A DNA stretch of 64,000 nucleotides from Hydrogenophaga sp. Lineage in GTDB: Bacteria > Pseudomonadota > Gammaproteobacteria > Burkholderiales > Burkholderiaceae_C. Of this stretch, positions 1 through 64,000 are shown piece after piece; positions within the stretch are counted from its first letter, which is position 1, and the number at the start of each line of letters is the position of its first letter. The stretch spans positions 124,001-188,000 of the forward strand of contig NZ_JAILWB010000005.1 of assembly GCF_025699295.1 (NCBI RefSeq), given 5' to 3'. The notes beneath the pieces were generated by a model. It searched no databases and had not been told where the DNA came from. It saw only the letters and a program-made list of their open reading frames with translations. The position numbers and the translations under genes are program-made.

Positions 1-843
1 GTACAGCAGCTGCTGGCGCACGGTGTCGAAGTTGACGCGCCCGCCGGTGCCCGGCGCCTTGGTGATGAAGGCGGTGCCGTCCTCCTGCACCTCGGCAATG
101 GGGTAGCCGATGTGCGCGAGGTCGGGAATGGCCTGCCACGCGCCCTGGCTGCCGAAGTTGCCGCCACTGCCCTGGCCCGAGCATTCCAGCAGGTGGCCGA
201 CGGTGAGGCCCTGTGCCAGCCGGTTCAGGTCGCGCTCGCCACGTGCGCCCTCCAGCGTCCAGCCCAGCGCGTGCACCAGCGGCCCGAGGAACAGCGCGGC
301 GTCGGCCACGCGGCCGGTGATCACGATGTCGGCACCCGCGTCGAGCGCGGCCACGATGGGCTTCGCCCCCAGGTAGGCGTTGCCGAATACCAGGCGCTCG
401 CGCACGCCGGCCACGGGTGCGCCGGTGAACAGGTGGGCGAAGGCATCGGCGGGCGTGGCGTCGTCGAGCAGGCGCGGCAGCACGTCGTCGCCGGTCACCA
501 CCGCCACGCGCGCCTGCCAGCCCCTGGCCTTGAACGCCGCGAGCACCGCCTGCGCCGCGCCAGCCGGGTTCAGGCCGCCCGCATTGCACACAAAGCGCAC
601 GCCGCGCTCGCGCATCAGCGGCCACAGCTTCATCAGCATGGGCACGACGTCGCGCGCGTAGCCCAGCGCCGGGTCGCGCTGGCGGTCTTTCTGCAGGATG
701 GCCAGCGTGAGTTCGGCCAGGTGATCGCTGGCGATGAACTGCACGCCGCCGCGTTCGATGCTCGCGGCCACGGGCTCCCAGTTGTCGCCGTAGAAGCCCA
801 GGCCGGCGCCAATGCGTACGGATTTCATGGGTGTGATCTTCAT
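1..843 (-). CDS. atuA: AtuA-like (DUF1446) acyclic terpene utilisation protein, N-terminal part
   Basis: The gene runs off the left edge; 281 N-terminal codons are visible. The protein begins MKITPMKSVRIGAGLGFYGD, contains the ITGRVADAALFLGPLVHALGW segment and ends in the window with GRVNFDTVRQQLLY. These are features of the AtuA/DUF1446 family, whose members occur in acyclic terpene and related acyl-CoA clusters but whose exact reaction is unsettled. I chose the ATG at 843 because a GAGG lies five bases upstream; the ATG at 828 has no such site. It is divergent from livH. The rest of an atu-type cluster lies about 12 kb away on the same strand, which supports the name. Confidence 0.75.
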   Translation of the reverse strand, partial: MKITPMKSVRIGAGLGFYGDNWEPVAASIERGGVQFIASDHLAELTLAILQKDRQRDPALGYARDVVPMLMKLWPLMRERGVRFVCNAGGLNPAGAAQAVLAAFKARGWQARVAVVTGDDVLPRLLDDATPADAFAHLFTGAPVAGVRERLVFGNAYLGAKPIVAALDAGADIVITGRVADAALFLGPLVHALGWTLEGARGERDLNRLAQGLTVGHLLECSGQGSGGNFGSQGAWQAIPDLAHIGYPIAEVQEDGTAFITKAPGTGGRVNFDTVRQQLLY

Positions 844-992
844 GGCGCCTCGGCGACTCAGGATGGGGGACAACCCCTAGCGGCAGTCCCACGCAAGACA
901 GCTATAAATTGCGCACAACATCTGACAGGCCTGCCATACATATTGCAGCACCGCGGCACCACCAGGGCGGTCGGACACCAAGGAGACAACGC
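844..992. promoter_or_regulatory. Divergent promoter region between atuA and the liv operon
   Basis: This 149-base gap separates the divergent atuA-like gene and livH. On the minus strand a possible sigma-70 pair is CTGTCA followed after 16 bases by TATAGC (about 901-928). On the plus strand an AGGAGA at 981-986 is the livH ribosome binding site. No convincing operator palindrome was seen. Confidence 0.35.
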
Positions 993-1868
993 GTGCAATT
1001 GCTGCAACTGCTCATCAGCGGTGTGGCCCAGGGCTGCATCTACGGGCTCATCGCCCTGGGCTTCGTGCTGATCTACAAGGCCACCGAAACGGTGAGCTTC
1101 GCCCAGGGTGACCTGATGATGGTGGGCGCCTTCGGCGGCCTGGCCGCCATGACCATGCTGGGCTTTCCGTTCTGGCTCTCGGTGCCGGCCGCGATCGCTG
1201 CCATGGGCCTGTTCGGCGTGCTGCTCGAACGCGTGGTGATCCGCCCCATCCTGGGGCAGCCGGCCTTCTCGATCGTGATGCTCACCATCGGCGTGGGCTA
1301 CACGCTGCGCGGGCTGATCACCATGATCCCCGACATCGGCACCGACACGCACACCCTGCCCGTGCCCTACGCCAACGAGGTGCTGCGCATGGGCGAGCTG
1401 GTGGTCTCGGCCGAACAGATCGTGGTGATCGGCTCCACCGCCATCCTCTGCGCCGGCCTGTTCGCCATGTTCCGCTACAGCAAGCTGGGCATCGCGATGC
1501 AGGCGTCCTCGCAGAACCAGCTGGCCGCGTACTACATGGGCATTCCGGTCAAGCGGCTCAACGGCCTGGTGTGGGGCCTGGCCGCGGCGGTGGCGGCCAT
1601 CGCCGGCCTGCTGCTCGCGCCCATCACCTTCGTGCACGCCAACATGGGATTCATCGGCCTCAAGGCCTTTCCCGCCGCGGTGGTGGGCGGCTTCGGCAGC
1701 CTGCCCGGCGCCATCGTGGGCGGTCTCATCATCGGCATCGTCGAGGCGGTGGCGGGTTTCTATGCGCCCGAAGGCATCAAGGACGTGGCGCCCTACGTGG
1801 TCGTGCTGATCATGCTGGTGCTCAAGCCCAATGGCTTGTTCGGCGAAAAACTCAGGAAAAAAGTATGA
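993..1868 (+). CDS. livH: Branched-chain amino acid-type ABC transporter permease LivH
   Basis: Inner-membrane permease of 291 residues, the usual LivH length. It opens with VQLLQLLISGVAQGCIYGLI and has the family's hydrophobic segments and the FGSLPGAIVGGLIIG segment near residue 230. I chose the GTG at 993 because AGGAGA lies seven bases upstream; the frame stays open further upstream but without a site. It is the first gene of livH-livM-livG-livF-acyl-CoA ligase-livK. The substrate cannot be read from sequence: members of this superfamily carry amino acids, urea, aromatic acids or other carboxylates. The linked ligase argues for a carboxylic acid, which is an inference. Confidence 0.88.
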   Translation: MQLLQLLISGVAQGCIYGLIALGFVLIYKATETVSFAQGDLMMVGAFGGLAAMTMLGFPFWLSVPAAIAAMGLFGVLLERVVIRPILGQPAFSIVMLTIGVGYTLRGLITMIPDIGTDTHTLPVPYANEVLRMGELVVSAEQIVVIGSTAILCAGLFAMFRYSKLGIAMQASSQNQLAAYYMGIPVKRLNGLVWGLAAAVAAIAGLLLAPITFVHANMGFIGLKAFPAAVVGGFGSLPGAIVGGLIIGIVEAVAGFYAPEGIKDVAPYVVVLIMLVLKPNGLFGEKLRKKV

Positions 1869-1917
1869 GGAAGCCACAGCACCGCGAACACCACAACGCC
1901 ATCCAGGGCCACAGCGG

Positions 1918-1985
1918 AACCGGCTTCGCCGGGCCGCTCGTGGCGCCCCCCTGGGGGGGTAGCGCCGCAGGCGATGCGGGGGGGC
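1918..1985 (+). repeat. Comamonad-type intergenic palindromic repeat, copy 1
   Basis: The element starts with the hairpin CCGGCttcGCCGG, continues with a C-run/G-run hairpin (CCCCCTGGGGGG) and ends in a G-rich tail that touches the livM ATG. A copy in the opposite orientation follows livM (3064-3130). The livM gene has no ordinary Shine-Dalgarno sequence; the repeat's G-tract is all that precedes its start codon. Confidence 0.7.
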
Positions 1986-1986
1986 T

Positions 1987-3063
1987 ATGAGGTTTCTCTT
2001 CAAGACCGACTACAACCAGGACATCCGCCTGGCCAAGCACGGCGGCCACACCTTCTGGTACGGCCTGCTGATGCTGTTCCTGCTGGCCGCGCCCTGGCTG
2101 ATCCAGGAGTACTGGCTCGCACAGCTCACCTTCGTGCTGATCTACTCCATCGTCGGCCTGGGGCTGATGCTGCTGGCCGGCTTCACCGGGCTGTTCTCGC
2201 TCGGCCACGCGGCGTTTCTTGGCGTGGGCGCGTACACGCAGGCCATCATGGTCAACGCGGGCATTCCGTTCCCGCTGGCGCTGGCCTGCGCGGGCCTGCT
2301 CTCGGCCGCGGTGGGCATGGTGGTGGGCCTGCCGGCGCTGCGCGTCAAGGGCATCTACCTCGGCATGGCCACGCTGGCCTTCGGCTTCATCGTCGAGGAA
2401 GTCATGGCGCGCTGGGAACACGTGACCGGCGGCAACGCGGGCCTGATGGTGCAGTACCCCGCCCTCTTCGGCTGGGAGCTGGACTCCACCAACGAGTTCT
2501 ATTTCCTGTGCCTGGTGGTCACGGTGCTGGCCACGCTGGGCATCGTCAACCTCATGCGCTCGTCCACCGGGCGCGCCTTCGTCGCCATCCGCGATTCGGA
2601 AATTTCGGCGCAGAGCATGGGCATCCACCTGGCGCGCTACAAGACGCTGTCCTTCGCGCTGTCGGCCGCGCTGGCGGGCATCGGTGGCGCGCTGTACGCG
2701 CACAAGATCCAGTTCCTCTCGCCCGAGCAGTTCAGCATCATCCAGTCGATCGACCTGCTGCTCATGGTGGTGATCGGCGGGCTGGGTTCGATCCACGGCG
2801 CCTTCCTGGGCGCGATCTTCCTCATCGTCATGCCGCAGCTGATCGCGCTCGGCAAGGACTTCCTGCCTGCCGCCATCGGCCAGGCCGCCGGCCTGCAGGG
2901 AACGGTCTACGGCCTCGTGCTGATTGCCTTCGTGCTGTTCGAGCCCATGGGCCTTTACGGGCGCTGGCTCAAGGTGCGCGCCTACGTGCAGCTCTTCCCG
3001 TTCTATCGCAAGGGCATGTTCAAGCGGCAGAAGACCTTCCAGAAATCGGATCGATTGAAATGA
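1987..3063 (+). CDS. livM: Branched-chain amino acid-type ABC transporter permease LivM
   Basis: Second permease of the importer, 358 residues. After a short cytoplasmic lead (MRFLFKTDYNQDIRLAKHGG) come about eight to ten hydrophobic segments. The LivM signatures GLMLLAGFTGLFSLGHAAF (near 60-80) and MVVIGGLGSIHGAFLGA (near 260-275) are present. It should pair with LivH as the heterodimeric membrane channel. The gene is bracketed by two inverted copies of one short repeat, and its start codon abuts the first copy. The predicted C-terminus, VQLFPFYRKGMFKRQKTFQK, is basic and cytoplasmic. Confidence 0.88.
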   Translation: MRFLFKTDYNQDIRLAKHGGHTFWYGLLMLFLLAAPWLIQEYWLAQLTFVLIYSIVGLGLMLLAGFTGLFSLGHAAFLGVGAYTQAIMVNAGIPFPLALACAGLLSAAVGMVVGLPALRVKGIYLGMATLAFGFIVEEVMARWEHVTGGNAGLMVQYPALFGWELDSTNEFYFLCLVVTVLATLGIVNLMRSSTGRAFVAIRDSEISAQSMGIHLARYKTLSFALSAALAGIGGALYAHKIQFLSPEQFSIIQSIDLLLMVVIGGLGSIHGAFLGAIFLIVMPQLIALGKDFLPAAIGQAAGLQGTVYGLVLIAFVLFEPMGLYGRWLKVRAYVQLFPFYRKGMFKRQKTFQKSDRLK

Positions 3064-3130
3064 CCCACCCCCGCGCCGCTTCGCGTCACCCCCTCAAGGG
3101 GGCAATGCCTGCAGCCCGGCAAAGCCGGTT
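3064..3130 (-). repeat. Comamonad-type intergenic palindromic repeat, copy 2
   Basis: Read on the minus strand this is AACCGGCTTTGCCGG, then a CCCCCTTGAGGGGG hairpin, then GCGAAGCGGCGCGGGGG. The modules and order match the copy at 1918-1985, with the opposite orientation. It starts right at the livM stop codon. Confidence 0.7.
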
Positions 3131-3177
3131 CTGCGGCATTTCTGGACGAAACCCTTCTCTCTCTGAGGTGGCTTCGC

Positions 3178-4005
3178 ATGAGTGAAATTTTGTTGTCAGC
3201 GAAAAACCTCAGCGTGCGCTTCGGCGGCGTGCTGGCGGTCAACAACGTCAGCTTCGATGTGAAGCGCGGCGAGGTGTTCACCCTGATCGGCCCCAACGGC
3301 GCGGGCAAGACCACGGTGTTCAACCTGATCAGCCGCATCTACACGCCCACCACCGGCACCATCGACTACGCCGGCCCAGACGGCATGCTGCGCCTGAGCG
3401 AGCAGGCGCCGCACCAGATCGCGCGCCTGGGCATTGCGCGCACGTTCCAGAACATCGAGCTGTTCGAACACGCCACCGTGCTGCAGAACCTGCTGATCGG
3501 GCGCCACACGCACCGCCGCACCGGCCTGTGGAGCGAGATCTTCTTCACCGGCAAGACGCGCGCGGCCGAGATCGAGGCGCGCGAGAAGGTGGAACACGTC
3601 ATCGAGCTGCTGGATCTGCAGCACCACCGCGAATCCATGGTGGCCGGCCTGCCCTACGGCGTGCGCAAGGTGGTCGAACTGGCCCGCGCGCTGTGCACCG
3701 AGCCGCAGCTGCTGCTGCTCGATGAGCCCTCCTCGGGCCTGAACGTGGAAGAGACCGACGACATGGCGTTCTGGATCACCGACATCAAGGAAGAGCTGGG
3801 CATCACCGTGCTCATGGTCGAGCACGACATGAGCCTGGTCTCCAAGGTGTCCGACCGCGTGCTGGCCATGAGCCAGGGCGAGGAACTGGCCTCGGGCACG
3901 CCGGCCGAAGTGCAGAACCACCCGGGCGTGATCGAGGCCTACCTCGGCTCGATGGACGACGTCTCCAGCCTGCGCCGGGAAAACCACAAGCAGGTGAGTG
4001 CATGA
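3178..4005 (+). CDS. livG: ABC transporter ATP-binding protein LivG
   Basis: Cytoplasmic ATPase of 275 residues. The Walker A motif GPNGAGKTT lies near residues 38-46, and the Walker B LLLLDEPSSGLN near 178-189 is followed by the H-loop VEHD near 218. As usual for LivG, the ABC signature is degenerate (LPYGVRKVVELARAL). GAGGTG precedes the ATG. The last four bases (ATGA) overlap the livF start, so the two ATPases are translationally coupled and probably work as a heterodimer. Confidence 0.9.
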   Translation: MSEILLSAKNLSVRFGGVLAVNNVSFDVKRGEVFTLIGPNGAGKTTVFNLISRIYTPTTGTIDYAGPDGMLRLSEQAPHQIARLGIARTFQNIELFEHATVLQNLLIGRHTHRRTGLWSEIFFTGKTRAAEIEAREKVEHVIELLDLQHHRESMVAGLPYGVRKVVELARALCTEPQLLLLDEPSSGLNVEETDDMAFWITDIKEELGITVLMVEHDMSLVSKVSDRVLAMSQGEELASGTPAEVQNHPGVIEAYLGSMDDVSSLRRENHKQVSA

Positions 4006-4790
4006 GCGTTGCCACTTCCGACACCCCGGTGCTCAAGCTGCTCAACGTCGAGAGCGCCTACGGCCCGATCAAGGCGATCCGCGGCGTGAGCCTGCAGGTG
4101 CGCCGCAGCGAGATCGCCACCGTGCTGGGCTCCAACGGCGCGGGCAAGACCACCATCCTCAAGACCATCAGCGGCATCATCGACCCGCGCAAGGGCAGCA
4201 TCGAGTTCAAGGGCGAGAACATCACCGCCCAGGACCCGGCACTGATCGTGCAGCAGGGCTTGAGCCATGTGCCCGAGGGGCGCGAGGTGTTTCCCCTGCT
4301 CTCGGTGCGCGACAACCTGCTGATGGGCGCCTACACCCGCTCCGACCGCGACAGCGTGGCGCGTGACATGGAAGCCGTGTTCACCTACTTCCCCATCCTG
4401 CGCGAACGCGCCGCGCAGGACGCCGGCCTGCTCTCGGGCGGGCAGCAGCAGATGCTGGCCATCAGCCGCGCGCTCATGGCCAACCCCGACCTGATCCTGC
4501 TCGACGAGCCCAGCCTGGGCCTTTCTCCGAAGCTGACCAAGGAAATCTTCGAGATCGTGGTGCGCATCAACCGCGAGCGCGGCACCACCATCCTGCTGGT
4601 CGAGCAGAACGCCAACATGGCGCTCAACGCCTCCGACTACGGCTACGTGCTGGAGAACGGCCGCATCGTCATGGAAGACACCTGCGCCCACCTGCGCGAG
4701 AAGGACGACATCAAGGAGTTCTACCTCGGCATGAAGGAAGAAGGCGCCCGCGGCGAGCGGCGCTGGAAGAAGAAGAAAAACTGGAGATGA
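4002..4790 (+). CDS. livF: ABC transporter ATP-binding protein LivF
   Basis: Second ATPase, 262 residues. It has Walker A GSNGAGKTT near 45, the ABC signature LLSGGQQQMLAISRAL near 145, Walker B LILLDEPSLGLSP near 166, and the LivF-typical LSHVPEGREVFP near 87. The start overlaps livG by ATGA. The C-terminal tail is lysine-rich (RRWKKKKNWR) and somewhat longer than common LivF proteins. A palindromic repeat fills the gap to the following ligase gene. Confidence 0.9.
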   Translation: MSVATSDTPVLKLLNVESAYGPIKAIRGVSLQVRRSEIATVLGSNGAGKTTILKTISGIIDPRKGSIEFKGENITAQDPALIVQQGLSHVPEGREVFPLLSVRDNLLMGAYTRSDRDSVARDMEAVFTYFPILRERAAQDAGLLSGGQQQMLAISRALMANPDLILLDEPSLGLSPKLTKEIFEIVVRINRERGTTILLVEQNANMALNASDYGYVLENGRIVMEDTCAHLREKDDIKEFYLGMKEEGARGERRWKKKKNWR

Positions 4791-4810
4791 ACCTGGCCAA
4801 CACGTCTACC

Positions 4811-4883
4811 CCGTTCGGGCTGAGCTTGTCGAAGCCTTCACCCGCACCATTGCACGAGCCCTTCGGCAGGCTCAGGGCGAACG
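4811..4883. repeat. REP-like inverted repeat, family A
   Basis: One arm reads CCGTTCGGGCTGAGCTTGTC and continues GAAG; the opposite arm ends AGGCTCAGGGCGAACGG. The arms pair as a long imperfect hairpin. The same family (core CTTCGACAGGCTCAG) recurs at 14075-14191, 15286-15356, 18489-18560 and 31977-32036. Confidence 0.8.
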
Positions 4884-4915
4884 GTGGGTAGGCATGGAAC
4901 GTTGAGATACAAAAC

Positions 4916-6772
4916 ATGAGTTACCTCTGGGACCTCTCTCACATCAAGCCGCAGACCGAGGTGGTGCTGCCCGGCGAGACCATTCCGGCCCTGTTCTGGA
5001 ACGGCGTGAAGGCGCGCGGCTCGAACGTGTGGATGCGCCAGAAGGACTACGGCATCTGGCGCGCCTGGACCTGGGACCAGACCGGCACCGCCGTGCGCGA
5101 GATCGCCCACGGCCTGATGGCACTGGGCTTCGAGGCGCGCGAGACCGCGTCCATCCTCTCCAACACCACCATCGAATGGGTGCTGTGCGACCTGGCCGTG
5201 CTCAGCGCCGGCGGCGTGGCCAACGGCATCTACCCCACCGACGCGGCCGAGCAGGTGCAGTACCTGTGCGAGGACTCGCGCACCACGGTGCTGTTCGTCG
5301 AGGACGACGAACAGCTGGACAAGGCGCTGGAGGTGCGCGCGCAGCTGCCGCTGCTGAAGAAGATCGTGGTCTGCGACATGGAAGGCCTGCGCGACCTGGA
5401 CGACCCGCAGGTGATCAGCCTGGCAGCGCTGCGCGAACTCGGGCGCGGGCACCTGCGCGAGCACACCGGCCTGCTGGAACAGCGCGTGGCCGCGGTCAAG
5501 CCGGAAGACCTGGCCATCCTCGTCTACACCTCGGGCACCACCGGCCGCCCCAAGGGCGCGATGCACAGCCACAAGGGCCTGGTCTACACCGTGCGCGGCT
5601 ACAACACGCTGATTGCGCGCGACGAGAACGACGAGTGCATGTGCTTCCTGCCGCTGTGCCACATCGCCGAGCGCATGGGCGGCGAGTACTTCTCGCTCTA
5701 TACCGGTGCCAAGCTCAACTTCGTCGAGAACCCCGAGACCGTGCCCGAGAACGTGCGCGAGATCGCGCCCACGGTGTTCACCGCCGTGCCGCGCGTGTGG
5801 GAGAAGTTCTATTCGGGCGTGATGATCGCGCTCAAGGAAGCCGGCAAGGCGCAGCAGGCCGCCTACGCCTGGGCCATCGGCGTGGGCCAGCAGGTGGCCG
5901 ACCTCGTGCTGGCCGGCCAGCCCGTGCCCGCCAGCCTGCGCATGCGATTCACCGTGGCGCGGCTGCTGGTGCTGGACAACGTGCGCAAACTCATCGGCAT
6001 CCACAAGGCGCGCTTTCTCGTCACCGGCGCCGCGCCCATCTCGCCCGACCTGGTGCGCTGGTACCTCGCGCTGGGCGTGCCCATGCTGGAGGTCTGGGGC
6101 ATGACGGAGACCTGCGGCGCCTCCACCGGCATCCCGGCCGAACGCATCAAGCCCGGCAGCATCGGCCCGGCCGCCAGCTACAACGAGGTGAAGCTGGACC
6201 CGAACACCGGCGAGATCCTGGTGCGTGGTCCCAATGTGTTCATGGGCTACCTGAACCTGCCCGAGAAAACCGCCGAGACCATCGACGCCGATGGCTGGCT
6301 GCACACGGGCGACGTGGGCACGGTGGACGAGGAAGGGTTTTTCCGCATCACCGACCGCATGAAAGACATCATCATCACCGCAGGGGGCAAGAACATCACC
6401 CCCAGCGAGCTGGAGAACGAACTGAAGTTCTCGCCCTACGTGACCGATGCCGTGGTGATCGGCGACAAGCGCCCCTACCTCACCGTGATCATCATGATCG
6501 ACCAGGAGAACGTGGAGAAGTATGCGCAGGACAACGACGTGCCGTTTTCCAACTACGCCAGCCTGACCCGCGCGCCCGAGGTGCAGGCCCTGATCCAGGC
6601 CGAGATCGACCGCGTGAACAGGAAGTTCGCCCGAGTCGAACAGATCAAGAAATTCTTCCTGCTCGACACCCAGCTCAGCGCCGAGGACGAAGAACTCACG
6701 CCGACCATGAAGCTCAAACGCAAGCTGGTGCAGACCAAGTACGAGCCCCAGATCGACGCCATGTACCGCTGA
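4916..6772 (+). CDS. AMP-dependent acyl-CoA synthetase (long-chain-type)
   Basis: Acid-CoA ligase of 618 residues, the length of the long-chain class. The AMP-binding motif YTSGTTGRPKGAM lies near residue 204. Further motifs are the adenine-binding VWGMTETCGA near 395, the hinge TGDVGTVDEEGF near 465 and the catalytic-lysine region ITAGGKNITPSELE near 490. It activates a carboxylic acid to its CoA thioester with ATP. It lies between livF and livK, so it probably activates what the transporter imports. It could fill the AtuH-like ligase role for the nearby terpene operon; that is inference. Confidence 0.85.
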   Translation: MSYLWDLSHIKPQTEVVLPGETIPALFWNGVKARGSNVWMRQKDYGIWRAWTWDQTGTAVREIAHGLMALGFEARETASILSNTTIEWVLCDLAVLSAGGVANGIYPTDAAEQVQYLCEDSRTTVLFVEDDEQLDKALEVRAQLPLLKKIVVCDMEGLRDLDDPQVISLAALRELGRGHLREHTGLLEQRVAAVKPEDLAILVYTSGTTGRPKGAMHSHKGLVYTVRGYNTLIARDENDECMCFLPLCHIAERMGGEYFSLYTGAKLNFVENPETVPENVREIAPTVFTAVPRVWEKFYSGVMIALKEAGKAQQAAYAWAIGVGQQVADLVLAGQPVPASLRMRFTVARLLVLDNVRKLIGIHKARFLVTGAAPISPDLVRWYLALGVPMLEVWGMTETCGASTGIPAERIKPGSIGPAASYNEVKLDPNTGEILVRGPNVFMGYLNLPEKTAETIDADGWLHTGDVGTVDEEGFFRITDRMKDIIITAGGKNITPSELENELKFSPYVTDAVVIGDKRPYLTVIIMIDQENVEKYAQDNDVPFSNYASLTRAPEVQALIQAEIDRVNRKFARVEQIKKFFLLDTQLSAEDEELTPTMKLKRKLVQTKYEPQIDAMYR

Positions 6773-6841
6773 TTCCCGAGCCCCGACCCACCCGCCCACC
6801 GAGCGAGCACCCCAAACCCATCACCCAAGGAGACAAGACAC

Positions 6842-8023
6842 ATGAAAAAGACCCGTTTGACACTGATCGCCGCGGCCGCCTTTGCCCTCGGCTCCGGCGC
6901 CGCCCTGGCGCAGACGCAGGGCGTGAGCAAGGACGAAATCGTGCTCGGCTCGATCCAGGATCTCTCAGGCCCCATCGCCGGCTTCGGCAAGCAGGTGCGC
7001 CTGGGCATGATGCTGCGGGTGGACGAGGTCAACGAGCAGGGCGGCATCAACGGCCGCAAGATCCGCCTGCTGGTGGAAGACTCGGCCTACGACCCGCGCC
7101 GCGCCGTGCTGGCCGCGCAGAAGCTCGTGAACCAGGACAAGATCTTCGCCATGGTGGGCCACATCGGCACCGCACAGAACATGGCCGCCATGCCGGTGCA
7201 GTTCCAGAAGAACGTGATCAACTTCTTCCCCGTGACGGCCGCGCGCGAGATGTACGAGCCCTTCCACAAGCTCAAGTACAGCTTTGCCGCCACCTACTAC
7301 GACCAGATGAAGATCGCCGTGCCCAAGCTGGCCAAGGAAAAGGGCGCCAAGAAGGTCTGCACCATGTACCAGGACGACGAGTTCGGCCTGGAAGTCAAGC
7401 GCGGCGCCGAAGACGGGCTGAAGGCGGCCGGCATGGCGCTGGCGGTGGAAACCAGCTACAAGCGCGGTGCCACCGACTTCTCTTCACAGATGCAGAAGCT
7501 GGCCTCCGAGCAGTGCGACATGGTCGTCATGGGCACCATCATCCGCGAGACCATCGGCGGCATCGCCACGGCCAAGCGCCTGGGCTTCAACCCGACCTTC
7601 ATCGGCTCCAGCGCGGCCTACACCGACCTGATCCACAAGCTCGGCGGCCCGGCCATGAACGGCCTGTACGCCACCATGACGGTGCAGAACCCCTACACCG
7701 ACGAAACCTCGCAGCCGATCCGCTTCTGGGCCAACAAGTACAAGACCAAGTTCAACGAAGACCCGACGGTGTTCTCGGTCTACGGCTACTCGCTGGTGGA
7801 CACCTTCCTGCGCGCCGCGGGCAAGGCCGGCAACAACCTCACCACCGAGAGCTTCATCAAGGCCATGGACACCATGGTGATCCCGCCCGACATCTTCGGC
7901 AGCGCGGAAATGACCTTCAGCCCCACCAAGCGCCTGGGCAGCAATTCCACGCGCCTGTCCCAGCTGCAGGACAACCGCTGGAAAGTCGTCTCCGAGTACA
8001 TGAAGATCGACGCCGCCAAATAA
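6842..8023 (+). CDS. livK: ABC transporter periplasmic substrate-binding protein, LivK type
   Basis: Periplasmic receptor of 393 residues with a clear signal peptide (MKKTRLTLIAAAAFALGSG, cut after AALA). The mature part shows the family opening VLGSIQDLSGPIAGFGKQ and GGINGRKIRLLVEDSAYDP, then two Rossmann-like lobes. AAGGAGA precedes the ATG by nine bases. It closes the operon and is followed by an intrinsic terminator. The ligand is unknown. The gene's place after an acyl-CoA ligase suggests a carboxylate rather than leucine. Confidence 0.88.
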   Translation: MKKTRLTLIAAAAFALGSGAALAQTQGVSKDEIVLGSIQDLSGPIAGFGKQVRLGMMLRVDEVNEQGGINGRKIRLLVEDSAYDPRRAVLAAQKLVNQDKIFAMVGHIGTAQNMAAMPVQFQKNVINFFPVTAAREMYEPFHKLKYSFAATYYDQMKIAVPKLAKEKGAKKVCTMYQDDEFGLEVKRGAEDGLKAAGMALAVETSYKRGATDFSSQMQKLASEQCDMVVMGTIIRETIGGIATAKRLGFNPTFIGSSAAYTDLIHKLGGPAMNGLYATMTVQNPYTDETSQPIRFWANKYKTKFNEDPTVFSVYGYSLVDTFLRAAGKAGNNLTTESFIKAMDTMVIPPDIFGSAEMTFSPTKRLGSNSTRLSQLQDNRWKVVSEYMKIDAAK

Positions 8024-8064
8024 GAACAGCTATGACGCCGCCTGCTTCGGCAGGCCATGCGTGC

Positions 8065-8098
8065 AACCGCCAGCGCCTTGTGTGCTGGCGGTTTTTTT
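8065..8098 (+). terminator. Intrinsic terminator of the liv operon
   Basis: A perfect 10-bp stem (AACCGCCAGC / GCTGGCGGTT) with a nine-base loop is followed by seven T residues. The stop codon of the convergent acetyltransferase toxin gene lies inside the T-run. Confidence 0.9.
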
Positions 8099-8597
8099 AT
8101 GCCGCCGCAGTGGGTCCGTGCAACCGCAACATCAGCGTCAAAGGGTCCAACGGGGACTCTTGAAATCCGTAATGCGCGTAGAAGGCCCTCGCGCTTTCGT
8201 TCAACGCGTGGACAAGCAGTGCGCGAACACCGGCGTTTTCCGACACCGCCATCGCCCGCAACACGGCGTCCTGCAACAAGGCGGCACCCAGCTTGACCCC
8301 CTGCGCACGCTGTGCGACTGCGAGCCTGCCCAGCACCAGCACCGGTATGGGGTCCGGCATGTTGCGGCGAATGCCGCCGGTTGCGCGTTCGTGAGCGACA
8401 GCACCTGCCGCCAACGCGTAGTAACCCACCGCGAAGCGGTTCTCATCGAGAACGACAAATGTGCGACTGGCTCCGCTGAGCTGATTTGCCAGCGCGCGGC
8501 GCTTGAGCCAATCGTCAAGGCTGGCCTCGCCACACGCGAAGGCGCTCAGGTCATGGTCGGCGCAAAGGGGCTCGGGAGCGGACAGGCGCGCGCTCAT
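8097..8597 (-). CDS. GNAT-family acetyltransferase toxin (TacT/AtaT type)
   Basis: Protein of 166 residues in the GNAT fold. Visible family features are LSAFACGEASLDDWLKRRA near the N-terminus, VLGRLAVAQRAQGVKLGAAL (acetyl-CoA binding, near 88-107) and the catalytic-tyrosine region AFYAHYGFQESP near the C-terminus. Toxins of this class block translation by acetylating aminoacyl-tRNA. The start overlaps the stop of the upstream DUF1778 gene by ATGA. This gene order and overlap are standard for tacAT-type toxin-antitoxin modules. Its stop codon falls in the T-run of the convergent liv terminator. Confidence 0.88.
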   Translation of the reverse strand: MSARLSAPEPLCADHDLSAFACGEASLDDWLKRRALANQLSGASRTFVVLDENRFAVGYYALAAGAVAHERATGGIRRNMPDPIPVLVLGRLAVAQRAQGVKLGAALLQDAVLRAMAVSENAGVRALLVHALNESARAFYAHYGFQESPLDPLTLMLRLHGPTAAA

Positions 8598-8866
8598 TCG
8601 GCGCGGGCAGCCCAGGGGGCCTGCAGGGCCATCAAGCGCTTCAGGCCGGCATTGGGTGCCGCCGGCGCATCGAGCAGGGAGGTGAACTGCTGGAACTTGT
8701 CCGTGTCCAGGCTGAAGAAAACCTGGTCGAGGACGACAGCGCGCGCGCGCTCGCAGGCCGCCTCAAGCATGAAGTCGGATCGGTTTTTGCCCAGCAAGGT
8801 GGCGGCCTGGTCGATGAGGTCGCGTTGCTCGGGCCTCGCCCGCAGATTGATGGCAGCGTCGCGCAT
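8594..8866 (-). CDS. DUF1778 antitoxin (TacA type)
   Basis: Protein of 90 residues. The N-terminal ribbon-helix-helix region (AAINLRARPEQRDLIDQAATL, then GKNRSDFMLEAACERARAV) binds DNA, and the C-terminal tail should bind and neutralise the acetyltransferase. AGGGGA lies eight bases upstream of the ATG. The pair is expected to repress its own promoter, and a near-perfect palindrome lies 15 bases upstream of the start codon. Confidence 0.88.
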   Translation of the reverse strand: MRDAAINLRARPEQRDLIDQAATLLGKNRSDFMLEAACERARAVVLDQVFFSLDTDKFQQFTSLLDAPAAPNAGLKRLMALQAPWAARAE

Positions 8867-8880
8867 GGAATTTCCCCTGA

Positions 8881-8903
8881 ATGTGTATCTGACGGATATA
8901 CAT
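8881..8903. promoter_or_regulatory. Probable operator of the GNAT/DUF1778 module
   Basis: An inverted repeat with nine-base arms, ATGTGTATC and GATATACAT (8 of 9 pairs), is separated by five bases. It lies just upstream of the DUF1778 start codon and is AT-rich in a GC-rich setting. This fits autoregulation by the ribbon-helix-helix antitoxin. Confidence 0.6.
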
Positions 8904-9047
8904 TTTGCCGTTGCGTGTAGCCGTTGTCAACACGCACGCCGCCCGCCTCATGTTCCAGAAAATGGATTTCTGCGACACGTTGGCGAGCTCATGTCGCCCT
9001 TTTCGAAAAATGAGAACACGTCATGGTGACGTGTCGTCGGCCAATAC

Positions 9048-9494
9048 ATGACGCAACATGCCCCCATGAACCTCAGCCCCACCACCGCCGCCCTGCTCGC
9101 CGACGCCCTCCTGGCGCTGCACATGGGCATCGTGGTCTTCGTGGTCGGCCTGCTGCCCCTGATCCTGATCGGCGGCACACGCGGCTGGCGCTGGGTGCGC
9201 CACTTCGGCCTGCGCCTCACACACCTGGCCCTGATGGCCTTCATCGCCGCCCAGGCCTGGCTGGGCCAACTGTGCCCGCTCACCGTGTGGGAACAGGACC
9301 TGCGCCGCATCGCCGGCCAGGGCAGCTACCGCGAGAGCTTCATCGAGCACTGGCTCTCGCGGCTGCTGTACTGGGAGGCGCCGTGGTGGGTGTTTGTGGC
9401 GGCTTACTCCGCGTTTGCCCTGCTCGTGGGCGTGGCTTGGTGGGGGGTGAGGCCACACAAACCCGAGACCTCCCCTCGAAACGGTTCTCGTTAG
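9048..9494 (+). CDS. DUF2784 family small membrane protein
   Basis: Protein of 148 residues with about four hydrophobic segments (LLADALLALHMGIVVFVVGL; a Leu/Ala-rich segment around LTHLALMAFIAAQ; WWVFVAAYSAFALLVGVAWW). It carries the DUF2784 pattern GQLCPLTVWEQDLR and the SYRESFIEHWLSRLLYW loop. Function is unknown for the family. No strong ribosome binding site marks the start. The ATG at 9066 (MNLSPTT) is an equally good choice. Confidence 0.75.
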   Translation: MTQHAPMNLSPTTAALLADALLALHMGIVVFVVGLLPLILIGGTRGWRWVRHFGLRLTHLALMAFIAAQAWLGQLCPLTVWEQDLRRIAGQGSYRESFIEHWLSRLLYWEAPWWVFVAAYSAFALLVGVAWWGVRPHKPETSPRNGSR

Positions 9495-9534
9495 CGACAG
9501 TAGCATTTCATTTCGAACAAAGGAGCGGCTTGCC

Positions 9535-10239
9535 ATGAACTTCGCAGATTGGATGTCCCACCGTGGGCTCAGCAAAGCCACGGTGGACAAATACGCGGGT
9601 GCCATTCAAGGGCCGCTGACGGCTTGGGCGATGGAGAACGACCTTGTTGCGGGGCCACTGACTTCATTCACCAGCGAATCTGCTTTCCGAGAAACTGCCG
9701 CGCGCATCCGCGCCTTGCCCATCTTTCAGGAACGCAATGAGCGCGGGCATGACATGTACAGCAGCGCGCTGAACAAGTTCGCGGAGTACCTCGCGGAGGG
9801 CTTCGGAAGCGACGTGGAAACAGACATCGATGCCATCCTGTCGGACCCGGAACTCAGCACCACGGAGCGCTTGGAGTTGGTCAAGTCCCGGGTGGGCCAA
9901 GGTGCGTTTCGGCAAAAGCTGCTGACGTATTGGCAATGCTGCGCGGTGACTGGATACCCAGACACGGGGATCTTGGTGGCCTCTCACATCAAGCCCTGGC
10001 GGGCCTGCAGCAGCACAGAGAGGCTCAATCCCTTCAATGGGCTGCTGCTCACGCCCAATCTGGACAAGGTGTTTGACGCAGGACTCGTCACATTCTCCAG
10101 CCACGGGCCCATTGCCATCTCACCACTGCTCTCGGAGCCCAGGCGATTCGGCATCGAGGCCGACATGCGTGTTGAACTTCATGCGCTGCATGAACCGTTT
10201 ATGAGCTTTCACAGGCACGAGGTCTTTCGATCCACCTAA
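9535..10239 (+). CDS. HNH endonuclease, predicted restriction endonuclease
   Basis: Protein of 234 residues. The C-terminal half carries the HNH core CCAVTGYPDTGILVASHIKP, then NPFNGLLLTPNLDKVFDAGL. The first 90 residues (MNFADWMSHRGLSKATVDKY onward) form a helical domain like those seen ahead of HNH domains in predicted restriction enzymes. AGGAG lies nine bases before the ATG. No methyltransferase gene adjoins it, so it would be a solitary nuclease. Its base composition is visibly less GC-rich than the metabolic genes on both sides, suggesting transfer. It probably acts in defence; the target is unknown. Confidence 0.78.
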   Translation: MNFADWMSHRGLSKATVDKYAGAIQGPLTAWAMENDLVAGPLTSFTSESAFRETAARIRALPIFQERNERGHDMYSSALNKFAEYLAEGFGSDVETDIDAILSDPELSTTERLELVKSRVGQGAFRQKLLTYWQCCAVTGYPDTGILVASHIKPWRACSSTERLNPFNGLLLTPNLDKVFDAGLVTFSSHGPIAISPLLSEPRRFGIEADMRVELHALHEPFMSFHRHEVFRST

Positions 10240-10256
10240 ACGGACCACACCAGGGT

Positions 10257-11159
10257 CTATCGATACGCCATCCGCGCGAGCAACCGTTCAACGACGTCGC
10301 TGACCTCGCGCTGGCGCAGCGCCCTCGCCTCTCGCCGTTGCGGCTCATCACCTTCGCCGAGCTCGAACTTGGCGACCGCGACTGGGCCGTCCTTGCGGTA
10401 TCCCTCGGTCTCGCCCACCTGCGCAAACCGGTTTCGCAAGATGTCGAGCGCGCTCTTCACCACATCACCGTGTCGGTCTTCGCACTCCCTGCGAAACGCC
10501 TCGGCAACCGCGTCGGTGCCTTCGGGTGCGTGCTCCAGGCAATAGATCAGGTCGTGCGCATCCTTGCGCTCGAAGCGCTGGTCGAACGCGAACGCCTTCA
10601 GGCAGGTGAAGCTGATCAGGTTGGCATGCCGGATCTTTTCCACTGCAATGCCTTCACCCCCGAGAAGCTCGGCTTCGACTTCGGTGACTTCGTGCAGATC
10701 AAACACGATCGATGCGTGCGGAATGTTGAGGGCGGAGATCGTTCCGTCGGTCGGCAGCGGTTGAACCCTGCCGCCGGCCAGTTCGGGCGCATCGGCGAGA
10801 AGCTCCAGCACCATGAGCGCGCCGTGCTCCATGCGGGTCTGCCAGCGCCAAGAGAGCTTCTGCTGTCTGTCGTTCTCGGCGCGCTCGAAACCCATCTTCT
10901 TCAGGTTCTCTTCGAGCGTGTGATACGCCTGCATGTCGGCGAGGATCTGCAGATCGATCACGATGTCGACGTCCAGCGTACCGGCATGCGCCGGCACGGC
11001 AGGCGGCCTCGCTTTCACCAGGTAGCGCGGTGTAAGCCCACCGACCAGAAAGACCGAGTTCTTCCACGGCCCCAATCCGCGCAGCAGCGTCACAAGAACG
11101 CGTTCGCAATCCCGCGTGTACGGATCGCTGTAGCCGTCGAAGGTCGCCGGCTTGGCCAT
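10257..11159 (-). CDS. AbiEii/AbiGii-type nucleotidyltransferase toxin
   Basis: Protein of 300 residues beginning MAKPATFDGYSDPYTRDCER. The nucleotidyltransferase core FLVGGLTPRYLV (near 37-48) is followed by GTLDVDIVID (near 61-70), with a DxD-type metal site. The KDAHDLIYCLEHAPEG segment near 208 is typical of this toxin superfamily. The start codon overlaps the upstream AbiEi-like stop codon by one base (TGATG), so the two are coupled. AbiE systems act as type IV toxin-antitoxin and phage-abortive modules. This version is longer at the C-terminus than classical AbiEii catalytic cores. Confidence 0.82.
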   Translation of the reverse strand: MAKPATFDGYSDPYTRDCERVLVTLLRGLGPWKNSVFLVGGLTPRYLVKARPPAVPAHAGTLDVDIVIDLQILADMQAYHTLEENLKKMGFERAENDRQQKLSWRWQTRMEHGALMVLELLADAPELAGGRVQPLPTDGTISALNIPHASIVFDLHEVTEVEAELLGGEGIAVEKIRHANLISFTCLKAFAFDQRFERKDAHDLIYCLEHAPEGTDAVAEAFRRECEDRHGDVVKSALDILRNRFAQVGETEGYRKDGPVAVAKFELGEGDEPQRREARALRQREVSDVVERLLARMAYR

Positions 11160-12238
11160 CAAAAGCCGATCCTCTCCCTGCGCAGGTGTTCGGCCATCTC
11201 CTTCGCGCGCCCTTCACCCTGCAACAAGTCAAGGTAGACCTGCACGGGGCTTGCCAGCCACACACCGCCCACCTGCTGGCGGAACAACAGTTCGCCTGCC
11301 GACTTCGCCGCGATGACGACCAGGTTCGCCCCTTCCGCGACGACGCGCGCGTCCAGTTCTGCCATTGCAGCGTCGGCGCCTGTGCTCGGCAACAGGCGTG
11401 TGCGCACCTGCGAGATGCCCGACAGGAAGGGGGCATAGCGCTGCGCGGCAGCCTCGAAGCTCACCGCGTAGCTGACCTGGTGCGCATTGAACACTTCGCC
11501 CAGGCGCTGCAGCAAGGCATCGGACTTCAGACCCGGCACGTAGTAGCGGCGCACGGCTTGATCGCTGGAACGGGCCAACTGCCCTGCCCAGGCATCCAGC
11601 AAGGCCGCAGGTTCCCGCAGATGGCGTTCCTTGGCCGGGCCTTGTCCGCGGGATTCGAGCCAGTCGAAACGCTCCAGTTCACCCAGCACGTCGGACACGG
11701 TGGACGGCGCCACCTGTGCCCGCTCGGCCACCTGGGTGACGCCGAACCAGTCTTGGTGGTCGATCAGGAGCGCATGCAGCACTTGTGCGCGACGCCCGGA
11801 AAACAGCGACCGCACCGATCTCTCCAGCGTCTTGGATGGCGGCCTGTCGATGTACACATAGGCCCCGGGGATCGGCAGGAACAGGCTGCCGCCGCTGTCG
11901 TAGTAGCCGATGCGCTCGGACTTGAGCAACGCCTTCGCACCCGGCGAAAGGGATTCGGCCACCAACAGGGGCTGGGCGTGGGATGAAGGGGCCTGGTGCC
12001 GCGACTGGAACTGCCAGAGCACCTGGCGCACATCCCGGGGGTAGGCCGTCTTCTTCACTTCAACCCACAGAATGACCGGCTTGCCCGCGATGTTCAGGTG
12101 GATTTCGGCACCGACCTGGGAAGGCCCCGCAGCGGCTGCTTCGCGCACCTGTGTCTCGGCACGCGCCCCCGGCAGTTCCTGGAGCGACTCCAGGAACCGT
12201 TCGATGAGGGCGTGTTCGGCGATGCTCGATTCAGACAT
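11159..12238 (-). CDS. AbiEi-family antitoxin (type IV) with winged-helix domain
   Basis: Protein of 359 residues from the ATG at 12238 (MSESSIAEHALIERFLES). The N-terminal part resembles a nuclease-like or restriction-like fold (VGAEIHLNIAGKPVILWVEV, then KKTAYPRD). A winged helix follows near 185-225 (VTQVAERAQVAPSTVSDVLG), then an AbiEi-type C-terminal domain. It should repress the module and counter the downstream nucleotidyltransferase. A longer start at 12274 is possible but lacks a ribosome binding site. A perfect 16-bp palindrome lies 38 bases upstream. Confidence 0.8.
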   Translation of the reverse strand: MSESSIAEHALIERFLESLQELPGARAETQVREAAAAGPSQVGAEIHLNIAGKPVILWVEVKKTAYPRDVRQVLWQFQSRHQAPSSHAQPLLVAESLSPGAKALLKSERIGYYDSGGSLFLPIPGAYVYIDRPPSKTLERSVRSLFSGRRAQVLHALLIDHQDWFGVTQVAERAQVAPSTVSDVLGELERFDWLESRGQGPAKERHLREPAALLDAWAGQLARSSDQAVRRYYVPGLKSDALLQRLGEVFNAHQVSYAVSFEAAAQRYAPFLSGISQVRTRLLPSTGADAAMAELDARVVAEGANLVVIAAKSAGELLFRQQVGGVWLASPVQVYLDLLQGEGRAKEMAEHLRRERIGF

Positions 12239-12276
12239 GCTGGGCTTTATTTTCTGCGCAGCGAATAATAGCATTA

Positions 12277-12292
12277 CATCGAATATTCGATG
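12277..12292. promoter_or_regulatory. 16-bp perfect palindrome upstream of the AbiEi gene
   Basis: CATCGAATATTCGATG is its own reverse complement. It lies in a short AT-rich stretch between the AbiEi start and the thioesterase stop codon. AbiEi antitoxins bind inverted repeats to autoregulate, so this is a likely operator. Confidence 0.55.
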
Positions 12293-12384
12293 CGGTTTTT
12301 ATTTTCGCTGTTCAGTGAATGAGCCATTCACACACCCAATTGCACCCATTTTGAGAAGAAGACGTTGGAATCGACCCCCCCCTC

Positions 12385-12879
12385 TCAAGAAACGATATAA
12401 GCCCCCGACCCCGCACACAGCAGCTTGCCGTCCGCCCCCAGAAACTCCATGCGCGTGCTGGCCACGCGCGAGCCCAGGCGCAGGACTTCGGCCCTGAGTT
12501 CGAAGTGTTCGCCCACGCAGGGGCGCAGGTAGTCGATGCGCAGGTCGATGGTGCCGAGCTTGCTGAAGCGCTGCAGGCGCTGCAGGGGTTCTTCGTTCAT
12601 GTGGCGCGCGCCGATGGCGGCCACGCAGGCCAGGCCGCCCATCGCGTCAAGGCTGGCGCTGACGACGCCGCCGTGCACGCGGTTGTGCTGGTAGTGGCCG
12701 ATCAGATCGGGTTTCATGGCGATGCGGCCGCCGACCTTGTCGGGCGTGATGGACGTGATCTGCAGGCCCAGCACGCGGTTGAAGACGATCTTTTCCTCGA
12801 ACAGCTCCTTGAGCGCGGCGATGAACGCGGGCTCGAACTCGACGGGGGGTGTGGCGACGGCGGGGGGTGTCTTGCTCAT
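12385..12879 (-). CDS. PaaI/YiiD-like hotdog thioesterase
   Basis: Hotdog-fold protein of 164 residues. The signature HNRVHGGVVSASLDAMGG lies near residues 67-84, with the general acid/base Asp after the HGG loop. It hydrolyses acyl-CoA thioesters. The ATG overlaps the stop of the upstream acyl-CoA dehydrogenase (ATGA), so it is the last gene of the terpene operon. It may release CoA from dead-end intermediates. P. aeruginosa's atu cluster has no such gene, to my knowledge. Confidence 0.82.
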   Translation of the reverse strand: MSKTPPAVATPPVEFEPAFIAALKELFEEKIVFNRVLGLQITSITPDKVGGRIAMKPDLIGHYQHNRVHGGVVSASLDAMGGLACVAAIGARHMNEEPLQRLQRFSKLGTIDLRIDYLRPCVGEHFELRAEVLRLGSRVASTRMEFLGADGKLLCAGSGAYIVS

Positions 12880-14030
12880 AGGCCCCATTGTCGTGCGGCG
12901 AGTTCCTTCATGATTTCCTCGGCGCCGCCGCCGATCATCATCACCTTCACTTCGCGGTAGACGCGCTCGCTGACGGTGCCGCGCATGTAGCCCATGCCAC
13001 CGAGGATCTGCACGGCCGCGTCGGCGCAGAACTGCATGGTCTGCGTGGCGTGGTTCTTGAGCAGGCAGACATTCGCCACCCAGTCCGCGCCTTCGTCGCC
13101 GGCGTCCACGCGGTCGCCGAGCGCATCCACCCAGGCCTGGGTGGAGCGGATGCGCATCTGCATGTCCATGAGCTTGTGGCGGATCACCTGGCGCTCGATC
13201 AGCGGCTCGCCAAAGGTGTGGCGCTGGCGCGCCCAGGCCAGGGCTTCGTCGTGGCAGGCTTCGGCAAAACCCAGCGCCATGGCGGACAGGGCCAGGCGCT
13301 CGCCATTGAAGTTGCCCATGATCATGCGAAAGCCCGCGCCCTCGGCGCCCAGCCGGTAACGGGCGGGCACGCGCACGCCGTCGAAGCGCAGGTGCGCGGT
13401 GTCGCTGCAGAGCCAGCCCATCTTGTCCAGCCGGCTGCGCGAGACGCCGGGTGCGCTGCAAGGCACCACGATCATGCTGATGCCGCTGGCGCCCTTGCTG
13501 TTCAGGTCGGTGCGCACGGCCAGCGTGATCCAGTCGCAGCGCATGCCGGAGGTGATGAACACCTTCTCGCCGTCGATGACGTAGTCGCCGCCTTCCAGCC
13601 GCGCGGCGGTGCGCAGGGCGGCCACGTCGGAGCCGCCGCCGGGCTCGGTGATGCCCAGGGCGGCGATCTGTTCGCCGCGCAGCACGGGCGGGATGATCTC
13701 GGCCTGCAGCTCGGGCGCGCCGTGTTTCAGGATGGGCGGCAAGCCGATGTTGTGGGTGAACAGGCTGGCCATCACGCCGCCGCTGCCGCCATGCCGCGCC
13801 AGTGTTTGCGACAGGGCGTTGCGCGCGCGCCAGGGCGCGGGTGTGCCGCCCAGGTGTTCGGGGTAGCCCAGGCCGAGCAGGCCCAGTTCCGCGGCCTGGC
13901 GGTGCAGCGCGCGCGGCAGCTCGCCCGCTTCTTCCCAGGCGGGCACGTTCGGCGCGATGGCCTGCGTGGCAAAACGCTGCACGGTGTCGACGAGCGCGGC
14001 GCGGTCTTCGGCGGTGAAGTCGTTGTTCAT
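12876..14030 (-). CDS. Acyl-CoA dehydrogenase (second copy in the atu-type operon)
   Basis: FAD enzyme of 384 residues with the standard three-domain layout. Visible motifs are ALGITEPGGGSDVAALRT near 120, ITSGMRCDWITLAVRT near 155, and the C-terminal ILGGMGYMRGTVSERVYREV near 345. The start at 14030 has GAGG seven bases upstream. It overlaps the thioesterase. It is less similar to the citronellyl-CoA dehydrogenase type than the gene at 17286. A plausible role is oxidation of a shortened chain downstream of the carboxylase steps; that is inference. Confidence 0.85.
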   Translation of the reverse strand: MNNDFTAEDRAALVDTVQRFATQAIAPNVPAWEEAGELPRALHRQAAELGLLGLGYPEHLGGTPAPWRARNALSQTLARHGGSGGVMASLFTHNIGLPPILKHGAPELQAEIIPPVLRGEQIAALGITEPGGGSDVAALRTAARLEGGDYVIDGEKVFITSGMRCDWITLAVRTDLNSKGASGISMIVVPCSAPGVSRSRLDKMGWLCSDTAHLRFDGVRVPARYRLGAEGAGFRMIMGNFNGERLALSAMALGFAEACHDEALAWARQRHTFGEPLIERQVIRHKLMDMQMRIRSTQAWVDALGDRVDAGDEGADWVANVCLLKNHATQTMQFCADAAVQILGGMGYMRGTVSERVYREVKVMMIGGGAEEIMKELAARQWGL

Positions 14031-14074
14031 GTCGGTCCTCGGGGGGCGCAACGCGCAAGCCAGACGCAACGAGA

Positions 14075-14191
14075 CCGTTCGCCCTGAGCCTGTCGAAGGG
14101 CCTGAGCCTGTCGAAGGGCTCGTGCAACAGGCGTTGGCAAGGGCTTCGACAAAGCCTGTCCTGAGCTTGTCGAAGGGCTCAGCCCGAACGG
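14075..14191. repeat. REP-like repeat cluster, family A
   Basis: Two direct copies of the GAGCCTGTCGAAGGGC arm are followed by a further arm pair ending CTCAGCCCGAACGG. The cluster fills the gap between the biotin carboxylase stop and the dehydrogenase start, so the operon transcript must cross it. Confidence 0.8.
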
Positions 14192-14205
14192 AAGCAAGCT
14201 CATCT

Positions 14206-16197
14206 TCAGGCGCTGAAGATCAACAGCAGCTGGCCCGGTGCCACCTGCTGGCCAGCGGCCACCGAGAGCGCTTCAACGGTGACGTCGCGCGGCGCGGCCA
14301 GGGTGTGTTCGAGTTTCATGGATTCGATCACCAGCAGCGGCTCGCCGCGGGCGACGCGCGCACCGGGCGTGGCGTGCACCGCCACCAGCTTGCCGTTGAA
14401 GGGTGCGCGCAACTCGCGCGCGGCGTTCGCACCGCCTGCGCGTTCGCGCGGCGCGTGGCTCAGGTCCACCAGCTCGATGGTGTGCGCGCCGGCCTGCACC
14501 TGCCAGCGCCCACCGCCCAGTGGCGCGGCGGCCACGGGCCAGGCGCTGCCGTCGACCACCACGCGGCCCGGTGCCACATGGGCCAGCTGCATGCGCTCGC
14601 CGTGCGCAACGCGCAGCGCGCCCTGCCCGGTTTCCTGCACCGCGAGGTCGAGCACCTGGTCTTCGCCATGGCGCCAGCGCAGCGGGCGCGCGAACGGGCA
14701 AGGCAGCGCGCTCGCGGGCGCCAGGCGGTCGAACGCGGCGGCGAGCACGGCGGCCAGCACCGCGTCGGGCGGGGGCAGCAGCGTGGCGCGGATGGCCTCG
14801 CCCTCCTCGGCCAGAAAGGGAATGAGCGCCCCGCCTTCGTGGAACACCGGGTTGCGCAGGCAGGCCGCCAGAAAGGCGCGGTTGCTCGGCAGGCCCAGCA
14901 GCAGGGTGTGGTCCAGCGCGTGGGCCAGTCGGTCGATCGCGTCGCGGCGCGTGGGCGCGTGGGCGATCAGCTTGCCGAGCATGGCGTCGTAGTGCGGCGA
15001 GACCTCGCTGCCGGTTTCCAGCGCATGGTCAAAACGCAGGCCGGCGGGCAGCGGGGGTTCGGCAAAGCGGTGCACGCGGCCGGTGTGCGGCGTGTGGTGC
15101 TCGTCCTCGGCGCACAGGCGCACCTCGATGGCGTGGCCGCTGAAGATGATCTGATCCTGCGCCAGCGGCAACGGCTCGCCGCGCGCCACGCGCAACTGCC
15201 ATTCCACCAGGTCCAGCCCGGTGAGGGCCTCGGTCACCGGGTGCTCCACCTGCAGGCGGGTGTTCATCTCCATGAGGTAGAACCCCCGTTCACCCTGAGC
15301 TTGTCGAAGGGTCCCAGAGGTGCTGGCGGGGGCTTCGACAGGCTCAGCCCGAACGGAGGGTTCGTCCACCAGAAACTCCACCGTGCCCGCCCCCACATAA
15401 CCCGCCGCCTGCGCCAGCGCCACGGCGCAGCGGCCCAGCGCTTCGCGCAGCGCGGGCGACACCGCCGGGCTCGGCGCCTCTTCGATGATCTTCTGGTGCC
15501 GGCGCTGCACCGAACAGTCGCGCTCGCCCAGGTGCACGCAGTGGCCCTGCGTGTCGGCGAACACCTGCACCTCCACATGGCGCGGGCGCAGCAGCGCGCG
15601 TTCGATCAGCAGGTCGCCGTTCGCAAAGCCGGCCAGCGCCTCGGAGCGCGCGCCCTGCAGCGCGGGCAGCAGCTGCGCGGCCTCGTGCACCAGGCGCATG
15701 CCGCGCCCGCCGCCACCGGCCACGGCCTTGACCATGAGCGGAAAACCGATGCGCTGCGCCTCGGCCACGAAGGTGGCGTCGCGCTGGTCGTCGCCGAAGT
15801 AGCCGGGCAGGCAGGGCACGCCGTGCGCGGCGGCCAGCGCCTTGGCGGCGGACTTGCTGCCCAGCGCGCGGATGGCCGCCGGCGGCGGGCCGACCCAGAT
15901 CAGGCCGGCGTCGATCACGGTCTGGGCGAAGTCGGCGTTCTCGCTCAGGAAGCCGTAGCCCGGGTGCACCGCGTCGGCGCCGGTGGCCACGGCCGCGTCC
16001 AGCAGGCGGTCCACGCGCAGGTACGAGTCGGCCGAGGCCGCGCCGCCGAGCGCGAACGCGGTGGTGGCCTCGCGCACGTGCAGCGCGCGCGCGTCGGGTT
16101 CGGAAAACACGGCCACGGTCTGTATGCCCATGGCGTGGGCGGTGCGGATGATGCGGCGGGCGATTTCGCCGCGGTTGGCAATGAGAAGTCTCTTCAT
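14206..16197 (-). CDS. atuF: Geranyl-CoA carboxylase-type alpha subunit (biotin carboxylase plus BCCP)
   Basis: Protein of 663 residues. The biotin carboxylase starts MKRLLIANRGEIARRIIRTA, with the ATP-grasp loop AGGGGRGM near 160-167 and the active-site strand FYLMEMNTRLQVEHPVTE near 306-323. The C-terminal biotinyl domain has ESMKLEH at 625-631, biotin on Lys628. It carboxylates biotin for the beta subunit at 18578. The gene order (after atuB-C-D-E) supports AtuF over the 3-methylcrotonyl-CoA enzyme. About 25 residues between VEFLVDE and FYLMEMN are encoded by an inserted REP-like palindrome in frame. The first 33 bases are part of a direct repeat with the atuE end. Confidence 0.85.
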   Translation of the reverse strand: MKRLLIANRGEIARRIIRTAHAMGIQTVAVFSEPDARALHVREATTAFALGGAASADSYLRVDRLLDAAVATGADAVHPGYGFLSENADFAQTVIDAGLIWVGPPPAAIRALGSKSAAKALAAAHGVPCLPGYFGDDQRDATFVAEAQRIGFPLMVKAVAGGGGRGMRLVHEAAQLLPALQGARSEALAGFANGDLLIERALLRPRHVEVQVFADTQGHCVHLGERDCSVQRRHQKIIEEAPSPAVSPALREALGRCAVALAQAAGYVGAGTVEFLVDEPSVRAEPVEAPASTSGTLRQAQGERGFYLMEMNTRLQVEHPVTEALTGLDLVEWQLRVARGEPLPLAQDQIIFSGHAIEVRLCAEDEHHTPHTGRVHRFAEPPLPAGLRFDHALETGSEVSPHYDAMLGKLIAHAPTRRDAIDRLAHALDHTLLLGLPSNRAFLAACLRNPVFHEGGALIPFLAEEGEAIRATLLPPPDAVLAAVLAAAFDRLAPASALPCPFARPLRWRHGEDQVLDLAVQETGQGALRVAHGERMQLAHVAPGRVVVDGSAWPVAAAPLGGGRWQVQAGAHTIELVDLSHAPRERAGGANAARELRAPFNGKLVAVHATPGARVARGEPLLVIESMKLEHTLAAPRDVTVEALSVAAGQQVAPGQLLLIFSA
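15286..15356. repeat. REP-like repeat, family A, inside the atuF reading frame
   Basis: The arms CCGTTCACCCTGAGCTTGTC and GGCTTCGACAGGCTCAGCCC with GAACGG enclose a short spacer. It lies inside the biotin carboxylase gene and is read through in frame. It encodes a stretch including VRAEPVEA and LRQAQGER that has no counterpart in ordinary biotin carboxylases. Confidence 0.85.
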
Positions 16198-16339
16198 GGG
16201 TTCCTCGCGGCTCATCGCCCTGCACGCTTCGCGTGCCGTGCCATTTGGTGAGCGCTGCACATGGCCCGACAGGCCATATGAGCGCTCCCCCGCGCCAAGG
16301 CGCGAACGCCGCGGTTGGCAATGAGAAGTCTCTTCATGG
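16167..16339. repeat. 33-bp direct repeats flanking a 107-bp insert at the atuE/atuF junction
   Basis: The 33 bases at 16167-16199 (start of atuF) are repeated exactly at 16307-16339, where they overlap the atuE stop codon. The second copy still reads ATGAAGAGACTTCTCATTGC on the minus strand, so atuE and atuF originally overlapped by ATGA. The 107 bases between contain a nested hairpin: GAGCGCT (16250-16256) with AGCGCTC (16281-16287), and ATGGCC (16261-16266) with GGCCAT (16272-16277). No reading frame of note. Confidence 0.85.
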
Positions 16340-17131
16340 CTGGCCGGCCCAGGGCGCGGGCTGCTTCTTCGCGAAGGCGGCCAGGCCGGCGGCGGCCTCG
16401 GGGCTGCGCAGCCCTTGCGCGAAGGCGAAAGCGGCTTCGGTGCGCAGGTCGGGCACGTCGTTGCGCATGCGCTGCAGCAGGCGCTTGGTGCTGGCCACGG
16501 CGCCGGGCGCGGCGCGCATCATGGCCTGCACGCGCGCGGCCAGGGCGGCCTCCAGCGCGTCGTCGGCCACGAGCTCGTCCACCAGGCCCAGTGCCTGCGC
16601 CTCGGCGCCCTTGTACATGCGGCCCTGCAGCAGGCACTGCCGCGCGGCGGCGTCGCCCAGGCGTTGCCAGACGAAGGGCGCGATCTGCGCCGGCGGCAGG
16701 CCCAGCGTCACTTCCGGTGTGGCGAAAGTCGAGCGCTGCGTGGCAATCACGTGGTCGGCGCAGCACAGCAGGCCGAAGCCGCCGCCCATGGCCGCGCCGT
16801 CGACCGCGCACACCAGCAACTGCGGCAGGCCGCACAGCGCGTGCAGCACGTCGCCAAAGCCGCGGTTCAGGTCGACCAGCGGGTCCGCCTCGCCCGGCTG
16901 CAGCGGCTGGCCGATGGCGCTGGCAAAGCTGCCCAGGCTGCCACCGGCGCTGAAGGCACCGGGCGCGCCGGTGAGCACGATGACGCGCAGGGTTTCGTCC
17001 TGCCGGGCGCGCACGCAGGCGCCGAACAGGCCCAGCACCATGGCGTCGCTCAGCGCGTTGCGCGTGGCGGGGTCGTTGAGCGTCCAGCGTTCGGTATCGC
17101 CCTGGCGTTCTGTGTGGAAGGTGGTGGTCAT
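16334..17131 (-). CDS. atuE: Enoyl-CoA hydratase/isomerase, isohexenylglutaconyl-CoA hydratase-like
   Basis: Crotonase-fold enzyme of 265 residues. The oxyanion-hole motifs are GAPGAFSAGGSLGSF (near 55-69) and AVDGAAMGGGFGLLCCADHV (near 108-127). It would hydrate the carboxylated isohexenyl-glutaconyl-CoA made by the AtuC/AtuF carboxylase. That specificity rests on gene order (atuB-C-D-E-F as in Pseudomonas), not on residues I can identify. The stop codon overlaps a duplicated copy of the atuF start. The ATG at 17131 starts MTTTFHTERQG; the frame upstream is open but reads into repeat DNA. Confidence 0.8.
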   Translation of the reverse strand: MTTTFHTERQGDTERWTLNDPATRNALSDAMVLGLFGACVRARQDETLRVIVLTGAPGAFSAGGSLGSFASAIGQPLQPGEADPLVDLNRGFGDVLHALCGLPQLLVCAVDGAAMGGGFGLLCCADHVIATQRSTFATPEVTLGLPPAQIAPFVWQRLGDAAARQCLLQGRMYKGAEAQALGLVDELVADDALEAALAARVQAMMRAAPGAVASTKRLLQRMRNDVPDLRTEAAFAFAQGLRSPEAAAGLAAFAKKQPAPWAGQP

Positions 17132-17163
17132 GGTTGGTGGTACTGACAGGTGTTGGCGGGGGA

Positions 17164-17271
17164 GCCCCCACCCCAACCCTCCCCCAGAGGGGGAGGGGGT
17201 TGAACGCCCGCCCCCTCTGGCGGCGCAGGGAGAACTCCCTCCCCCTCTGGGGGAGGGTTGGGGTGGGGGCC
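17164..17271. repeat. C-rich inverted repeat, family B
   Basis: Two arms of CCCCACCCCAACCCTCCCCC with AGAGGGGGAGGG face each other around a short centre. The element fills the atuE-atuD gap. The same family is inside atuC (19363-19443), and a single arm ends atzE (33626-33662). Confidence 0.8.
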
Positions 17272-17285
17272 CGCGCGCAGCAAGC

Positions 17286-18458
17286 TCACTTCACCGCCCT
17301 CTTCGCAATGCCCATGATCTTGCTCAGTATCCCCAGCATGACCTCGTCCGCCCCGCCGCCGATGGAGGCCAGGCGGCCGTCGCGGTACATGCGCGAGACC
17401 TTGTTTTCCAGCGTGAAGCCCATGCCGCCCCAGAACTGCAGGCAGGTGTCGGGCACGGTGCGGTTGAGGCGCCCGGCCTTGAGCTTTGCCATGGTGGCCC
17501 ACTCGGTCACGTCCTCGCCGGCGATGTAGTGCTCCACCGCCTGGTAGGTCAGCGCGCGCAGGCTCTCCACCTCGGTCTTGAGCTCGGCCAGCTTGAACTG
17601 CACCCACTGCTGGTCGGACAGGCTGGCGCCGAAGAGCTTGCGTTCCTGCGCCCATTCCACCGTCCATTCGATGCAGTTGGACAGGCTCTGCAGCGTGCTC
17701 GCGGCGCACCACAGGCGTTCTTCCTGGAACTGCTGCATCTGGTAGATGAAGCCCGCGCCCTCCTGGCCGATGCGGTAGCGCTGCGGCACGCGCACCTCGT
17801 CGAAGTAGATCAGGCCGGTGTCGCTGCTGTGCATGCCGATCTTGCGGATTTTCTGCGCCACCTCGATGCCCTTGACGAGCTTGCCGCCCTCGCGCATCGG
17901 CACCATCACCAGGCTCTTGTTCTTGTGTGCGGGGCCTTCGCTGGTGTTGACCAGCATGCACATCCAGTCGGCCTGCAGGCTGTTGGTGATCCACATCTTC
18001 TGGCCGCTGATGACGTAGTCGTCGCCGTCCTTGCGCGCCACGCTCTTGATGCCGGCCACGTCGCTTCCGGCGCCGGGTTCGCTCACGCCGATGCAGCTGA
18101 CCATGTCGCCGGCAATGGCGGGCGCGAGGAAGTCGCGCTTCAGTTCCTCGCTGCCGAAGCGCGCGAGTGCGGGCGTGGCCATGTCGGTCTGCACGCCGAT
18201 GGCCATGGGCACGCCGCCGCAATGGATGTGGCCCAGCGTCTCGGCCATGGCCATGCCGTAGGAATAGTCCAGGCCCGCGCCGCCCTGTGCCTCGGGCTTG
18301 GTCAGGCCCAGCAGGCCGAGCTGGCCCAGGCCCTTGAAGACCTCGTGCGCGGGGAAGATTTCGGCCGCTTCCCACTCGTCCACGTGCGGGTTGATGTGCT
18401 CGTCGATGTAGCGCTTGAGCGTCTTCTGGATCTCGCGGTGTTCGTGGGTGAATTGCAT
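17286..18458 (-). CDS. atuD: Acyl-CoA dehydrogenase, citronellyl-CoA dehydrogenase-like
   Basis: FAD enzyme of 390 residues. GLDYSYGMAMAETLGHIHCG, then GVPMAIGVQTDMATPALARF, and later SCIGVSEPGAGSDVAGIKS closely resemble P. aeruginosa AtuD as I remember it. The C-terminus has FWGGMGFTLENKVSRMYRDG and SIGGGADEVMLGILSKIMG. It would introduce the double bond into citronellyl-CoA to give geranyl-CoA. AAGGAGA lies 9-12 bases before the ATG. It sits between atuC and atuE, separated by palindromic repeats on both sides. Confidence 0.85.
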   Translation of the reverse strand: MQFTHEHREIQKTLKRYIDEHINPHVDEWEAAEIFPAHEVFKGLGQLGLLGLTKPEAQGGAGLDYSYGMAMAETLGHIHCGGVPMAIGVQTDMATPALARFGSEELKRDFLAPAIAGDMVSCIGVSEPGAGSDVAGIKSVARKDGDDYVISGQKMWITNSLQADWMCMLVNTSEGPAHKNKSLVMVPMREGGKLVKGIEVAQKIRKIGMHSSDTGLIYFDEVRVPQRYRIGQEGAGFIYQMQQFQEERLWCAASTLQSLSNCIEWTVEWAQERKLFGASLSDQQWVQFKLAELKTEVESLRALTYQAVEHYIAGEDVTEWATMAKLKAGRLNRTVPDTCLQFWGGMGFTLENKVSRMYRDGRLASIGGGADEVMLGILSKIMGIAKRAVK

Positions 18459-18488
18459 GGCGTCTTGTCTCCTTTTTGATTCGGGTTC

Positions 18489-18560
18489 CCGTTCGCCCTG
18501 AGCTTGTCGAAGGGTTCACCCAGGTGTTGGTGAAGGCTTCGACAGGCTCAGACCGAACGG
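18489..18560. repeat. REP-like repeat, family A
   Basis: The arms CCGTTCGCCCTGAGCTTGTC (then GAAGG) and GGCTTCGACAGGCTCAGACC (then GAACGG) form a long hairpin. It occupies the gap between the atuC stop and the atuD start. Confidence 0.8.
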
Positions 18561-18577
18561 CGGTTTCTTCAGTCCAT

Positions 18578-20245
18578 CTACATCCTCGCCACGCCGAACT
18601 GCATGCGCCGCGGCGCATGCGCGGCGGCTTCGGCGCAGGTGTCGAGGCAGAAGGCGAGCACGGCACGCGTGTCGCGCGGGTCGATCACGCCGTCGTCGAG
18701 CACCAGGCCGCTGGTGTGGAAGGCATCGGCCTGGCTTTCGAACACGTTCACGATCTGGTCGAACTGGGCCTGCATCTGCGCCGGGTCGGGCGTGATGCCT
18801 TTGCGCGCCATGCCGGCCTCGGCCACGATCTGCATGGTGCGCGCGGCCTGCTCGCCGCCCATCACCGCCGTCTTCGCCTGCGGCCAGCTGAACAGGAAAC
18901 GCGGCGCATAACCGCGCCCGCACATGCCGTAGTTGCCGGCACCGAAAGACGCCCCGCACTGGATGGTGATCTGCGGCACCGTGGCATTCGTCACCGCCTG
19001 GATCATCTTGCTGCCGTGCTTGATCATGCCGCCCTGCTCGCTGTCCTTGCCGACCATGTAGCCGGTGGTGTTCTGCAGGTAGATGAGGGGGTGGCCGAGC
19101 TGGCACATCCACTGGATGAAGTGCGTGGCCTTGTTCGCGCCGGCCACGTCGATCGGGCCGTTGTTGCTGATGAGGCCCACCGCGTGGCCGCCGATGCGCG
19201 CCTGCACGCAGAGGGTGGCGGCGCCGTAGAGCGCCTTGAATTCGAGCAGCTCGGAGCCGTCGACGATGCGGGCGATGACTTCGCGCATGTCCACCGGCTC
19301 GCGGTGGTGCGGGGGCATGAGGGCGAGGAGGTCGTCGGGGTGGAAGAGGGGTTGGCGCTCGTGGCCCCCACCCCAGCCCTCCCCCAGAGGGGGAGGGGGC
19401 TCGAACTCCCTCCCCCTCTGGGGGAGGGTTGGGGTAGGGGCCCGCGCCGCCAACTGCCCCAGCACCCGCCGCGCCAACCCCAGCGCCTCCCGGTCGTCCT
19501 CCGCCAGGTACTCCCCCAGCCCCGACACCCCGGTGTGCATCTCGGCCCCGCCCAGCTCCTCTTCCGTCGCCACCTCGCCGGTGGCGGCCATCAGCAGCGG
19601 CGGCCCGGCCAGGAACGCGCGCGAACGCCCGCGCACCATGATCACGATGTCACTGAGCCCCGGCATGTAGGCGCCGCCCGCCGTGCCCGAGCCGTGCTGC
19701 ACGGTGATCACCGGGATGCCCGCGGCCGAGAGGCGCGCCAGGTTGCGGAACAGGCCGCCGCCGAGCACGAAGCCTTCGACCTTGTATTTGGTGAGGTTGG
19801 CGCCTGCGCTCTCCACCAGGTGGATGAAGGGCAGGCGGTTCTCCAGCGCGATCTCCTGCACGCGCAGGATCTTCTCCAGCCCGCGCGCCTGGATCGCGCC
19901 GGCGTCGATGCCCGAGTCGCTGGCCACCACCATGCAGCGCACGCCGGCCACGAAGCCCATGCCCGCGACCATGCCGCCACCGGGCACCGATTTCTCCGCG
20001 TCTTTTGTGTCCTGCATATAGCCGGCCAGTGAACACAGCGGCACATAGGGCGCACCGGGGTCCAGCAGCAGGGCCACGCGCTCGCGCGGCAGCAGCTGGC
20101 CGCGCTTGTCGAACACGGGTTTCGATTTCGCGGAGGCCTGTGCCGCGCGGTCTTCGAGCGCGCGCAGCTGCGCGATGCGCGCCAGCATGGCCTCGCGGCG
20201 CTGCTGGGCCTGCGGACTCTGAGGGTTGAAACTCGATTCAAACAT
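18578..20245 (-). CDS. atuC: Geranyl-CoA carboxylase-type beta subunit (carboxyltransferase)
   Basis: Carboxyltransferase of 555 residues. The N-domain has SLAGYMQDTKDAEKSVPGGG (72-91), GSGTAGGAYMPGLSD (185-199) and FLAGPPLLMAATGEV (211-225). The C-domain has DVAGANKATHFIQWMCQLGH and CGASFGAGNYGMCGRGYAPR. At the position of the Phe in the HFGR motif of methylcrotonyl-CoA carboxylase this protein has Gly162 (LGGGLF). As I recall from structural work, that exchange marks geranyl-CoA carboxylases. Residues about 268-296 come from an in-frame family B repeat in the linker between the two domains. The start overlaps the atuB stop by eight bases. Confidence 0.86.
   Translation of the reverse strand: MFESSFNPQSPQAQQRREAMLARIAQLRALEDRAAQASAKSKPVFDKRGQLLPRERVALLLDPGAPYVPLCSLAGYMQDTKDAEKSVPGGGMVAGMGFVAGVRCMVVASDSGIDAGAIQARGLEKILRVQEIALENRLPFIHLVESAGANLTKYKVEGFVLGGGLFRNLARLSAAGIPVITVQHGSGTAGGAYMPGLSDIVIMVRGRSRAFLAGPPLLMAATGEVATEEELGGAEMHTGVSGLGEYLAEDDREALGLARRVLGQLAARAPTPTLPQRGREFEPPPPLGEGWGGGHERQPLFHPDDLLALMPPHHREPVDMREVIARIVDGSELLEFKALYGAATLCVQARIGGHAVGLISNNGPIDVAGANKATHFIQWMCQLGHPLIYLQNTTGYMVGKDSEQGGMIKHGSKMIQAVTNATVPQITIQCGASFGAGNYGMCGRGYAPRFLFSWPQAKTAVMGGEQAARTMQIVAEAGMARKGITPDPAQMQAQFDQIVNVFESQADAFHTSGLVLDDGVIDPRDTRAVLAFCLDTCAEAAAHAPRRMQFGVARM
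19363..19443. repeat. C-rich inverted repeat, family B, inside the atuC reading frame
   Basis: Two facing arms of the CCCCACCCCAGCCCTCCCCC type lie within the carboxyltransferase gene. The 81-base element equals 27 codons and is read through. It encodes segments such as APTPTLPQRGRE and PPPPLGEGWGGG, which are foreign to the family. Confidence 0.85.
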
Positions 20246-21134
20246 CCTGGAACACCTTCGGCGTCACATACCGGTGAAACCCCTCGAAGGGCTTGACCGC
20301 GTCGCGGCCCTGCACCTCCACCGGCGCGGCCACCTGGCCCCAGCCCATGCGCACCTGCGGGCGTGCGCCGTCCACGCGCAGCACGCTGCCGCTGATGAAG
20401 CTGGCCGCCGGGCTGAGCAGGAAGACGATGGCGGCCGAGGTTTCGGCCTCGTTGCCGAAGCGCCCTGCCGGCACCGTCTCGCGCATCTCGCGCAGCATGG
20501 GGCCGGCCTCCTCGGGGTAGTGGTCCATGCCGCTGGAGGCGATGTAGCCCGGCGCGACCGCGTTCACGCGCACGCCGCTCTTGGCCCATTCCAGCGCCGC
20601 CGTCTCGGTGAAGTTCACCATGCCCGCGCGCGCCGCGCCGCTGTGGCCCATGCCGGGCATGGAGCCCCACATGTCGGCCACGATGTTGACCACGGAGCCG
20701 CCCTTGTCCTGCATGCTCTGCACGTAACACTCGCGCGCCATCAGGAAGCCACCGGTGAGGTTGGTGTCGATCACCGCCTGCCAGCCCTTGGCGCTGATGT
20801 TCTCCAGCGGCGTGATGTACTGGCCGCCGGCGTTGTTCACCAGGCCGTCGATGCGGCCGTGCGCGCCGACGATGGCCGTGACCACGGTGCGCACCGTGTC
20901 TTCCTGGCGGATGTCGCAGGCGTGGAAGCTCGCGCGCCCGCCGTCGGCCACGATCTCGCCGGCCACGTCCTGCAGCTTGGCCAGGTTGCGCCCGATCAGC
21001 ACCACGTGCGCGCCCAGGCTGGCCAGCTCGTGCGCGGTGCAGCGGCCAATGCCCGAGCCACCGCCGGTGACCACGACCACGCGGCCATGCAGCAGGCCGG
21101 GCGCGAAGACCGATCGGTAGTGAGAGGTGTTCAT
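20238..21134 (-). CDS. atuB: SDR enoyl-CoA reductase-like protein (AtuB position)
   Basis: Short-chain dehydrogenase of 298 residues. The cofactor motif VTGGGSGIGR (near 22-31) and NNAGG (near 100) are standard. The usual YxxxK catalytic pair is replaced: the aligned segment reads GHSGAARAGMVNFT, as in peroxisomal trans-2-enoyl-CoA reductases (PECR type). It therefore probably reduces an enoyl- or dienoyl-CoA rather than oxidising an alcohol. It overlaps atuR by ATGA upstream and atuC by eight bases downstream. The name rests on gene order. Confidence 0.82.
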   Translation of the reverse strand: MNTSHYRSVFAPGLLHGRVVVVTGGGSGIGRCTAHELASLGAHVVLIGRNLAKLQDVAGEIVADGGRASFHACDIRQEDTVRTVVTAIVGAHGRIDGLVNNAGGQYITPLENISAKGWQAVIDTNLTGGFLMARECYVQSMQDKGGSVVNIVADMWGSMPGMGHSGAARAGMVNFTETAALEWAKSGVRVNAVAPGYIASSGMDHYPEEAGPMLREMRETVPAGRFGNEAETSAAIVFLLSPAASFISGSVLRVDGARPQVRMGWGQVAAPVEVQGRDAVKPFEGFHRYVTPKVFQDV

Positions 21135-21823
21135 GCCGGTTCCTTCAGAAAGAGTTGCAGCGCCGAGTCGGTGAGCTCGTCGAGCGTGGCGCGCGCGCGC
21201 GCCTTGGCGCTGCGGCCGGAGGGCGGCACGTACCACTGCGCCGACCAGTTGAGCGCGCCAAAGATCATCAGGCGGGCCAGCGCCGGGTCCGCACCCAGCT
21301 GGCCTTGCGCATGCAGCGCCTCCAGCTCGGGCACCCAGTCCGCCTCGTAGCGGTCCTTCAGCCGGTTGACCTCGCTGCGCTGCGCCGCGGTCAGCGCGCG
21401 CCACTCGTACAGCATCACCGGAATGAAATCGCTGTCGGGCCCGAGCAGCGCATCGAAGTGGTTGCGCACCAGCGCCCGCAGGCGCTCGCGCGCGCCTGCG
21501 CCGGCCGGCAGCTGCGCCAGCGCCGCCTGCTGCCGCTGCAGCGCGCCCTGCATGCCTTCGAGCATCACGGCGCCCAGCAGCGCTTCCTTGCTTTCGAAGT
21601 GGTAGAAGGGCGAGCCCGCGCGCATGCCCACGGCCGCGGCGATGTCGCGCGTGGTGGTGGCGGCAAAGCCCTGCTGGCGGAACAGCCGCGCCGCGCCGGC
21701 AATCAACTCGCGGCGGCGGTTGCCATCGTCGCGTTCATCGGCGGTCTTGCGCGGGCGGCCGCGGGTGCGGCGCGGTGCCTCGGCGGCAGCGGCGGCGGGA
21801 AGTTCGGTGTCGGCCAGGCTCAT
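21131..21823 (-). CDS. atuR: TetR-family repressor of the atu-type operon
   Basis: Repressor of 230 residues. The N-terminal tail is rich in Ala and basic residues (RRTRGRPRKTADERDDGNRR). The helix-turn-helix spans about 50-80 (TTTRDIAAAVGMRAGSPFYH), and the C-terminal ligand domain has a YerO-like pattern (HFDALLGPDSDFIPVMLYEW). It is the first gene of the operon and overlaps atuB by ATGA, so it should control its own synthesis. P. aeruginosa AtuR represses its cluster through inverted repeats; a similar palindrome lies just upstream here. A longer start at 21859 is possible. Confidence 0.8.
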   Translation of the reverse strand: MSLADTELPAAAAAEAPRRTRGRPRKTADERDDGNRRRELIAGAARLFRQQGFAATTTRDIAAAVGMRAGSPFYHFESKEALLGAVMLEGMQGALQRQQAALAQLPAGAGARERLRALVRNHFDALLGPDSDFIPVMLYEWRALTAAQRSEVNRLKDRYEADWVPELEALHAQGQLGADPALARLMIFGALNWSAQWYVPPSGRSAKARARATLDELTDSALQLFLKEPA

Positions 21824-21856
21824 GCAGGGCACGATAGCAGCCGCCCGGATTTTCAG

Positions 21857-21890
21857 CAAGCAGATGCTTTGTAAAAATATCCGCTGCTTG
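21857..21890. promoter_or_regulatory. Candidate AtuR operator and operon promoter
   Basis: The 12-base perfect palindrome AAGCAGATGCTT lies at 21858-21869. An outer seven-base pair, CAAGCAG (21857-21863) and CTGCTTG (21884-21890), encloses an AT-rich segment that could hold the promoter. It is 34-67 bases upstream of the atuR start. Confidence 0.5.
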
Positions 21891-21957
21891 TCACGCGCCT
21901 GACAACGGGCCCGTTTTCAAGGACGCAGTGCCTGCCGTGCGGCACTCGAACAAACGG

Positions 21958-22332
21958 TCAGCGGACGCCAGGAGGCAAGCCCGCGAGCAGCCGCTCGATC
22001 TGCTCACGCAGAGTGGGCAACTCGCCGTGAGCCGTCCTCCAGATCAGGTTCCAGTCCACCTGAAAATAACCATGTGCCACCCGGTTTCGCATGGCATACA
22101 TCAAGCCCCAGGGCACCTCGGGGTGGGCAGCGGCGTAGTCCTCATACATCGTCTGCACATGGCGCGCCGCCTCACCAATCATCTCGAAGTTGCGCACGAC
22201 TGCATCCTGGGTCTTTTCATCCCCCATGAAGCCGGTCTCGGAGACATTTGAGAGGTAGCGCTGGATGCGCGAGATGGCATCGACCATGTGCTGCAGATAG
22301 TCCGGCAGCCGCTGCGCGCTCGCGCGGTTCAT
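21958..22332 (-). CDS. hepT: HepT-family (DUF86) ribonuclease toxin
   Basis: HEPN-fold protein of 124 residues. The catalytic Rx4-6H pattern is in MRNRVAHGYFQVDW near residues 80-94. It overlaps the upstream MNT gene by ATGA. In HepT/MntA modules the nucleotidyltransferase inactivates HepT by adding AMP to its active-site tyrosine, and GY is present here. It lies just upstream of the atu-type operon but on its own transcription unit. Confidence 0.88.
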   Translation of the reverse strand: MNRASAQRLPDYLQHMVDAISRIQRYLSNVSETGFMGDEKTQDAVVRNFEMIGEAARHVQTMYEDYAAAHPEVPWGLMYAMRNRVAHGYFQVDWNLIWRTAHGELPTLREQIERLLAGLPPGVR

Positions 22333-22619
22333 ACAGGCAGCGCTTCCTGCAACACCTGGTGGCGGAATTTGGTGGGCAGCGCGTTGGGTGTGAGCACATC
22401 CACACCGACCTTGAGCAATCCAGCCAATTCGACCTGAATCCGTGCAATGTCCATCAACGTGGTTTCGGGCGTCGGGTCCACCAGCAGGTCCAGATCACTT
22501 TCTTCGGTGTCATCGCCATGGAGTGTCGAGCCGAACACACGCACGTTGGTCACGCGGTGGCTCAAGGCCACCGCACGAATGGTGTCGCGGTGCTGGTTCA
22601 GGGCAATGGATGGGCGCAT
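22329..22619 (-). CDS. mntA: MntA-family minimal nucleotidyltransferase antitoxin
   Basis: Protein of 96 residues with the MNT signature GSTLHGDDTEESDLDLLVD near residues 30-48 (GSx10DxD). The C-terminus has GVDVLTPNALP, as in the family. It is the antitoxin and adenylyltransferase partner of the downstream HepT. Confidence 0.88.
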   Translation of the reverse strand: MRPSIALNQHRDTIRAVALSHRVTNVRVFGSTLHGDDTEESDLDLLVDPTPETTLMDIARIQVELAGLLKVGVDVLTPNALPTKFRHQVLQEALPV

Positions 22620-22721
22620 GGTCTGAATCCTGGGGGCGATCAGCAGATCTTCACGAAAGGGAAGACCCGCAGCGAACGCCCCATTGTGCAGAATTTTGGT
22701 TCGCCGCCAACCTGAGTCGCT

Positions 22722-23882
22722 TCAACGCTTCGTGGAAGCGTGAACAGGCCAGCTACACAAGGCCGCCTCATCCAGGATGCCTTCCAGTATCCGGGGGATC
22801 TCGAACAGCGCGCGGTTGTCGATGCGGCGCACGCGCGTGCGGTGGCCGTCGAGGTCGGCCAGCAGCTGCGCCACCGCGCGCTCGATGCCGCGAAAGCTGC
22901 GCAGCACGACGCCCAGGCCGTTGTCGCGCACCCACTGCGCGTTGTAGCGCTCCTGCAGCATGGTCCAGGCGTTGTCCACCACGATCACCGGCAGGCCTTG
23001 CTGCACCGCCTCGCTGAGGCTGCCCGGGCCGGGTTTGCCGATGAAGAAGTCGGCCAGGCGCATGTAGCGCGGCACCTCGGTGCTGAAGCCCACCACCAGG
23101 CGCGGGGCGCCCGCGGGCAACGCGTTCAGGCGCGCGGCCAGGGCCTTGTTGTGGCCGCAGACCAGGATCAGCTGCGTGCTGGCGGCCAGGCGTTCGGCAA
23201 TGCCCAGCATGGCCTTGGAGCCGTGGCCGCCGAACAGAACGATGCCAGTCGGCCGCGCGGGATCGAGCCCGAGGCGGCGCTGTTCACGCGCGCGGTCGAG
23301 CACCATGGGCTGGTAGAACTCGGGCCGGATGATCATGCCGGAGGTGGCGTGCACGCGCTCGCTCGCGCGGCCCAGTGCCAGCGCCTGCTCCACCGCGCGC
23401 GGCGTGCCGCAGACGAGGTGCTGGCGCTGATCGCGCTCGATCCAGAAATGCGGCGGCACGTCGGCCAGATCGGTGAGCACGGTGACATAGGGCACCCCGG
23501 GCAGCGACGCGGCCAGGCTCTCGACCATGGCGCGGTTGAAGTTGGGCACCAGCGAGACCACGAGGTCGGGCTCGGTGCGCAGCCAGTGCTGCTGCAGCTG
23601 GCGCAGCAGCATGGGGTGGGCCAGGCGGATGAGGCCTTGCAGCAGCCTGAGTTCCTGCGCCATGCCGATGGTCCAGCCGCGGGCCAGGCGCCGGTTGTAC
23701 CAGTCCTCCGGCGCGCTGCCGGTCATCTTGCGGAACTTGCCCTGCGGGTCCAGCACCTCGAACAGGTCGACCAGCCGCACGTGCCAGGGCCGTTCCTGCT
23801 CGCGCAGCACCGCCTGCAGGGCCAGCGCCGAGGCGCGGTGCCCGCCGCCGGCGTTGAAGTAGATCAGGTCGACGGTCTTCAT
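22722..23882 (-). CDS. Glycosyltransferase, MGDG synthase/MurG-like (GT28 fold)
   Basis: GT-B enzyme of 386 residues. The N-terminus MKTVDLIYFNAGGGHRASAL carries the glycine-rich acceptor loop typical of monogalactosyldiacylglycerol-synthase-like enzymes. The C-terminal nucleotide-sugar domain has VLFGGHGSKAML near 215 and the donor-binding ADFFIGKPGPGSLSEAVQQG near 288. It probably adds a sugar to a diacylglycerol or other lipid at the inner membrane. It has no operon partner here, so substrate and role are open. Confidence 0.75.
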   Translation of the reverse strand: MKTVDLIYFNAGGGHRASALALQAVLREQERPWHVRLVDLFEVLDPQGKFRKMTGSAPEDWYNRRLARGWTIGMAQELRLLQGLIRLAHPMLLRQLQQHWLRTEPDLVVSLVPNFNRAMVESLAASLPGVPYVTVLTDLADVPPHFWIERDQRQHLVCGTPRAVEQALALGRASERVHATSGMIIRPEFYQPMVLDRAREQRRLGLDPARPTGIVLFGGHGSKAMLGIAERLAASTQLILVCGHNKALAARLNALPAGAPRLVVGFSTEVPRYMRLADFFIGKPGPGSLSEAVQQGLPVIVVDNAWTMLQERYNAQWVRDNGLGVVLRSFRGIERAVAQLLADLDGHRTRVRRIDNRALFEIPRILEGILDEAALCSWPVHASTKR

Positions 23883-23970
23883 GGGCCGATTGGACCGGGC
23901 GTTTGTGTCAGCCGCGTGGCGGCCGGGTGGCCGTGCGGCGGGTGCGGCGCCCGGGCACCCCGCCTGCACT

Positions 23971-25560
23971 TCAGGCCTCCTCCTGCGGTTGCGCGGCTTC
24001 CTCTCCGCCGTCGAGCCGGAACACCGCCACCGCCGAGGCCAGCTGGCGGGCCTGCTCCATGAGGCTCTCGGCGGCGGCCGAGGTCTGCTCCACCAGCGCG
24101 GCGTTCTGCTGCGTCATCTGGTCGAGCTGGCCCACGGCCACGTTGATCTGCGCCACGCCATCGGCCTGCTCGCTGCTCGCCGTCGTGATCTCGCCCACGA
24201 TGCCACTGACGCGCCGCGCGTTCTCCACCACCTCGATCATGGTGCCGCCGGCCTCCTGCGCCTGCCGCGTGCCGCCGGAGATCTGCGCGCCGGACTGTTC
24301 GATCAGCAGCTTGATTTCCTTGGCGGCCTGCGCGCTGCGCTGCGCCAGGTTGCGCACCTCGGCGGCGACCACGGCGAAGCCGCGGCCCTGTTCACCCGCG
24401 CGCGCCGCTTCCACGGACGCATTGAGCGCGAGGATGTTGGTCTGGAAGGCGATGCCGTCGATCACGCCGATGATCTCGCCGATGCGGATGCTGCCGCGCT
24501 GGATGTCGCTCATGGACCGCACCACCTGTTCAACCGTCTCGCCGCTGCGGCGGGCGACATCGGCCGAGCGGCTGGCAAGCTGGTTGGCCTCGCGCGCCGA
24601 GCTGCTGGAATGCTGCACGGTGGCCGTCATTTCCTCCATGCTGGCGGCCGTCTGCTGCAGGCTGCTGGCGGCCTGCTCGGTGCGCACCGACAGGTCCTGC
24701 GAGCCTTTGGCCACCTCCTCGCTGGCGATGGCGATCTGGTCGGAGGCCTGGCGCACGGCGCCCAGCACGTCGCGCAGCCGCGCGGCCATGGTGTCGAGCG
24801 AACGCAGCACGCGCTGCGGCTCGCTCTGGCCCCGGGCGTCCACGCGCAGGGACAGGTCGCCGGCGGCCATGCGCTCCACGGCGTGCAGCGCATCCTGGCT
24901 GCTGCGCACCAGGCCGCGCGCGATGGCAAAGCCCAGGCCGACCAGCAGGCCCATGGCCACCAGGCCCAGCACGGCCACCCAGACGATGGCCTGGTGCGTG
25001 GTGGCCACCAGCTGGTCGTGGTCGTGGACCAGGATCTTCGACTCGTGCGCGATGACATCGGCCACCGCCTTGTTCAGGCGCTCCAGGTACGGGCGGCAGT
25101 GCTCGATGGTCATGTAGCCGGCCGAACTGATGTCGCCGTCCCTGGCGGTCTCGGCGATCCGGATCGCCACCGGGCCGTAGTCCTGTTCGACCGCTGCCAA
25201 GGCCTCCACCAGCTGGCGCTCCTGCTCGCCCGCGTCGGCGCTCAGCGCCTGGAGCCGGGCCAGTGCGGCCTGGGTGGCTTCATGCGCCCGCACGGTGATG
25301 GCGTACATCTCGTCGCGCACGGCGGGCTCCGCGGCCAGCGCCAGGTTGCGCACGGCGATGGCGCGCGCGGCCACGGCCTGGCCCAGCTCGTTCGCGGCAT
25401 CCTGGCGTGGCAGGTTCTTTTCATGGCTCTGGTCCGCCAGGCTGGCGGTGCGCTGCAGGCTCCAGGCGCCGATACCGGCCACACCGGCCAGGAAAAGCGC
25501 GGCCGTGGCCAGCAGGACCGCGAGCTGCGCGCGGATGGTTTGTCGGGACAGGTGAAACAT
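23971..25560 (-). CDS. Methyl-accepting chemotaxis protein
   Basis: Chemoreceptor of 529 residues. An N-terminal transmembrane helix ([20 protein letters not shown]) precedes a roughly 150-residue four-helix-bundle-like sensor. Then come a second helix ([20 protein letters not shown]), a HAMP domain and the signalling tip [20 protein letters not shown]. There is no C-terminal CheR/CheB pentapeptide. It is a tandem paralogue of the next gene, sharing most of the cytoplasmic part and differing most in the sensor. The ligand is unknown. Confidence 0.9.
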
Positions 25561-25683
25561 GAAGGGCCTCGTGCATGAAGGGGATCGTGTCCCCTTCATC
25601 GACGGCACTTCATGCGCGCTGCATACCCCGGATGCAGTATTTTTCCTTACCGCTGGTCCGCCGGTTCGATCGCGGCGGCGCCG

Positions 25684-27261
25684 TCAGGCGTGCGCGCCGG
25701 CGCCGTGGCCGTCGAGGCGGAACACCGCCACCGCGGCGGTCAGCTGGCGGGCCTGTTCCTTCAGGCTCTCGGCCGCGGCCGAGGTCTGCTCCACCAGTGC
25801 GGCGTTCTGCTGCGTCATGTGGTCGAGCTGGGTCACCGCAACGTTGATCTGGCCCACGCCGTCGGCCTGCTCGGTGCTGGCCGACATGATCTCGGCCACG
25901 ATGCTGCTCACACGGCGCGCGTTGTCCACCACCTCGGCAATCGTGCCGCCGGCCTCCTGCACCAGGCGTGTGCCACCGGTCACCTGGTTGTTCGAGTCCT
26001 CGATCAGCTGCTTGATTTCCTTGGCCGCCTGCGCGCTGCGCTGTGCCAGATTGCGCACTTCGCCCGCCACGACCGCGAAGCCGCGGCCCTGCTCACCGGC
26101 GCGCGCCGCTTCCACCGCAGCATTGAGGGCGAGGATGTTGGTCTGGAAGGCAATGCCATCGATCACGCCGATGATCTCGCCGATGCGGCCCGAAGACTTG
26201 CTGATGTCGCCCATGGTCTGCACCACCTGGCCGACCACGTCGCCACCCCGGCGTGCGACCTCGGCCGACTCGCCGGCGAGCTGGTTGGCCTGGCGCGCCG
26301 AATTGCTGGACTGCTGCACGGTGGCCGTCATTTCCTCCATGCTGGCCGCCGTCTGCTGCAGGTTGCTGGCGGCCTGCTCGGTGCGGGCCGAGAGGTCCTG
26401 CGAGCCTTTGGCCACTTCGTTGCTGGCGGTGGCGATCTGGTCGGACGCCTGGCGCACCGTGCCCAGCACATCGCGCAGCCGCGCGGCCATGGCGTCCAGC
26501 GAACGCAGCACGCGCTGCGGCTCGCTCTCGCCGACGGCCTGCAGGCGCAGCGACATGTCGCCCGCGGCCATGCGTTCCACCGCGCTCAATGCTGCCTGGC
26601 TGCTGGCCACGAGACCGCGCGTGATGACATAGCCCAGTCCGACCAGCGACAGCAAGGCACCCAGACCGAGCGCGGCCACCCAGCCCATGGTGTTGTGCGT
26701 GCCCGCCAGCAAGGCGTGGTGGTCCTTCTGTGCCTTGTCCGCCTCGAACTTCAGCAGGGTGGCCACGGCGCCGTCCAGACGCTCCAGCAGGGGCCTGCAC
26801 TTTTCGATGATCAGCGCGGCAGCCTGCGTCAGGTCACCGCTGGCTGCGATCCCGGTGATGTGCAGCGCCACCGGCCCGTAGTCCGCTTCGGCGGCCACCA
26901 CCGCGTCGACCAGCCGCTTTTCCTCAGGTGCGGCATTCGCCGTGACCTCCTGCAGTTCGGCCAGCGCCGCCTGCGTGGCCGCGTGGGCCTTCTTCACCCG
27001 TTCCAGCTCGACGCCACGCACTTCGGCGTTCGCCGCCAGCGTCAGGTTGCGCGCGGCCACCGCGCGGGCGTTGACCGCCTGTATGAGCTCGTTGGCCACA
27101 CGCTGGCGCGGCACGTTGACGTCGTTGCTCTGGCGCGCAATGTCGGCGCTGTGCATCAAGCCCCAGGTGCCGATGCCGGCCAGACCAACGAGGAACAGCG
27201 CGGCCACGGCCAGCAGGACCGAGAGCTGCGCGCGAATGGGACGTTGGGACAGTTGAAACAT
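25684..27261 (-). CDS. Methyl-accepting chemotaxis protein, paralogue
   Basis: Chemoreceptor of 525 residues with the same layout as the gene at 23971: [20 protein letters not shown] start, periplasmic helical sensor, second helix near 190-210, HAMP, and the tip [20 protein letters not shown]. No methylesterase/methyltransferase tether is seen at the end ([10 protein letters not shown]). It is divergent from the urea-derivative operon, with 230 bases between the start codons. A link between its ligand and that operon is possible but unproved. Confidence 0.9.
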
Positions 27262-27465
27262 GGGACTCCCTCACATGGAAAAGCTTCTTTGCACAGGCTT
27301 CTTCGACGGGGTGCGGGGAAAACTTGATGGCACGGATGGGGGATTCACGCCCTGGCGCGCGGGGAAACCCGATCAGGGGGCCGCCGCCACGGACAGGCGG
27401 CAGACCCCCGGCGCACAGACGGCGGACAGACGGCGCCCGAAGCTGGCATTCAACTTGCATGTTGT

Positions 27466-27477
27466 CTTGTATCCAAG
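27466..27477. promoter_or_regulatory. Candidate GntR/FadR-type operator before atzF
   Basis: CTTGTATCCAAG is an inverted repeat (CTTG-N4-CAAG) in an AT-rich patch 16 bases upstream of the chosen atzF start. FCD-type GntR regulators often bind short palindromes of this kind, and a FadR-type gene ends this operon. The 230-base gap toward the divergent chemoreceptor otherwise shows only the short direct repeat ACAGACGGCG near 27415. Confidence 0.4.
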
Positions 27478-27492
27478 ATGGAATGCTTAAAC

Positions 27493-29235
27493 ATGGTGCA
27501 AGACACAACCCCGAATCCCCCGGCCACACCCCTCCGCGCCGCCCTCACTGGCGCGCTGGCGCCCCAGGCCTGGCTGCACCGGCCCGCGCAGGCGATCAAC
27601 GGTGCTGCGACGGGCGTGCTGGCAGGCCTGCGCTTCGCGGTGAAGGACAACATCGACGTGGCCGGCTGGCCCACCACGGCGGCCTGCCCGGCCTTCGCCC
27701 GCACTCCCGGCGCGCACGCCAGCGTGGTGCAGACCCTGCTCGACGCTGGTGCATCGCTGCAGGGCAAGACCAACCTGGACCAGTTCGCCTGCGGCCTGAG
27801 CGGCACGCGTTCGCCCTACGGCGCGGTGCCCAACGCGGTCAACCCGCTGTACGTGTCAGGCGGCTCCAGCTCGGGCTCGGCCTATGTGGTGGCCACGGGC
27901 CAGGTGGACTTCGCGCTCGGCACCGACACCGCCGGCTCGGGGCGCGTGCCCGCCGGGCTGAACAACATCGTGGGCCTCAAGCCCTCGCGCGGGCTGATCA
28001 GCGCGCGCGGCGTGCTGCCGGCGGCGCAGGCGGTGGACTGCGTGTCCATCTTCGCCACCACGGTGGCCACTGCCGCGCGCGTGCTGGCCGCGGCCGTGGC
28101 GTTCGACCCGGCCGACCCGTATTCGCGCAGGCTGGCGATGGCGGACACGCCTTTCGGCGCGCGCTTTCGCTTCGGCGTGCCGGCGCAGCCCGAATTCTTC
28201 GGCGACGAGGCCGCGCGCGCCGCCTTCGCAGGCGCGCTGGTGCAGTTGCAGGCCCTGGGCGGCGAGGCCGTGCCGCTGGACTTCACGCCGTTCGCGGCCT
28301 GCGCCGACATGCTCTACGGCAGCGCGCTGGTGGCGCAGCGCTACGAGGCGATCCGCGGCTTCTTCGACGCGCGCGAGGCCGAGGTGATCGAACCGGTGCG
28401 CGGCATCATCGCCACCGGCAAGGGCTACAGCGCGGCCGACCTCGTGGCCGCGCAGACGCAGCTGGCCGCGCTGGCGCAGCAGGCGCAGGCGCTGTGGCAG
28501 GGCATCGACCTGCTGGTCGTGCCCACCGCCCCCACGCACCACACCATCGAGCGCATGCAGGCCGACCCGGTGGTGCTCAACCGCCAGCTCGGCGCATACA
28601 CCAACTTCGTCAACCTGCTCGACTACGCCGCGCTCTCGGTGCCCGCCAGCCTGCGCGCCGACGGCCTGCCCTTCGGCATCACACTCATCGGCCGCTGCGG
28701 CTCGGACTGGCAGCTCGCCGAACTGGGCCAGCGCTTCCACCACGCCAGCGGCCTGTCGCAGGGGGCCACCGGCGCGCCGCTGCCGGCCATGCAGCCCATC
28801 CCGGGCCTGTCGACGGCGGCCCCCCATGTGCGCGTGGCGGTGGTGGGCGCCCACCTCTCGGGCATGCCGCTCAACGGCCAGCTCACCGAACGCGGTGCCA
28901 CGCTGCTTGCCCGCACGCACACCGCGCCGGTCTACCGCCTCTATGCCCTGCCCGGCACCGTGCCGCCCAAGCCCGGCCTGCTGCGCGTGGCGCCCGGCGA
29001 GGGCCAGGCGATCGAGATCGAAATCTGGAGCATGCCGCTGGCGCAATACGGCAGCTTCGTCGCGCTGGTGCCGGCGCCGCTGTCCATCGGCACGCTGGCG
29101 CTGGCCGACGGCGGCAGCGTGCAAGGCTTCCTGTGCGAGCCGCTGGCGCTGCAAGGCGCCAGCGACATCAGCCACCTGGGTGGCTGGCGCGCCTGGATCG
29201 CCTCCACCCGGCCGGCCCCGGTGGCCACGCCCTGA
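27493..29235 (+). CDS. atzF: Allophanate hydrolase
   Basis: Protein of 580 residues. It hydrolyses allophanate, the last organic intermediate of biuret and cyanurate breakdown. The amidase-signature domain has the Lys-cisSer-Ser triad at Lys51 (AVKDNID), Ser125 (GGSSSGSA) and Ser149 (TDTAGSGR). The C-terminal domain (about 445-580) shows GMPLNGQLTERGATLLARTH and YGSFVALVPAPLSIGTL, as in AtzF and Dur1,2. An ATG at 27478 would add five residues; neither start has a clear ribosome binding site. First gene of the operon 27493-35465. Confidence 0.88.
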   Translation: MVQDTTPNPPATPLRAALTGALAPQAWLHRPAQAINGAATGVLAGLRFAVKDNIDVAGWPTTAACPAFARTPGAHASVVQTLLDAGASLQGKTNLDQFACGLSGTRSPYGAVPNAVNPLYVSGGSSSGSAYVVATGQVDFALGTDTAGSGRVPAGLNNIVGLKPSRGLISARGVLPAAQAVDCVSIFATTVATAARVLAAAVAFDPADPYSRRLAMADTPFGARFRFGVPAQPEFFGDEAARAAFAGALVQLQALGGEAVPLDFTPFAACADMLYGSALVAQRYEAIRGFFDAREAEVIEPVRGIIATGKGYSAADLVAAQTQLAALAQQAQALWQGIDLLVVPTAPTHHTIERMQADPVVLNRQLGAYTNFVNLLDYAALSVPASLRADGLPFGITLIGRCGSDWQLAELGQRFHHASGLSQGATGAPLPAMQPIPGLSTAAPHVRVAVVGAHLSGMPLNGQLTERGATLLARTHTAPVYRLYALPGTVPPKPGLLRVAPGEGQAIEIEIWSMPLAQYGSFVALVPAPLSIGTLALADGGSVQGFLCEPLALQGASDISHLGGWRAWIASTRPAPVATP

Positions 29236-29288
29236 ACACCCTCCACCGTTCCCTTCCTTCCCTTTTTCAAACCCTGCAGGAGCCTGCC

Positions 29289-30308
29289 ATGACATCCCTT
29301 CCCTCCACCACCCCGTCCCCCGTCTCGGCCCGCCGCCGCAGCGTGCTGCAGCTCGGCGTGGCCGGCGTCGCCCTGGGCGTGCTGGGCGCGCCAGCGGTGC
29401 TGCGCGCGCAGACCGGCCCGAAGATCCGCGTGGGCTACTGGCCCATCGCGGCCGGCCTGCCGTTCTATTCGGCCGTGGAGCTGGGCTACTTCAAGGAAGC
29501 CGGGCTGGACGTCGAGGCGCTCAAGTTCGCCGGCGCGCAGCAGGTGATGGAGGCTGTGCTTTCGGGCCGCGCCGACGCTACCGCCAACGGCACCGGCTCG
29601 GCCAACATCGCCATCGGCGAGCTGGCCCAGCCCGGCACCTTCAAGATCTTCTGCTCCAACCCGAGCAACGTGAAGAACGTGCTCGACGAGGTCATCGTTC
29701 CCGTGGCCAGCCCGGCCAAGGTGATGGCCGACCTCAAGGGCAAACGCATCGCCAGCGGCCCCGGCATCCAGAACGTGACCCTGGCCAAGACCGTGCTCGA
29801 GCGCGGCGGCGCCGTGGGCGCCACGGTGGTGGAACTGCCCATCGGCCAGCACGTGGCCGCGCTCGCCGCCGGGCAGGTCGACGGCGCCTACACCCTGGAG
29901 CCCACGGGCACCATCGGCCGCATGAACGGCACCACCCGCGTGCTGGAGCCCGGCGTGATCGCGAGGTACGTGCTCGGCGACCCGATGGCGCCCTGGTTCG
30001 GCGGCTCGGCCGCGCTGTCCTCGGAGTTCATCAAGAAGAACCCGGAGGCCGCGAAGAAGTTCGTCGCCGCCTACGGCAAGGGCGTGAACTACGTGCGCAC
30101 CAAGGCGGTGGAGGCGCGCCAGTACCTCAAGGGCTACACCCCCATCGAAGGCGCGCTCACCGGCGAGGTGCCGCTGGCCGCGTACACCATGTACAGCGAG
30201 TTCACCCCGGCCGACGTGGCGCACTTCCAGAAGTTCTTCGACCTGTTCAGCGAGAAAGGCATCTTCAGCTCGCGCCTGATGGTCGACTCCATGCTCTACA
30301 AGGGCTGA
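29289..30308 (+). CDS. NitT/TauT-type ABC transporter substrate-binding protein
   Basis: Periplasmic receptor of 339 residues. The N-terminus has a twin-arginine-like signal (ARRRSVLQLGVAGVALGVLG, cut near LRAQ). The mature protein follows the SsuA/NMT1 pattern (VGYWPIAAGLPFYSAVELGY, then FKEAGLDVE). CAGGAG lies seven bases before the ATG. It is followed by its permease and ATPase. Position between atzF and atzG suggests it binds a urea-like or ureido compound. Confidence 0.85.
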   Translation: MTSLPSTTPSPVSARRRSVLQLGVAGVALGVLGAPAVLRAQTGPKIRVGYWPIAAGLPFYSAVELGYFKEAGLDVEALKFAGAQQVMEAVLSGRADATANGTGSANIAIGELAQPGTFKIFCSNPSNVKNVLDEVIVPVASPAKVMADLKGKRIASGPGIQNVTLAKTVLERGGAVGATVVELPIGQHVAALAAGQVDGAYTLEPTGTIGRMNGTTRVLEPGVIARYVLGDPMAPWFGGSAALSSEFIKKNPEAAKKFVAAYGKGVNYVRTKAVEARQYLKGYTPIEGALTGEVPLAAYTMYSEFTPADVAHFQKFFDLFSEKGIFSSRLMVDSMLYKG

Positions 30309-30312
30309 CGGC

Positions 30313-31146
30313 ATGACCACCACCGCACCCGCAGAAAGCGGCAAGCCCTGGTCGCCACCGGCCAGTGCCGACGCCACGAGCGCACCGCGCAAGAGCGACT
30401 GGAGCAAGGCCCTGCCCTTCGTGGGCCCGGTCGTGCTCTTCATCGTCTGGGACCTGGCGGTGCGCCTGGGCTTCATCAAGGCCATCCTGCTGCCGCCGCC
30501 GGTCGACGCGCTGGGCGCGCTGCTCGGCGGCCTGGCCGGTGGCCCGCTGCTGGGCGACTTCGCGGTCACCGTCTGGCGCACGGTTCAGGCCTTCCTGATC
30601 GCCGCCGTGGTCGGCATGCCGCTGGGCGTGCTGCTGGGCAGCAACGAAAAGGCCTACCGCAGCGTGGAGTTCCTGATCGACTTCTTCCGCTCCACGCCCT
30701 CGTCGGCGCTGATCCCGCTGTTCCTCATGATCTTCGGCGTCTCCGACATCAACAAGGTGGCCATCGCCGCTTTCGGCGCGCTGCTCATCGTGGTGTTCAA
30801 CAGCGCCTACGGCGTCATCAACGCGCGCAAGCAGCGCGTGATGGCGGCCAAGGTGATGGGCGCGACGCGCTGGCAGGTGTTCAAGGACGTGCTGGTCTGG
30901 GAGAGCCTGCAGCCCAGCTTCGTCGGCCTGCGCTCGGCCGTGTCCATGGCGCTGGTGATCGTGATCGTGGCCGAGATGTTCATCGGCGCCGACAGCGGCC
31001 TGGGCAACCGGATCATCAACTCGCAGCAGGTGATGAACGTGAAGGACATGTACGCGTCCATCCTGGCCGCGGGTGCGCTGGGCTATGCGCTGAACATCCT
31101 CTTTCTGTTGATCGAAAGAAAGATCGTGCACTGGAGTGGAAGATGA
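30313..31146 (+). CDS. NitT/TauT-type ABC transporter permease
   Basis: Inner-membrane protein of 277 residues. After a 35-residue cytoplasmic lead there are about six hydrophobic segments. The permease EAA loop is visible as KVMGATRWQVFKDVLVWESL near 180-200. It starts four bases after the receptor gene and overlaps the ATPase gene by ATGA. Confidence 0.87.
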   Translation: MTTTAPAESGKPWSPPASADATSAPRKSDWSKALPFVGPVVLFIVWDLAVRLGFIKAILLPPPVDALGALLGGLAGGPLLGDFAVTVWRTVQAFLIAAVVGMPLGVLLGSNEKAYRSVEFLIDFFRSTPSSALIPLFLMIFGVSDINKVAIAAFGALLIVVFNSAYGVINARKQRVMAAKVMGATRWQVFKDVLVWESLQPSFVGLRSAVSMALVIVIVAEMFIGADSGLGNRIINSQQVMNVKDMYASILAAGALGYALNILFLLIERKIVHWSGR

Positions 31147-31967
31147 ACGCTGTACTGAATGCCCCCGTGTACGACGCCGATGTGCCGGCGCCCGAATTCA
31201 AGCCCGGACCGGCCGGCACGCACATCACCATCCGCGGGCTGACCAAGTACTTCGCCGGCTGGCCGCTGTACGAGAACTTCGACCTCGACATTCCCAAGCA
31301 CAAGATCGTCTCGGTGTTCGGGCCCAACGGTTGCGGCAAGAGCACGCTGATCAACATGATCGCGGGGCTGATCCCGATCGACAGCGGCGAGATCCTGTTC
31401 GACGGCAAGAGCCTGAAGGACACCAAGATCGGCTACGTGTTCCAAAACTACCGCGAAGCGATGTTCCCGTGGATGCGCACCATCGACAACATCGCCTACC
31501 CGCTCAAGCTCGAAGGCAAAAGCAAGGCCGAGGTGGACCGCCGCATGGCCGAGCTGGTGGCCTCGTTCGACGTCAAGTTCGACCTCAACCGCTACCCCTA
31601 CGAGCTCTCGGGCGGGCAGCAGCAGACCGCGTCCATCATGCGCGCGCTCGCACCCAACCCCGAGGTGCTGTTCCTGGACGAACCCTTCTCGGCGCTGGAC
31701 TTCGAGATGACGCTGTTCATCCGCGAGAAGCTGCAGGAAGTCTTCATGCAGACCGGCACCACCATGATGCTGGTCTCGCACGACCTGGAAGAGGCCGTGT
31801 ACCTGGCCGACCAGGTGCTGCTGCTGACCAAGCGCCCGACCAAGGTGGCCGAGATCCTTCCCTACGACGACCCGCGCCCGCGCACCACGGCCACGCTCTC
31901 CGAGGCCAGCTTCATCGCGGCCAAGAAGCGCAGCCTGGAGATCTTCCAGCGCGAGGTGCGGCGGTGA
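31143..31967 (+). CDS. NitT/TauT-type ABC transporter ATP-binding protein
   Basis: ATPase of 274 residues. Walker A GPNGCGKST is near 60, the signature YELSGGQQQTASIMRAL near 152, Walker B VLFLDEPFSALD near 177, and the switch His in MMLVSHDLEEAV near 210. It powers the importer encoded by the two preceding genes. A REP-like palindrome separates it from atzG. Confidence 0.88.
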   Translation: MNAVLNAPVYDADVPAPEFKPGPAGTHITIRGLTKYFAGWPLYENFDLDIPKHKIVSVFGPNGCGKSTLINMIAGLIPIDSGEILFDGKSLKDTKIGYVFQNYREAMFPWMRTIDNIAYPLKLEGKSKAEVDRRMAELVASFDVKFDLNRYPYELSGGQQQTASIMRALAPNPEVLFLDEPFSALDFEMTLFIREKLQEVFMQTGTTMMLVSHDLEEAVYLADQVLLLTKRPTKVAEILPYDDPRPRTTATLSEASFIAAKKRSLEIFQREVRR

Positions 31968-31976
31968 CCGCCTTGG

Positions 31977-32036
31977 CCGTTCAGCCTGAGTCTGTCGAAG
32001 GGTTCGCGAGCACTTCGACAGGCTCAGTGCGAACGG
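31977..32036. repeat. REP-like repeat, family A
   Basis: The arms CCGTTCAGCCTGAGTCTGTC (then GAAGGG) and CACTTCGACAGGCTCAGTGC (then GAACGG) form a hairpin between the ABC ATPase stop and the atzG start, inside the operon. Confidence 0.8.
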
Positions 32037-32043
32037 AGTCCAT

Positions 32044-32247
32044 ATGAACGAAGTACAAACCCTCATCTACGTGCAGGCCGCCGCCGTGGCCATGGACCTG
32101 CATCTGGACACCGCCCAGGCCGCGCGCGTGGCCGCGCACCTGCAGCGCACCGCCGCCATGGCCGCGCTGCTCGACGCCGTGCCGCTGGCCGACGAGGTCG
32201 AGCTGGCCGAGATCTATTGCCCGGCGCCGTTCGGCGCCCACGCCTGA
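32044..32247 (+). CDS. atzG: AtzG-like DUF4089 protein, partner of AtzE
   Basis: Small protein of 67 residues (MNEVQTLIYVQAAAVAMDLH, ending YCPAPFGAHA) with the DUF4089 pattern of one long helix bundle. In Pseudomonas ADP, AtzG has no activity of its own but forms a GatC-like complex that AtzE needs for folding and activity. It ends one base before the atzE start, which fits tight coupling. It is homologous to HpxX of oxalurate operons. Confidence 0.82.
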   Translation: MNEVQTLIYVQAAAVAMDLHLDTAQAARVAAHLQRTAAMAALLDAVPLADEVELAEIYCPAPFGAHA

Positions 32248-32248
32248 C

Positions 32249-33664
32249 ATGAGCCTGCCCCCCTCCCTCAGCCAGATCGCCCAGACAGTGGCCAGCGGCC
32301 AGCGCAGCGCCGCCGAGGTGCTGGCCGCCAGCATCGCGCGCATCGAGGCGACCGAGGCGCGCATCAACGCCTTCACCGGCACGCGCTTCGAGGCCGCGCG
32401 CGCCCAGGCCGCGCGGGTGGACGCGCAGCGCTCGCGCGGCGAGCCACTGGGCCCGCTGGCCGGCGTGCCGTTCGCGGTGAAGAACCTGTTCGACATCGCG
32501 GGCGAGGTGACGCTGGCGGGCTCGAAGGTGAACCGAGCCCACCCGCCCGCCAGCGACGACGCGGTGCTGGTGCAGCGCCTGCAGGCCGCGGGCGCGGTGC
32601 TGGTGGGCTCGCTCAACATGGACGAGTACGCCTACGGCTTCACCACCGAGAACACGCACTACGGCCCCACCCACAACCCGCACCGGCTGAACCATGTGGC
32701 GGGCGGTTCGTCGGGCGGCTCGGGTGCGGCGGTGGCGGCGGGCCAGGTGCCGCTCACGCTGGGGTCGGACACCAACGGCTCGATCCGCGTGCCCGCGTCG
32801 TTCTGCGGCGTGTGGGGGCTCAAGCCCACCTTCGGGCGGCTCTCGCGGCGCGGCAGCTACCCCTTCGTCGCCAGCATCGACCACCTCGGCCCCTTCGCCG
32901 ACGACGTGGACGGCCTGGCCCTGGCCTACGACGCATTGCAGGGCCCGGACCCGCTGGACCCGGGCTGCTTCGCCACTTCGGTGCAACCGGTCACGCGCTC
33001 GATCGGCCTGGGCGTGCAGGGTCTGCGCGTCGGCGTGCTCGAGGGCTACTTCGTGGAACACGCCGACACCGCCGCGCGCAACGCCGTGGCCTCGGCCGCC
33101 GCCGCGCTGGGCGCGCGCGCCACGGTGGAATGGCCCGATGCGGCGCAGGCGCGCGCGGCGGCCTTCATCGTCAGCGCCAGCGAAGGCGGCGCCCTGCACC
33201 TGCAGCGCCTGCGCACGCAGGCGGCCGAATTCGAGCCGCTGTCGGTGGACCGCTTCATCTCGGGCGCGCTGCAGCCCGCCGCGTGGTACGTGCGCGCGCA
33301 GCGCTTTCGCCGGGTCTACCGCGACAAGGTCAACGCCCTGTTCCGCGACTGGGACGTGCTGATCGCGCCAGCCACGCCGGTGCCGGCGCCCGCCATCGGC
33401 ACCGAGTGGATCGAGATCAACGGCCAGCGTTTTCCCTGCCGCCCCTCCATCGGCCTGCTCACGCAGCCGGTCTCGTTCGCCGGTTGCCCGGTGGTGGCCG
33501 CGCCGCTGTGGCCCTCGGGCACCGGCGGCCTGCCGATCGGCGTGCAGCTCATTGCCGCGCCCTGGCGCGAAGACCTGGCCCTGCGCGCCGGCTGGGCGCT
33601 GGCGCAGACCGGCGTGGCGCATCTTGCCCCCACCCCAACCCTCCCCCAGAGGGGGAGGGAGTAA
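32249..33664 (+). CDS. atzE: AtzE-like amidohydrolase (1-carboxybiuret hydrolase type)
   Basis: Amidase-signature enzyme of 471 residues with triad Lys78 (GVPFAVKNLFD), Ser154 (AGGSSGGSG) and Ser178 (SDTNGSIR). AtzE removes ammonia from 1-carboxybiuret, giving 1,3-dicarboxyurea; HpxY-type relatives act on ureido compounds. The last dozen residues (APTPTLPQRGRE) are encoded by one arm of a family B repeat and replace whatever tail the ancestor had. It is coupled to atzG and directly followed by atzH. Confidence 0.84.
   Translation: MSLPPSLSQIAQTVASGQRSAAEVLAASIARIEATEARINAFTGTRFEAARAQAARVDAQRSRGEPLGPLAGVPFAVKNLFDIAGEVTLAGSKVNRAHPPASDDAVLVQRLQAAGAVLVGSLNMDEYAYGFTTENTHYGPTHNPHRLNHVAGGSSGGSGAAVAAGQVPLTLGSDTNGSIRVPASFCGVWGLKPTFGRLSRRGSYPFVASIDHLGPFADDVDGLALAYDALQGPDPLDPGCFATSVQPVTRSIGLGVQGLRVGVLEGYFVEHADTAARNAVASAAAALGARATVEWPDAAQARAAAFIVSASEGGALHLQRLRTQAAEFEPLSVDRFISGALQPAAWYVRAQRFRRVYRDKVNALFRDWDVLIAPATPVPAPAIGTEWIEINGQRFPCRPSIGLLTQPVSFAGCPVVAAPLWPSGTGGLPIGVQLIAAPWREDLALRAGWALAQTGVAHLAPTPTLPQRGRE
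33626..33662. repeat. C-rich repeat, family B, single arm
   Basis: One arm (CCCCACCCCAACCCTCCCCC with AGAGGGGGAGGGAG) encodes the AtzE C-terminus. Its purine-rich half AGGGAG (33656-33661) sits six bases before the atzH ATG and serves as its ribosome binding site. Confidence 0.75.
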
Positions 33665-33667
33665 GCC

Positions 33668-34042
33668 ATGGACATCAACATCCCCGAGGTGCTGGCCGAG
33701 GTCACGGCCGCGTTCGAACGCTACGAAGTCGCGCTGGTCGGTAACGACGTGGCCGTGCTCGACGAGCTGTTCTGGAACAGCCCGCACACCCTGCGCTACG
33801 GCGCCACGGAAAACCTCTACGGCTACGACGCGATCCGCGCCTTTCGCGCCGGGCGCCCCTCGGCGGGCCTGGCGCGCACGCTGGGTCGCACCGTCATCAC
33901 CAGCTACGGACGCGACTTCGCGACCGCCAACACCGAGTTCCACCGCGCGGGCAGCGAGCGCATCGGCCGCCAGAGCCAGACCTGGGTGCGCACGCCCGAA
34001 GGCTGGCGCGTGGTCGCGGCGCACGTCAGCCTGATGGCCTGA
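33668..34042 (+). CDS. atzH: AtzH/HpxZ-like protein (SnoaL/NTF2 fold)
   Basis: Protein of 124 residues with the DUF3225 pattern ([20 protein letters not shown], then [13 protein letters not shown]). In Pseudomonas ADP, AtzH is a decarboxylating amidohydrolase that converts 1,3-dicarboxyurea to allophanate, linking AtzE to AtzF. The related HpxZ belongs to oxalurate operons. Position after atzG-atzE supports the AtzH role. The ribosome binding site is provided by the preceding repeat arm. Confidence 0.8.
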
Positions 34043-34050
34043 GCACGCCC

Positions 34051-34716
34051 ATGCACGTCCACGCCCAACCCTTCGCCTACGAGTTCGACCTCGCGCGCAC
34101 CGCGCTGGTCATCATCGACATGCAGCGCGACTTCATCGAGCCCGGCGGCTTTGGCGAGACGCTGGGCAACGACGTGGCGCTGCTCGAAGCCATCGTGCCA
34201 GCCTGCCGCGCCGTGCTCGACGCCTGGCGCGACGCCGGCGGCCTGGTGGTGCACACGCGCGAGGCGCACAAGGCAGACCTTTCGGACTGCCCGCCGGCCA
34301 AGCGCCTGCGCGGCAAGCCGAGCCTGCGCATCGGCGACGCGGGGCCGATGGGCCGCATCCTGGTGGCGGGCGAGCCCGGCAACCAGATCATTCCCGCGCT
34401 GGCGCCGCTGCCCGGCGAGATCGTGCTGGACAAGCCGGGCAAGGGCGCCTTTCACGCCACGCCGCTGCACGAGCTGCTGCAGCAGTCGGGCATCAGCCAC
34501 CTGCTGTTCATGGGCGTGACCACCGAGGTCTGCGTGCAGACCAGCATGCGCGAAGCCAACGACCGCGGCTACGACTGCCTGCTGCTGGAGGACTGCACCG
34601 AGAGCTACTTCCCGCACTTCAAGGCCGCCGCCGTGGAGATGCTGCGCGCGCAGGGCGCGATCATCGGCTGGACGGCGAACAGCACCCAGCTGCTCGAAGC
34701 CCTGCGGTCCGCCTGA
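34051..34716 (+). CDS. biuH: Isochorismatase-family cysteine hydrolase, biuret amidohydrolase-like
   Basis: Protein of 221 residues. The triad is Asp23 (IIDMQRDF), Lys128 (LDKPGKGAF) and Cys161 ([19 protein letters not shown]). The DKPGKGAF and [15 protein letters not shown] segments match biuret hydrolase of Rhizobium as I remember it. BiuH converts biuret to allophanate and ammonia. The same family includes guanylurea, ureidoacrylate and ureidomalonate hydrolases, so a related substrate cannot be excluded. Its neighbours atzF and atzGEH fit biuret or a urea derivative. Confidence 0.72.
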
Positions 34717-34733
34717 ACTGCTAGAGTTTCCCC

Positions 34734-35465
34734 GTGCCCACCACACCCCAACGCCGCAGCAGCGCCACCGCACCCCTGGCGCCGGCCCACCGTTCGCGCG
34801 CGAACGAGGTCTACGAACAGCTCAAGCGCGACATCGCCGACTTCCGTCTCGTGCCGGGCGACCGCTTCTCCGAGCACGAGATCTGCAGCCGGCTGGAGGT
34901 GTCGCGCACGCCGGTGCGCCAGGCGCTGTTCCGCCTGCAGCAGGAAGGGCTGGTGGAGGTGATGTTCCGCAGCGGCTGGCGCGTGCTGCCGTTCGACTTC
35001 GACAAGTTCGACCAGCTCTACGACCTGCGCATGGTGCTGGAGACCACCGCCGTGCAGCGCCTGTGCCAGCAGGACGTGGGCGCGTCGGCGCCGCTGCTCG
35101 AAGCCCTGAAAGAGCGCTGGCTCGTGCCGGTGGCCGAACGCAGCAGCGACGCCACGCAGGTGGCGGCGTGGGACGAAGCCTTTCACGAGACCCTGGTGCG
35201 CGCCGCCGGCAACGCCGAACTCGCGCGCGTGCACCACGAGGTGACCGAGCGCATCCGCATCATCCGCCGGCTGGACTTCCTCAAGCAGATGCGCATCGAC
35301 GCCACCTACGACGAACACGCCAAGATCCTGCGCGCCATCATCGCGCGCAGGGCCGACCGCGCCGACCTGCTGCTGCGCGCGCACATCCAGGCCAGCCAGG
35401 TCGAGGTGCGCAAGATCACACTGCACCAGGTGTTCCTGGCGCAGCAGGTGGCGCCGGCGGGCTGA
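34734..35465 (+). CDS. GntR-family regulator, FadR/FCD subfamily
   Basis: Regulator of 243 residues. The winged helix is near 28-85 (FSEHEICSRLEVSRTPVRQA). The FCD ligand domain follows with the metal-binding His pattern (DEAFHETLVRAAGNAEL near 145, and YDEHAKILRAI). Placed last in the operon, it probably controls it in response to an intermediate, perhaps through the palindrome before atzF. Confidence 0.85.
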   Translation: MPTTPQRRSSATAPLAPAHRSRANEVYEQLKRDIADFRLVPGDRFSEHEICSRLEVSRTPVRQALFRLQQEGLVEVMFRSGWRVLPFDFDKFDQLYDLRMVLETTAVQRLCQQDVGASAPLLEALKERWLVPVAERSSDATQVAAWDEAFHETLVRAAGNAELARVHHEVTERIRIIRRLDFLKQMRIDATYDEHAKILRAIIARRADRADLLLRAHIQASQVEVRKITLHQVFLAQQVAPAG

Positions 35466-35489
35466 GCCCGGGCATGCTGGCCGGGCTTT
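35465..35489 (+). terminator. Weak intrinsic terminator after the urea-derivative operon
   Basis: A seven-base stem (AGCCCGG / CCGGGCT) with a nine-base loop starts at the GntR stop codon. Only three T residues follow, so termination may be partial. Confidence 0.35.
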
Positions 35490-35561
35490 GCCAAAGGCCC
35501 GTGTGTGGTTAGGATCGCGCTCATCTTTTTTCCAGCACCCGACCTGAAGGAGCCCAGCCGC

Positions 35562-36386
35562 ATGGAACAGCAGCCGCCCGCCCAACGCCTCTCCCTCTTC
35601 TCCGGTCAGCGCCCGATGTGGCAGCGCGTGCTCCTGTGGGTGGTGATCGCGCTGCTGGCGATCAACATCGTGTTCCCGCTGCTGTTCATGTTCGGCAACG
35701 CCATCCAGCGCGTGACCGGCGGCATTCTGGGCAGCGGCTTCACCGGCTTCGTGGTCGCGCTGGCGGTGTTCTTCGCGTTCGCGGCGCCCCGGGGCGGCCT
35801 GAACCTGCTGCGCACCGCCACCAACAAGACCACATCCGACTTCACCCGCCGCGACGACCCGGCGCGTGGCGGCTACATGTATGAGGTGACCCCCGCGCGC
35901 GCCTCCTGGCTGGCGATTCTGGTACCCCTGCCGCTGTGCGCCTTCGTCGCCATGTGGGGCGTGTACACCATCTGGATGATGTACTTCGGCATGGCGCTGT
36001 ACTTTCTTGTCGTCGGCATCATCGTGCTGCCCGGCGCGCTGGACCGCAAGCCGGTGGCGATTTCGGTTTCACCGCAAGGCATCCACAGCGACGACGTGAG
36101 CCTGCCGCTGGACCGCATTGCCGAGCTGGACGTGATGCTGGGCGGCGTGAAGGTCAGCGAAGACCCGCTCATGCCAGGGCGCAATGGCGTGTCCACCTCG
36201 GCCATGGTCGGGCGCGGCCTCGGCCGACGACAAGCCGCGCGCAGCTTCTCGCTGACGCTGCGCGGCGACGGCCAAAGCCTCGCCACCCCCATTGCCGGTG
36301 GCCTGACCCAACCCTGCGCGGACAACCTGCATCGGGATATCCTGAAGGCGGTGGCGAGCTTCGGCGCCACCGGCGCAAGCGCCTGA
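35562..36386 (+). CDS. Hypothetical inner-membrane protein
   Basis: Protein of 274 residues of no family I recognise. There are about four hydrophobic segments in the first 160 residues (VLLWVVIALLAINIVFPLLF, GFTGFVVALAVFFAFA, WLAILVPLPLCAFVAMW, MMYFGMALYFLVVGIIVL). A soluble C-terminal domain resembles a small PH-like or YdbT-like fold (ISVSPQGIHSDDVSLPLDRI). AAGGAG lies nine bases before the ATG. It stands alone between the urea-derivative operon and the cus genes. Confidence 0.65.
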   Translation: MEQQPPAQRLSLFSGQRPMWQRVLLWVVIALLAINIVFPLLFMFGNAIQRVTGGILGSGFTGFVVALAVFFAFAAPRGGLNLLRTATNKTTSDFTRRDDPARGGYMYEVTPARASWLAILVPLPLCAFVAMWGVYTIWMMYFGMALYFLVVGIIVLPGALDRKPVAISVSPQGIHSDDVSLPLDRIAELDVMLGGVKVSEDPLMPGRNGVSTSAMVGRGLGRRQAARSFSLTLRGDGQSLATPIAGGLTQPCADNLHRDILKAVASFGATGASA

Positions 36387-36488
36387 GTATTGCCCCCGCG
36401 TCGCACATCCCTTCCAGGGCAACACACCGCTCCTGCAGAAGGCCCGTCCAAGGCATGGCCTGTGGATGCCACGGAATAGAATCCGCCC

Positions 36489-36851
36489 ATGCGCCGCCTG
36501 CTCGCCCTCGTGCTCTGTCTGCTCCTGCCCCTGCAGGGCGTTGCAGCGGCGCAGGTGCCAGCGCCCCCCTGTCCCATGCACGGGTGGATGGCCGTGGAGG
36601 GTGACAGCAGCGGCGAGACAGGCACCCTGGTCGCGGACATGGGTGACTGCTGCAACGACCTCGCCAGCTTCGAGCGCACGGGGCAGCCCTGCAAGAGTGT
36701 CCAGAATTGCGGCGCACCCGTGACCGGCATGCTGCCCTTCCAGCCCATGACGTTCCCGTCCCAGGTCGATCCAGGTCCTCGCGCCCCCGCCTGGCGCAGC
36801 CCGCCCGAGGGATCCACTTCGCGCCTCTGGCGCCCTCCCACTTCCGTCTGA
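36489..36851 (+). CDS. Small exported Cys-rich protein upstream of cusCBA
   Basis: Protein of 120 residues with a clear signal peptide (MRRLLALVLCLLLPLQGVAA). The mature part has five Cys plus Met and His residues (PPCPMHGWM, MGDCCND, QPCKSVQNCG), which would suit copper or silver binding. The C-terminal third is rich in Pro and Arg. Similar short genes precede metal-efflux operons in related bacteria. The exact role is not known. Confidence 0.6.
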   Translation: MRRLLALVLCLLLPLQGVAAAQVPAPPCPMHGWMAVEGDSSGETGTLVADMGDCCNDLASFERTGQPCKSVQNCGAPVTGMLPFQPMTFPSQVDPGPRAPAWRSPPEGSTSRLWRPPTSV

Positions 36852-36944
36852 TCCGCCGCCAGGCGCAGCCCACCCGCCGGTGGTGCTGCTGTTGCACGTT
36901 GCCGGAGCCATTGAGCCCGGGCGTGCCCGCTCCGGAGCTCAGAC

Positions 36945-38207
36945 ATGGAACACCCTTCGACTTTTCTTGCCCGCACGGTGCTCGCCTTCGCGGGTTGGCT
37001 CGCCGTGGTCACACCCGCCACCGGCGAGCCCTTGAGCCTGAGTGCCGCGGTGCACGCGGCCCTGGCGCATTCGCGCAGTCTCGACGCATCGACCGCCGCC
37101 GCACAGGGCGCGCGCGAGATGGCGGTGGCCGCCGCGCAGCGGCCCGACCCGGTGCTGCGCCTGTCGCTGGACAACCTGCCCGCGAGTGGACCGGATCGCC
37201 TCAGCACGACACGCGACTTCATGACCATGCGCTCCATCGCGCTCATGCAGACCCTGCCCGGCGCAGACAAGCGCCGGGCCCGGGGTGAGCGCTTCGAGCG
37301 CGAGGCCGAGGTGGCGCTGAGCGAGCGCGCGCAGCGGGTGGCCCTGCTGCAGACCGAGGTGGCGCAGGCCTGGCTGGAGCGCCGCCTGCAAGAGCAGCGA
37401 TTGCAGGTGCTGCTGGCACAGATCGCCGAGGCGCGGGTGCTGGTGCAGACCACCGAGGCCGCGCTGCGCGCAGGGCGTGGCTCCACGGCCGACGCGCTGG
37501 GCGCGCGCGAGGCGCTAGCGCAGCTGGAACAGGGCCTGATCGGCGCACAGGCCGAGCATGCCAACGCTCGCCTGACGCTGGCGCGGTTCACCGGCGGCTC
37601 GCCCGACCAGCCACTGGCGGATGCACCACCGTACAGGTCCAGCCCGACGGCGATCGGCGCGCTGGACCGCCTGCCCGACGTCGCTGCGCTGCAGGCCCGT
37701 GAAGCCCTGGCGCGGGCCGAGGCCGAGGTGGCCCGCCAGGACTTCAAGCCCGACTGGAGCGCGGAACTCATGTACAGCCAGCGCGGCTCGCGGTTCCCGG
37801 ACATGGTGTCTTTCGGCGTGTCGGTGCCGCTGCAGTGGGACAGGCCGCGGCGCCAGCAACGGGAGCTGGCCGCGCGCCTGGCTCGCGTGAACGAGCTGGA
37901 GGCGGAGCGCGAGGAGCAGACCCGCGAACAGGCGCTGCAAGTGCGGCGCTGGCGGCAGGCATGGCAGGCGGGACTGGACCGCCTGGCCTACCTGGATGCG
38001 CAGCGCCAGCCGCTGGCGGTGCAACGTGTCGACGCGGCGCTGGCCGCCTACCGGGGCGGGCGAGAGGGCCTGGGCCCCGTGCTGCAGGCGCGCCGTGATG
38101 CGCTGAACCTGGCGCTGGAGCGTCTGGCGCTGGAGCGTGAAACCGCCGGCCTGTGGGCGCAACTCGAATACCTGGTCCCCGACACCGCGACAGGAGTGAA
38201 GCCATGA
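36945..38207 (+). CDS. cusC: TolC-family outer-membrane factor, CusC/CzcC type
   Basis: Outer-membrane channel of 420 residues with a signal peptide. The long helical repeats of the OEP fold are evident (LSLSAAVHAALAHSRSLDAS; later VAALQAREALARAEAEVARQ). No lipobox Cys is present, so it is not lipid-anchored like E. coli CusC. It overlaps cusB by ATGA and is the exit duct of the efflux complex. Confidence 0.83.
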   Translation: MEHPSTFLARTVLAFAGWLAVVTPATGEPLSLSAAVHAALAHSRSLDASTAAAQGAREMAVAAAQRPDPVLRLSLDNLPASGPDRLSTTRDFMTMRSIALMQTLPGADKRRARGERFEREAEVALSERAQRVALLQTEVAQAWLERRLQEQRLQVLLAQIAEARVLVQTTEAALRAGRGSTADALGAREALAQLEQGLIGAQAEHANARLTLARFTGGSPDQPLADAPPYRSSPTAIGALDRLPDVAALQAREALARAEAEVARQDFKPDWSAELMYSQRGSRFPDMVSFGVSVPLQWDRPRRQQRELAARLARVNELEAEREEQTREQALQVRRWRQAWQAGLDRLAYLDAQRQPLAVQRVDAALAAYRGGREGLGPVLQARRDALNLALERLALERETAGLWAQLEYLVPDTATGVKP

Positions 38208-39814
38208 ACCCGAAAACATCCTTCATTGCACTGGCCACCGTGGCCGCGCTCGTTGCCGTGGGCGCTGGCGCCTGGTGGCTGGGCATGCAGCAGGGCATGG
38301 GCCAGACCACGCCTCAGCCCGTGGCAGCCATCACCACCGGTGCCACAGCCACCGACGACCCGTCGCTGTGGACCATCCCGCAAGGCGAGGACGCCACGCG
38401 CCGCCACATCCGCGATGCGCTCAAGGCCGGTGATGTGGACCCGGTCACCGGCCGGCGCATCCTGAACTACCACGATCCCATGGTGCCGGGCAAGAACTTC
38501 GATGCCCCCGCCAAGTCGCCCTTCATGGACATGATGCTGGTGCCGCGCTACGCCGGCAGCGATGCGGCGGATGCCGGCAGCGTCACGGTGAGCCCGCGCA
38601 TCCAGCAGAACCTGGGCTTGCGCACCGCGCCCGTGGTGGAGGGCTCGCTGGTGTCGGAAGTGACGGCGGTGGGCAACGTGGCCTGGAACGAGCGCGAGCA
38701 GGTGGTGCTGAGTTCGCGCGCCATGGGTTTCGTGGAAAAGCTGCATGTGAAAGCGGCGCTCGACCGCGTGGCCGCCGGCGCGCCGCTGGCCGAGCTGTAC
38801 GTGCCCGACTGGGTGGCCGCGCAGGAGGAGTACCTGGCGCTGGCCCGCCTCAGCGGCGACGGCACCGACACACTGCAGGATGCCGCGCGCCAGCGCATGC
38901 GCCAGGCCGGCATGGAGCCCGCGCACATCCAGCGTGTGGTGGCCTCCGGCCAGGTGCAGCCGCGCTTCACGCTCATTGCGCCTTTCACCGGCATCGTGAG
39001 CGAACTCCTGGTGCGCGAGGGTGCCACCGCGATTCCGGGCATGACGCTGATGCGCCTGCAGCGCACACGCACCGTGTGGGCCGAGGGGGCCGTGCCCGAA
39101 AGCCAGGCCGCGCTGCTACGGCCCGGTGCGCGCGTGCGCACCACCAGCCCCGGCGCGCCGGGCCAGACCTTTGAAGGCCGGGTGCAGGCCTTGCTACCTG
39201 AGGTGGACGCGGTCACGCGCACCATCCGCGCGCGGGTGGAACTGGCCAACCCGCAGGGGCAGCTGGTGCCGGGCATGCTGGTGAGCATGCGGCTGGACCG
39301 CCCCAAGACCACAGCGACCTTGCTGGTGCCCAGCGACGCAGTCATCCACACCGGGCGGCGCAGCGTGGTGATGGTGGCCGAGGACGGCGGGCGCTTCCGC
39401 CCGGTGGAGGTGACCGCAGGCCTGGAGGTGGGCGGGCAGACCGAGATCAGCGCGGGCCTGCAGATGGGCCAGCGCGTGGTGCTCTCGGGCCAGTTCCTGA
39501 TCGATTCCGAGGCCAGCCTGCGCGGACTCGAAGCACGTCTCAACCAGGAGCCCGCACCTCCCTCCACCCAACAGCGCTACACCACCGACGCGGTGATCGA
39601 TGCGCTCGGCGGCGACACGGTCACACTCACGCACCCGCCCATCCCGGCGCTGAAGTGGCCACAGATGCAGATGGACTTCCAGCTGCCACCGCGCTCGCAG
39701 CAACCACGCGACCTGGAGGCCGGTGACCGGCTGCGGATCGAGTTCGAGATGCAGGACGGCGATGTGCCGCGCATCACCCGCCTGCAGCGCGTCGCACCGG
39801 AGCCTGGCCAATGA
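38204..39814 (+). CDS. cusB: Membrane fusion protein CusB with fused CusF-like domain
   Basis: Periplasmic adaptor of 536 residues with an N-terminal anchor helix. Near residues 85-115 is a degenerate heavy-metal-binding segment ([20 protein letters not shown], then [11 protein letters not shown]). The adaptor core follows: barrel-sandwich [20 protein letters not shown], beta-barrel and membrane-proximal domains. The last 60 residues hold a CusF-like metallochaperone domain with Trp485, Met488 and Met490 (KWPQMQMDF), the Cu(I)/Ag(I) site pattern of CusF. Fusion of chaperone and adaptor would hand metal directly to the pump. Confidence 0.85.
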
Positions 39815-42800
39815 TCGCCGGCCTGATCCGCTGGAGCATGGCCAACCGTTTCCTGGTGCTGCTGGCCACCGCGCTGCTGAGCGCCTGGGGCGTGGTGGCC
39901 CTGCAGCGCACGCCGCTGGACGCATTGCCCGACCTCTCCGACACGCAGGTCATCATCCGCACCACCTGGCCCGGGCAGGCACCGCAGATCGTGGAGAACC
40001 AGGTCACCTACCCGCTGACCACCACCATGCTCTCGGTGCCGGGCGCGCGCGCGGTGCGCGGCTTCTCGATGTTCGGTGACAGCTTCGTGTACGTGCTGTT
40101 TGAAGACGGTGTGGACCCGTACTGGGCGCGCTCGCGCGTGCTGGAGTACCTGAACCAGGTGCAGGCGCGCCTGCCGCGCGGCGTGACTCCTTCTCTGGGG
40201 CCCGACGCCACCGGCGTGGGCTGGATCTACCAGTACGCGCTGGTCGACCGCACCGGCGGGCAGGACGTGGCGCAGCTGCGCGCCCTGCAGGACTGGTTCT
40301 TGCGTTTCGAGCTCAAGACCGTGCCCGACGTGGCCGAGGTCGCCAGCGTGGGCGGCATGGTCAGGCAGTACCAGATCGTTCTCGACCCCGACAGCATGGC
40401 GGCCTACCGCGTGACGCAGGCCATGGTGGCCGAGGCCGTTGCGCGCGGCAACCAGGAGGCCGGCGGCTCGGTGCTGGAGCTGGGCGAGGCCGAGTACGCG
40501 GTGCGCGCCACGGGCTACCTGAAGACACTGGACGACTTCCGCGCCATCCCGCTCATCACCAGCAGCGCCGGCGTGTCGGTGCGCCTGGGCGACGTGGCGC
40601 GGGTGCAGACCGGCCCGGAGATGCGGCGCGGCATCGGCGAGCTCGACGGCGAGGGCGAGGCCGTGGGCGGCGTGGTGGTGATGCGCTCGGGCAAGAACGC
40701 GCTGCAGACCATCGAAGCGGTGAAGGCGCGGCTGACCGAGCTGCAGCGCAGCCTGCCGGCGGGCGTGGAGATCGTGCCGGTGTACGACCGCTCGGGCCTG
40801 ATCGAGCGCGCGGTGAAGAACCTGGGTGAAAAGCTGCTGGAAGAGTTCATCGTGGTGGCGCTGGTGTGCCTGGCCTTCCTGTTCCACCTGCGCAGCGCTC
40901 TGGTGGCCAGCATCTCGCTGCCGCTGGGTGTGCTGATGGCCTTCATCGTGATGCAGCAGCAGGGCATCAACGCCAACGTGATGTCGCTCGGCGGCATCGC
41001 CATTGCCATCGGCGCCATGGTGGACGCGGCCATCGTGATGATCGAGAACGCCCACAAGCACCTGGAGCGCTGGGCGCACCAGCACCCGGGCGAAACACTC
41101 CAGGGCGAGCCGCGCTGGCGCGTGATCGGCGACGCCGCGGCCGAGGTCGGGCCTGCGCTGTTCTTCTCGCTGCTCATCATCACGCTGAGCTTCATCCCGG
41201 TGTTCACGCTGGAAGCGCAGGAGGGCCGGTTGTTCGCGCCGCTGGCCTTCACCAAGACCTATGCCATGGCGGCCTCCGCCGGTCTGGCCGTCACGTTGAT
41301 CCCGGTGCTCATGGGTTACCTGATTCGCGGGCGCATTCCGGCGGAGACCGCCAACCCGCTGAACCGCGCGCTGATCGTGCTCTACCGCCCGGTGCTGGAA
41401 GCGGTGCTGAAGGCGCCGAAGCTCACACTGGTGGTGGCGGCACTGGTGCTGCTGGCCAGCCTGTGGCCACTGCGCCAGCTGGGCAGCGAGTTCATGCCGC
41501 CGCTGGACGAAGGCGATCTGCTCTACATGCCCACCGCACTGCCCGGTCTTTCGGTGGCCAAGGCGGCCGAATTGCTGCAGCAGACCGACCGCCTGATCAA
41601 GACCATCCCCGAGGTCCAGAGCGTGTACGGCAAGGCCGGGCGCGCCGAGACCGCCACCGACCCCGCGCCACTGGAGATGTTCGAGACCACGATCCAGTTC
41701 AAGCCCAGAGGCGAATGGCGCACCGGCCTCACGCCCGAAGCCCTCATCGAAGAGCTCGACCGCACCGTGCGCGTGCCGGGCCTGTCCAACATCTGGGTGC
41801 CGCCGATCCGCAACCGCATCGACATGCTGGCCACCGGCATCAAGAGCCCCGTGGGCGTGAAGGTGGCCGGGCCCGACCTGGGCACCATCGACCGCCTCAC
41901 CGGCGAGATCGAGCGCGCTGTGAAGGACGTGCCCGGGGTGAGCAGCGCGCTGGCCGAGCGCCTGACCGGCGGGCGCTACATCGACGTGGACATCCGCCGC
42001 AGCGACGCGGCGCGCTACGGTCTGAACATCGCCGACGTGCAGGACATCGTGGCCGGCAGCGTGGGAGGCATGAACATCGGCGAGACGGTGGAAGGCCTGC
42101 AGCGTTTCCCGATCAACCTGCGCTACCCGCGCGAACTGCGGAACTCGCTGCCCGAGCTGCGCGCACTGCCCATCGTGGCGCCCGGCGGCCAGCGCCTGGT
42201 GTTGTCCGACGTGGCCGACCTGCGCATCACCGAAGGGCCGCCCATGCTGCGCAGCGAAAACGCGCGCCTGGCGGGTTTTGTGTACGTGGACATCCGCGGG
42301 CGCGACCTGCGCGGCGCGGTGCTCGACATGCAGCGCGCGGTGGCCGATCGGGTGGTGCTGCCGGCCGGCTACTCGGTGTCGTGGTCGGGGCAGTTCGAAT
42401 TCCTGGAGCGCGCCACGGCCAAGCTCAAGCTGGTGGTTCCATTCACGCTGCTGATCATCTTCGTGCTGCTGTACCTGATCTTTCGCCGCTTCGACGAGGC
42501 GCTGCTGATCATGGCCACGCTGCCGTTCGCGCTGGTGGGCGGTGTGTGGTTCCTGTGGCTTCTGGGGCACAACCTGTCGGTGGCCAGCGTGGTGGGCTTC
42601 ATTGCGCTGGCCGGTGTGGCAGCCGAGTTCGGCGTGATCATGCTGCTCTACCTCAAGCAGGCGTGGCAGGAGCGGCTGGATGCCGGGCGCACCGACGAGC
42701 CTTCGCTGCTGGAGGCGATCCGCGAAGGCGCGGTGCTGCGGGTGCGGCCCAAAGCCATGACGGTGGCGACCATCGTGGCCGGTTTGCTGCCGCTGTTCTG

Positions 42801-42963
42801 GGGCATGGGCACGGGCAGCGAAGTGATGCAACGCATCGCTGCACCCATGATCGGCGGCATGATCAGCGCGCCGCTGCTCTCGCTGCTGGTGGTGCCGGTG
42901 GCGTACCGGTTGATGCGGCGGCCGCGCCGAGCCCGCGTGAAGCGGCAGACGCCCGCCTCTTGA
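39811..42963 (+). CDS. cusA: Copper/silver efflux RND pump CusA
   Basis: Inner-membrane RND transporter of 1050 residues. The heavy-metal RND signature [20 protein letters not shown] surrounds the proton-relay Asp405. The three metal-binding methionines of E. coli CusA are all present at the same numbers: Met573 (LLYMPT), Met623 (PLEMFE) and Met672 (NRIDMLATG). This supports monovalent Cu(I)/Ag(I) rather than zinc or cobalt. The start overlaps cusB by ATGA. No CusRS or CueR-type regulator gene is in the window. Confidence 0.92.
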
Positions 42964-43005
42964 GGTGAAGGGCGTGCGGCAACCCCGGTGCGGGCACGGC
43001 TTCGT

Positions 43006-43914
43006 TCAGGCCGGCACATGGTGCCGTCGCGCGTACCGGCCCGGTGGCTGCCCGACGAAGCGGCTGAACGCCGTGCTGAAGGTGCTGGCCGAGCTGTAGC
43101 CCACGCGCTCGGCCACCTCGACGATCGCCATGTCACCGCGACCGAGCAGGTCCTTGGCCAGTGCCATGCGCCACGCCAGCAGGTACTCCATGGGCGGCTG
43201 CCCCACCGCGCGCGAGAACCGTTCGAAGAAGGTCGAGCGCGACAGCGCGGCCTCCCGGGCCAGCGCATCCACCGTCCAGGTGTGGGCCGGGTCTTCGTGC
43301 ATCAGGCGCAGCCCCACGGCCACCCGGGCGTCGGCCAGGCCACGCAGCAGACCGGGTGGCGCATGCTCCTGCGGGGAGGCGCGCAGCGCCTCGATCAGCA
43401 GCAGTTCCACCAGCCGGCCCAGCACCAGTTCGCGGCCCGTGCGCGCTTCGAGGCACTCGTCCCTGACCAGCTGCACCAGGATCGACAGGCGCTCGACACC
43501 GCGCACGTGCAACAGCACGGGCAGCAGCGAGACCAGCAGCGCGGCGTCGGGCGCGTCGAACGCGAAATAGCCGCCGAGCATGCGCACCTCGGGCGGGCCC
43601 TCGCGCCGCCCGTGGCGCAGTTCACCGGTGCCGTCCTGCGTTGTCGCGGGGTCCAGGAACACCGGCACGGCGGGCTCGGGGCTGGACAGCGTGAACCCGG
43701 GCGTGGCGGGCATCAGCACGAAGTCCCCCGCCTCCAGGGCGGCGGGCGCCTGCTGGTCCACCGACAGCACGCACGCGCCTTCCAGCATGGTGCAAAAGCT
43801 CGGCTGGCCGAATGCCGCGTAGCGCACGGCCCAGGCACCGGCGCCGCTGATCACCTTGGAGAACACCGCGCGCGGCCGCAACAAGGCGATGACGTCTGCC
43901 AGCGGATCCACCAT
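43006..43914 (-). CDS. AraC-family regulator with cupin_6-type N-domain
   Basis: Regulator of 302 residues. The N-terminal cupin-like sensor (AVRYAAFGQPSFCTMLEGAC, then LEAGDFVLMPATPGF) precedes two helix-turn-helix motifs (WTVDALAREAALSRSTFFER and VAERVGYSSASTFSTAF, followed by VGQPPGRYARRH). It is divergent from a short-chain dehydrogenase gene, which it probably controls. Confidence 0.85.
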   Translation of the reverse strand: MVDPLADVIALLRPRAVFSKVISGAGAWAVRYAAFGQPSFCTMLEGACVLSVDQQAPAALEAGDFVLMPATPGFTLSSPEPAVPVFLDPATTQDGTGELRHGRREGPPEVRMLGGYFAFDAPDAALLVSLLPVLLHVRGVERLSILVQLVRDECLEARTGRELVLGRLVELLLIEALRASPQEHAPPGLLRGLADARVAVGLRLMHEDPAHTWTVDALAREAALSRSTFFERFSRAVGQPPMEYLLAWRMALAKDLLGRGDMAIVEVAERVGYSSASTFSTAFSRFVGQPPGRYARRHHVPA

Positions 43915-44020
43915 GGCCGTACTCCTGCAAATTAATTATGGACTTTTGATTGTATGAAATCCGGAATGCCGCCGGTATCGTTGCGCCATTCCCCATCCAG
44001 TCACCCACAGGAGTTCCACC
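43915..44020. promoter_or_regulatory. Divergent promoter region between AraC and SDR genes
   Basis: This 106-base gap is AT-rich near 43929-43960 and contains the palindrome AATTAATT (43930-43937) and TTTTGAT/TATGAA-like promoter elements. CAGGAGTTCC before 44021 is the SDR ribosome binding site. The exact promoter is not certain. Confidence 0.35.
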
Positions 44021-44767
44021 ATGAAAACCGTTCTGATCACAGGCTGCTCTTCCGGCTACGGCCTGGAGACCGCCCGCCACTTCCACGCCAGGGGCTGGCA
44101 GGTGTTCGCCACCATGCGCACCCCGCGCGCCGACCTGCTGCCCCGGTCGCCCCGACTGCACGTGCTGCCGCTGGACGTGACCCGGCCCGAGAGCATCGCC
44201 AGCGCGCTGGCCGCCGCCGGCCCCATCGACGTGCTGGTGAACAACGCCGGCCTGGGCCTCTTCGGCGCGCTCGAAGCCACGCCCATGGCCACGGTGCGCG
44301 ACATCTTCGAGACCAACACCTTCGGCACCATGGCCATGACCCAGGCGGTGCTGCCGCAGTTCCGTGCCCGGCGCGCGGGGCGGGTGGTGAACGTCACCTC
44401 CAGCACCACGCTGGCCCCGATGCCGCTGGTGGCGGCTTACACCGCCAGCAAGACCGCCATCGAAGGTTTCACCGAATCGCTGGCGCTGGAGCTGGGCGCC
44501 TTCGGCGTGCAGGTGAAGCTGGTCCAGCCGGGCTACGCACCCACCACCCGGTTCACCGCCAACGGGGCCGAGCGCATGCAGGGCCTGATCCCCGAAGCCT
44601 ATGCGGACTACGCCCGGTCCGTCTTCGCGCAGCTGGGACAAAGCACCGCCGTCACGAGCGAACAGGACGTGGCCGAGGCCGTGTGGCGGGCCGCGAACGA
44701 CACCACGCCCACGCTGCGCTACCCGGCGGGCGCGGACGCGGTGGCGCTGGCCGCGCAAATCCGCTGA
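44021..44767 (+). CDS. Short-chain dehydrogenase/reductase
   Basis: Classical SDR of 248 residues. The cofactor motif is TGCSSGYG (near 7-14), the NNAG at 76-79, the catalytic Ser in NVTSSTTLAP (near 130) and YTASK (near 146-150). The usual Gly of TGxxxGxG is kept, but the second variable position is Tyr. The substrate is unknown; the enzyme probably acts on a ketone or alcohol with NADP. Divergent from its likely AraC regulator. Confidence 0.85.
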   Translation: MKTVLITGCSSGYGLETARHFHARGWQVFATMRTPRADLLPRSPRLHVLPLDVTRPESIASALAAAGPIDVLVNNAGLGLFGALEATPMATVRDIFETNTFGTMAMTQAVLPQFRARRAGRVVNVTSSTTLAPMPLVAAYTASKTAIEGFTESLALELGAFGVQVKLVQPGYAPTTRFTANGAERMQGLIPEAYADYARSVFAQLGQSTAVTSEQDVAEAVWRAANDTTPTLRYPAGADAVALAAQIR

Positions 44768-44782
44768 GCGAGAACCGTTCGT

Positions 44783-45325
44783 TCAGGCCGGGAACCGCGC
44801 CGCGGCCTCCTCCACCGGCATGCGCAGCCCGTTGGTGAGGTAGCTCACCGTGCGGTAGAAGCCCGCGAGCATCAGCAATTCGATGATGGCGTTCCCGGTG
44901 AAATGCTGTTGCAGCAGCGCCCACAGCCCGTCGTCGATGTCGCACCGCTCGTGCAGGGCATCGCACAGGCGCAGCAAGACCCGGTCCTCGTCCGACCAGC
45001 AGGCGTCCTCCGCGGAGCCCTTGACCGTGCTCCGGAGCTGCGCCTGGGTGAGGCCGGCGTGGCCGGCAAAGATGGCCGCGTGGACGCCCCACTCGTACTC
45101 GGACCCGCACAGGGCGGTGGTGCGGTGGATCACGATCTCACGCTGGCGCAGGCTCAGGTTGCCCTTGTCCAGCAGGCCGCCGGCGAAGAACTTCTGAAAC
45201 AGACGGGGATCGCGCGCCAGGGTCGTGAACAAGCGCAACGGCGGCTGGCCCTTCATCACACGGTCCAATGCCACCGAGACGTTGTCGTCGAACGGAGGAA
45301 GCGCGGGTTCGATACGTGCAGGCAT
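44783..45325 (-). CDS. Carboxymuconolactone decarboxylase/AhpD-like protein
   Basis: All-helical protein of 180 residues. The segment LSLRQREIVIHRTTALCGSE, then YEWGVHAAIFAGHAGLT (near 60-95) is the CMD family core with a single Cys and His, not the CxxC of AhpD peroxidase partners. A role in peroxide or aldehyde chemistry is only a guess. Divergent from the HxlR regulator gene, which probably controls it. Confidence 0.78.
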   Translation of the reverse strand: MPARIEPALPPFDDNVSVALDRVMKGQPPLRLFTTLARDPRLFQKFFAGGLLDKGNLSLRQREIVIHRTTALCGSEYEWGVHAAIFAGHAGLTQAQLRSTVKGSAEDACWSDEDRVLLRLCDALHERCDIDDGLWALLQQHFTGNAIIELLMLAGFYRTVSYLTNGLRMPVEEAAARFPA

Positions 45326-45365
45326 GTGTGCTCCTGTTTCACAGTTTGCGCGGATCGTAGTCTTG

Positions 45366-45386
45366 ATGCTGTATAAAGTAAAGCAT
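45366..45386. promoter_or_regulatory. Inverted repeat overlapping the HxlR start
   Basis: ATGCT and AGCAT enclose an AT-rich GTATAAAGTAA; the right arm overlaps the HxlR start codon. The placement between divergent genes suits autoregulation, but the arms are only five bases long. Confidence 0.35.
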
Positions 45387-45726
45387 GAAGATTCCACGAA
45401 CAGGCCAACCGGTCCGGGGCTCCACCACCGGCCGCCCGATCATGGTCGCGCTGGACCTGCTCGGCCGGCGCACGGCGTTGCGCGTGCTGTGGGAGCTCCG
45501 CGGGGAGCCACTGACCTTCAGGGCCTTGCAGGACGCCTGCGAGACCAACACCCGCTTGCTCAACACCCGCCTCACCGAGTTGCGGGAGGCCGACCTTGTC
45601 GCGCATGGCGAAGGGGGCTACCGGCTGACGGACGAGGGGCGGCGGCTCGCGAAAGCCCTCAAACCGCTCTCGGAATGGGCCGAACAATGGGGAAAGCGCC
45701 AGGCAGGCAAGCGCGCGCCCGAATGA
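45385..45726 (+). CDS. HxlR-family transcriptional regulator
   Basis: Winged-helix protein of 113 residues. The core is VLWELRGEPLTFRALQDACE, then TNTRLLNTRLTELREADLV with the wing GEGGYRLTDEGRRL. It lacks the N-terminal CPxE cysteine of thiol-sensing HxlR proteins, so another signal is likely. Divergent from the CMD-like gene. Confidence 0.82.
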   Translation: MKIPRTGQPVRGSTTGRPIMVALDLLGRRTALRVLWELRGEPLTFRALQDACETNTRLLNTRLTELREADLVAHGEGGYRLTDEGRRLAKALKPLSEWAEQWGKRQAGKRAPE

Positions 45727-45756
45727 AAAACCGCCGCAGGCCCCGCGATCAGGCGG
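45726..45756 (-). terminator. Possible terminator of the tag operon
   Basis: Read on the minus strand, CCGCC and GGCGG form a short stem followed by five T residues, overlapping the end of tag. It lies in the convergent gap with the HxlR gene. The stem is short. Confidence 0.35.
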
Positions 45757-46357
45757 GTGCCCTGAAAGCGGCCCGAGCCTGCCGCACGCTCTGTGAGACC
45801 ACACATCCCGGCGCATGGTCGTTCACCAGGCCCATTGCCTGCATGAACGCGTAGACCGTGGTCGGTCCGAGGAACTTCCAGCCCCGCTTCTTCAGGTCCC
45901 TGGCCAGCGCAAGGGCTTGCGGCGCGACGCCGTCCTGGCGCGGCAGGGCGGCCTCGGCCGGGTCCACTTCGAACCGCCAGAAGTAGGCGGCCAGCGATCC
46001 TTGCTCGGCCTGCAGCTGGACGGCGCAGCGCGCGTTGTGGATGACCGCCTCGATCTTTCCCCGGTGGCGAACGATGCCGTCGTCCTGCAGCAGCGCGGCC
46101 ACCTGCGGTTCGCCGAAATCCGCGATCCGATGGAAGTCGAAGCCGCAGAAGGCCCGCCGGAAATTGTCCCGTTTGTCGAGGATGGTCCGCCAGCTCAGAC
46201 CCGACTGGAAGCTCTCCAGGCAGAGCTTCTCGAACAGCCGCGTGTCATCGGCGACAGGAAAGCCCCACTCGTGGTCGTGGTACGCCTCGAACTGCGGGGC
46301 CGCGGCACACCAGCGGCAACGGGGCTGGCCGTCGCTCCCGGGCAGGGTCGTGCTCAT
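45749..46357 (-). CDS. tag: DNA-3-methyladenine glycosylase I
   Basis: DNA repair glycosylase of 202 residues. It shows the Tag signatures CRWCAAAPQFEAYHDHEWGF (near 14-33), SFQSGLSWRTILDKR (near 49-63) and the C-terminal DHAPGCV. The zinc-binding Cys/His set of Tag is present (CRWC near the start, DHAPGC at the end). It removes 3-methyladenine from alkylated DNA. The start overlaps the upstream YciI gene by ATGA. Confidence 0.9.
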   Translation of the reverse strand: MSTTLPGSDGQPRCRWCAAAPQFEAYHDHEWGFPVADDTRLFEKLCLESFQSGLSWRTILDKRDNFRRAFCGFDFHRIADFGEPQVAALLQDDGIVRHRGKIEAVIHNARCAVQLQAEQGSLAAYFWRFEVDPAEAALPRQDGVAPQALALARDLKKRGWKFLGPTTVYAFMQAMGLVNDHAPGCVVSQSVRQARAAFRAPA

Positions 46358-46668
46358 GCGGATGCCGCAGCCGCGTCGGCGCCGCGCTGCAGGGCGGCCA
46401 GGCCCTGCGCCATGCGCGACGGCGTCACCGCATGCACTTCGGCCGACACCACGCCGTGCACCACGAACGGGTCCTGCTCGATCCGGCGCTGGAGGCCGGC
46501 CTCGTCCACGTTGGCGGCGAGCACCACACCGCCCTGCGCGTTGCCGAGCGATCCCGTCATCAGGAACACGCCGTCGTCGAAACCTTTCTGGATCCACTGG
46601 TTGTGGTCGGCCATCCACTGGCCTGCCTGGGCACGGTGGGACCCGAACTTCAGGAAAACGATGAACAT
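46354..46668 (-). CDS. YciI-like protein
   Basis: Protein of 104 residues with the YCII fold (MFIVFLKFGSHRAQAGQWMA, then DHNQWIQKGFDDGVFLMTGS). GGGAGG lies seven bases before the ATG at 46668. A longer start at 46686, overlapping the TetR stop by ATGA, is also possible. Family members are small enzymes or binding proteins of unclear function. It is co-transcribed with tag and the TetR gene. Confidence 0.78.
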   Translation of the reverse strand: MFIVFLKFGSHRAQAGQWMADHNQWIQKGFDDGVFLMTGSLGNAQGGVVLAANVDEAGLQRRIEQDPFVVHGVVSAEVHAVTPSRMAQGLAALQRGADAAAASA

Positions 46669-46682
46669 GGGGCCTCCCGGGT

Positions 46683-47306
46683 TCATGAGCGATGGGCCTT
46701 GCGGACTTGCTTGCGCGCGGCGGCCGGCGCCGGCGCCAGCGACGAAAGCCACGCATCGATCAGCTCGACCTCGTGGCGGATGAAGGCCTCGTCGTGGAAG
46801 GCGTTGGCCAGCGAGGCAATGCCCTGGCTGCGGGACAGCAGGTGCATCGCCAGCGCATCCGCGTCGGCGTGCCGGCCCAGCGCCTCGAACTGCGCGCGCA
46901 ACCAGCCGCGGAACTGCCCGAAGATGTGGATCGCGTCGGCCCGGGCAGGGTGGTCGGACTTGGCCAGCTCCGCGCACAGCGTCCCGACCGGGCAGCCATG
47001 GCGCTGGATGTCCTCGCGGTTGCGGATCAGCATGTCCGCGAAGCAGCGCAGGCGGGCGAGCGGCGTGGGGGCATGGCCCGTCCACGCATCGAGCATGGCC
47101 TGGGTCCGTGCGGCGCGCAGCGCGATCACGTCCGCGAGGATGTCGTCCTTCGTCTTGAAGTGGTAATAGAAGTTGCCGCGCGAGATCGCGACCTGGTCGG
47201 CGATGTCGGCGAACGACGTCTTCTCGAAACCGCGCCGGTAAAAGAGCGCGTCGGCGGCCTCGACGATGCGCTCCCGTGTGCGGGGTTCGGCGGTGGCATG
47301 GGGCAT
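46683..47306 (-). CDS. TetR-family repressor
   Basis: Repressor of 207 residues. The helix-turn-helix is near 28-50 (FADIADQVAISRGNFYYHFK), followed by a TetR_C domain with GCPVGTLCAELAKSDHPARA, as in AcuR-like and related regulators that carry paired Cys. It heads the operon TetR-YciI-tag. A 39-base nested dyad lies 24 bases upstream of its start. Confidence 0.86.
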   Translation of the reverse strand: MPHATAEPRTRERIVEAADALFYRRGFEKTSFADIADQVAISRGNFYYHFKTKDDILADVIALRAARTQAMLDAWTGHAPTPLARLRCFADMLIRNREDIQRHGCPVGTLCAELAKSDHPARADAIHIFGQFRGWLRAQFEALGRHADADALAMHLLSRSQGIASLANAFHDEAFIRHEVELIDAWLSSLAPAPAAARKQVRKAHRS

Positions 47307-47329
47307 GGTGGGTGAGTCTCCGGAGCACC

Positions 47330-47368
47330 TAGGGCAAACGTCCTACGGATACTAGGACACTTGCCCTA
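47330..47368. promoter_or_regulatory. Nested perfect dyad, operator of the TetR operon
   Basis: Outer arms TAGGGCAA and TTGCCCTA (8 of 8) enclose inner arms GTCCTA and TAGGAC (6 of 6), with AC spacers on both sides and a seven-base centre. GGCAAACGTCCTA and TAGGACACTTGCC could also seat two repressor dimers. It lies between the divergently placed TetR start and the MarR stop. Confidence 0.75.
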
Positions 47369-47387
47369 TTGCGTCAAGCCGTCCCGG

Positions 47388-47897
47388 CTAGCGCCGCCCC
47401 GCCACGCGTCCGCTGCGGCGTTTCGGCAGATCCAGCGCCTGCAGGTTCTGCGCCGCGCGTTCGGCCAGGCGCGCGACCAGGCTGTCGAGCTGGGCGATCT
47501 CCCCGGGTGCGAGCACCGCAAGCAACTGCCGGTTGAGTTCGATCACCACCGGCAGGAATTCGGCGTACAGCGCGCGGCCTTCTTCGGTCAGCGACACGCG
47601 GGCCTGGCGGCGGTCGCTGGGGATGACGTCGCGCGCGATCAGCTTCTTGTCGAGCAGCGCGGTGACGATGCGCGAGGTGCGCGCGCGGTCCAGTTGCGCG
47701 AAGTCCGCCAGCTCGGACGACAGCACGGGGCCGTGCCGCGCGAGCATGACGATCAGGCGCCATTCGCGGCGCGAGACGCCATAACGCGCCTGGCACAGGC
47801 GGCCCACGGGAGCCACGGCCACCGCCTGCAGGCGCGTGAGGCGGTAGAGGAAGAGTTCGCTTGCCGCGTCCGGTGGCGCGGGCAGAGGTTCGGACAC
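47388..47897 (-). CDS. MarR-family regulator
   Basis: Regulator of 169 residues. The winged helix spans about 40-110 (GVSRREWRLIVMLARHGPVL, DRARTSRIVTALLDKKLIAR, DVIPSDRRQARVSLTEEG). It is divergent from a Bug receptor gene and probably represses it, possibly in response to an aromatic acid. Confidence 0.86.
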   Translation of the reverse strand: MSEPLPAPPDAASELFLYRLTRLQAVAVAPVGRLCQARYGVSRREWRLIVMLARHGPVLSSELADFAQLDRARTSRIVTALLDKKLIARDVIPSDRRQARVSLTEEGRALYAEFLPVVIELNRQLLAVLAPGEIAQLDSLVARLAERAAQNLQALDLPKRRSGRVAGRR

Positions 47898-47933
47898 GTC
47901 GTCGGCTCCACTGGGTGAATACCCTGAGGATAG

Positions 47934-47950
47934 TTGGTTTGGTCAATCAA
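47934..47950. promoter_or_regulatory. Candidate MarR operator
   Basis: TTGGTT and AATCAA (5 of 6 pairs) around five bases form a 17-base dyad in the gap between the divergent marR and Bug genes. Length and AT content suit a MarR dimer. Confidence 0.45.
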
Positions 47951-48002
47951 GCGGTCCGGGCATAGATTCGACGTTCACGCCCGCACAGCCCAGGAGACAT
48001 CC

Positions 48003-49001
48003 ATGCACACCACCCTCTTTTCATCGCCCACCTCCCGTGTCGCAGGCACGGCCCTGCTGGCCCTGGTGGCGGCCGTCGCCGCGCCACAGGCCCTGGCCCA
48101 GACCTGGCCGAGCAAGCCGGTCACGCTGGTGGTGGGCACGCCACCGGGCGGTTCGGTCGACGTCTACGGCCGCGCCCTGGCGGATCAGCTCGCCAAGCTC
48201 ACCGGTGGCACCTTCATCGTGGAGAACAAGGCCGGCGCCAACGGCAACCTCAGTGCCGAATACGTGCACGGCGCGGCGCCCGACGGCCACACGCTGTGGA
48301 TCAGCACGCAGGCCATGTTCACCATCAACCCGTCGGTCTATCCCCAGCTGCGCTGGAAGCAATCGGACTTCACGCCCATCGCCAAGGGCATCGAGAGCCC
48401 GCTGGTGCTGGTGACGCACCCGTCGGTGCCGGCGAAGACGCTGCCCGAACTGGCGAAGTGGGCGGCGGCCAACCCGGGCAAGGCGGCGTATGCCTCGTTC
48501 AGCCCGGGCACGCCGTCGCACTTCCTCGGCTTCCAGTTCAACGAACGCATGAAGCTGGACATGGTGCACGTCCCGTACAAGGGCAGCGCGCCGCAGATCG
48601 CGGACCTGCTGGGTGGCCAGGTGCCGCTGGGCTTCACGCAGCTGCAGGCGGCGCTGCCGCAGGTGAAGGCCGGCAAGCTCAACGCCATTGCCGTCACCTC
48701 GAAGGAGCGCACGAAGTTCATGCCCGATGTGCCGACGCTGGCCGAGCTGGGCCACCCGGACCTGAGCTCCACCATCTGGTTTGGCCTGGTGGCGCCGTCT
48801 GCCACGCCCAAGGCGGTGCTGGACCAGATTCGGGCCGCCACGGTGAAGGCCCAGGCCAGCGCCGAACTCAAGGCCAAACTGGAGCCGCAGGGCTTTGACG
48901 TGCCGCAGGAAAACGGCGACGCGTTCGCCGCCACCATCGCCGCGGAGACCGCGCGCTGGGCGCAGGTCGTCAAGGCCACAGGTTTCCGCGCCAATCAATG
49001 A
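48003..49001 (+). CDS. Bug-type tripartite tricarboxylate transporter receptor
   Basis: Periplasmic receptor of 332 residues with a signal peptide (LLALVAAVAAPQALAQ cut). The TctC pattern is WPSKPVTLVVGTPPGGSVDV, then VENKAGANGN and the later VPYKGSAPQIADLLGGQV. CAGGAG precedes the ATG. Burkholderiales have many such orphan receptors, with membrane components elsewhere. It overlaps the DUF3237 gene by ATGA, so the two share an operon. Confidence 0.88.
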   Translation: MHTTLFSSPTSRVAGTALLALVAAVAAPQALAQTWPSKPVTLVVGTPPGGSVDVYGRALADQLAKLTGGTFIVENKAGANGNLSAEYVHGAAPDGHTLWISTQAMFTINPSVYPQLRWKQSDFTPIAKGIESPLVLVTHPSVPAKTLPELAKWAAANPGKAAYASFSPGTPSHFLGFQFNERMKLDMVHVPYKGSAPQIADLLGGQVPLGFTQLQAALPQVKAGKLNAIAVTSKERTKFMPDVPTLAELGHPDLSSTIWFGLVAPSATPKAVLDQIRAATVKAQASAELKAKLEPQGFDVPQENGDAFAATIAAETARWAQVVKATGFRANQ

Positions 49002-49492
49002 GCGTGACCGCCCACCCCCGCGGCATGTCCCACCCCGCCCCACCGCCGCTGGCGTTCTTCGCAACGCTGAAGGTGCAGGTCGCGCCGGCCCACGAAGTCG
49101 GGCAGACGCCCGCGGGCAACCGCAGGATCATCGCCATCCTGGGCGGTGACGCACGCGGCGACGGCTGGACCGCGCGCGTGCTGCCCGGCGGCGCCGACTT
49201 CCAGGCCATCGTGACGCCGACGCTGGCCCAGCTGGATGCGCGCTATGTGCTGGAGACCGACGCGGGCGAGCTGATCTACGTGCACAACCGCGCGATCCGC
49301 TCGGCCTCGGCCGAGACCACGGCCCGGCTGATCCGTGGCGAGCCGGTGGACCCGGCCGAGGTCTACTTCCGTTGCGCGCCCACCTTCGAGACGGCCGCCC
49401 CGTCGCTGGCCTGGATCAACGAACGCCTGTTCGTGGGCGTGGGCGTGCGCCGGCCCGATTGGGTCGAGATCGACTGCTTCACGGTGCTCTGA
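48998..49492 (+). CDS. DUF3237 family protein
   Basis: Beta-barrel-type protein of 164 residues with the DUF3237 pattern (GNRRIIAILGGDARGDGWTA, then RVLPGGADFQ, and YFRCAPTFETAAPSLAWINE). Relatives are linked to aromatic-compound breakdown but lack a defined activity. The ATG overlaps the Bug receptor stop; a second ATG at 49025 (MSHPAPP) is possible. Confidence 0.78.
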   Translation: MSVTAHPRGMSHPAPPPLAFFATLKVQVAPAHEVGQTPAGNRRIIAILGGDARGDGWTARVLPGGADFQAIVTPTLAQLDARYVLETDAGELIYVHNRAIRSASAETTARLIRGEPVDPAEVYFRCAPTFETAAPSLAWINERLFVGVGVRRPDWVEIDCFTVL

Positions 49493-49529
49493 GCAGCGCG
49501 CAGCCAGGTGGCGCCCGATGGCGCGGGAA

Positions 49530-49919
49530 TCACACTGACGCGCCCGGCGGGGGCTGGGGAGTGAGCTGCGCGGGGTCGTAGAAGAACTGTTCGGCCACGA
49601 TCCGGTCACCCTCCCATTGCTGCCAGGCGATCTCCTCCATCTCGGTGACCGAATCGTCCTGCCAGACGAAGCGAAAAACCCAGCGGATCACGACGTGGTC
49701 GCCATTGACGAGCACCGGGCGCACGCAGCGCGAGTGAATGGACACCGCGCGCGCCATCACCTTGCGCTCGTTCGCCAGCAGCTGGTCGCGGCCCACACGC
49801 GGCGCGCCCTGGTTTTCCTGCATGCTGGCCTGCGGCGCGTAGAAGGCTTCGATGGCCTCGTCGTGCGCGTTGCGCTCCACCATGGCGATGAAGCGTTCAA
49901 GGGTGTGGGTGCTGGGCAC
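49530..49919 (-). CDS. NTF2-like/SnoaL-like protein
   Basis: Protein of 129 residues with the NTF2-like pattern (ERFIAMVERNAHDEAIEAFY, then APQASMQENQGAPRVGRDQL). I chose GTG at 49919 because AAGGAGG lies directly upstream; the next ATG would remove the first helix. The gene overlaps the end of the upstream monooxygenase by 23 bases, so translation is probably coupled. It may be a hydrolase or isomerase acting on the monooxygenase product. Confidence 0.75.
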   Translation of the reverse strand: MPSTHTLERFIAMVERNAHDEAIEAFYAPQASMQENQGAPRVGRDQLLANERKVMARAVSIHSRCVRPVLVNGDHVVIRWVFRFVWQDDSVTEMEEIAWQQWEGDRIVAEQFFYDPAQLTPQPPPGASV

Positions 49920-51141
49920 GGTGGCCTCCTTGTGCGGGTTGCGCCGAGATGCGTTCGGCCACGTCCTGCGCCTGTCCGGCAATCGAGCGCAACAGGCCGC
50001 CGGGCTCGCGCACGTCGAAGCCCACGAAGTGCAGACCCTGCAGCGCGCCCTGAGGGCTGACCTCGCCGGGCATGCCTCGTGTGTCCAGGGCCAGCCGCGT
50101 ATAGGGAAAGAGCTCGTCCAGCGCGGCGTCGTACCCGGTGGCCAGCAGCACGGTGTCGAACGGGTGCTCGCTGCCATCGGTGAAGCGCACGCTGCCAGCG
50201 CTGAGGGACTGGATACCGGGGTAGACCTGGATCTCGCCGTTCCTGATGCGCGCGATGGTGCCGACGTCGATCATCGGCGTCCTGCCCTCCTCGCGCAGCT
50301 GGCGCAGCGGCGAGACCTGCGCGGTGTGCAGGCCGTAGCGGCTGAGGTCGCCCACAGTGAGGTCGCGAAACAGCGCCGCCAGCGCGTCCCCCAGGGCCGT
50401 GGGCAGCCGGGCCAGCATGAGGCTGGAGAGCTGCGTCGGGCGGCCCAGCACATCGCGGCGCACGATGTTCACCGGTGAACGCACCGACAGCGCGGTGCGC
50501 ACGCCGTGCTCGGTCAGGTCCAGCGCGATCTCTGCACCGGTGTTGCCGATGCCGACCACCAGCACGCGCTGGCCGGCAAAGGGCTGCGCGTTGCGGTAGC
50601 TGCGGCTGTGCAGGATGCGCCCCTCGAACGCGTCCTGTCCCGGCAGTTGCGGCGCGCGCGGGCGGCGGTTGGCGCCGGTGGCCACCACCACGTGGTTGGC
50701 CGAGATCTGGCGCCCATCGCTGAGCGCCACCTGCCAGGGCGCGCCGTGACCCCGCTGCCGGGGTTCGATGGCCAGCACCTGCACGCCCAGCTCGGGTTCG
50801 ATACCGAAGCGGCGCGCGTAGGCGTCGAGGTAGTCCACCACCCCCTGGCGCGGCACGTAGCGCGGCGCGCTGGCCGGGAACGCCATGCCGGGCAGCGCGG
50901 AATGGGTCTTGACGGTGTGCAGGTGCAGGCGCTCGTAGTGGTGGCGCCAGGACGGGACCAGTTCCCGCGCCTGCTCCAGCACCAGCGGGCAGTGCCCGCG
51001 CTGCACCAGGCAGGCCGCCACCGCCAGGCCGGCCGGGCCGGCGCCGATGACGATGATGTCGGCCTCGGTCTCGGGGTCAAGCGGCGCATGGTTGGAACCG
51101 CGAAACGGCTCGGGCTGAAAGTCGGGCGTGTCGGGATCCAT
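49897..51141 (-). CDS. Flavin-containing monooxygenase-like FAD/NAD(P)H oxidoreductase
   Basis: Protein of 414 residues with two dinucleotide folds: GAGPAG at 33-38 for FAD and VVGIGNTGAEIA near 190 for NADPH. The ATGYD motif near 345 is typical of FMO/YUCCA-like and Baeyer-Villiger-like enzymes. A longer start is possible. It is followed by the NTF2-like gene and preceded by an ECF operon on the same strand, from which it is separated by 85 bases. Confidence 0.82.
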   Translation of the reverse strand: MDPDTPDFQPEPFRGSNHAPLDPETEADIIVIGAGPAGLAVAACLVQRGHCPLVLEQARELVPSWRHHYERLHLHTVKTHSALPGMAFPASAPRYVPRQGVVDYLDAYARRFGIEPELGVQVLAIEPRQRGHGAPWQVALSDGRQISANHVVVATGANRRPRAPQLPGQDAFEGRILHSRSYRNAQPFAGQRVLVVGIGNTGAEIALDLTEHGVRTALSVRSPVNIVRRDVLGRPTQLSSLMLARLPTALGDALAALFRDLTVGDLSRYGLHTAQVSPLRQLREEGRTPMIDVGTIARIRNGEIQVYPGIQSLSAGSVRFTDGSEHPFDTVLLATGYDAALDELFPYTRLALDTRGMPGEVSPQGALQGLHFVGFDVREPGGLLRSIAGQAQDVAERISAQPAQGGHRAQHPHP

Positions 51142-51226
51142 GGCTGCATGTGGTGTCTGCACGCCAGTGTCGGAGGCGCGCGCCCGGGGCGCCATGGGGC
51201 TAACACCCGGAGACAGTGCCGCCGTT

Positions 51227-52495
<1,269 letters not shown>

Positions 52496-52505
52496 GGGCC
52501 GGAAT

Positions 52506-52916
52506 TTACATCTGAGCCGGAGCGGCGCTCACGTCCATCCAGAACACCTCCCACTGGTGGCCATCGAGGTCGGCGAAACCATGCTGGTACATGAAGCCGT
52601 GGTCCTGCGGTGCGTTGGGCGTGGTGGCGCCGGCGGCCACGGCCTTGGCCACCAGCTCGTCGACCTCGGCACGGCTGTCGCACGAGAGCGCGATCAGCAC
52701 CTCGGTCGCCTTCCTCGCGTCGGAGATCGGCAGCCTGGTGAAGCCCTGGAAGAAGGGCTCGACCAGCAGCATGGCGTAGATGTTGTCCGCAATCTCCAGG
52801 CAGGCCCCCTGCTCGTTGGTGAACTGCTGGTTGAAGCGCAGGCCCAGGGCCTTGAAAAAGGCCTGCGAACGGGCCATGTCCTTGATGGGCAGGTTGACGA
52901 AGATCTGGCGCAGCAT
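52506..52916 (-). CDS. VOC-family (glyoxalase-like) protein
   Basis: Protein of 136 residues in the vicinal-oxygen-chelate fold (IFVNLPIKDMARSQAFFKAL, and MYQHGFADLDGHQWEVFWMD). GGAG lies six to ten bases before the ATG. Family members bind metal or small molecules; the function within ECF42 operons is not established. Confidence 0.82.
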   Translation of the reverse strand: MLRQIFVNLPIKDMARSQAFFKALGLRFNQQFTNEQGACLEIADNIYAMLLVEPFFQGFTRLPISDARKATEVLIALSCDSRAEVDELVAKAVAAGATTPNAPQDHGFMYQHGFADLDGHQWEVFWMDVSAAPAQM

Positions 52917-52939
52917 GGTGGTTTCTCCTTGGTCGGGGG

Positions 52940-53386
52940 TCAGCGTTTCGTGCCTTCGCACAGGGCCTTGAGGCTTTCCAGGGCGAGGGGCCAGGTCCTG
53001 GCCATCATCTCCTCGTAGTCGCCGAACACGTCGGTGTCCACGCGCAGGCGGGTGCCACCGCCTTCATCGCTGAAGCTGTAGTTCTCGTGGCAGGGCGCCC
53101 AGGCGCGCACCGCTTCGCTGGTGGTGTCTTCCTTGCCGTTCTCGATGAAGCCCAGGTGGCGGATGGACACGAATTCGGCCGGCCGGTGCTCGGCGATCTC
53201 GGACACCATGCCGTTGCCCGCCGGGTCCAGGAAGCGGATCGCCTGGCCCTGGTCCCACGATCCCTCGAACCGCGAGCCTTCGCAGAAGGTGCTGGTCCAT
53301 TGTTCGTAGGTGGGCGACTGCAGCATGGTGGTCCACACCCGCTCGCGCGGGGCCTGGATCAGGATCTCGAAGTGTTGCGTTTTCAT
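52940..53386 (-). CDS. SRPBCC/AHSA1-type protein
   Basis: Protein of 148 residues with the START-like pattern (MKTQHFEILIQAPRERVWTT, and TWPLALESLKALCEGTKR at the end). GAGGAGCC lies before the ATG at 53386. It belongs to the ECF42 operon and probably binds a hydrophobic ligand. Confidence 0.8.
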   Translation of the reverse strand: MKTQHFEILIQAPRERVWTTMLQSPTYEQWTSTFCEGSRFEGSWDQGQAIRFLDPAGNGMVSEIAEHRPAEFVSIRHLGFIENGKEDTTSEAVRAWAPCHENYSFSDEGGGTRLRVDTDVFGDYEEMMARTWPLALESLKALCEGTKR

Positions 53387-53397
53387 GGTGGCTCCTC

Positions 53398-53829
53398 TCA
53401 GCGCTTCTGCCCCTGCATGGCGTCGAGCTTCCTGAAGTCCTCCAGCGGCTGGCTGGGCGGAAAGTCGTCCATCTCGTAGAGCTGGCGCAGCTCGATCACG
53501 GCGTCCTTGCCCTTGCCCGCCGGGTTGGGAAAGCGCCGGCTCCACTCCAGCGCCTCCTCGCGCGAGCGCACCTGGATCAGGGTGTAGCCGGCGATGAGTT
53601 CCTTGGCCTCGGCGAACGGGCCGTCAACGACGCGGCGGCTGCCGTCGGCACCGTAGTGCACGCGCCAGCCCTTGCGGCTGGGGTGCAGGCCCGAGCCATC
53701 GAGCAGCACGCCGGCCTGGGCGAGTTCCTCGTGGTAGCGGACCATCTCCGCCATCAGTTCCTCATCGGGCGCGGGACTGGTCTCGGCCTCGAATTCGTCG
53801 CAGGACTTGACGATGATCATGAATCGCAT
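53398..53829 (-). CDS. DGPF/YCII-domain protein
   Basis: Protein of 143 residues. The DGPF motif is in RRVVDGPFAEAKELIAGYTL near 65-84. These proteins are the hallmark partners of ECF42 sigma factors. Their biochemical role is unknown. Confidence 0.86.
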   Translation of the reverse strand: MRFMIIVKSCDEFEAETSPAPDEELMAEMVRYHEELAQAGVLLDGSGLHPSRKGWRVHYGADGSRRVVDGPFAEAKELIAGYTLIQVRSREEALEWSRRFPNPAGKGKDAVIELRQLYEMDDFPPSQPLEDFRKLDAMQGQKR

Positions 53830-53851
53830 GGGGTGCTCCTTGTCTGGGGGT

Positions 53852-54334
53852 TCAGGGGTGGTCGAAGGCGTGCTGCAGGGCGGCGATGTCGAGCCGGCCC
53901 ATGGCCAGCAGCGCCAGCGTGACGCTCTGGCGGCGCGCGGCGTCGGGGTGCTGCAGCATCAGCATGACCTGTTCGGGCACGATCTGCCACGACAGGCCGT
54001 AGCGGTCCTTCAGCCAGCCGCAGCGTTCCTGCTCGGGCACGGCCGAGAGCCGCTTCCAGTAGTGGTCCACCTCATCCTGCGTCTTGCAGCGCACCACGAA
54101 GGAAATGGCGGGGGAGAACTGGAAATGCGGGCCGCCGTTGAGCGCGGTGTGGTGCTGTCCGTCGAGCTCGAAGTCGATCGTGAGCACCGTGCCCTCGGGC
54201 AGTTGCGCGCCGGGGCCGTAGCGGGTGATCGCGCCGATGCGCGAGTTCGGGAACACCGACACGTAGAACCGGACGGCTTCCTCGGCCTGGTGGTCGAACC
54301 ACAGGCAGGGCTGGATGCGGGGTGCTGTCGTCAT
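53852..54334 (-). CDS. PhnB-like VOC-family protein
   Basis: Protein of 160 residues of the PhnB/3-demethylubiquinone-methyltransferase-like VOC type (IQPCLWFDHQAEEAVRFYVS, YWKRLSAVPEQERCGWLKDR, YGLSWQIVP). It is the first gene after the candidate ECF42 promoter. AGGAG lies before the ATG. Confidence 0.83.
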   Translation of the reverse strand: MTTAPRIQPCLWFDHQAEEAVRFYVSVFPNSRIGAITRYGPGAQLPEGTVLTIDFELDGQHHTALNGGPHFQFSPAISFVVRCKTQDEVDHYWKRLSAVPEQERCGWLKDRYGLSWQIVPEQVMLMLQHPDAARRQSVTLALLAMGRLDIAALQHAFDHP

Positions 54335-54369
54335 GGAAAACTCCTGTTGAAGAGGGCTTCAACCGGTAT

Positions 54370-54396
54370 GACGAAGCAGGCGCGGGGTTTTCGACA
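54370..54396 (-). promoter_or_regulatory. Candidate ECF42-dependent promoter
   Basis: Read on the minus strand, TGTCGA (54396-54391) and CGTC (54373-54370) are 17 bases apart. This matches the ECF42 promoter as I recall it (TGTCGA at -35, CGA/TC at -10). It is 36 bases from the VOC start codon. The leader contains a small hairpin (TTGAAG/CTTCAA, 54347-54362) just before the ribosome binding site. Confidence 0.6.
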
Positions 54397-54418
54397 GCCA
54401 CCCCGCGCTTGTTACAAA

Positions 54419-54787
54419 TCAGCCGCGACTCTCGTCGTAACAGGGCGCGATCGCGCGCACCTCCACCGTGGCCCATTCGGCGGCCGGGCACTCGTGCGCG
54501 ATCGCCACGGCCTCGTCCATGCTGTTGCAGTCGAGCAGGTAGAAGCCGCCGACCATCTCCTTGGCCTCGGCAAACGGGCCGTCCAGCACCTGGGCCTTGC
54601 CGCCGCCGGCCTTGCTCACGCGCACCGCGCTCGACTGGGACGCCAGCGACTCCACCGCCAGCAGCTTGCCGCGCGCCTTGAGGGCTTCACCAAACTGCTG
54701 CATGCGGGCGTAGACCTCGCGGCCCTGGGCTTCGGTGCGGGTGGCGCGCTGCCCGGCGGGCTCGACGATCAGGAGCATGTGGGACAT
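54419..54787 (-). CDS. DGPF/YCII-domain protein, second copy
   Basis: Protein of 122 residues with the DGPF motif in AQVLDGPFAEAKEMVGGFYL near 66-85. GGAGG precedes the ATG. It lies upstream of the candidate ECF42 promoter and must have its own promoter or belong to an outer transcript. Confidence 0.86.
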   Translation of the reverse strand: MSHMLLIVEPAGQRATRTEAQGREVYARMQQFGEALKARGKLLAVESLASQSSAVRVSKAGGGKAQVLDGPFAEAKEMVGGFYLLDCNSMDEAVAIAHECPAAEWATVEVRAIAPCYDESRG

Positions 54788-54877
54788 GGGAGGAACCTTT
54801 CGCTGTACCAATAGAACCAGAGAAAGGCGCCATGCTAACGCTTGACCCCGGGGCCGGTTGCACCACAATCCAGACGC

Positions 54878-55159
54878 ATGAACACCTCTTCATTCGAAGC
54901 TTTCCGCCTGCAGGCCCTGATCGAGGGCTACGACGAGGCGCTGGAGCGCGAATGGGCGCCCCTGACGCTGCTGGACATGCACACCCACCCCTTCGCCGCC
55001 AAGGCCGTGGTGGTGCGCGGCGAGATGTGGCTCACCGTGGGCGACCTCACCCGCCAGCTGCGACCAGGCGACACCTTCGAGCTCGAAGCCGAGGTGCCGC
55101 ACGCCGAGCGCTACGGCACCGAAGGCGCCACTTACTGGGTGGCGCGGCGCTCGGGTTGA
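54878..55159 (+). CDS. Small cupin-domain protein
   Basis: Protein of 93 residues forming one cupin fold. The metal-binding pattern LDMHTHPFAAKAVVVRGEMW (near 33-52) and PGDTFELEAEVPHAERYGTE (near 62-81) supply three His. It could be an enzyme or small-molecule sensor. It is divergent from the DGPF gene. Confidence 0.75.
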   Translation: MNTSSFEAFRLQALIEGYDEALEREWAPLTLLDMHTHPFAAKAVVVRGEMWLTVGDLTRQLRPGDTFELEAEVPHAERYGTEGATYWVARRSG

Positions 55160-55238
55160 TGCGGCGTCCCCATCCTGGGGGATGCGGGGTCGCCGGCCGC
55201 GGCGCACAGTGACCCATCCCGCGACGAGGAGCCCCGCC

Positions 55239-56270
55239 ATGAACCTGCGCCAGCTCAGCATCGGCTCGTTCAACCTGTACAACCTGAACGAACCCGGCCT
55301 GCCCATCTACACCGACCGCGACGGCTGGACCCAGGCCGAATACGACCTGAAGATCGACTGGGCGGCCCGGCAACTGCGCGTGCTCCGGGCCGACGTGTTC
55401 GGTTTCCAGGAACTCTGGCATGCGGACTCGCTTGCCCGTGTGCTGGAGGCTGCCGGGCTCGCCGCCGAGTACGACCTGCTGGCACCACCCGAGGCCAATG
55501 GCAGCCGCATCACCTGCAGCGCCATCGTGCGCAAGGGCCTGCTGCATGGCGCGCCGGAATGGATCGCGGCCTTCCCGCCCGGTTTCGTGCTGCAGTCCCG
55601 GGGCGACGATCCGCAGACGCCGCGCATCGCCGTCAACATCGAGGGCTTTTCGCGCCCGGTGCTGCACTTCACGATCCGCCCGCGCAAGACCGGGCCGGAC
55701 GTGCATGTCTACGTCTGCCACTTCAAGTCCAAGGGCCCGACCAAGGTGTTCACCGAGCCCTGGTACAAGGCCGACCGGCCGCTCTACACCAAGCACGCCA
55801 CCGGCCTGGGCGCCGCGCTCTCCACGATCCGCCGCACCGCCGAGGCCGCGGCGGTGCGCTTCCTGCTCTCGGAGCAGATGAAGGACAGCGACACGCCGGT
55901 GATCGTGCTGGGCGACATCAACGACGGCCAGCACAGCAACACCGCCAACATCCTGACCGAGCAGCCCCGCTACCTGGTGGGCGAGAGCAAGGGCGGCGGC
56001 GACACCGCGCTGTATACCGCGCAGACCCTGCAGGAGTACCGCGACACGCGCGACGTGTACTACACGCATGTGCACCAGGACATCCGCGAGTCGCTGGACC
56101 ACATCCTGGTGAGCCAGGAGTTCTATGACAACAGCAAGAAGCGCATCTGGATCTTCGACGGCCTGTCGATCAACAACGACCACCTGAACTTCGACGACCA
56201 CAAGGCCGACGGCACGACCGACCACGGCGTGATCCGCGCGACCTTCAAGTACAGCCCCGCCAAGGGGTAG
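55239..56270 (+). CDS. Endonuclease/exonuclease/phosphatase-family protein
   Basis: Protein of 343 residues. The metal-dependent EEP core is visible as SFNLYNLNE, FGFQELWH (near 54), VIVLGDINDGQHSN (near 223) and the C-terminal TDHGVIRA. No signal peptide is seen. The substrate may be nucleic acid, a phospholipid or an inositol phosphate; sequence alone does not decide. AGGAGCC lies before the ATG at 55239. Confidence 0.8.
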   Translation: MNLRQLSIGSFNLYNLNEPGLPIYTDRDGWTQAEYDLKIDWAARQLRVLRADVFGFQELWHADSLARVLEAAGLAAEYDLLAPPEANGSRITCSAIVRKGLLHGAPEWIAAFPPGFVLQSRGDDPQTPRIAVNIEGFSRPVLHFTIRPRKTGPDVHVYVCHFKSKGPTKVFTEPWYKADRPLYTKHATGLGAALSTIRRTAEAAAVRFLLSEQMKDSDTPVIVLGDINDGQHSNTANILTEQPRYLVGESKGGGDTALYTAQTLQEYRDTRDVYYTHVHQDIRESLDHILVSQEFYDNSKKRIWIFDGLSINNDHLNFDDHKADGTTDHGVIRATFKYSPAKG

Positions 56271-56349
56271 TGCGGCATCCGTGGAGGCGACACACGGGGT
56301 AGCACGGAGCAAGGAGGGTCAGGCCCCCGGTGTCCTTCCTGGTCCGCGC

Positions 56350-58623
56350 TCATTCGCTCAGCCGCTGCGTGCGCAAGGCGGGATCGGCCGCGATCTCGGC
56401 TTCGCTGAACGGGGGCGTGAACAGCGCCTCGGCAGCGAACAGGCCAAGCTGGTCGTCGCGGTGCGCTGAAGCCGGATCGGCCGACTGACCGTTGGCCACC
56501 AGCATGCGGGCGACCAGACGCCCGCCTTCCCAGGTCACCACATGCATGTAGGACGTGCCGGAAACGATGCCCTGGTAACCATCGGGTCCCAGCGGGCCGG
56601 TCTCGATGACGTTGAGCACGCCCTGGCCACCGGCTCCACCATGCAGCCCCACCTTGCCGTCGGCCGTGCCGCGGGCCAGCACGCGGCCCCAGGGCTCGTC
56701 GCCCCGCAGCCCCAGCGCCTGCAGCGCGGCGGCGGTTTCCTGCAGCGCCGTCACGATCTGATCGGCCACAGCGGGATCGGTTGACAGCGTTCGCACGCGA
56801 AACGGCTGGGCGGGGTCGTAGGCCTCGGCATACAGCGCGGGCAGGGTGCCGATGCGCCGCCAGAGTTCGTTGAAGAACAAGGCACCCCGGCTGGTCGTGT
56901 CGTTGCGGCGGTCCCACCCCGCGAGGAGGTTGCACGATCCGTCCACGCCCGCAGCCGGTGGTGCCGATCGGCACACCGCCAGCAGGTCGTCGAGCAGTGT
57001 CTCCGCCATGTAGTTGCGGTTGGCGAACACCATGTCCTGCGCCTTCTCCGTGTCAATGACACCGCCGTGGGCCAGGTAGCCCTCGATCTGGCGCTGCGAC
57101 ATGCGGGTGCGTGGATTGGGCGGCGCCAGCGGACTGCCCAGCAGCGACGAATAGCCATCGAAGCGCTGGCCGAACACGGCGTGCGTGTAGTTGTCGTTGG
57201 CGTTCTGCACCACACCGCGGGTGGACAGCGCCGGGATGCGGTCGGGTGGCGCGAGCCGGGGCCGACCCTGCGCATCGCGAAGCGCGCACTCGGCTCTGCG
57301 GCCATCCAGCGCGACGGGAATGCCGGCGGCTGCCGGGTCGATGCCGCAGGCGCGCAGTGCGTCGTCGCTCGCGTCCAGCAGCGGGCCCGACTCGATGTAC
57401 AAGGCGCCGCCATGGCGGTCCCCGGCGATCAGGTGCGCGGTGATGCCGCGGTGATCGGCCACGGCCGACTCGAACTCGGCCACGTTCCTGGCCTTCGCGG
57501 CGGCCAGCATCTGGTCCAGTCCGCGCGCATTGGCCTGGTTCGGGTCGGTCACCGCGTACCAGCCCGCGGGGCGGCTGCCCTGCGCGGGCAACCGGTACAG
57601 CGGGCCCAGGTGCGAACGCGGCAACTCGAAAACCTGGTCCTGCACGCTGCCATCGGCCTGGCGAACGGCCACCTTCACCCGCTTGCGCTCCAGCGGGCGG
57701 GCCACCCCATCCACCACCACGGCCGGCTGCGCCCCGGCCTGCAGTTCCACCGCCACCAGCAGGGGATAGGTCACCGTCGAAGGCGCCTCGATGCTCCAGG
57801 CGACGTCGCGCGTGAAGCCCGCCAGCGGCAAGGGCAGGCCGATGAAGTCCGCGCCCATCACGTCGATCTTTCCGGGGATCCTCAAGTGCACCTGGTGCAT
57901 CAGCAGCCAGTGGTCCTGCCAGTAGGCGTGCGGGTTGGCCACCACGACGGCGCTGCCGGTTCCCGTGGCCTCGGCGCCGAACGCCCAGGCGTTGCTGGCC
58001 CCTGCGCCCGCGGGCACAACGTTCGCGGACTGCACGGTGGCCGCGGAGGCCAGGTCCTCCCAGCGCGAGGCCGTGCCGTAAGGCGCCACCAGAAAAGCCT
58101 TCCACAGCGAGCCGATCTGCATCGTGGCACGCACCACGTCGCTGGCCTTCATGGTCAGGGGTTCGACGCCACCACATGCCGTGTCGCGATCGCTGGCCTT
58201 CATCTCCCGCACATAACGCGAGAAGCCCCTTGCGTAGCCTTCGGCCAGTCCCTGCGCATCGGCCGAGAGTTGCGCCCAGGCGGTTTCCACCTCCTCGTCC
58301 GAGAGCTGCACGCGATAGAACAGGTCGCTCGCGAGGTTGGACAGCGGCAGGAACCCGACCAGGGCGGGGCCATCGGGCCCGAGGCGGCCCGAACGCTCGC
58401 CGCGCAGGGTGCGTACCCGGTCCGACAGCAGGCACAGCTGGTCCTGCGCCACCGCATAGCCGTAGCCATAGCCCAGGCCCCGGTAGTCGTCGGCCTTGAC
58501 GTGCACCAGCCCGTACTGCGTGCGACGCAGCTCCGCGGTGTAGTCCGGGTCGCCGCCTCCGCAGGCTGCCGCGAGCGCGGCGAGCGCCACGGCCGCGATG
58601 CCGGTTCCGTGCAGCGCCTTCAT
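56350..58623 (-). CDS. Penicillin-acylase-family Ntn hydrolase
   Basis: Proenzyme of 757 residues. A hydrophobic N-terminus ends in a lipobox-like LAAACGGG, so it is exported and may be lipid-anchored at Cys21. The self-cleavage site is the Gly-Ser pair AGAGASNAWAFGA with predicted nucleophile Ser210; the segment before it is the alpha chain. It hydrolyses an amide, perhaps an N-acyl amino acid or N-acyl-homoserine lactone. The start overlaps the Rid gene by ATGA. It ends the operon that begins with the Bug receptor at 60782. Confidence 0.84.
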   Translation of the reverse strand: MKALHGTGIAAVALAALAAACGGGDPDYTAELRRTQYGLVHVKADDYRGLGYGYGYAVAQDQLCLLSDRVRTLRGERSGRLGPDGPALVGFLPLSNLASDLFYRVQLSDEEVETAWAQLSADAQGLAEGYARGFSRYVREMKASDRDTACGGVEPLTMKASDVVRATMQIGSLWKAFLVAPYGTASRWEDLASAATVQSANVVPAGAGASNAWAFGAEATGTGSAVVVANPHAYWQDHWLLMHQVHLRIPGKIDVMGADFIGLPLPLAGFTRDVAWSIEAPSTVTYPLLVAVELQAGAQPAVVVDGVARPLERKRVKVAVRQADGSVQDQVFELPRSHLGPLYRLPAQGSRPAGWYAVTDPNQANARGLDQMLAAAKARNVAEFESAVADHRGITAHLIAGDRHGGALYIESGPLLDASDDALRACGIDPAAAGIPVALDGRRAECALRDAQGRPRLAPPDRIPALSTRGVVQNANDNYTHAVFGQRFDGYSSLLGSPLAPPNPRTRMSQRQIEGYLAHGGVIDTEKAQDMVFANRNYMAETLLDDLLAVCRSAPPAAGVDGSCNLLAGWDRRNDTTSRGALFFNELWRRIGTLPALYAEAYDPAQPFRVRTLSTDPAVADQIVTALQETAAALQALGLRGDEPWGRVLARGTADGKVGLHGGAGGQGVLNVIETGPLGPDGYQGIVSGTSYMHVVTWEGGRLVARMLVANGQSADPASAHRDDQLGLFAAEALFTPPFSEAEIAADPALRTQRLSE

Positions 58624-59003
58624 GCCTTCACCTCGATGCCCTTGCGGGCGATCACCTGCATCTCCACGAAGGCATCGGGCACGGCAATGCCCGCGATCAT
58701 CGCGGTGCCGGTGGGCTTGCAGGGCAGCAAGCGGGCCAGCGTATCGACGATGGTCGCGAAATGTTCCCGCTCGGACACGATCAGCGTGTAGTTGACGATC
58801 TGCTCGAGCCGCGCGCCACAGGCCTCGAGGTAGGTGGCGATGTTGCGCAACATCAGTTGTGTCTGCTCTTCGGGCGTGACGGCCAGGCGCTGCGCGTCGT
58901 AGTCCATGCCGATGGTGCCCGAGACGAACACCCAGTCGTGATCGAACAGGGCCCGGCTGTAGGGCGCGTGGGAAAAGGGAAGTGGAAAGGCTGCGATCTG
59001 CAT
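58620..59003 (-). CDS. Rid-family protein lacking the catalytic Arg
   Basis: Protein of 127 residues with the YjgF/RidA fold (PYSRALFDHDWVFVSGTIGM, NIATYLEACGARLEQIVNYT). Archetypal RidA has Arg in PARSCVEV; here the matching segment is KPTGTAMIAG, without Arg. It belongs to the non-deaminase Rid subfamilies, found mostly in catabolic operons. Coupled to the acylase gene by ATGA. Confidence 0.84.
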   Translation of the reverse strand: MQIAAFPLPFSHAPYSRALFDHDWVFVSGTIGMDYDAQRLAVTPEEQTQLMLRNIATYLEACGARLEQIVNYTLIVSEREHFATIVDTLARLLPCKPTGTAMIAGIAVPDAFVEMQVIARKGIEVKA

Positions 59004-59033
59004 GGCGGCGAACTCCGTGTGGAAGGTAGGTGG

Positions 59034-59756
59034 CTATGACGGGAAACAAGAGATGTGGGAGAGCGTCATGGCGCGCACGATGGCGCGCGCATGGATGTCG
59101 GTGCTGTCGAACACGGGGCAGTCGGCGCGCAGTTGCGTGGCGAGCGGGCTGAGCTCGGTGCACCCGAGCAGCACGGCCTCGGCACCCCGGGCGCGCAGCG
59201 AGGCACACAGGGCGTCGATGTCCGCCACGGTGTCCTGCGTCGGCTCACCGTGCGCCAGCGGGCCGAAGATGGTCGCGTCCAGCGCGCGTTGCTGGGCCGC
59301 ATCGGGCAGCAGCAGTTCGAAGCCCGCGTGCTCGGCCAGCCAGCGGCCGAAGAACGGCGCCTCGACGGCAAAACCCGTGGCCAGCAGGCCAAGCCGGCGC
59401 ATCGTCGGATGGGCGGCGCGGATGCAGTCGGCGGTTTCGCGCACCAGATGCAGCAGTGGCAGGCCGGCGGCCCGGGCCACTTCGTCGGCAGCGAAGTGGC
59501 CCGTGTTGGACAGGATCGCCACCAGCTCGGCACCCGCGGCGCGCAGCTCGCGCGCCGCGTCTTCCATGCGGCGGATGACCCGGTGGCGCTCGCCCGCCGC
59601 CATCTCGGCGTGCACGGGGGCGAAGTCCAGGCTGGTGATAACGCAGCGGGCCGAATGCAGCCCGCCGAGGGCGCGTTGCACGTGCTCGTTGAGCAGGCGG
59701 TAGTACAGCAGCGTGGACGGCCAGGCCACGCCGCCGATCAGGCCGGCGGTTTTCAT
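59034..59756 (-). CDS. Aspartate/glutamate racemase-family protein, first Cys missing
   Basis: Protein of 240 residues with the YgeA-type frame (GLIGGVAWPSTLLYYRLLNE, then GGLHSARCVITSLDFAPVHA). The C-terminal catalytic Cys is kept in LLGCTELSPL (near 200), but the N-terminal partner is lost: YgeA's LCTNTMH aligns with ILSNTGH. It may be a one-base racemase, a decarboxylase-like or a nonracemase member. It lies between the Bug receptor and the Rid gene. Confidence 0.8.
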   Translation of the reverse strand: MKTAGLIGGVAWPSTLLYYRLLNEHVQRALGGLHSARCVITSLDFAPVHAEMAAGERHRVIRRMEDAARELRAAGAELVAILSNTGHFAADEVARAAGLPLLHLVRETADCIRAAHPTMRRLGLLATGFAVEAPFFGRWLAEHAGFELLLPDAAQQRALDATIFGPLAHGEPTQDTVADIDALCASLRARGAEAVLLGCTELSPLATQLRADCPVFDSTDIHARAIVRAMTLSHISCFPS

Positions 59757-59771
59757 CGCGACGGGGCTCGA

Positions 59772-60782
59772 TCAATCGAGCTTGAAGCCCAGGCGCTTGA
59801 TCACCGGTGAATAACGCTCCAGATCCTTGTCGATGCGGGTGGCAAGTGCCTGCGACCCGGTCTGCGCTGCCGGCTCGAACCCGAACACCAGCAGCTTCTC
59901 GACCACGTCGGGCTGCCGCACCGCCCAATCGACGCCCTCGGCCACGCGCTGCACCACATCAGGCGGCAGACCGGCGGGGCCCACGATGCCGAACCAGACG
60001 GAGAAGTCGATACCCTTGAAGCCCAGTTCATCGAGGGTCGGCACATCGGGGAGGCCCGAGAAGCGGCGGGCCGAGCTCACGGCGAGCACCTTGGCACGGC
60101 CCGCCTTCACGAATTGCACATAGGGAGCGACGCCGTCGAACGCCACGTCGATGTCCCCGGCCACGGTGGCCTGCGCCACCTCGGCACTGCCCTTGTAGGG
60201 GATGCGCGCGCTCTGGATGCCCGCGCTGCGGTTGAACTCCTCGTGGGCGATCTGCGAGAGGATGGCAGCCGAGCCGACGTTCAGCCGCCCGGGAGCGGCC
60301 TTGGCGCGCGCCACGATGTCCGCCATGTCCTTCACGCTGTCGGGTCGGCCGCCCGCGATCACGGCGATCGGCCCGTTGATGGCCAGCGCCACCGGCGTGA
60401 AGTCCTTTTGCGGCGCGTAGGGCAGGCGCGAATAAAGCGAAGGGTTGAGCACGAAGGTCTGGTCCAGCGACCACATCAGCGTGTAGCCGTCGGGCGGCGC
60501 ACGCATCAGCTCCTGCGCACCGATCAGGGTGTTGCCACCCGGCCGGTTGAGCACCACGATCTGCTGCCCCAGCCGCTCCTGCAGCCTGGCCGCGATCAGG
60601 CGCGCGGCCACATCGGCCCCACCCCCGGCCACGAAGGGCACGATCAGACGCACCGGGCGGTCGGGCCAGGCCTGGGCGTGTGCGCTAACCAAGGGCACGA
60701 GCAGCGCGGCAAGCGCCAGCAACCCGCCACGCGCAAGCGCACTCACCAGGTGCAGGGATCGGCAGACAAGGGGTTGCTTCAT
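59772..60782 (-). CDS. Bug-type tripartite tricarboxylate transporter receptor
   Basis: Periplasmic receptor of 336 residues with a signal peptide (GLLALAALLVPLVSAHAQ). TctC pattern: WPDRPVRLIVPFVAGGGADV, VLNRPGGNTLIGAQE, RIPYKGSAEVAQATVAGDID. It is the first gene of the Bug-racemase-Rid-acylase operon and presumably delivers its substrate. The AraC gene is divergent, 58 bases away. Confidence 0.87.
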   Translation of the reverse strand: MKQPLVCRSLHLVSALARGGLLALAALLVPLVSAHAQAWPDRPVRLIVPFVAGGGADVAARLIAARLQERLGQQIVVLNRPGGNTLIGAQELMRAPPDGYTLMWSLDQTFVLNPSLYSRLPYAPQKDFTPVALAINGPIAVIAGGRPDSVKDMADIVARAKAAPGRLNVGSAAILSQIAHEEFNRSAGIQSARIPYKGSAEVAQATVAGDIDVAFDGVAPYVQFVKAGRAKVLAVSSARRFSGLPDVPTLDELGFKGIDFSVWFGIVGPAGLPPDVVQRVAEGVDWAVRQPDVVEKLLVFGFEPAAQTGSQALATRIDKDLERYSPVIKRLGFKLD

Positions 60783-60840
60783 CACTAAACTCCGGTTGAA
60801 AACGATGGAGCAACTCTAGGACTGGAGCCCGGAACCGTTT

Positions 60841-61923
60841 ATGCCAAACCAACAGCAAACTGTGCAGATCCCGTCACCAGCCGCACCGCCGCGCAGCGCA
60901 CCCTGGCGCGAGGACGACTTCAATGCCATGCTGTTGCGTTCCTCACCGGAGCGCGCTCGCACACAGCTCATGGGCCGACAGGACGAGGCCAGCCGCAGCA
61001 TATGCTGGCCCAGCGACGGCGGCCGCATCACACGGGTCCGCACGACGGCGTGGGAAGGCGCCCAGGCGCTGTATTTCGATTTCCGGCTCAACGACGACCT
61101 GCATGTGCAGATCGATCCCAGCCGCGAACTGCTGCTGACTTTCTTCCTTGAAGGCCGCGTGCAGGGCCAGGTGGGCGGCGAGCACGGGGCATCGCTGGAC
61201 TTTCACACAGACCGTGCGCTGCTGCGCACGCCCAATGCCGCGGGTGGTTTCCTGATCCACATCCCGGGTGGCTGCCGCAACCATTTCGTGCAGTTCCGGC
61301 TGCGCCGCGAGCTGGTGCCGCATTGGCTGCGGTCGCTGGGCGTGCGGCTTCCGATGCGCCAGATCGACGAACTGACGGACCGCGATGACGGACATGTGCT
61401 GTGCAACGCCGCGCTCACGCCCCGCGTGCGCAGTTGCCTCGCGCGTATCCGCGACGAACCGGTCGATCAGGCCGCATTCGTTCCGTTGTTCCATGCGCGG
61501 TCGATGGAATTGCTGACCTGCGTGCTGCTGGACATCGAGCGGCTTCTGCACCGCAAGCGCTCGGCGGCAACGAGCAGCGACTCAAGCGCACAACAGGCCA
61601 CGGACAAGGTGCGTGCCCTGGTGGCCGAACAGCCCGCGCGCGCCTGGACGGTGGCCGCGCTGGCGCAACAGGTCGGTTGCAGCAGCGCCCGGCTGCAGCA
61701 ACGGGTTCGGGAAGCGTCAGGCGATTCGGTGTACCGGCTGATCGTCACGCAGCGGCTGGAGCTGGCTGCCCGCCTGTTGCGCGAGACGCATCTCGGCATC
61801 CAGCATGTGGCCAGTGAAACCGGCTGGGAATGCCATGGCCGTTTCACCGCGGCGTTCCGCGCACACCTCGGCATGGGGCCGCGCGACTACCGGCTGCGCC
61901 ACGGCGCGCAGACGCTGAAGTAA
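60841..61923 (+). CDS. AraC-family regulator
   Basis: Regulator of 360 residues. The N-terminal sensor region is about 240 residues (LHVQIDPSRELLLTFFLEGR, LRTPNAAGGFLIHIPGG). The C-terminal double helix-turn-helix is near 275-350 (WTVAALAQQVGCSSARLQQR, then IQHVASETGWECHGRFTAAF). It most likely activates the divergent operon. The start has no strong ribosome binding site. Confidence 0.85.
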   Translation: MPNQQQTVQIPSPAAPPRSAPWREDDFNAMLLRSSPERARTQLMGRQDEASRSICWPSDGGRITRVRTTAWEGAQALYFDFRLNDDLHVQIDPSRELLLTFFLEGRVQGQVGGEHGASLDFHTDRALLRTPNAAGGFLIHIPGGCRNHFVQFRLRRELVPHWLRSLGVRLPMRQIDELTDRDDGHVLCNAALTPRVRSCLARIRDEPVDQAAFVPLFHARSMELLTCVLLDIERLLHRKRSAATSSDSSAQQATDKVRALVAEQPARAWTVAALAQQVGCSSARLQQRVREASGDSVYRLIVTQRLELAARLLRETHLGIQHVASETGWECHGRFTAAFRAHLGMGPRDYRLRHGAQTLK

Positions 61924-61928
61924 TCCGC

Positions 61929-63137
61929 CTACACCGGCTCCAGCAACGCATACAGGCCCATCACCGGTTTCTGCTGGTCTTCGCGCAAGGGCGCCTGCCA
62001 GGTCTGGCACAGACGAAAGCCGTGGGTCTGCGCCAGTTGTTCCACGTAGCCGGGTGTGTGCGCGTAGCGCAGGCTTGGCCGCAGCTGCAGACCGGGCTCG
62101 CCACGGGCAAGTTCGACCGAGAACGCAAAACGCCCGCCGGGGCGCAGGCGCTGGTGCACGGCGGCGAACACCGCGTCGAGCGCGCCCACGTAGATGAACA
62201 CATCGGCCGCGATCACGAGATCGGCGGGATCGGTCTGCGACTGCAGGAAGCCGAGCAAATCGCCCTGCTCCACGCGGCGGTAGGCACCACTGGCGCGTGC
62301 CTGTTCCACCATGGCCTGGGCGAGGTCCACACCATCCACCGCGTCGGCCTGCGCGCGGATGAGCTGGCCACACAGCCCCGTGCCGCAGCCCAGGTCGAGC
62401 ACGAGCGGGTAGCGCCGCCCGCCCTTGATCAGCGGCGCGAGCAGGGTTTCGTGCGCCTGGTACTTCAGGTGTTCGATGAGATGGCTCTGGAAATCGTCGG
62501 CGTACTCGTTGAACAGGGCCTGCACATACGCGCGCGGCGGTTGCACGGGCATGGCCTCGCCTGCCTTGACCGAGGCGAGGTAGAAGCGGTGCAGCTCCTC
62601 ATCCCCACCGTGCGCCAGGGCCTGCTCGAAACAGCGGGCGGCCTCTGCGTATTGCCCGGTGTCGCGCAGCAGGCTGCCGCGCTGGCTCCAGGCTTCTGCC
62701 AGCGTGGGGTCCAGCACCAGTGCCTGGTCCAGGGCCTGCAGCGCCTCGTCGGCGTGGTCCAGCCGCAAGAGGCAGCTCGCGAGCGACAGCTGGATCAGCG
62801 CGGTGGACGCCCCCAGCTTCACGCCCTGCTGCAGCGCCTGTGCCGCATCGGCCCAGTTCGAGAGCGCATCGTGCGAGAGCCCGAGCGCGATCCAGGCGTC
62901 GCGGTGCGCGGGATCGGCCCGCGTGGCCTGGCCGAGGGTGTGCACGGCCTCGGTCCAGCGGCCCAGGCGGCACTGCGTCACGCCCAGGTTGGCAAGCACG
63001 GATGGGCGCCCCGGCACCAGCGTGAGCGCGGTCTGGTAGCGCGCCATGGCCTCGTCGAGCCGGCCGGCCTCGAACAGGGCGTTGCCTTCGAAGAACGCGG
63101 CCTTGGCCTGTTCGATGGGGTCGGTGTCGGTGCTCAT
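61929..63137 (-). CDS. TPR-repeat SAM-dependent methyltransferase
   Basis: Protein of 402 residues. About five TPR units fill the first 190 residues (EGNALFEAGRLDEAMARYQT; later AWSQRGSLLRDTGQYAEAAR). The methyltransferase domain follows with the SAM motif LVLDLGCGTGLCGQLI near 245 and IAADVFIYVGALD near 308. The target is unknown, probably a protein or small molecule. The start follows the Tm-1-like stop by 11 bases, so they may form one unit. Confidence 0.85.
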   Translation of the reverse strand: MSTDTDPIEQAKAAFFEGNALFEAGRLDEAMARYQTALTLVPGRPSVLANLGVTQCRLGRWTEAVHTLGQATRADPAHRDAWIALGLSHDALSNWADAAQALQQGVKLGASTALIQLSLASCLLRLDHADEALQALDQALVLDPTLAEAWSQRGSLLRDTGQYAEAARCFEQALAHGGDEELHRFYLASVKAGEAMPVQPPRAYVQALFNEYADDFQSHLIEHLKYQAHETLLAPLIKGGRRYPLVLDLGCGTGLCGQLIRAQADAVDGVDLAQAMVEQARASGAYRRVEQGDLLGFLQSQTDPADLVIAADVFIYVGALDAVFAAVHQRLRPGGRFAFSVELARGEPGLQLRPSLRYAHTPGYVEQLAQTHGFRLCQTWQAPLREDQQKPVMGLYALLEPV

Positions 63138-63148
63138 GGAGCGGCACC

Positions 63149-64000
63149 TTACACCAGCACTGCCCTCACTTGTCCGGCCACCGCCTCCGCGAAGGCCGGG
63201 TCGTTGATGTGGTGCGGCAGCCTGATCAGCAGGTGCGTGTCGCTCACCACGAACAGGCGCTTCAGGGTGTCGAACAGCACGGCGTCGGCGGCCGGGTCGT
63301 GAAACGGCTGGCCGGGTGCGTCGATCATCGACAACCCGCCCAGCGGCAGCAGCAGCCGCACCGGGCCGGGCGCGCGGTTGAGCTGTTCGGCGATGCGCCG
63401 CGCCGCCGCTTCCAGCTCCTGCGCGTTGCTGCGCATGAGCGTCACGTCGGCGTTGTGCACGTGAAAGCGGCGGCCCTTGTGCCGTTCGGGAATGGTGGAC
63501 GGGGCGCCCCAGTTGATCATGTCCAGCGCGCCGACCGAGCCGATCCAGGGCAGGCCGTGGCGCGCGGCGGCATCGAGCCGGTCGGGGCCGGCGTCGCACA
63601 CGCCGCCGGCCAGGTGCTGGCCCACTTCGGTGGTGGTGATGTCCACGACCGCGCGCAGCAGGCCGGCGGCCGCCAGGGCTTCGAGCGTGCGGCCGCCCGC
63701 GCCGTTGGCGTGGAACACCTGGGCGTCGAAGTCGTCCTGCAGCAGCCCGCGCACGGCCTGCACGCAGGGGGTGGTGACACCGAACATGGTCAGGCCGATG
63801 GCGGGCTTGTCCTGCGCGCTGTCCACCGGGACGCGGTGCTGCAGCATGCCCACCAGCGCGTGTGCCGCGTTGGCCAGGATGGTGCGCGAGAGCCGGTTGA
63901 GGCCGGCGATGTCGGTCACCGGGTACATCAGCGTCATGTCCACCACGCCCACGTAGGCCGCCACGTTGCCCGCCGCCATGGTGGAGACCAGCAGCTTCGG
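63149..64000 (-). CDS. Tm-1-like/UPF0261 ATP-binding protein, C-terminal part
   Basis: The gene begins beyond the right edge; 284 codons are visible, the first reading KLLVSTMAAGNVAAYVGVVD. The family motifs LTMFGVTTPCVQAV, FHANGAGGRTLEALA and GSVGALDMINWG are present. UPF0261 proteins are related to the plant virus-resistance protein Tm-1 and often sit next to a TIM-barrel partner; neither has a well-defined reaction. The family's usual length of about 400 suggests roughly 120 residues are missing. Confidence 0.85.
   Translation of the reverse strand, partial: PKLLVSTMAAGNVAAYVGVVDMTLMYPVTDIAGLNRLSRTILANAAHALVGMLQHRVPVDSAQDKPAIGLTMFGVTTPCVQAVRGLLQDDFDAQVFHANGAGGRTLEALAAAGLLRAVVDITTTEVGQHLAGGVCDAGPDRLDAAARHGLPWIGSVGALDMINWGAPSTIPERHKGRRFHVHNADVTLMRSNAQELEAAARRIAEQLNRAPGPVRLLLPLGGLSMIDAPGQPFHDPAADAVLFDTLKRLFVVSDTHLLIRLPHHINDPAFAEAVAGQVRAVLV

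Follow-up and report, generated by a model that had tools for sequence, protein, structure and literature searches.

The window analysed here, a stretch of 64,000 nucleotides from a Hydrogenophaga sp. genome (contig NZ_JAILWB010000005.1, positions 124,001 to 188,000), contains the genes for two carboxylase subunits, each of which carries a different palindromic repeat in frame. These genes and repeats, together with the further copies found by a repeat scan of the window, are located as follows.

14206..16197, minus strand: AtuF-like biotin-carboxylase (alpha) subunit gene with an in-frame family A repeat (start codon at 16197, end at 14206)
15286..15356, minus strand: family A palindrome (71 nt), read in frame as SVRAEPVEAPASTSGTLRQAQGER, at the hairpin tip between GTVEFLVDE and FYLMEMN
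18578..20245, minus strand: AtuC-like carboxyltransferase (beta) subunit gene with an in-frame family B repeat
19363..19443, minus strand: family B palindrome (81 nt), read in frame as RAPTPTLPQRGREFEPPPPLGEGWGGG, in the linker joining the two carboxyltransferase domains
14074..14185, unstranded: three family A half-units in an intergenic cluster downstream of AtuF
17161..17273, unstranded: family B palindromes, intergenic
18488..18561, unstranded: family A palindrome, intergenic
4810..4885, unstranded: further family A copy
31976..32037, unstranded: further family A copy
33623..33675, unstranded: further family B copy

Two in-frame repeats in one carboxylase

The best matches among solved structures were GCC beta (5ikl, 575 bits) for AtuC and MCC alpha (3u9s) for AtuF. 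The subunit names are provisional, because the NCBIfam search gave a GCC name above the cut-off for neither subunit and a paralogous carboxylase in genome G024 reached 766 bits against 5ikl, more than AtuC itself. The initial annotation had described a pair of distinct palindromic repeats, each in frame, at these positions, and ORF reading bore this out: the frames of AtuF and AtuC are open across 15286-15356 and 19363-19443, respectively, and the flanking motifs are intact. The family A repeat had been assigned to the loop that joins two active-site strands of AtuF. The alignment with 3u9s breaks exactly there, covering query residues 2-280 and 305-659, and the gap between them corresponds to the family A element. 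The placement of the family B repeat in the AtuC linker was likewise correct, and the proposed homologue alignment showed that repeat-free homologues lack the insert residues. Compared to the shortest relatives, the net gain amounts to 24 codons in AtuF (hairpin segment of 49 versus 25 residues) and about 21 codons in AtuC (linker segment of 76 versus 55 residues). Both elements are predicted to fold stably as RNA, at -35.5 kcal/mol for family A (z of -3.6) and -86.8 kcal/mol for family B (z of -8.3); none of 200 shuffled sequences was as stable in either case.

The predicted AtuF structure (mean pLDDT of 89.7) retains strands 269-278 and 305-312, with the insert disordered between them. Outside the hairpin insert, dN/dS values against six relatives were 0.17-0.27, which indicates purifying selection, and the catalytic residues were invariant across 33 aligned homologues. 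The predicted fold and the selection on the rest of the gene support the view that the protein probably tolerates the hairpin insert. The AtuF insert looks young, since the hairpin is empty in most near relatives. The family B insert of AtuC is older and is common to several near relatives. Genome G012, which stands at the same unresolved tree fork as the AtuF of the window, also has a family A repeat in its hairpin, in a different arrangement, so that the two repeats may share an origin, a point that weighs against repeated insertion in this case.

Families A and B across the genome

The family A core matched the genome 83 times (with at most one mismatch) compared to 4 matches for the reversed pattern, and the family B core matched 32 times (with at most two mismatches) compared to 0. 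Family A half-units mostly follow the pattern CCGTTCG-NNN-CTGAGCYTGTCGAAG-NNN, and in 10 of 10 genes the forward A arm is translated in the frame that gives the hydrophilic VRxE. Five A or B elements lie within 6.2 kb at this locus, against 0.07 expected for a region that was picked after the fact; such crowding may point to weak constraint or to spreading within the locus. The analysis identified neither an insertion event nor a target duplication, nor an element that moves the repeats. The genome contains a single Y1_Tnp match, and neither the A nor the B core adjoins it.

Genes crossed by repeats were called by Pfam searches on the ORFs that span the elements. Codon-usage scoring of the coding strands around the repeats had been tried and was discarded, as it lacked power at the high GC content of this genome and did not call the AtuF repeat as lying in a gene. 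The Pfam input comprised 29 ORFs, with both strands included for some elements; 14 had a family and 15 had none. Leaving out the L275 minus-strand ORF and the L282 plus-strand ORF, in which the domain lay far to one side, 12 further proteins of the genome were found to carry, in frame, a whole or half element of family A or B. Domain support flanks the element on both sides in 10 of these 12, and on one side only in HsdM and a hybrid kinase. Carriers with replication or repair functions include PriA, UvrD, RecG and a DinG-like helicase. The initial annotation had stressed that repeats became protein sequence twice in the same complex. Both subunits do carry one, but the 12 other proteins show that this is not peculiar to the complex. 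PurL by itself holds both families in frame, and the notion that a complex with two inserts is exceptional was therefore dropped.

Recurrence at the same loops in the genus

The AtuF hairpin was looked up in 54 of 67 genomes sampled from the genus and was readable in 53. It was empty in 24 and longer in 29, and 24 of the longer hairpins hold A, B or C repeats by DNA pattern (two or three mismatches were allowed, which makes the second labels uncertain, namely B in G023 and in G033). All counted hairpins read without stops, and the longest segments reach 182 residues (G005). A tree built from the AtuF gene with the hairpin left out required at least 16 state changes over five states, with G023 assigned by hand to A and G033 and G057 to C; filled and empty hairpins neighbor each other on many branches. 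Some hairpins are mixed and combine A with C or a B-like repeat with C (G023, G051 and G057). In an alignment of 51 AtuF proteins, inserts of at least 15 residues were present at the hairpin in 16 sequences, and only one other internal place has such an insert.

The AtuC linker was looked up in 49 genomes, 5 of which gave no match. The 44 readable linkers comprised 19 B-type, 1 A, 1 other and 23 empty. The script had labeled them as 21 empty, 19 B, 2 A, 1 C and 1 other; two labels (A in G005 and C in G042) were overruled, as these linkers have the length of empty ones (56 and 55). B-type linkers vary strongly in sequence and length among relatives. Two sites in PurL and one loop in UvrD showed the same pattern, with the same places filled and the families interchanging between genomes; here, the family calls were made by visual inspection of the peptides, and for PurL 2 of 30 rows were blank there.

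The equivalent hairpin of the paralogues served as a control. It contained a repeat in none of 30 LiuD, 30 PccA and 30 AccC loci, taking the 30 best-scoring loci per family. Among the further paralogue matches listed, those at full length measured 1320-1323 bases for 440-441 residues, and those at residues 1-479 measured 1437 bases (one 1434). AtuF specificity has a counter-example in G030, where a carboxylase of 48% identity likewise bears a C repeat in its hairpin; five GCC-like paralogues that are closer than the G030 carboxylase have no repeat in the hairpin. Because the LiuD, PccA and AccC hairpins share the fold yet stay clean, the position of the loop is not enough to explain which sites are chosen.

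Probable landing of repeats in permissive loops

The recurrence is probably best explained by repeats inserting into loops that are disordered and permissive, with reading frame and fold acting as the filter. Families A and B would be small hairpin repeats, dispersed in the genome, whose insertions also reach genes. An insertion would survive where the frame is kept and where the loop has room for a disordered, hydrophilic peptide of about 20-30 residues to protrude, leaving the fold undisturbed. Since few loops per protein would satisfy these demands, the AtuF hairpin tip, the AtuC linker, the two PurL sites and the UvrD loop would be refilled repeatedly, and different lineages would come to hold different repeat families at these shared loops. 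We infer that the insert-bearing proteins work, that the repeats arrive by insertion rather than by exchange with a resident repeat, and that survival rather than targeting sets the sites.

The loops might instead be cassettes in which later repeats recombine with or nest into a resident repeat, and not empty sites that are hit repeatedly. The mixed hairpins and the strong divergence of B-type linkers between relatives would fit such an exchange, but empty and repeat-bearing hairpins adjoin on many tree branches and A, B and C have no evident common sequence for homologous exchange, so that we regard it as unlikely. A transposase preferring a DNA motif or structure at these sites would account for the use of the same few places in AtuF, AtuC, PurL and UvrD. 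Targeting of this kind is nevertheless improbable: one site serves different repeat families, reading of the loop DNA revealed no common motif or target duplication, and A and B cores are absent from the neighborhood of the one Y1 transposase found in the genome.

It is also very doubtful that the inserts were selected for a function, for example as a pause or brake exerted by the very stable hairpin in the atuC messenger or as a new contact surface. The stability of the family B fold within a coding region and the B-type linkers in 19 of 44 genomes speak for a function; the presence of inserts is patchy, however, their sequence and length vary, and the sites are empty in many relatives. Hairpin segments of up to 182 residues could raise the suspicion of an assembly error or of a gene turning into a pseudogene, to which we give hardly any credence in view of the stop-free hairpins, the invariant catalytic residues and the low dN/dS values. 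A general assembly error at the repeats is unlikely, because other repeats occupy the hairpin in separately assembled genomes, some of which consist of one to three contigs (G005, G025 and G040).

The in-frame repeats have parallels in known systems. The Rickettsia palindromic elements (RPE) and other protein-coding palindromes are described as repeats that lie in frame within many unrelated genes and are read as short peptides, with the host proteins apparently kept (PMC3733652, PMC2996958). The likeness is in the mode of action, as the repeats studied here are also dispersed palindromes that enter unrelated genes and keep the host frame. In contrast to Rickettsia, the host is a free-living comamonad, the repeat sequences are probably different, and several families interchange at shared loops across a genus. 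Intragenic GTAG/CGTC REPs were reported by Di Nocera et al. 2013 (PMC3733652) to code for 20-30 residues, many of them in replication and repair genes, and PriA, UvrD, RecG and the DinG-like helicase are among the carriers here. Family A half-units, compared with the tag and loop sizes described there, have neither a GTAG or CGTC tag nor CGTC loops of 4-5 bases; they have a CGTTC head and a long loop instead. That survey describes mostly differing sites and mentions same-site recurrence for recB only, in which two Xanthomonas species have different REPs at about one site. Unlike this recB case, the recurrence found here involves five sites in four proteins and is accompanied by paralogue controls. 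REPINs and RAYT-associated REPs are likewise described as hairpin repeats that are paired in inverted orientation and scattered over a genome (PMC3116915, PMC2817692, PMC8266576), but in contrast to RAYT-mobilized REPs, the single Y1 transposase here lacks an A or B core beside it and many copies are intragenic. A literature search for the A and B repeat sequences or their peptides returned nothing relevant, and the top matches in the open-access literature included no report of such inserts in Comamonadaceae, Hydrogenophaga or geranyl-CoA carboxylase.

In-frame protein-coding palindromes were already known; what is new, and could not be seen from the single window available to the initial annotation, is the recurrence of different families at the same sites across the genus. 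This suggests that a few flexible protein loops are safe landing places for genomic repeats. More tentatively, the genus may possess permissive landing loops at a handful of fixed protein sites, which take up repeats of unrelated families, and may even swap them, as peptide cassettes that can stand in for one another. Nature would then have carried out insertion scanning of these proteins, and the repeats would offer enzymes a way, by mutation, to acquire disordered loops and to vary them. Annotators should take peptides such as VRAEPVEA or GEGWGGG, when met within proteins from these bacteria, for translated repeats rather than for domains. As the natural events are replicated and empty sites serve as controls, it can be asked what makes a loop tolerant, and the same data address whether insertion is preferred at these loops or merely survived there, and whether the inserts ever become useful.

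Repeat inserts in two carboxylase subunits
Two minus-strand genes of the window, which belongs to a 4.69-Mb genome (42 contigs) of a Hydrogenophaga-like comamonad, code for an acyl-CoA carboxylase akin to geranyl-CoA carboxylase (GCC), one for its biotin-carboxylase subunit and the other for its carboxyltransferase subunit. Both genes are interrupted in frame by palindromic repeats:

14206-16197, minus strand: gene of the biotin-carboxylase subunit, AtuF
15286-15356, within AtuF: family A element, an inverted pair of half-units
18578-20245, minus strand: gene of the carboxyltransferase subunit, AtuC
19363-19443, within AtuC: family B element, a palindrome longer than that of A

The initial annotation had located the A insert in the AtuF loop between two active-site strands and the B insert in the AtuC interdomain linker, and structure predictions agreed with both placements. 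In AtuF, the insert lies between GTVEFLVDE and FYLMEMNTR; both flanking strands are intact in the model, and confidence falls below 50 for most of residues 282 to 302. Each strand carries a glutamate (E274 and E310) that is invariant across 33 aligned homologues; we take these to be the counterparts of the residues that bind metal in the E. coli enzyme. The AtuC insert follows helix 251-268, ahead of the second domain, in a low-confidence stretch (residues 270 to 293) of a model that is only fair (mean pLDDT, 68.7).

The names AtuF and AtuC are provisional. AtuC matches at an E value of 1e-120 or better in this genome were limited to the window gene and one paralogue, 44% identical. The solved GCC beta subunit was matched better by one tested paralogue from a second carboxylase than by AtuC (766 bits). 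This second carboxylase is present in five other genomes of the genus (L411-L415), and its nearly identical linkers, four of the five letter for letter, suggest a recent spread of the GCC-like enzyme. A perfect 33-nt direct repeat (16167-16199 and 16307-16339) takes in the start of atuF, which codes for MKRLLIANRG, and has its second copy 140 nt upstream; between the copies, a further imperfect palindrome around GAGCGCT was seen by eye and went unreported by the repeat finder. Elsewhere in the window, a long tandem duplication (23990-27262; spacing, 1,701 nt; pieces 75 to 87% identical) probably represents adjacent duplicated genes. The antisense strand of liuD (L165-L193) has no or almost no interruption through some 660 codons in many genomes, which illustrates that open frames carry little meaning in this GC-rich genus.

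Repeat families and their other host proteins
Family A half-units mostly read CCGTTCG-NNN-CTGAGCYTGTCGAAG-NNN. Among 58 exact half-units from the window and fetched stretches of its genome, the triplets flanking the core were able to pair (G-T allowed) in 50 and unable in 8. The pairings vary (GGG/CCC, GCC/GGC, ACC/GGT, GCA/TGC, GGA/TCC, and others), so that each half-unit looks like a hairpin kept through compensating changes. Family B folds as RNA at -86.8 kcal/mol. Genome-wide, the A core matched 83 times versus 4 for the backward pattern, and the B core 32 times versus 0. Family C repeats, at times in tandem, read PPQGETAPSGGSDPRSGGAWG. A 6.2-kb stretch inside the window (14074-20245) contains three A and two B elements, compared with 0.07 expected from 55 genome-wide, for a region chosen after the fact. 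The genome has a single Y1 transposase gene (L410); by eye, short inverted repeats resembling GGGGTC-GATTCC, neither A nor B, stand on both sides of it.

A Pfam search of 29 open reading frames crossing A or B sites in the fetched stretches revealed in-frame elements or half-elements in 12 further proteins: a NirB-like reductase, PriA, a xanthine-dehydrogenase-like protein, PurL, a YgiQ-like radical SAM protein, a DinG-like helicase, NuoG, UvrD, HsdM, NarG, RecG, and a hybrid kinase. Given these hosts, and PurL with both families in frame, two inserts in one complex are not exceptional in this genome. Domains flank or surround the element in 10 of the 12 proteins and lie on one side only in HsdM and the hybrid kinase; PriA and HsdM carry half-elements, and the RecG and NarG elements coincide with gaps relative to solved homologues. 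The forward A arm is read in the VRxE frame in all 10 genes having one, AtuF included, and never in the other open frame, SLSK. With two equally likely frames, the chance of this is about 0.001, which suggests that arms read as hydrophilic peptide are the ones to survive.

Recurrence at the same loops across the genus
AtuF hairpins were readable in 53 cases, 24 of them empty. Judged from DNA patterns, the 29 longer hairpins contained A (3), A+B+C (1), B (5), C (13), B+C (2), or other sequence (5), and the longest segment spanned 182 residues. Tandem C expansion was seen inside the hairpins of L129, L342, and L341 (182, 152, and 119 residues). A gene tree built with the hairpin left out required at least 16 state changes; the four A-bearing genes account for four, and well-supported branches force three of these. 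Of 44 readable AtuC linkers, 23 were empty, 19 B-type, 1 A, and 1 other, with two script labels overruled. The A-type linker belongs to G012, a genome with family A in AtuF as well.

The same pattern was found in PurL and UvrD. At PurL site 1, B is present in the window's genome and at three loci (L351, L352, and L363), A in L353-L355, and C in L356-L358 and L360; 13 of 30 rows are empty there (31 to 32 residues). Site 2 is occupied by A in the window's genome and at L351, L353, and L355, and by B-like peptides at L352, L364, L365, and L370. The UvrD loop contains A in the window's genome and at three loci (L381, L385, and L395) and a B-type repeat in L386, L388, L390-L392, and L396; the other 20 of 30 rows are empty. 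In all four alignments, inserts of at least 12 to 15 residues cluster at these loops; large internal inserts elsewhere occurred in one AtuF sequence and one near PurL site 2.

As a control, the homologous hairpin was read in LiuD, PccA, and AccC, paralogous biotin carboxylases, at 30 loci each across the genus. None of these 90 hairpins contained a repeat; LiuD showed two lengths (30 and 34), and PccA and AccC one each. The difference from AtuF (24/53 repeat filled versus 0/90) gave a Fisher p of 7e-13, with the genomes being related and hence nonindependent. However, a C-type repeat does occupy the biotin-carboxylase hairpin of a more distant carboxylase pair (L416, genome G030), while five GCC-like paralogues closer than that pair had no hairpin repeat.

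The AtuF hairpin is empty in near relatives by AtuC (G024, G001, and G029) and by AtuF (G011, G059, and G003). Genome G012 bears A in a different arrangement and shares an unresolved tree fork with the window's gene; the two inserts may thus have a common origin. The AtuC B insert is shared with G024, G001, and G014, a distribution that marks it as older than the AtuF insert. Outside the hairpin, dN/dS of the window's AtuF was 0.17 to 0.27 against six relatives (0.12 to 0.28 in seven other pairs); by this measure the gene is under constraint similar to that of its relatives, with most of that history probably predating the insert.

Proposed tolerant loops and known intragenic repeats
In-frame intragenic repeats are already known. 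Di Nocera et al. (2013; PMC3733652) describe intragenic REPs of 20 to 30 residues, many in repair genes, and work on Rickettsia and Wolbachia is cited there and in PMC2996958. In the part of PMC3733652 considered here, distinct REPs share roughly one site in a single case, recB of two Xanthomonas species, and sites otherwise differ. Our observations therefore represent a variant rather than a wholly new phenomenon. Family A half-units lack the GTAG or CGTC tags of those REPs, and the repeats of this genus return strongly to a few shared loops, as judged with paralogues for control; the untagged repeats and this recurrence are what is new. The most likely account is that a putative mover disperses the repeats through the genome and that those landing in genes are purged unless in frame and within a tolerant loop. 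Since such loops would be few, repeats would build up there, lineage after lineage.
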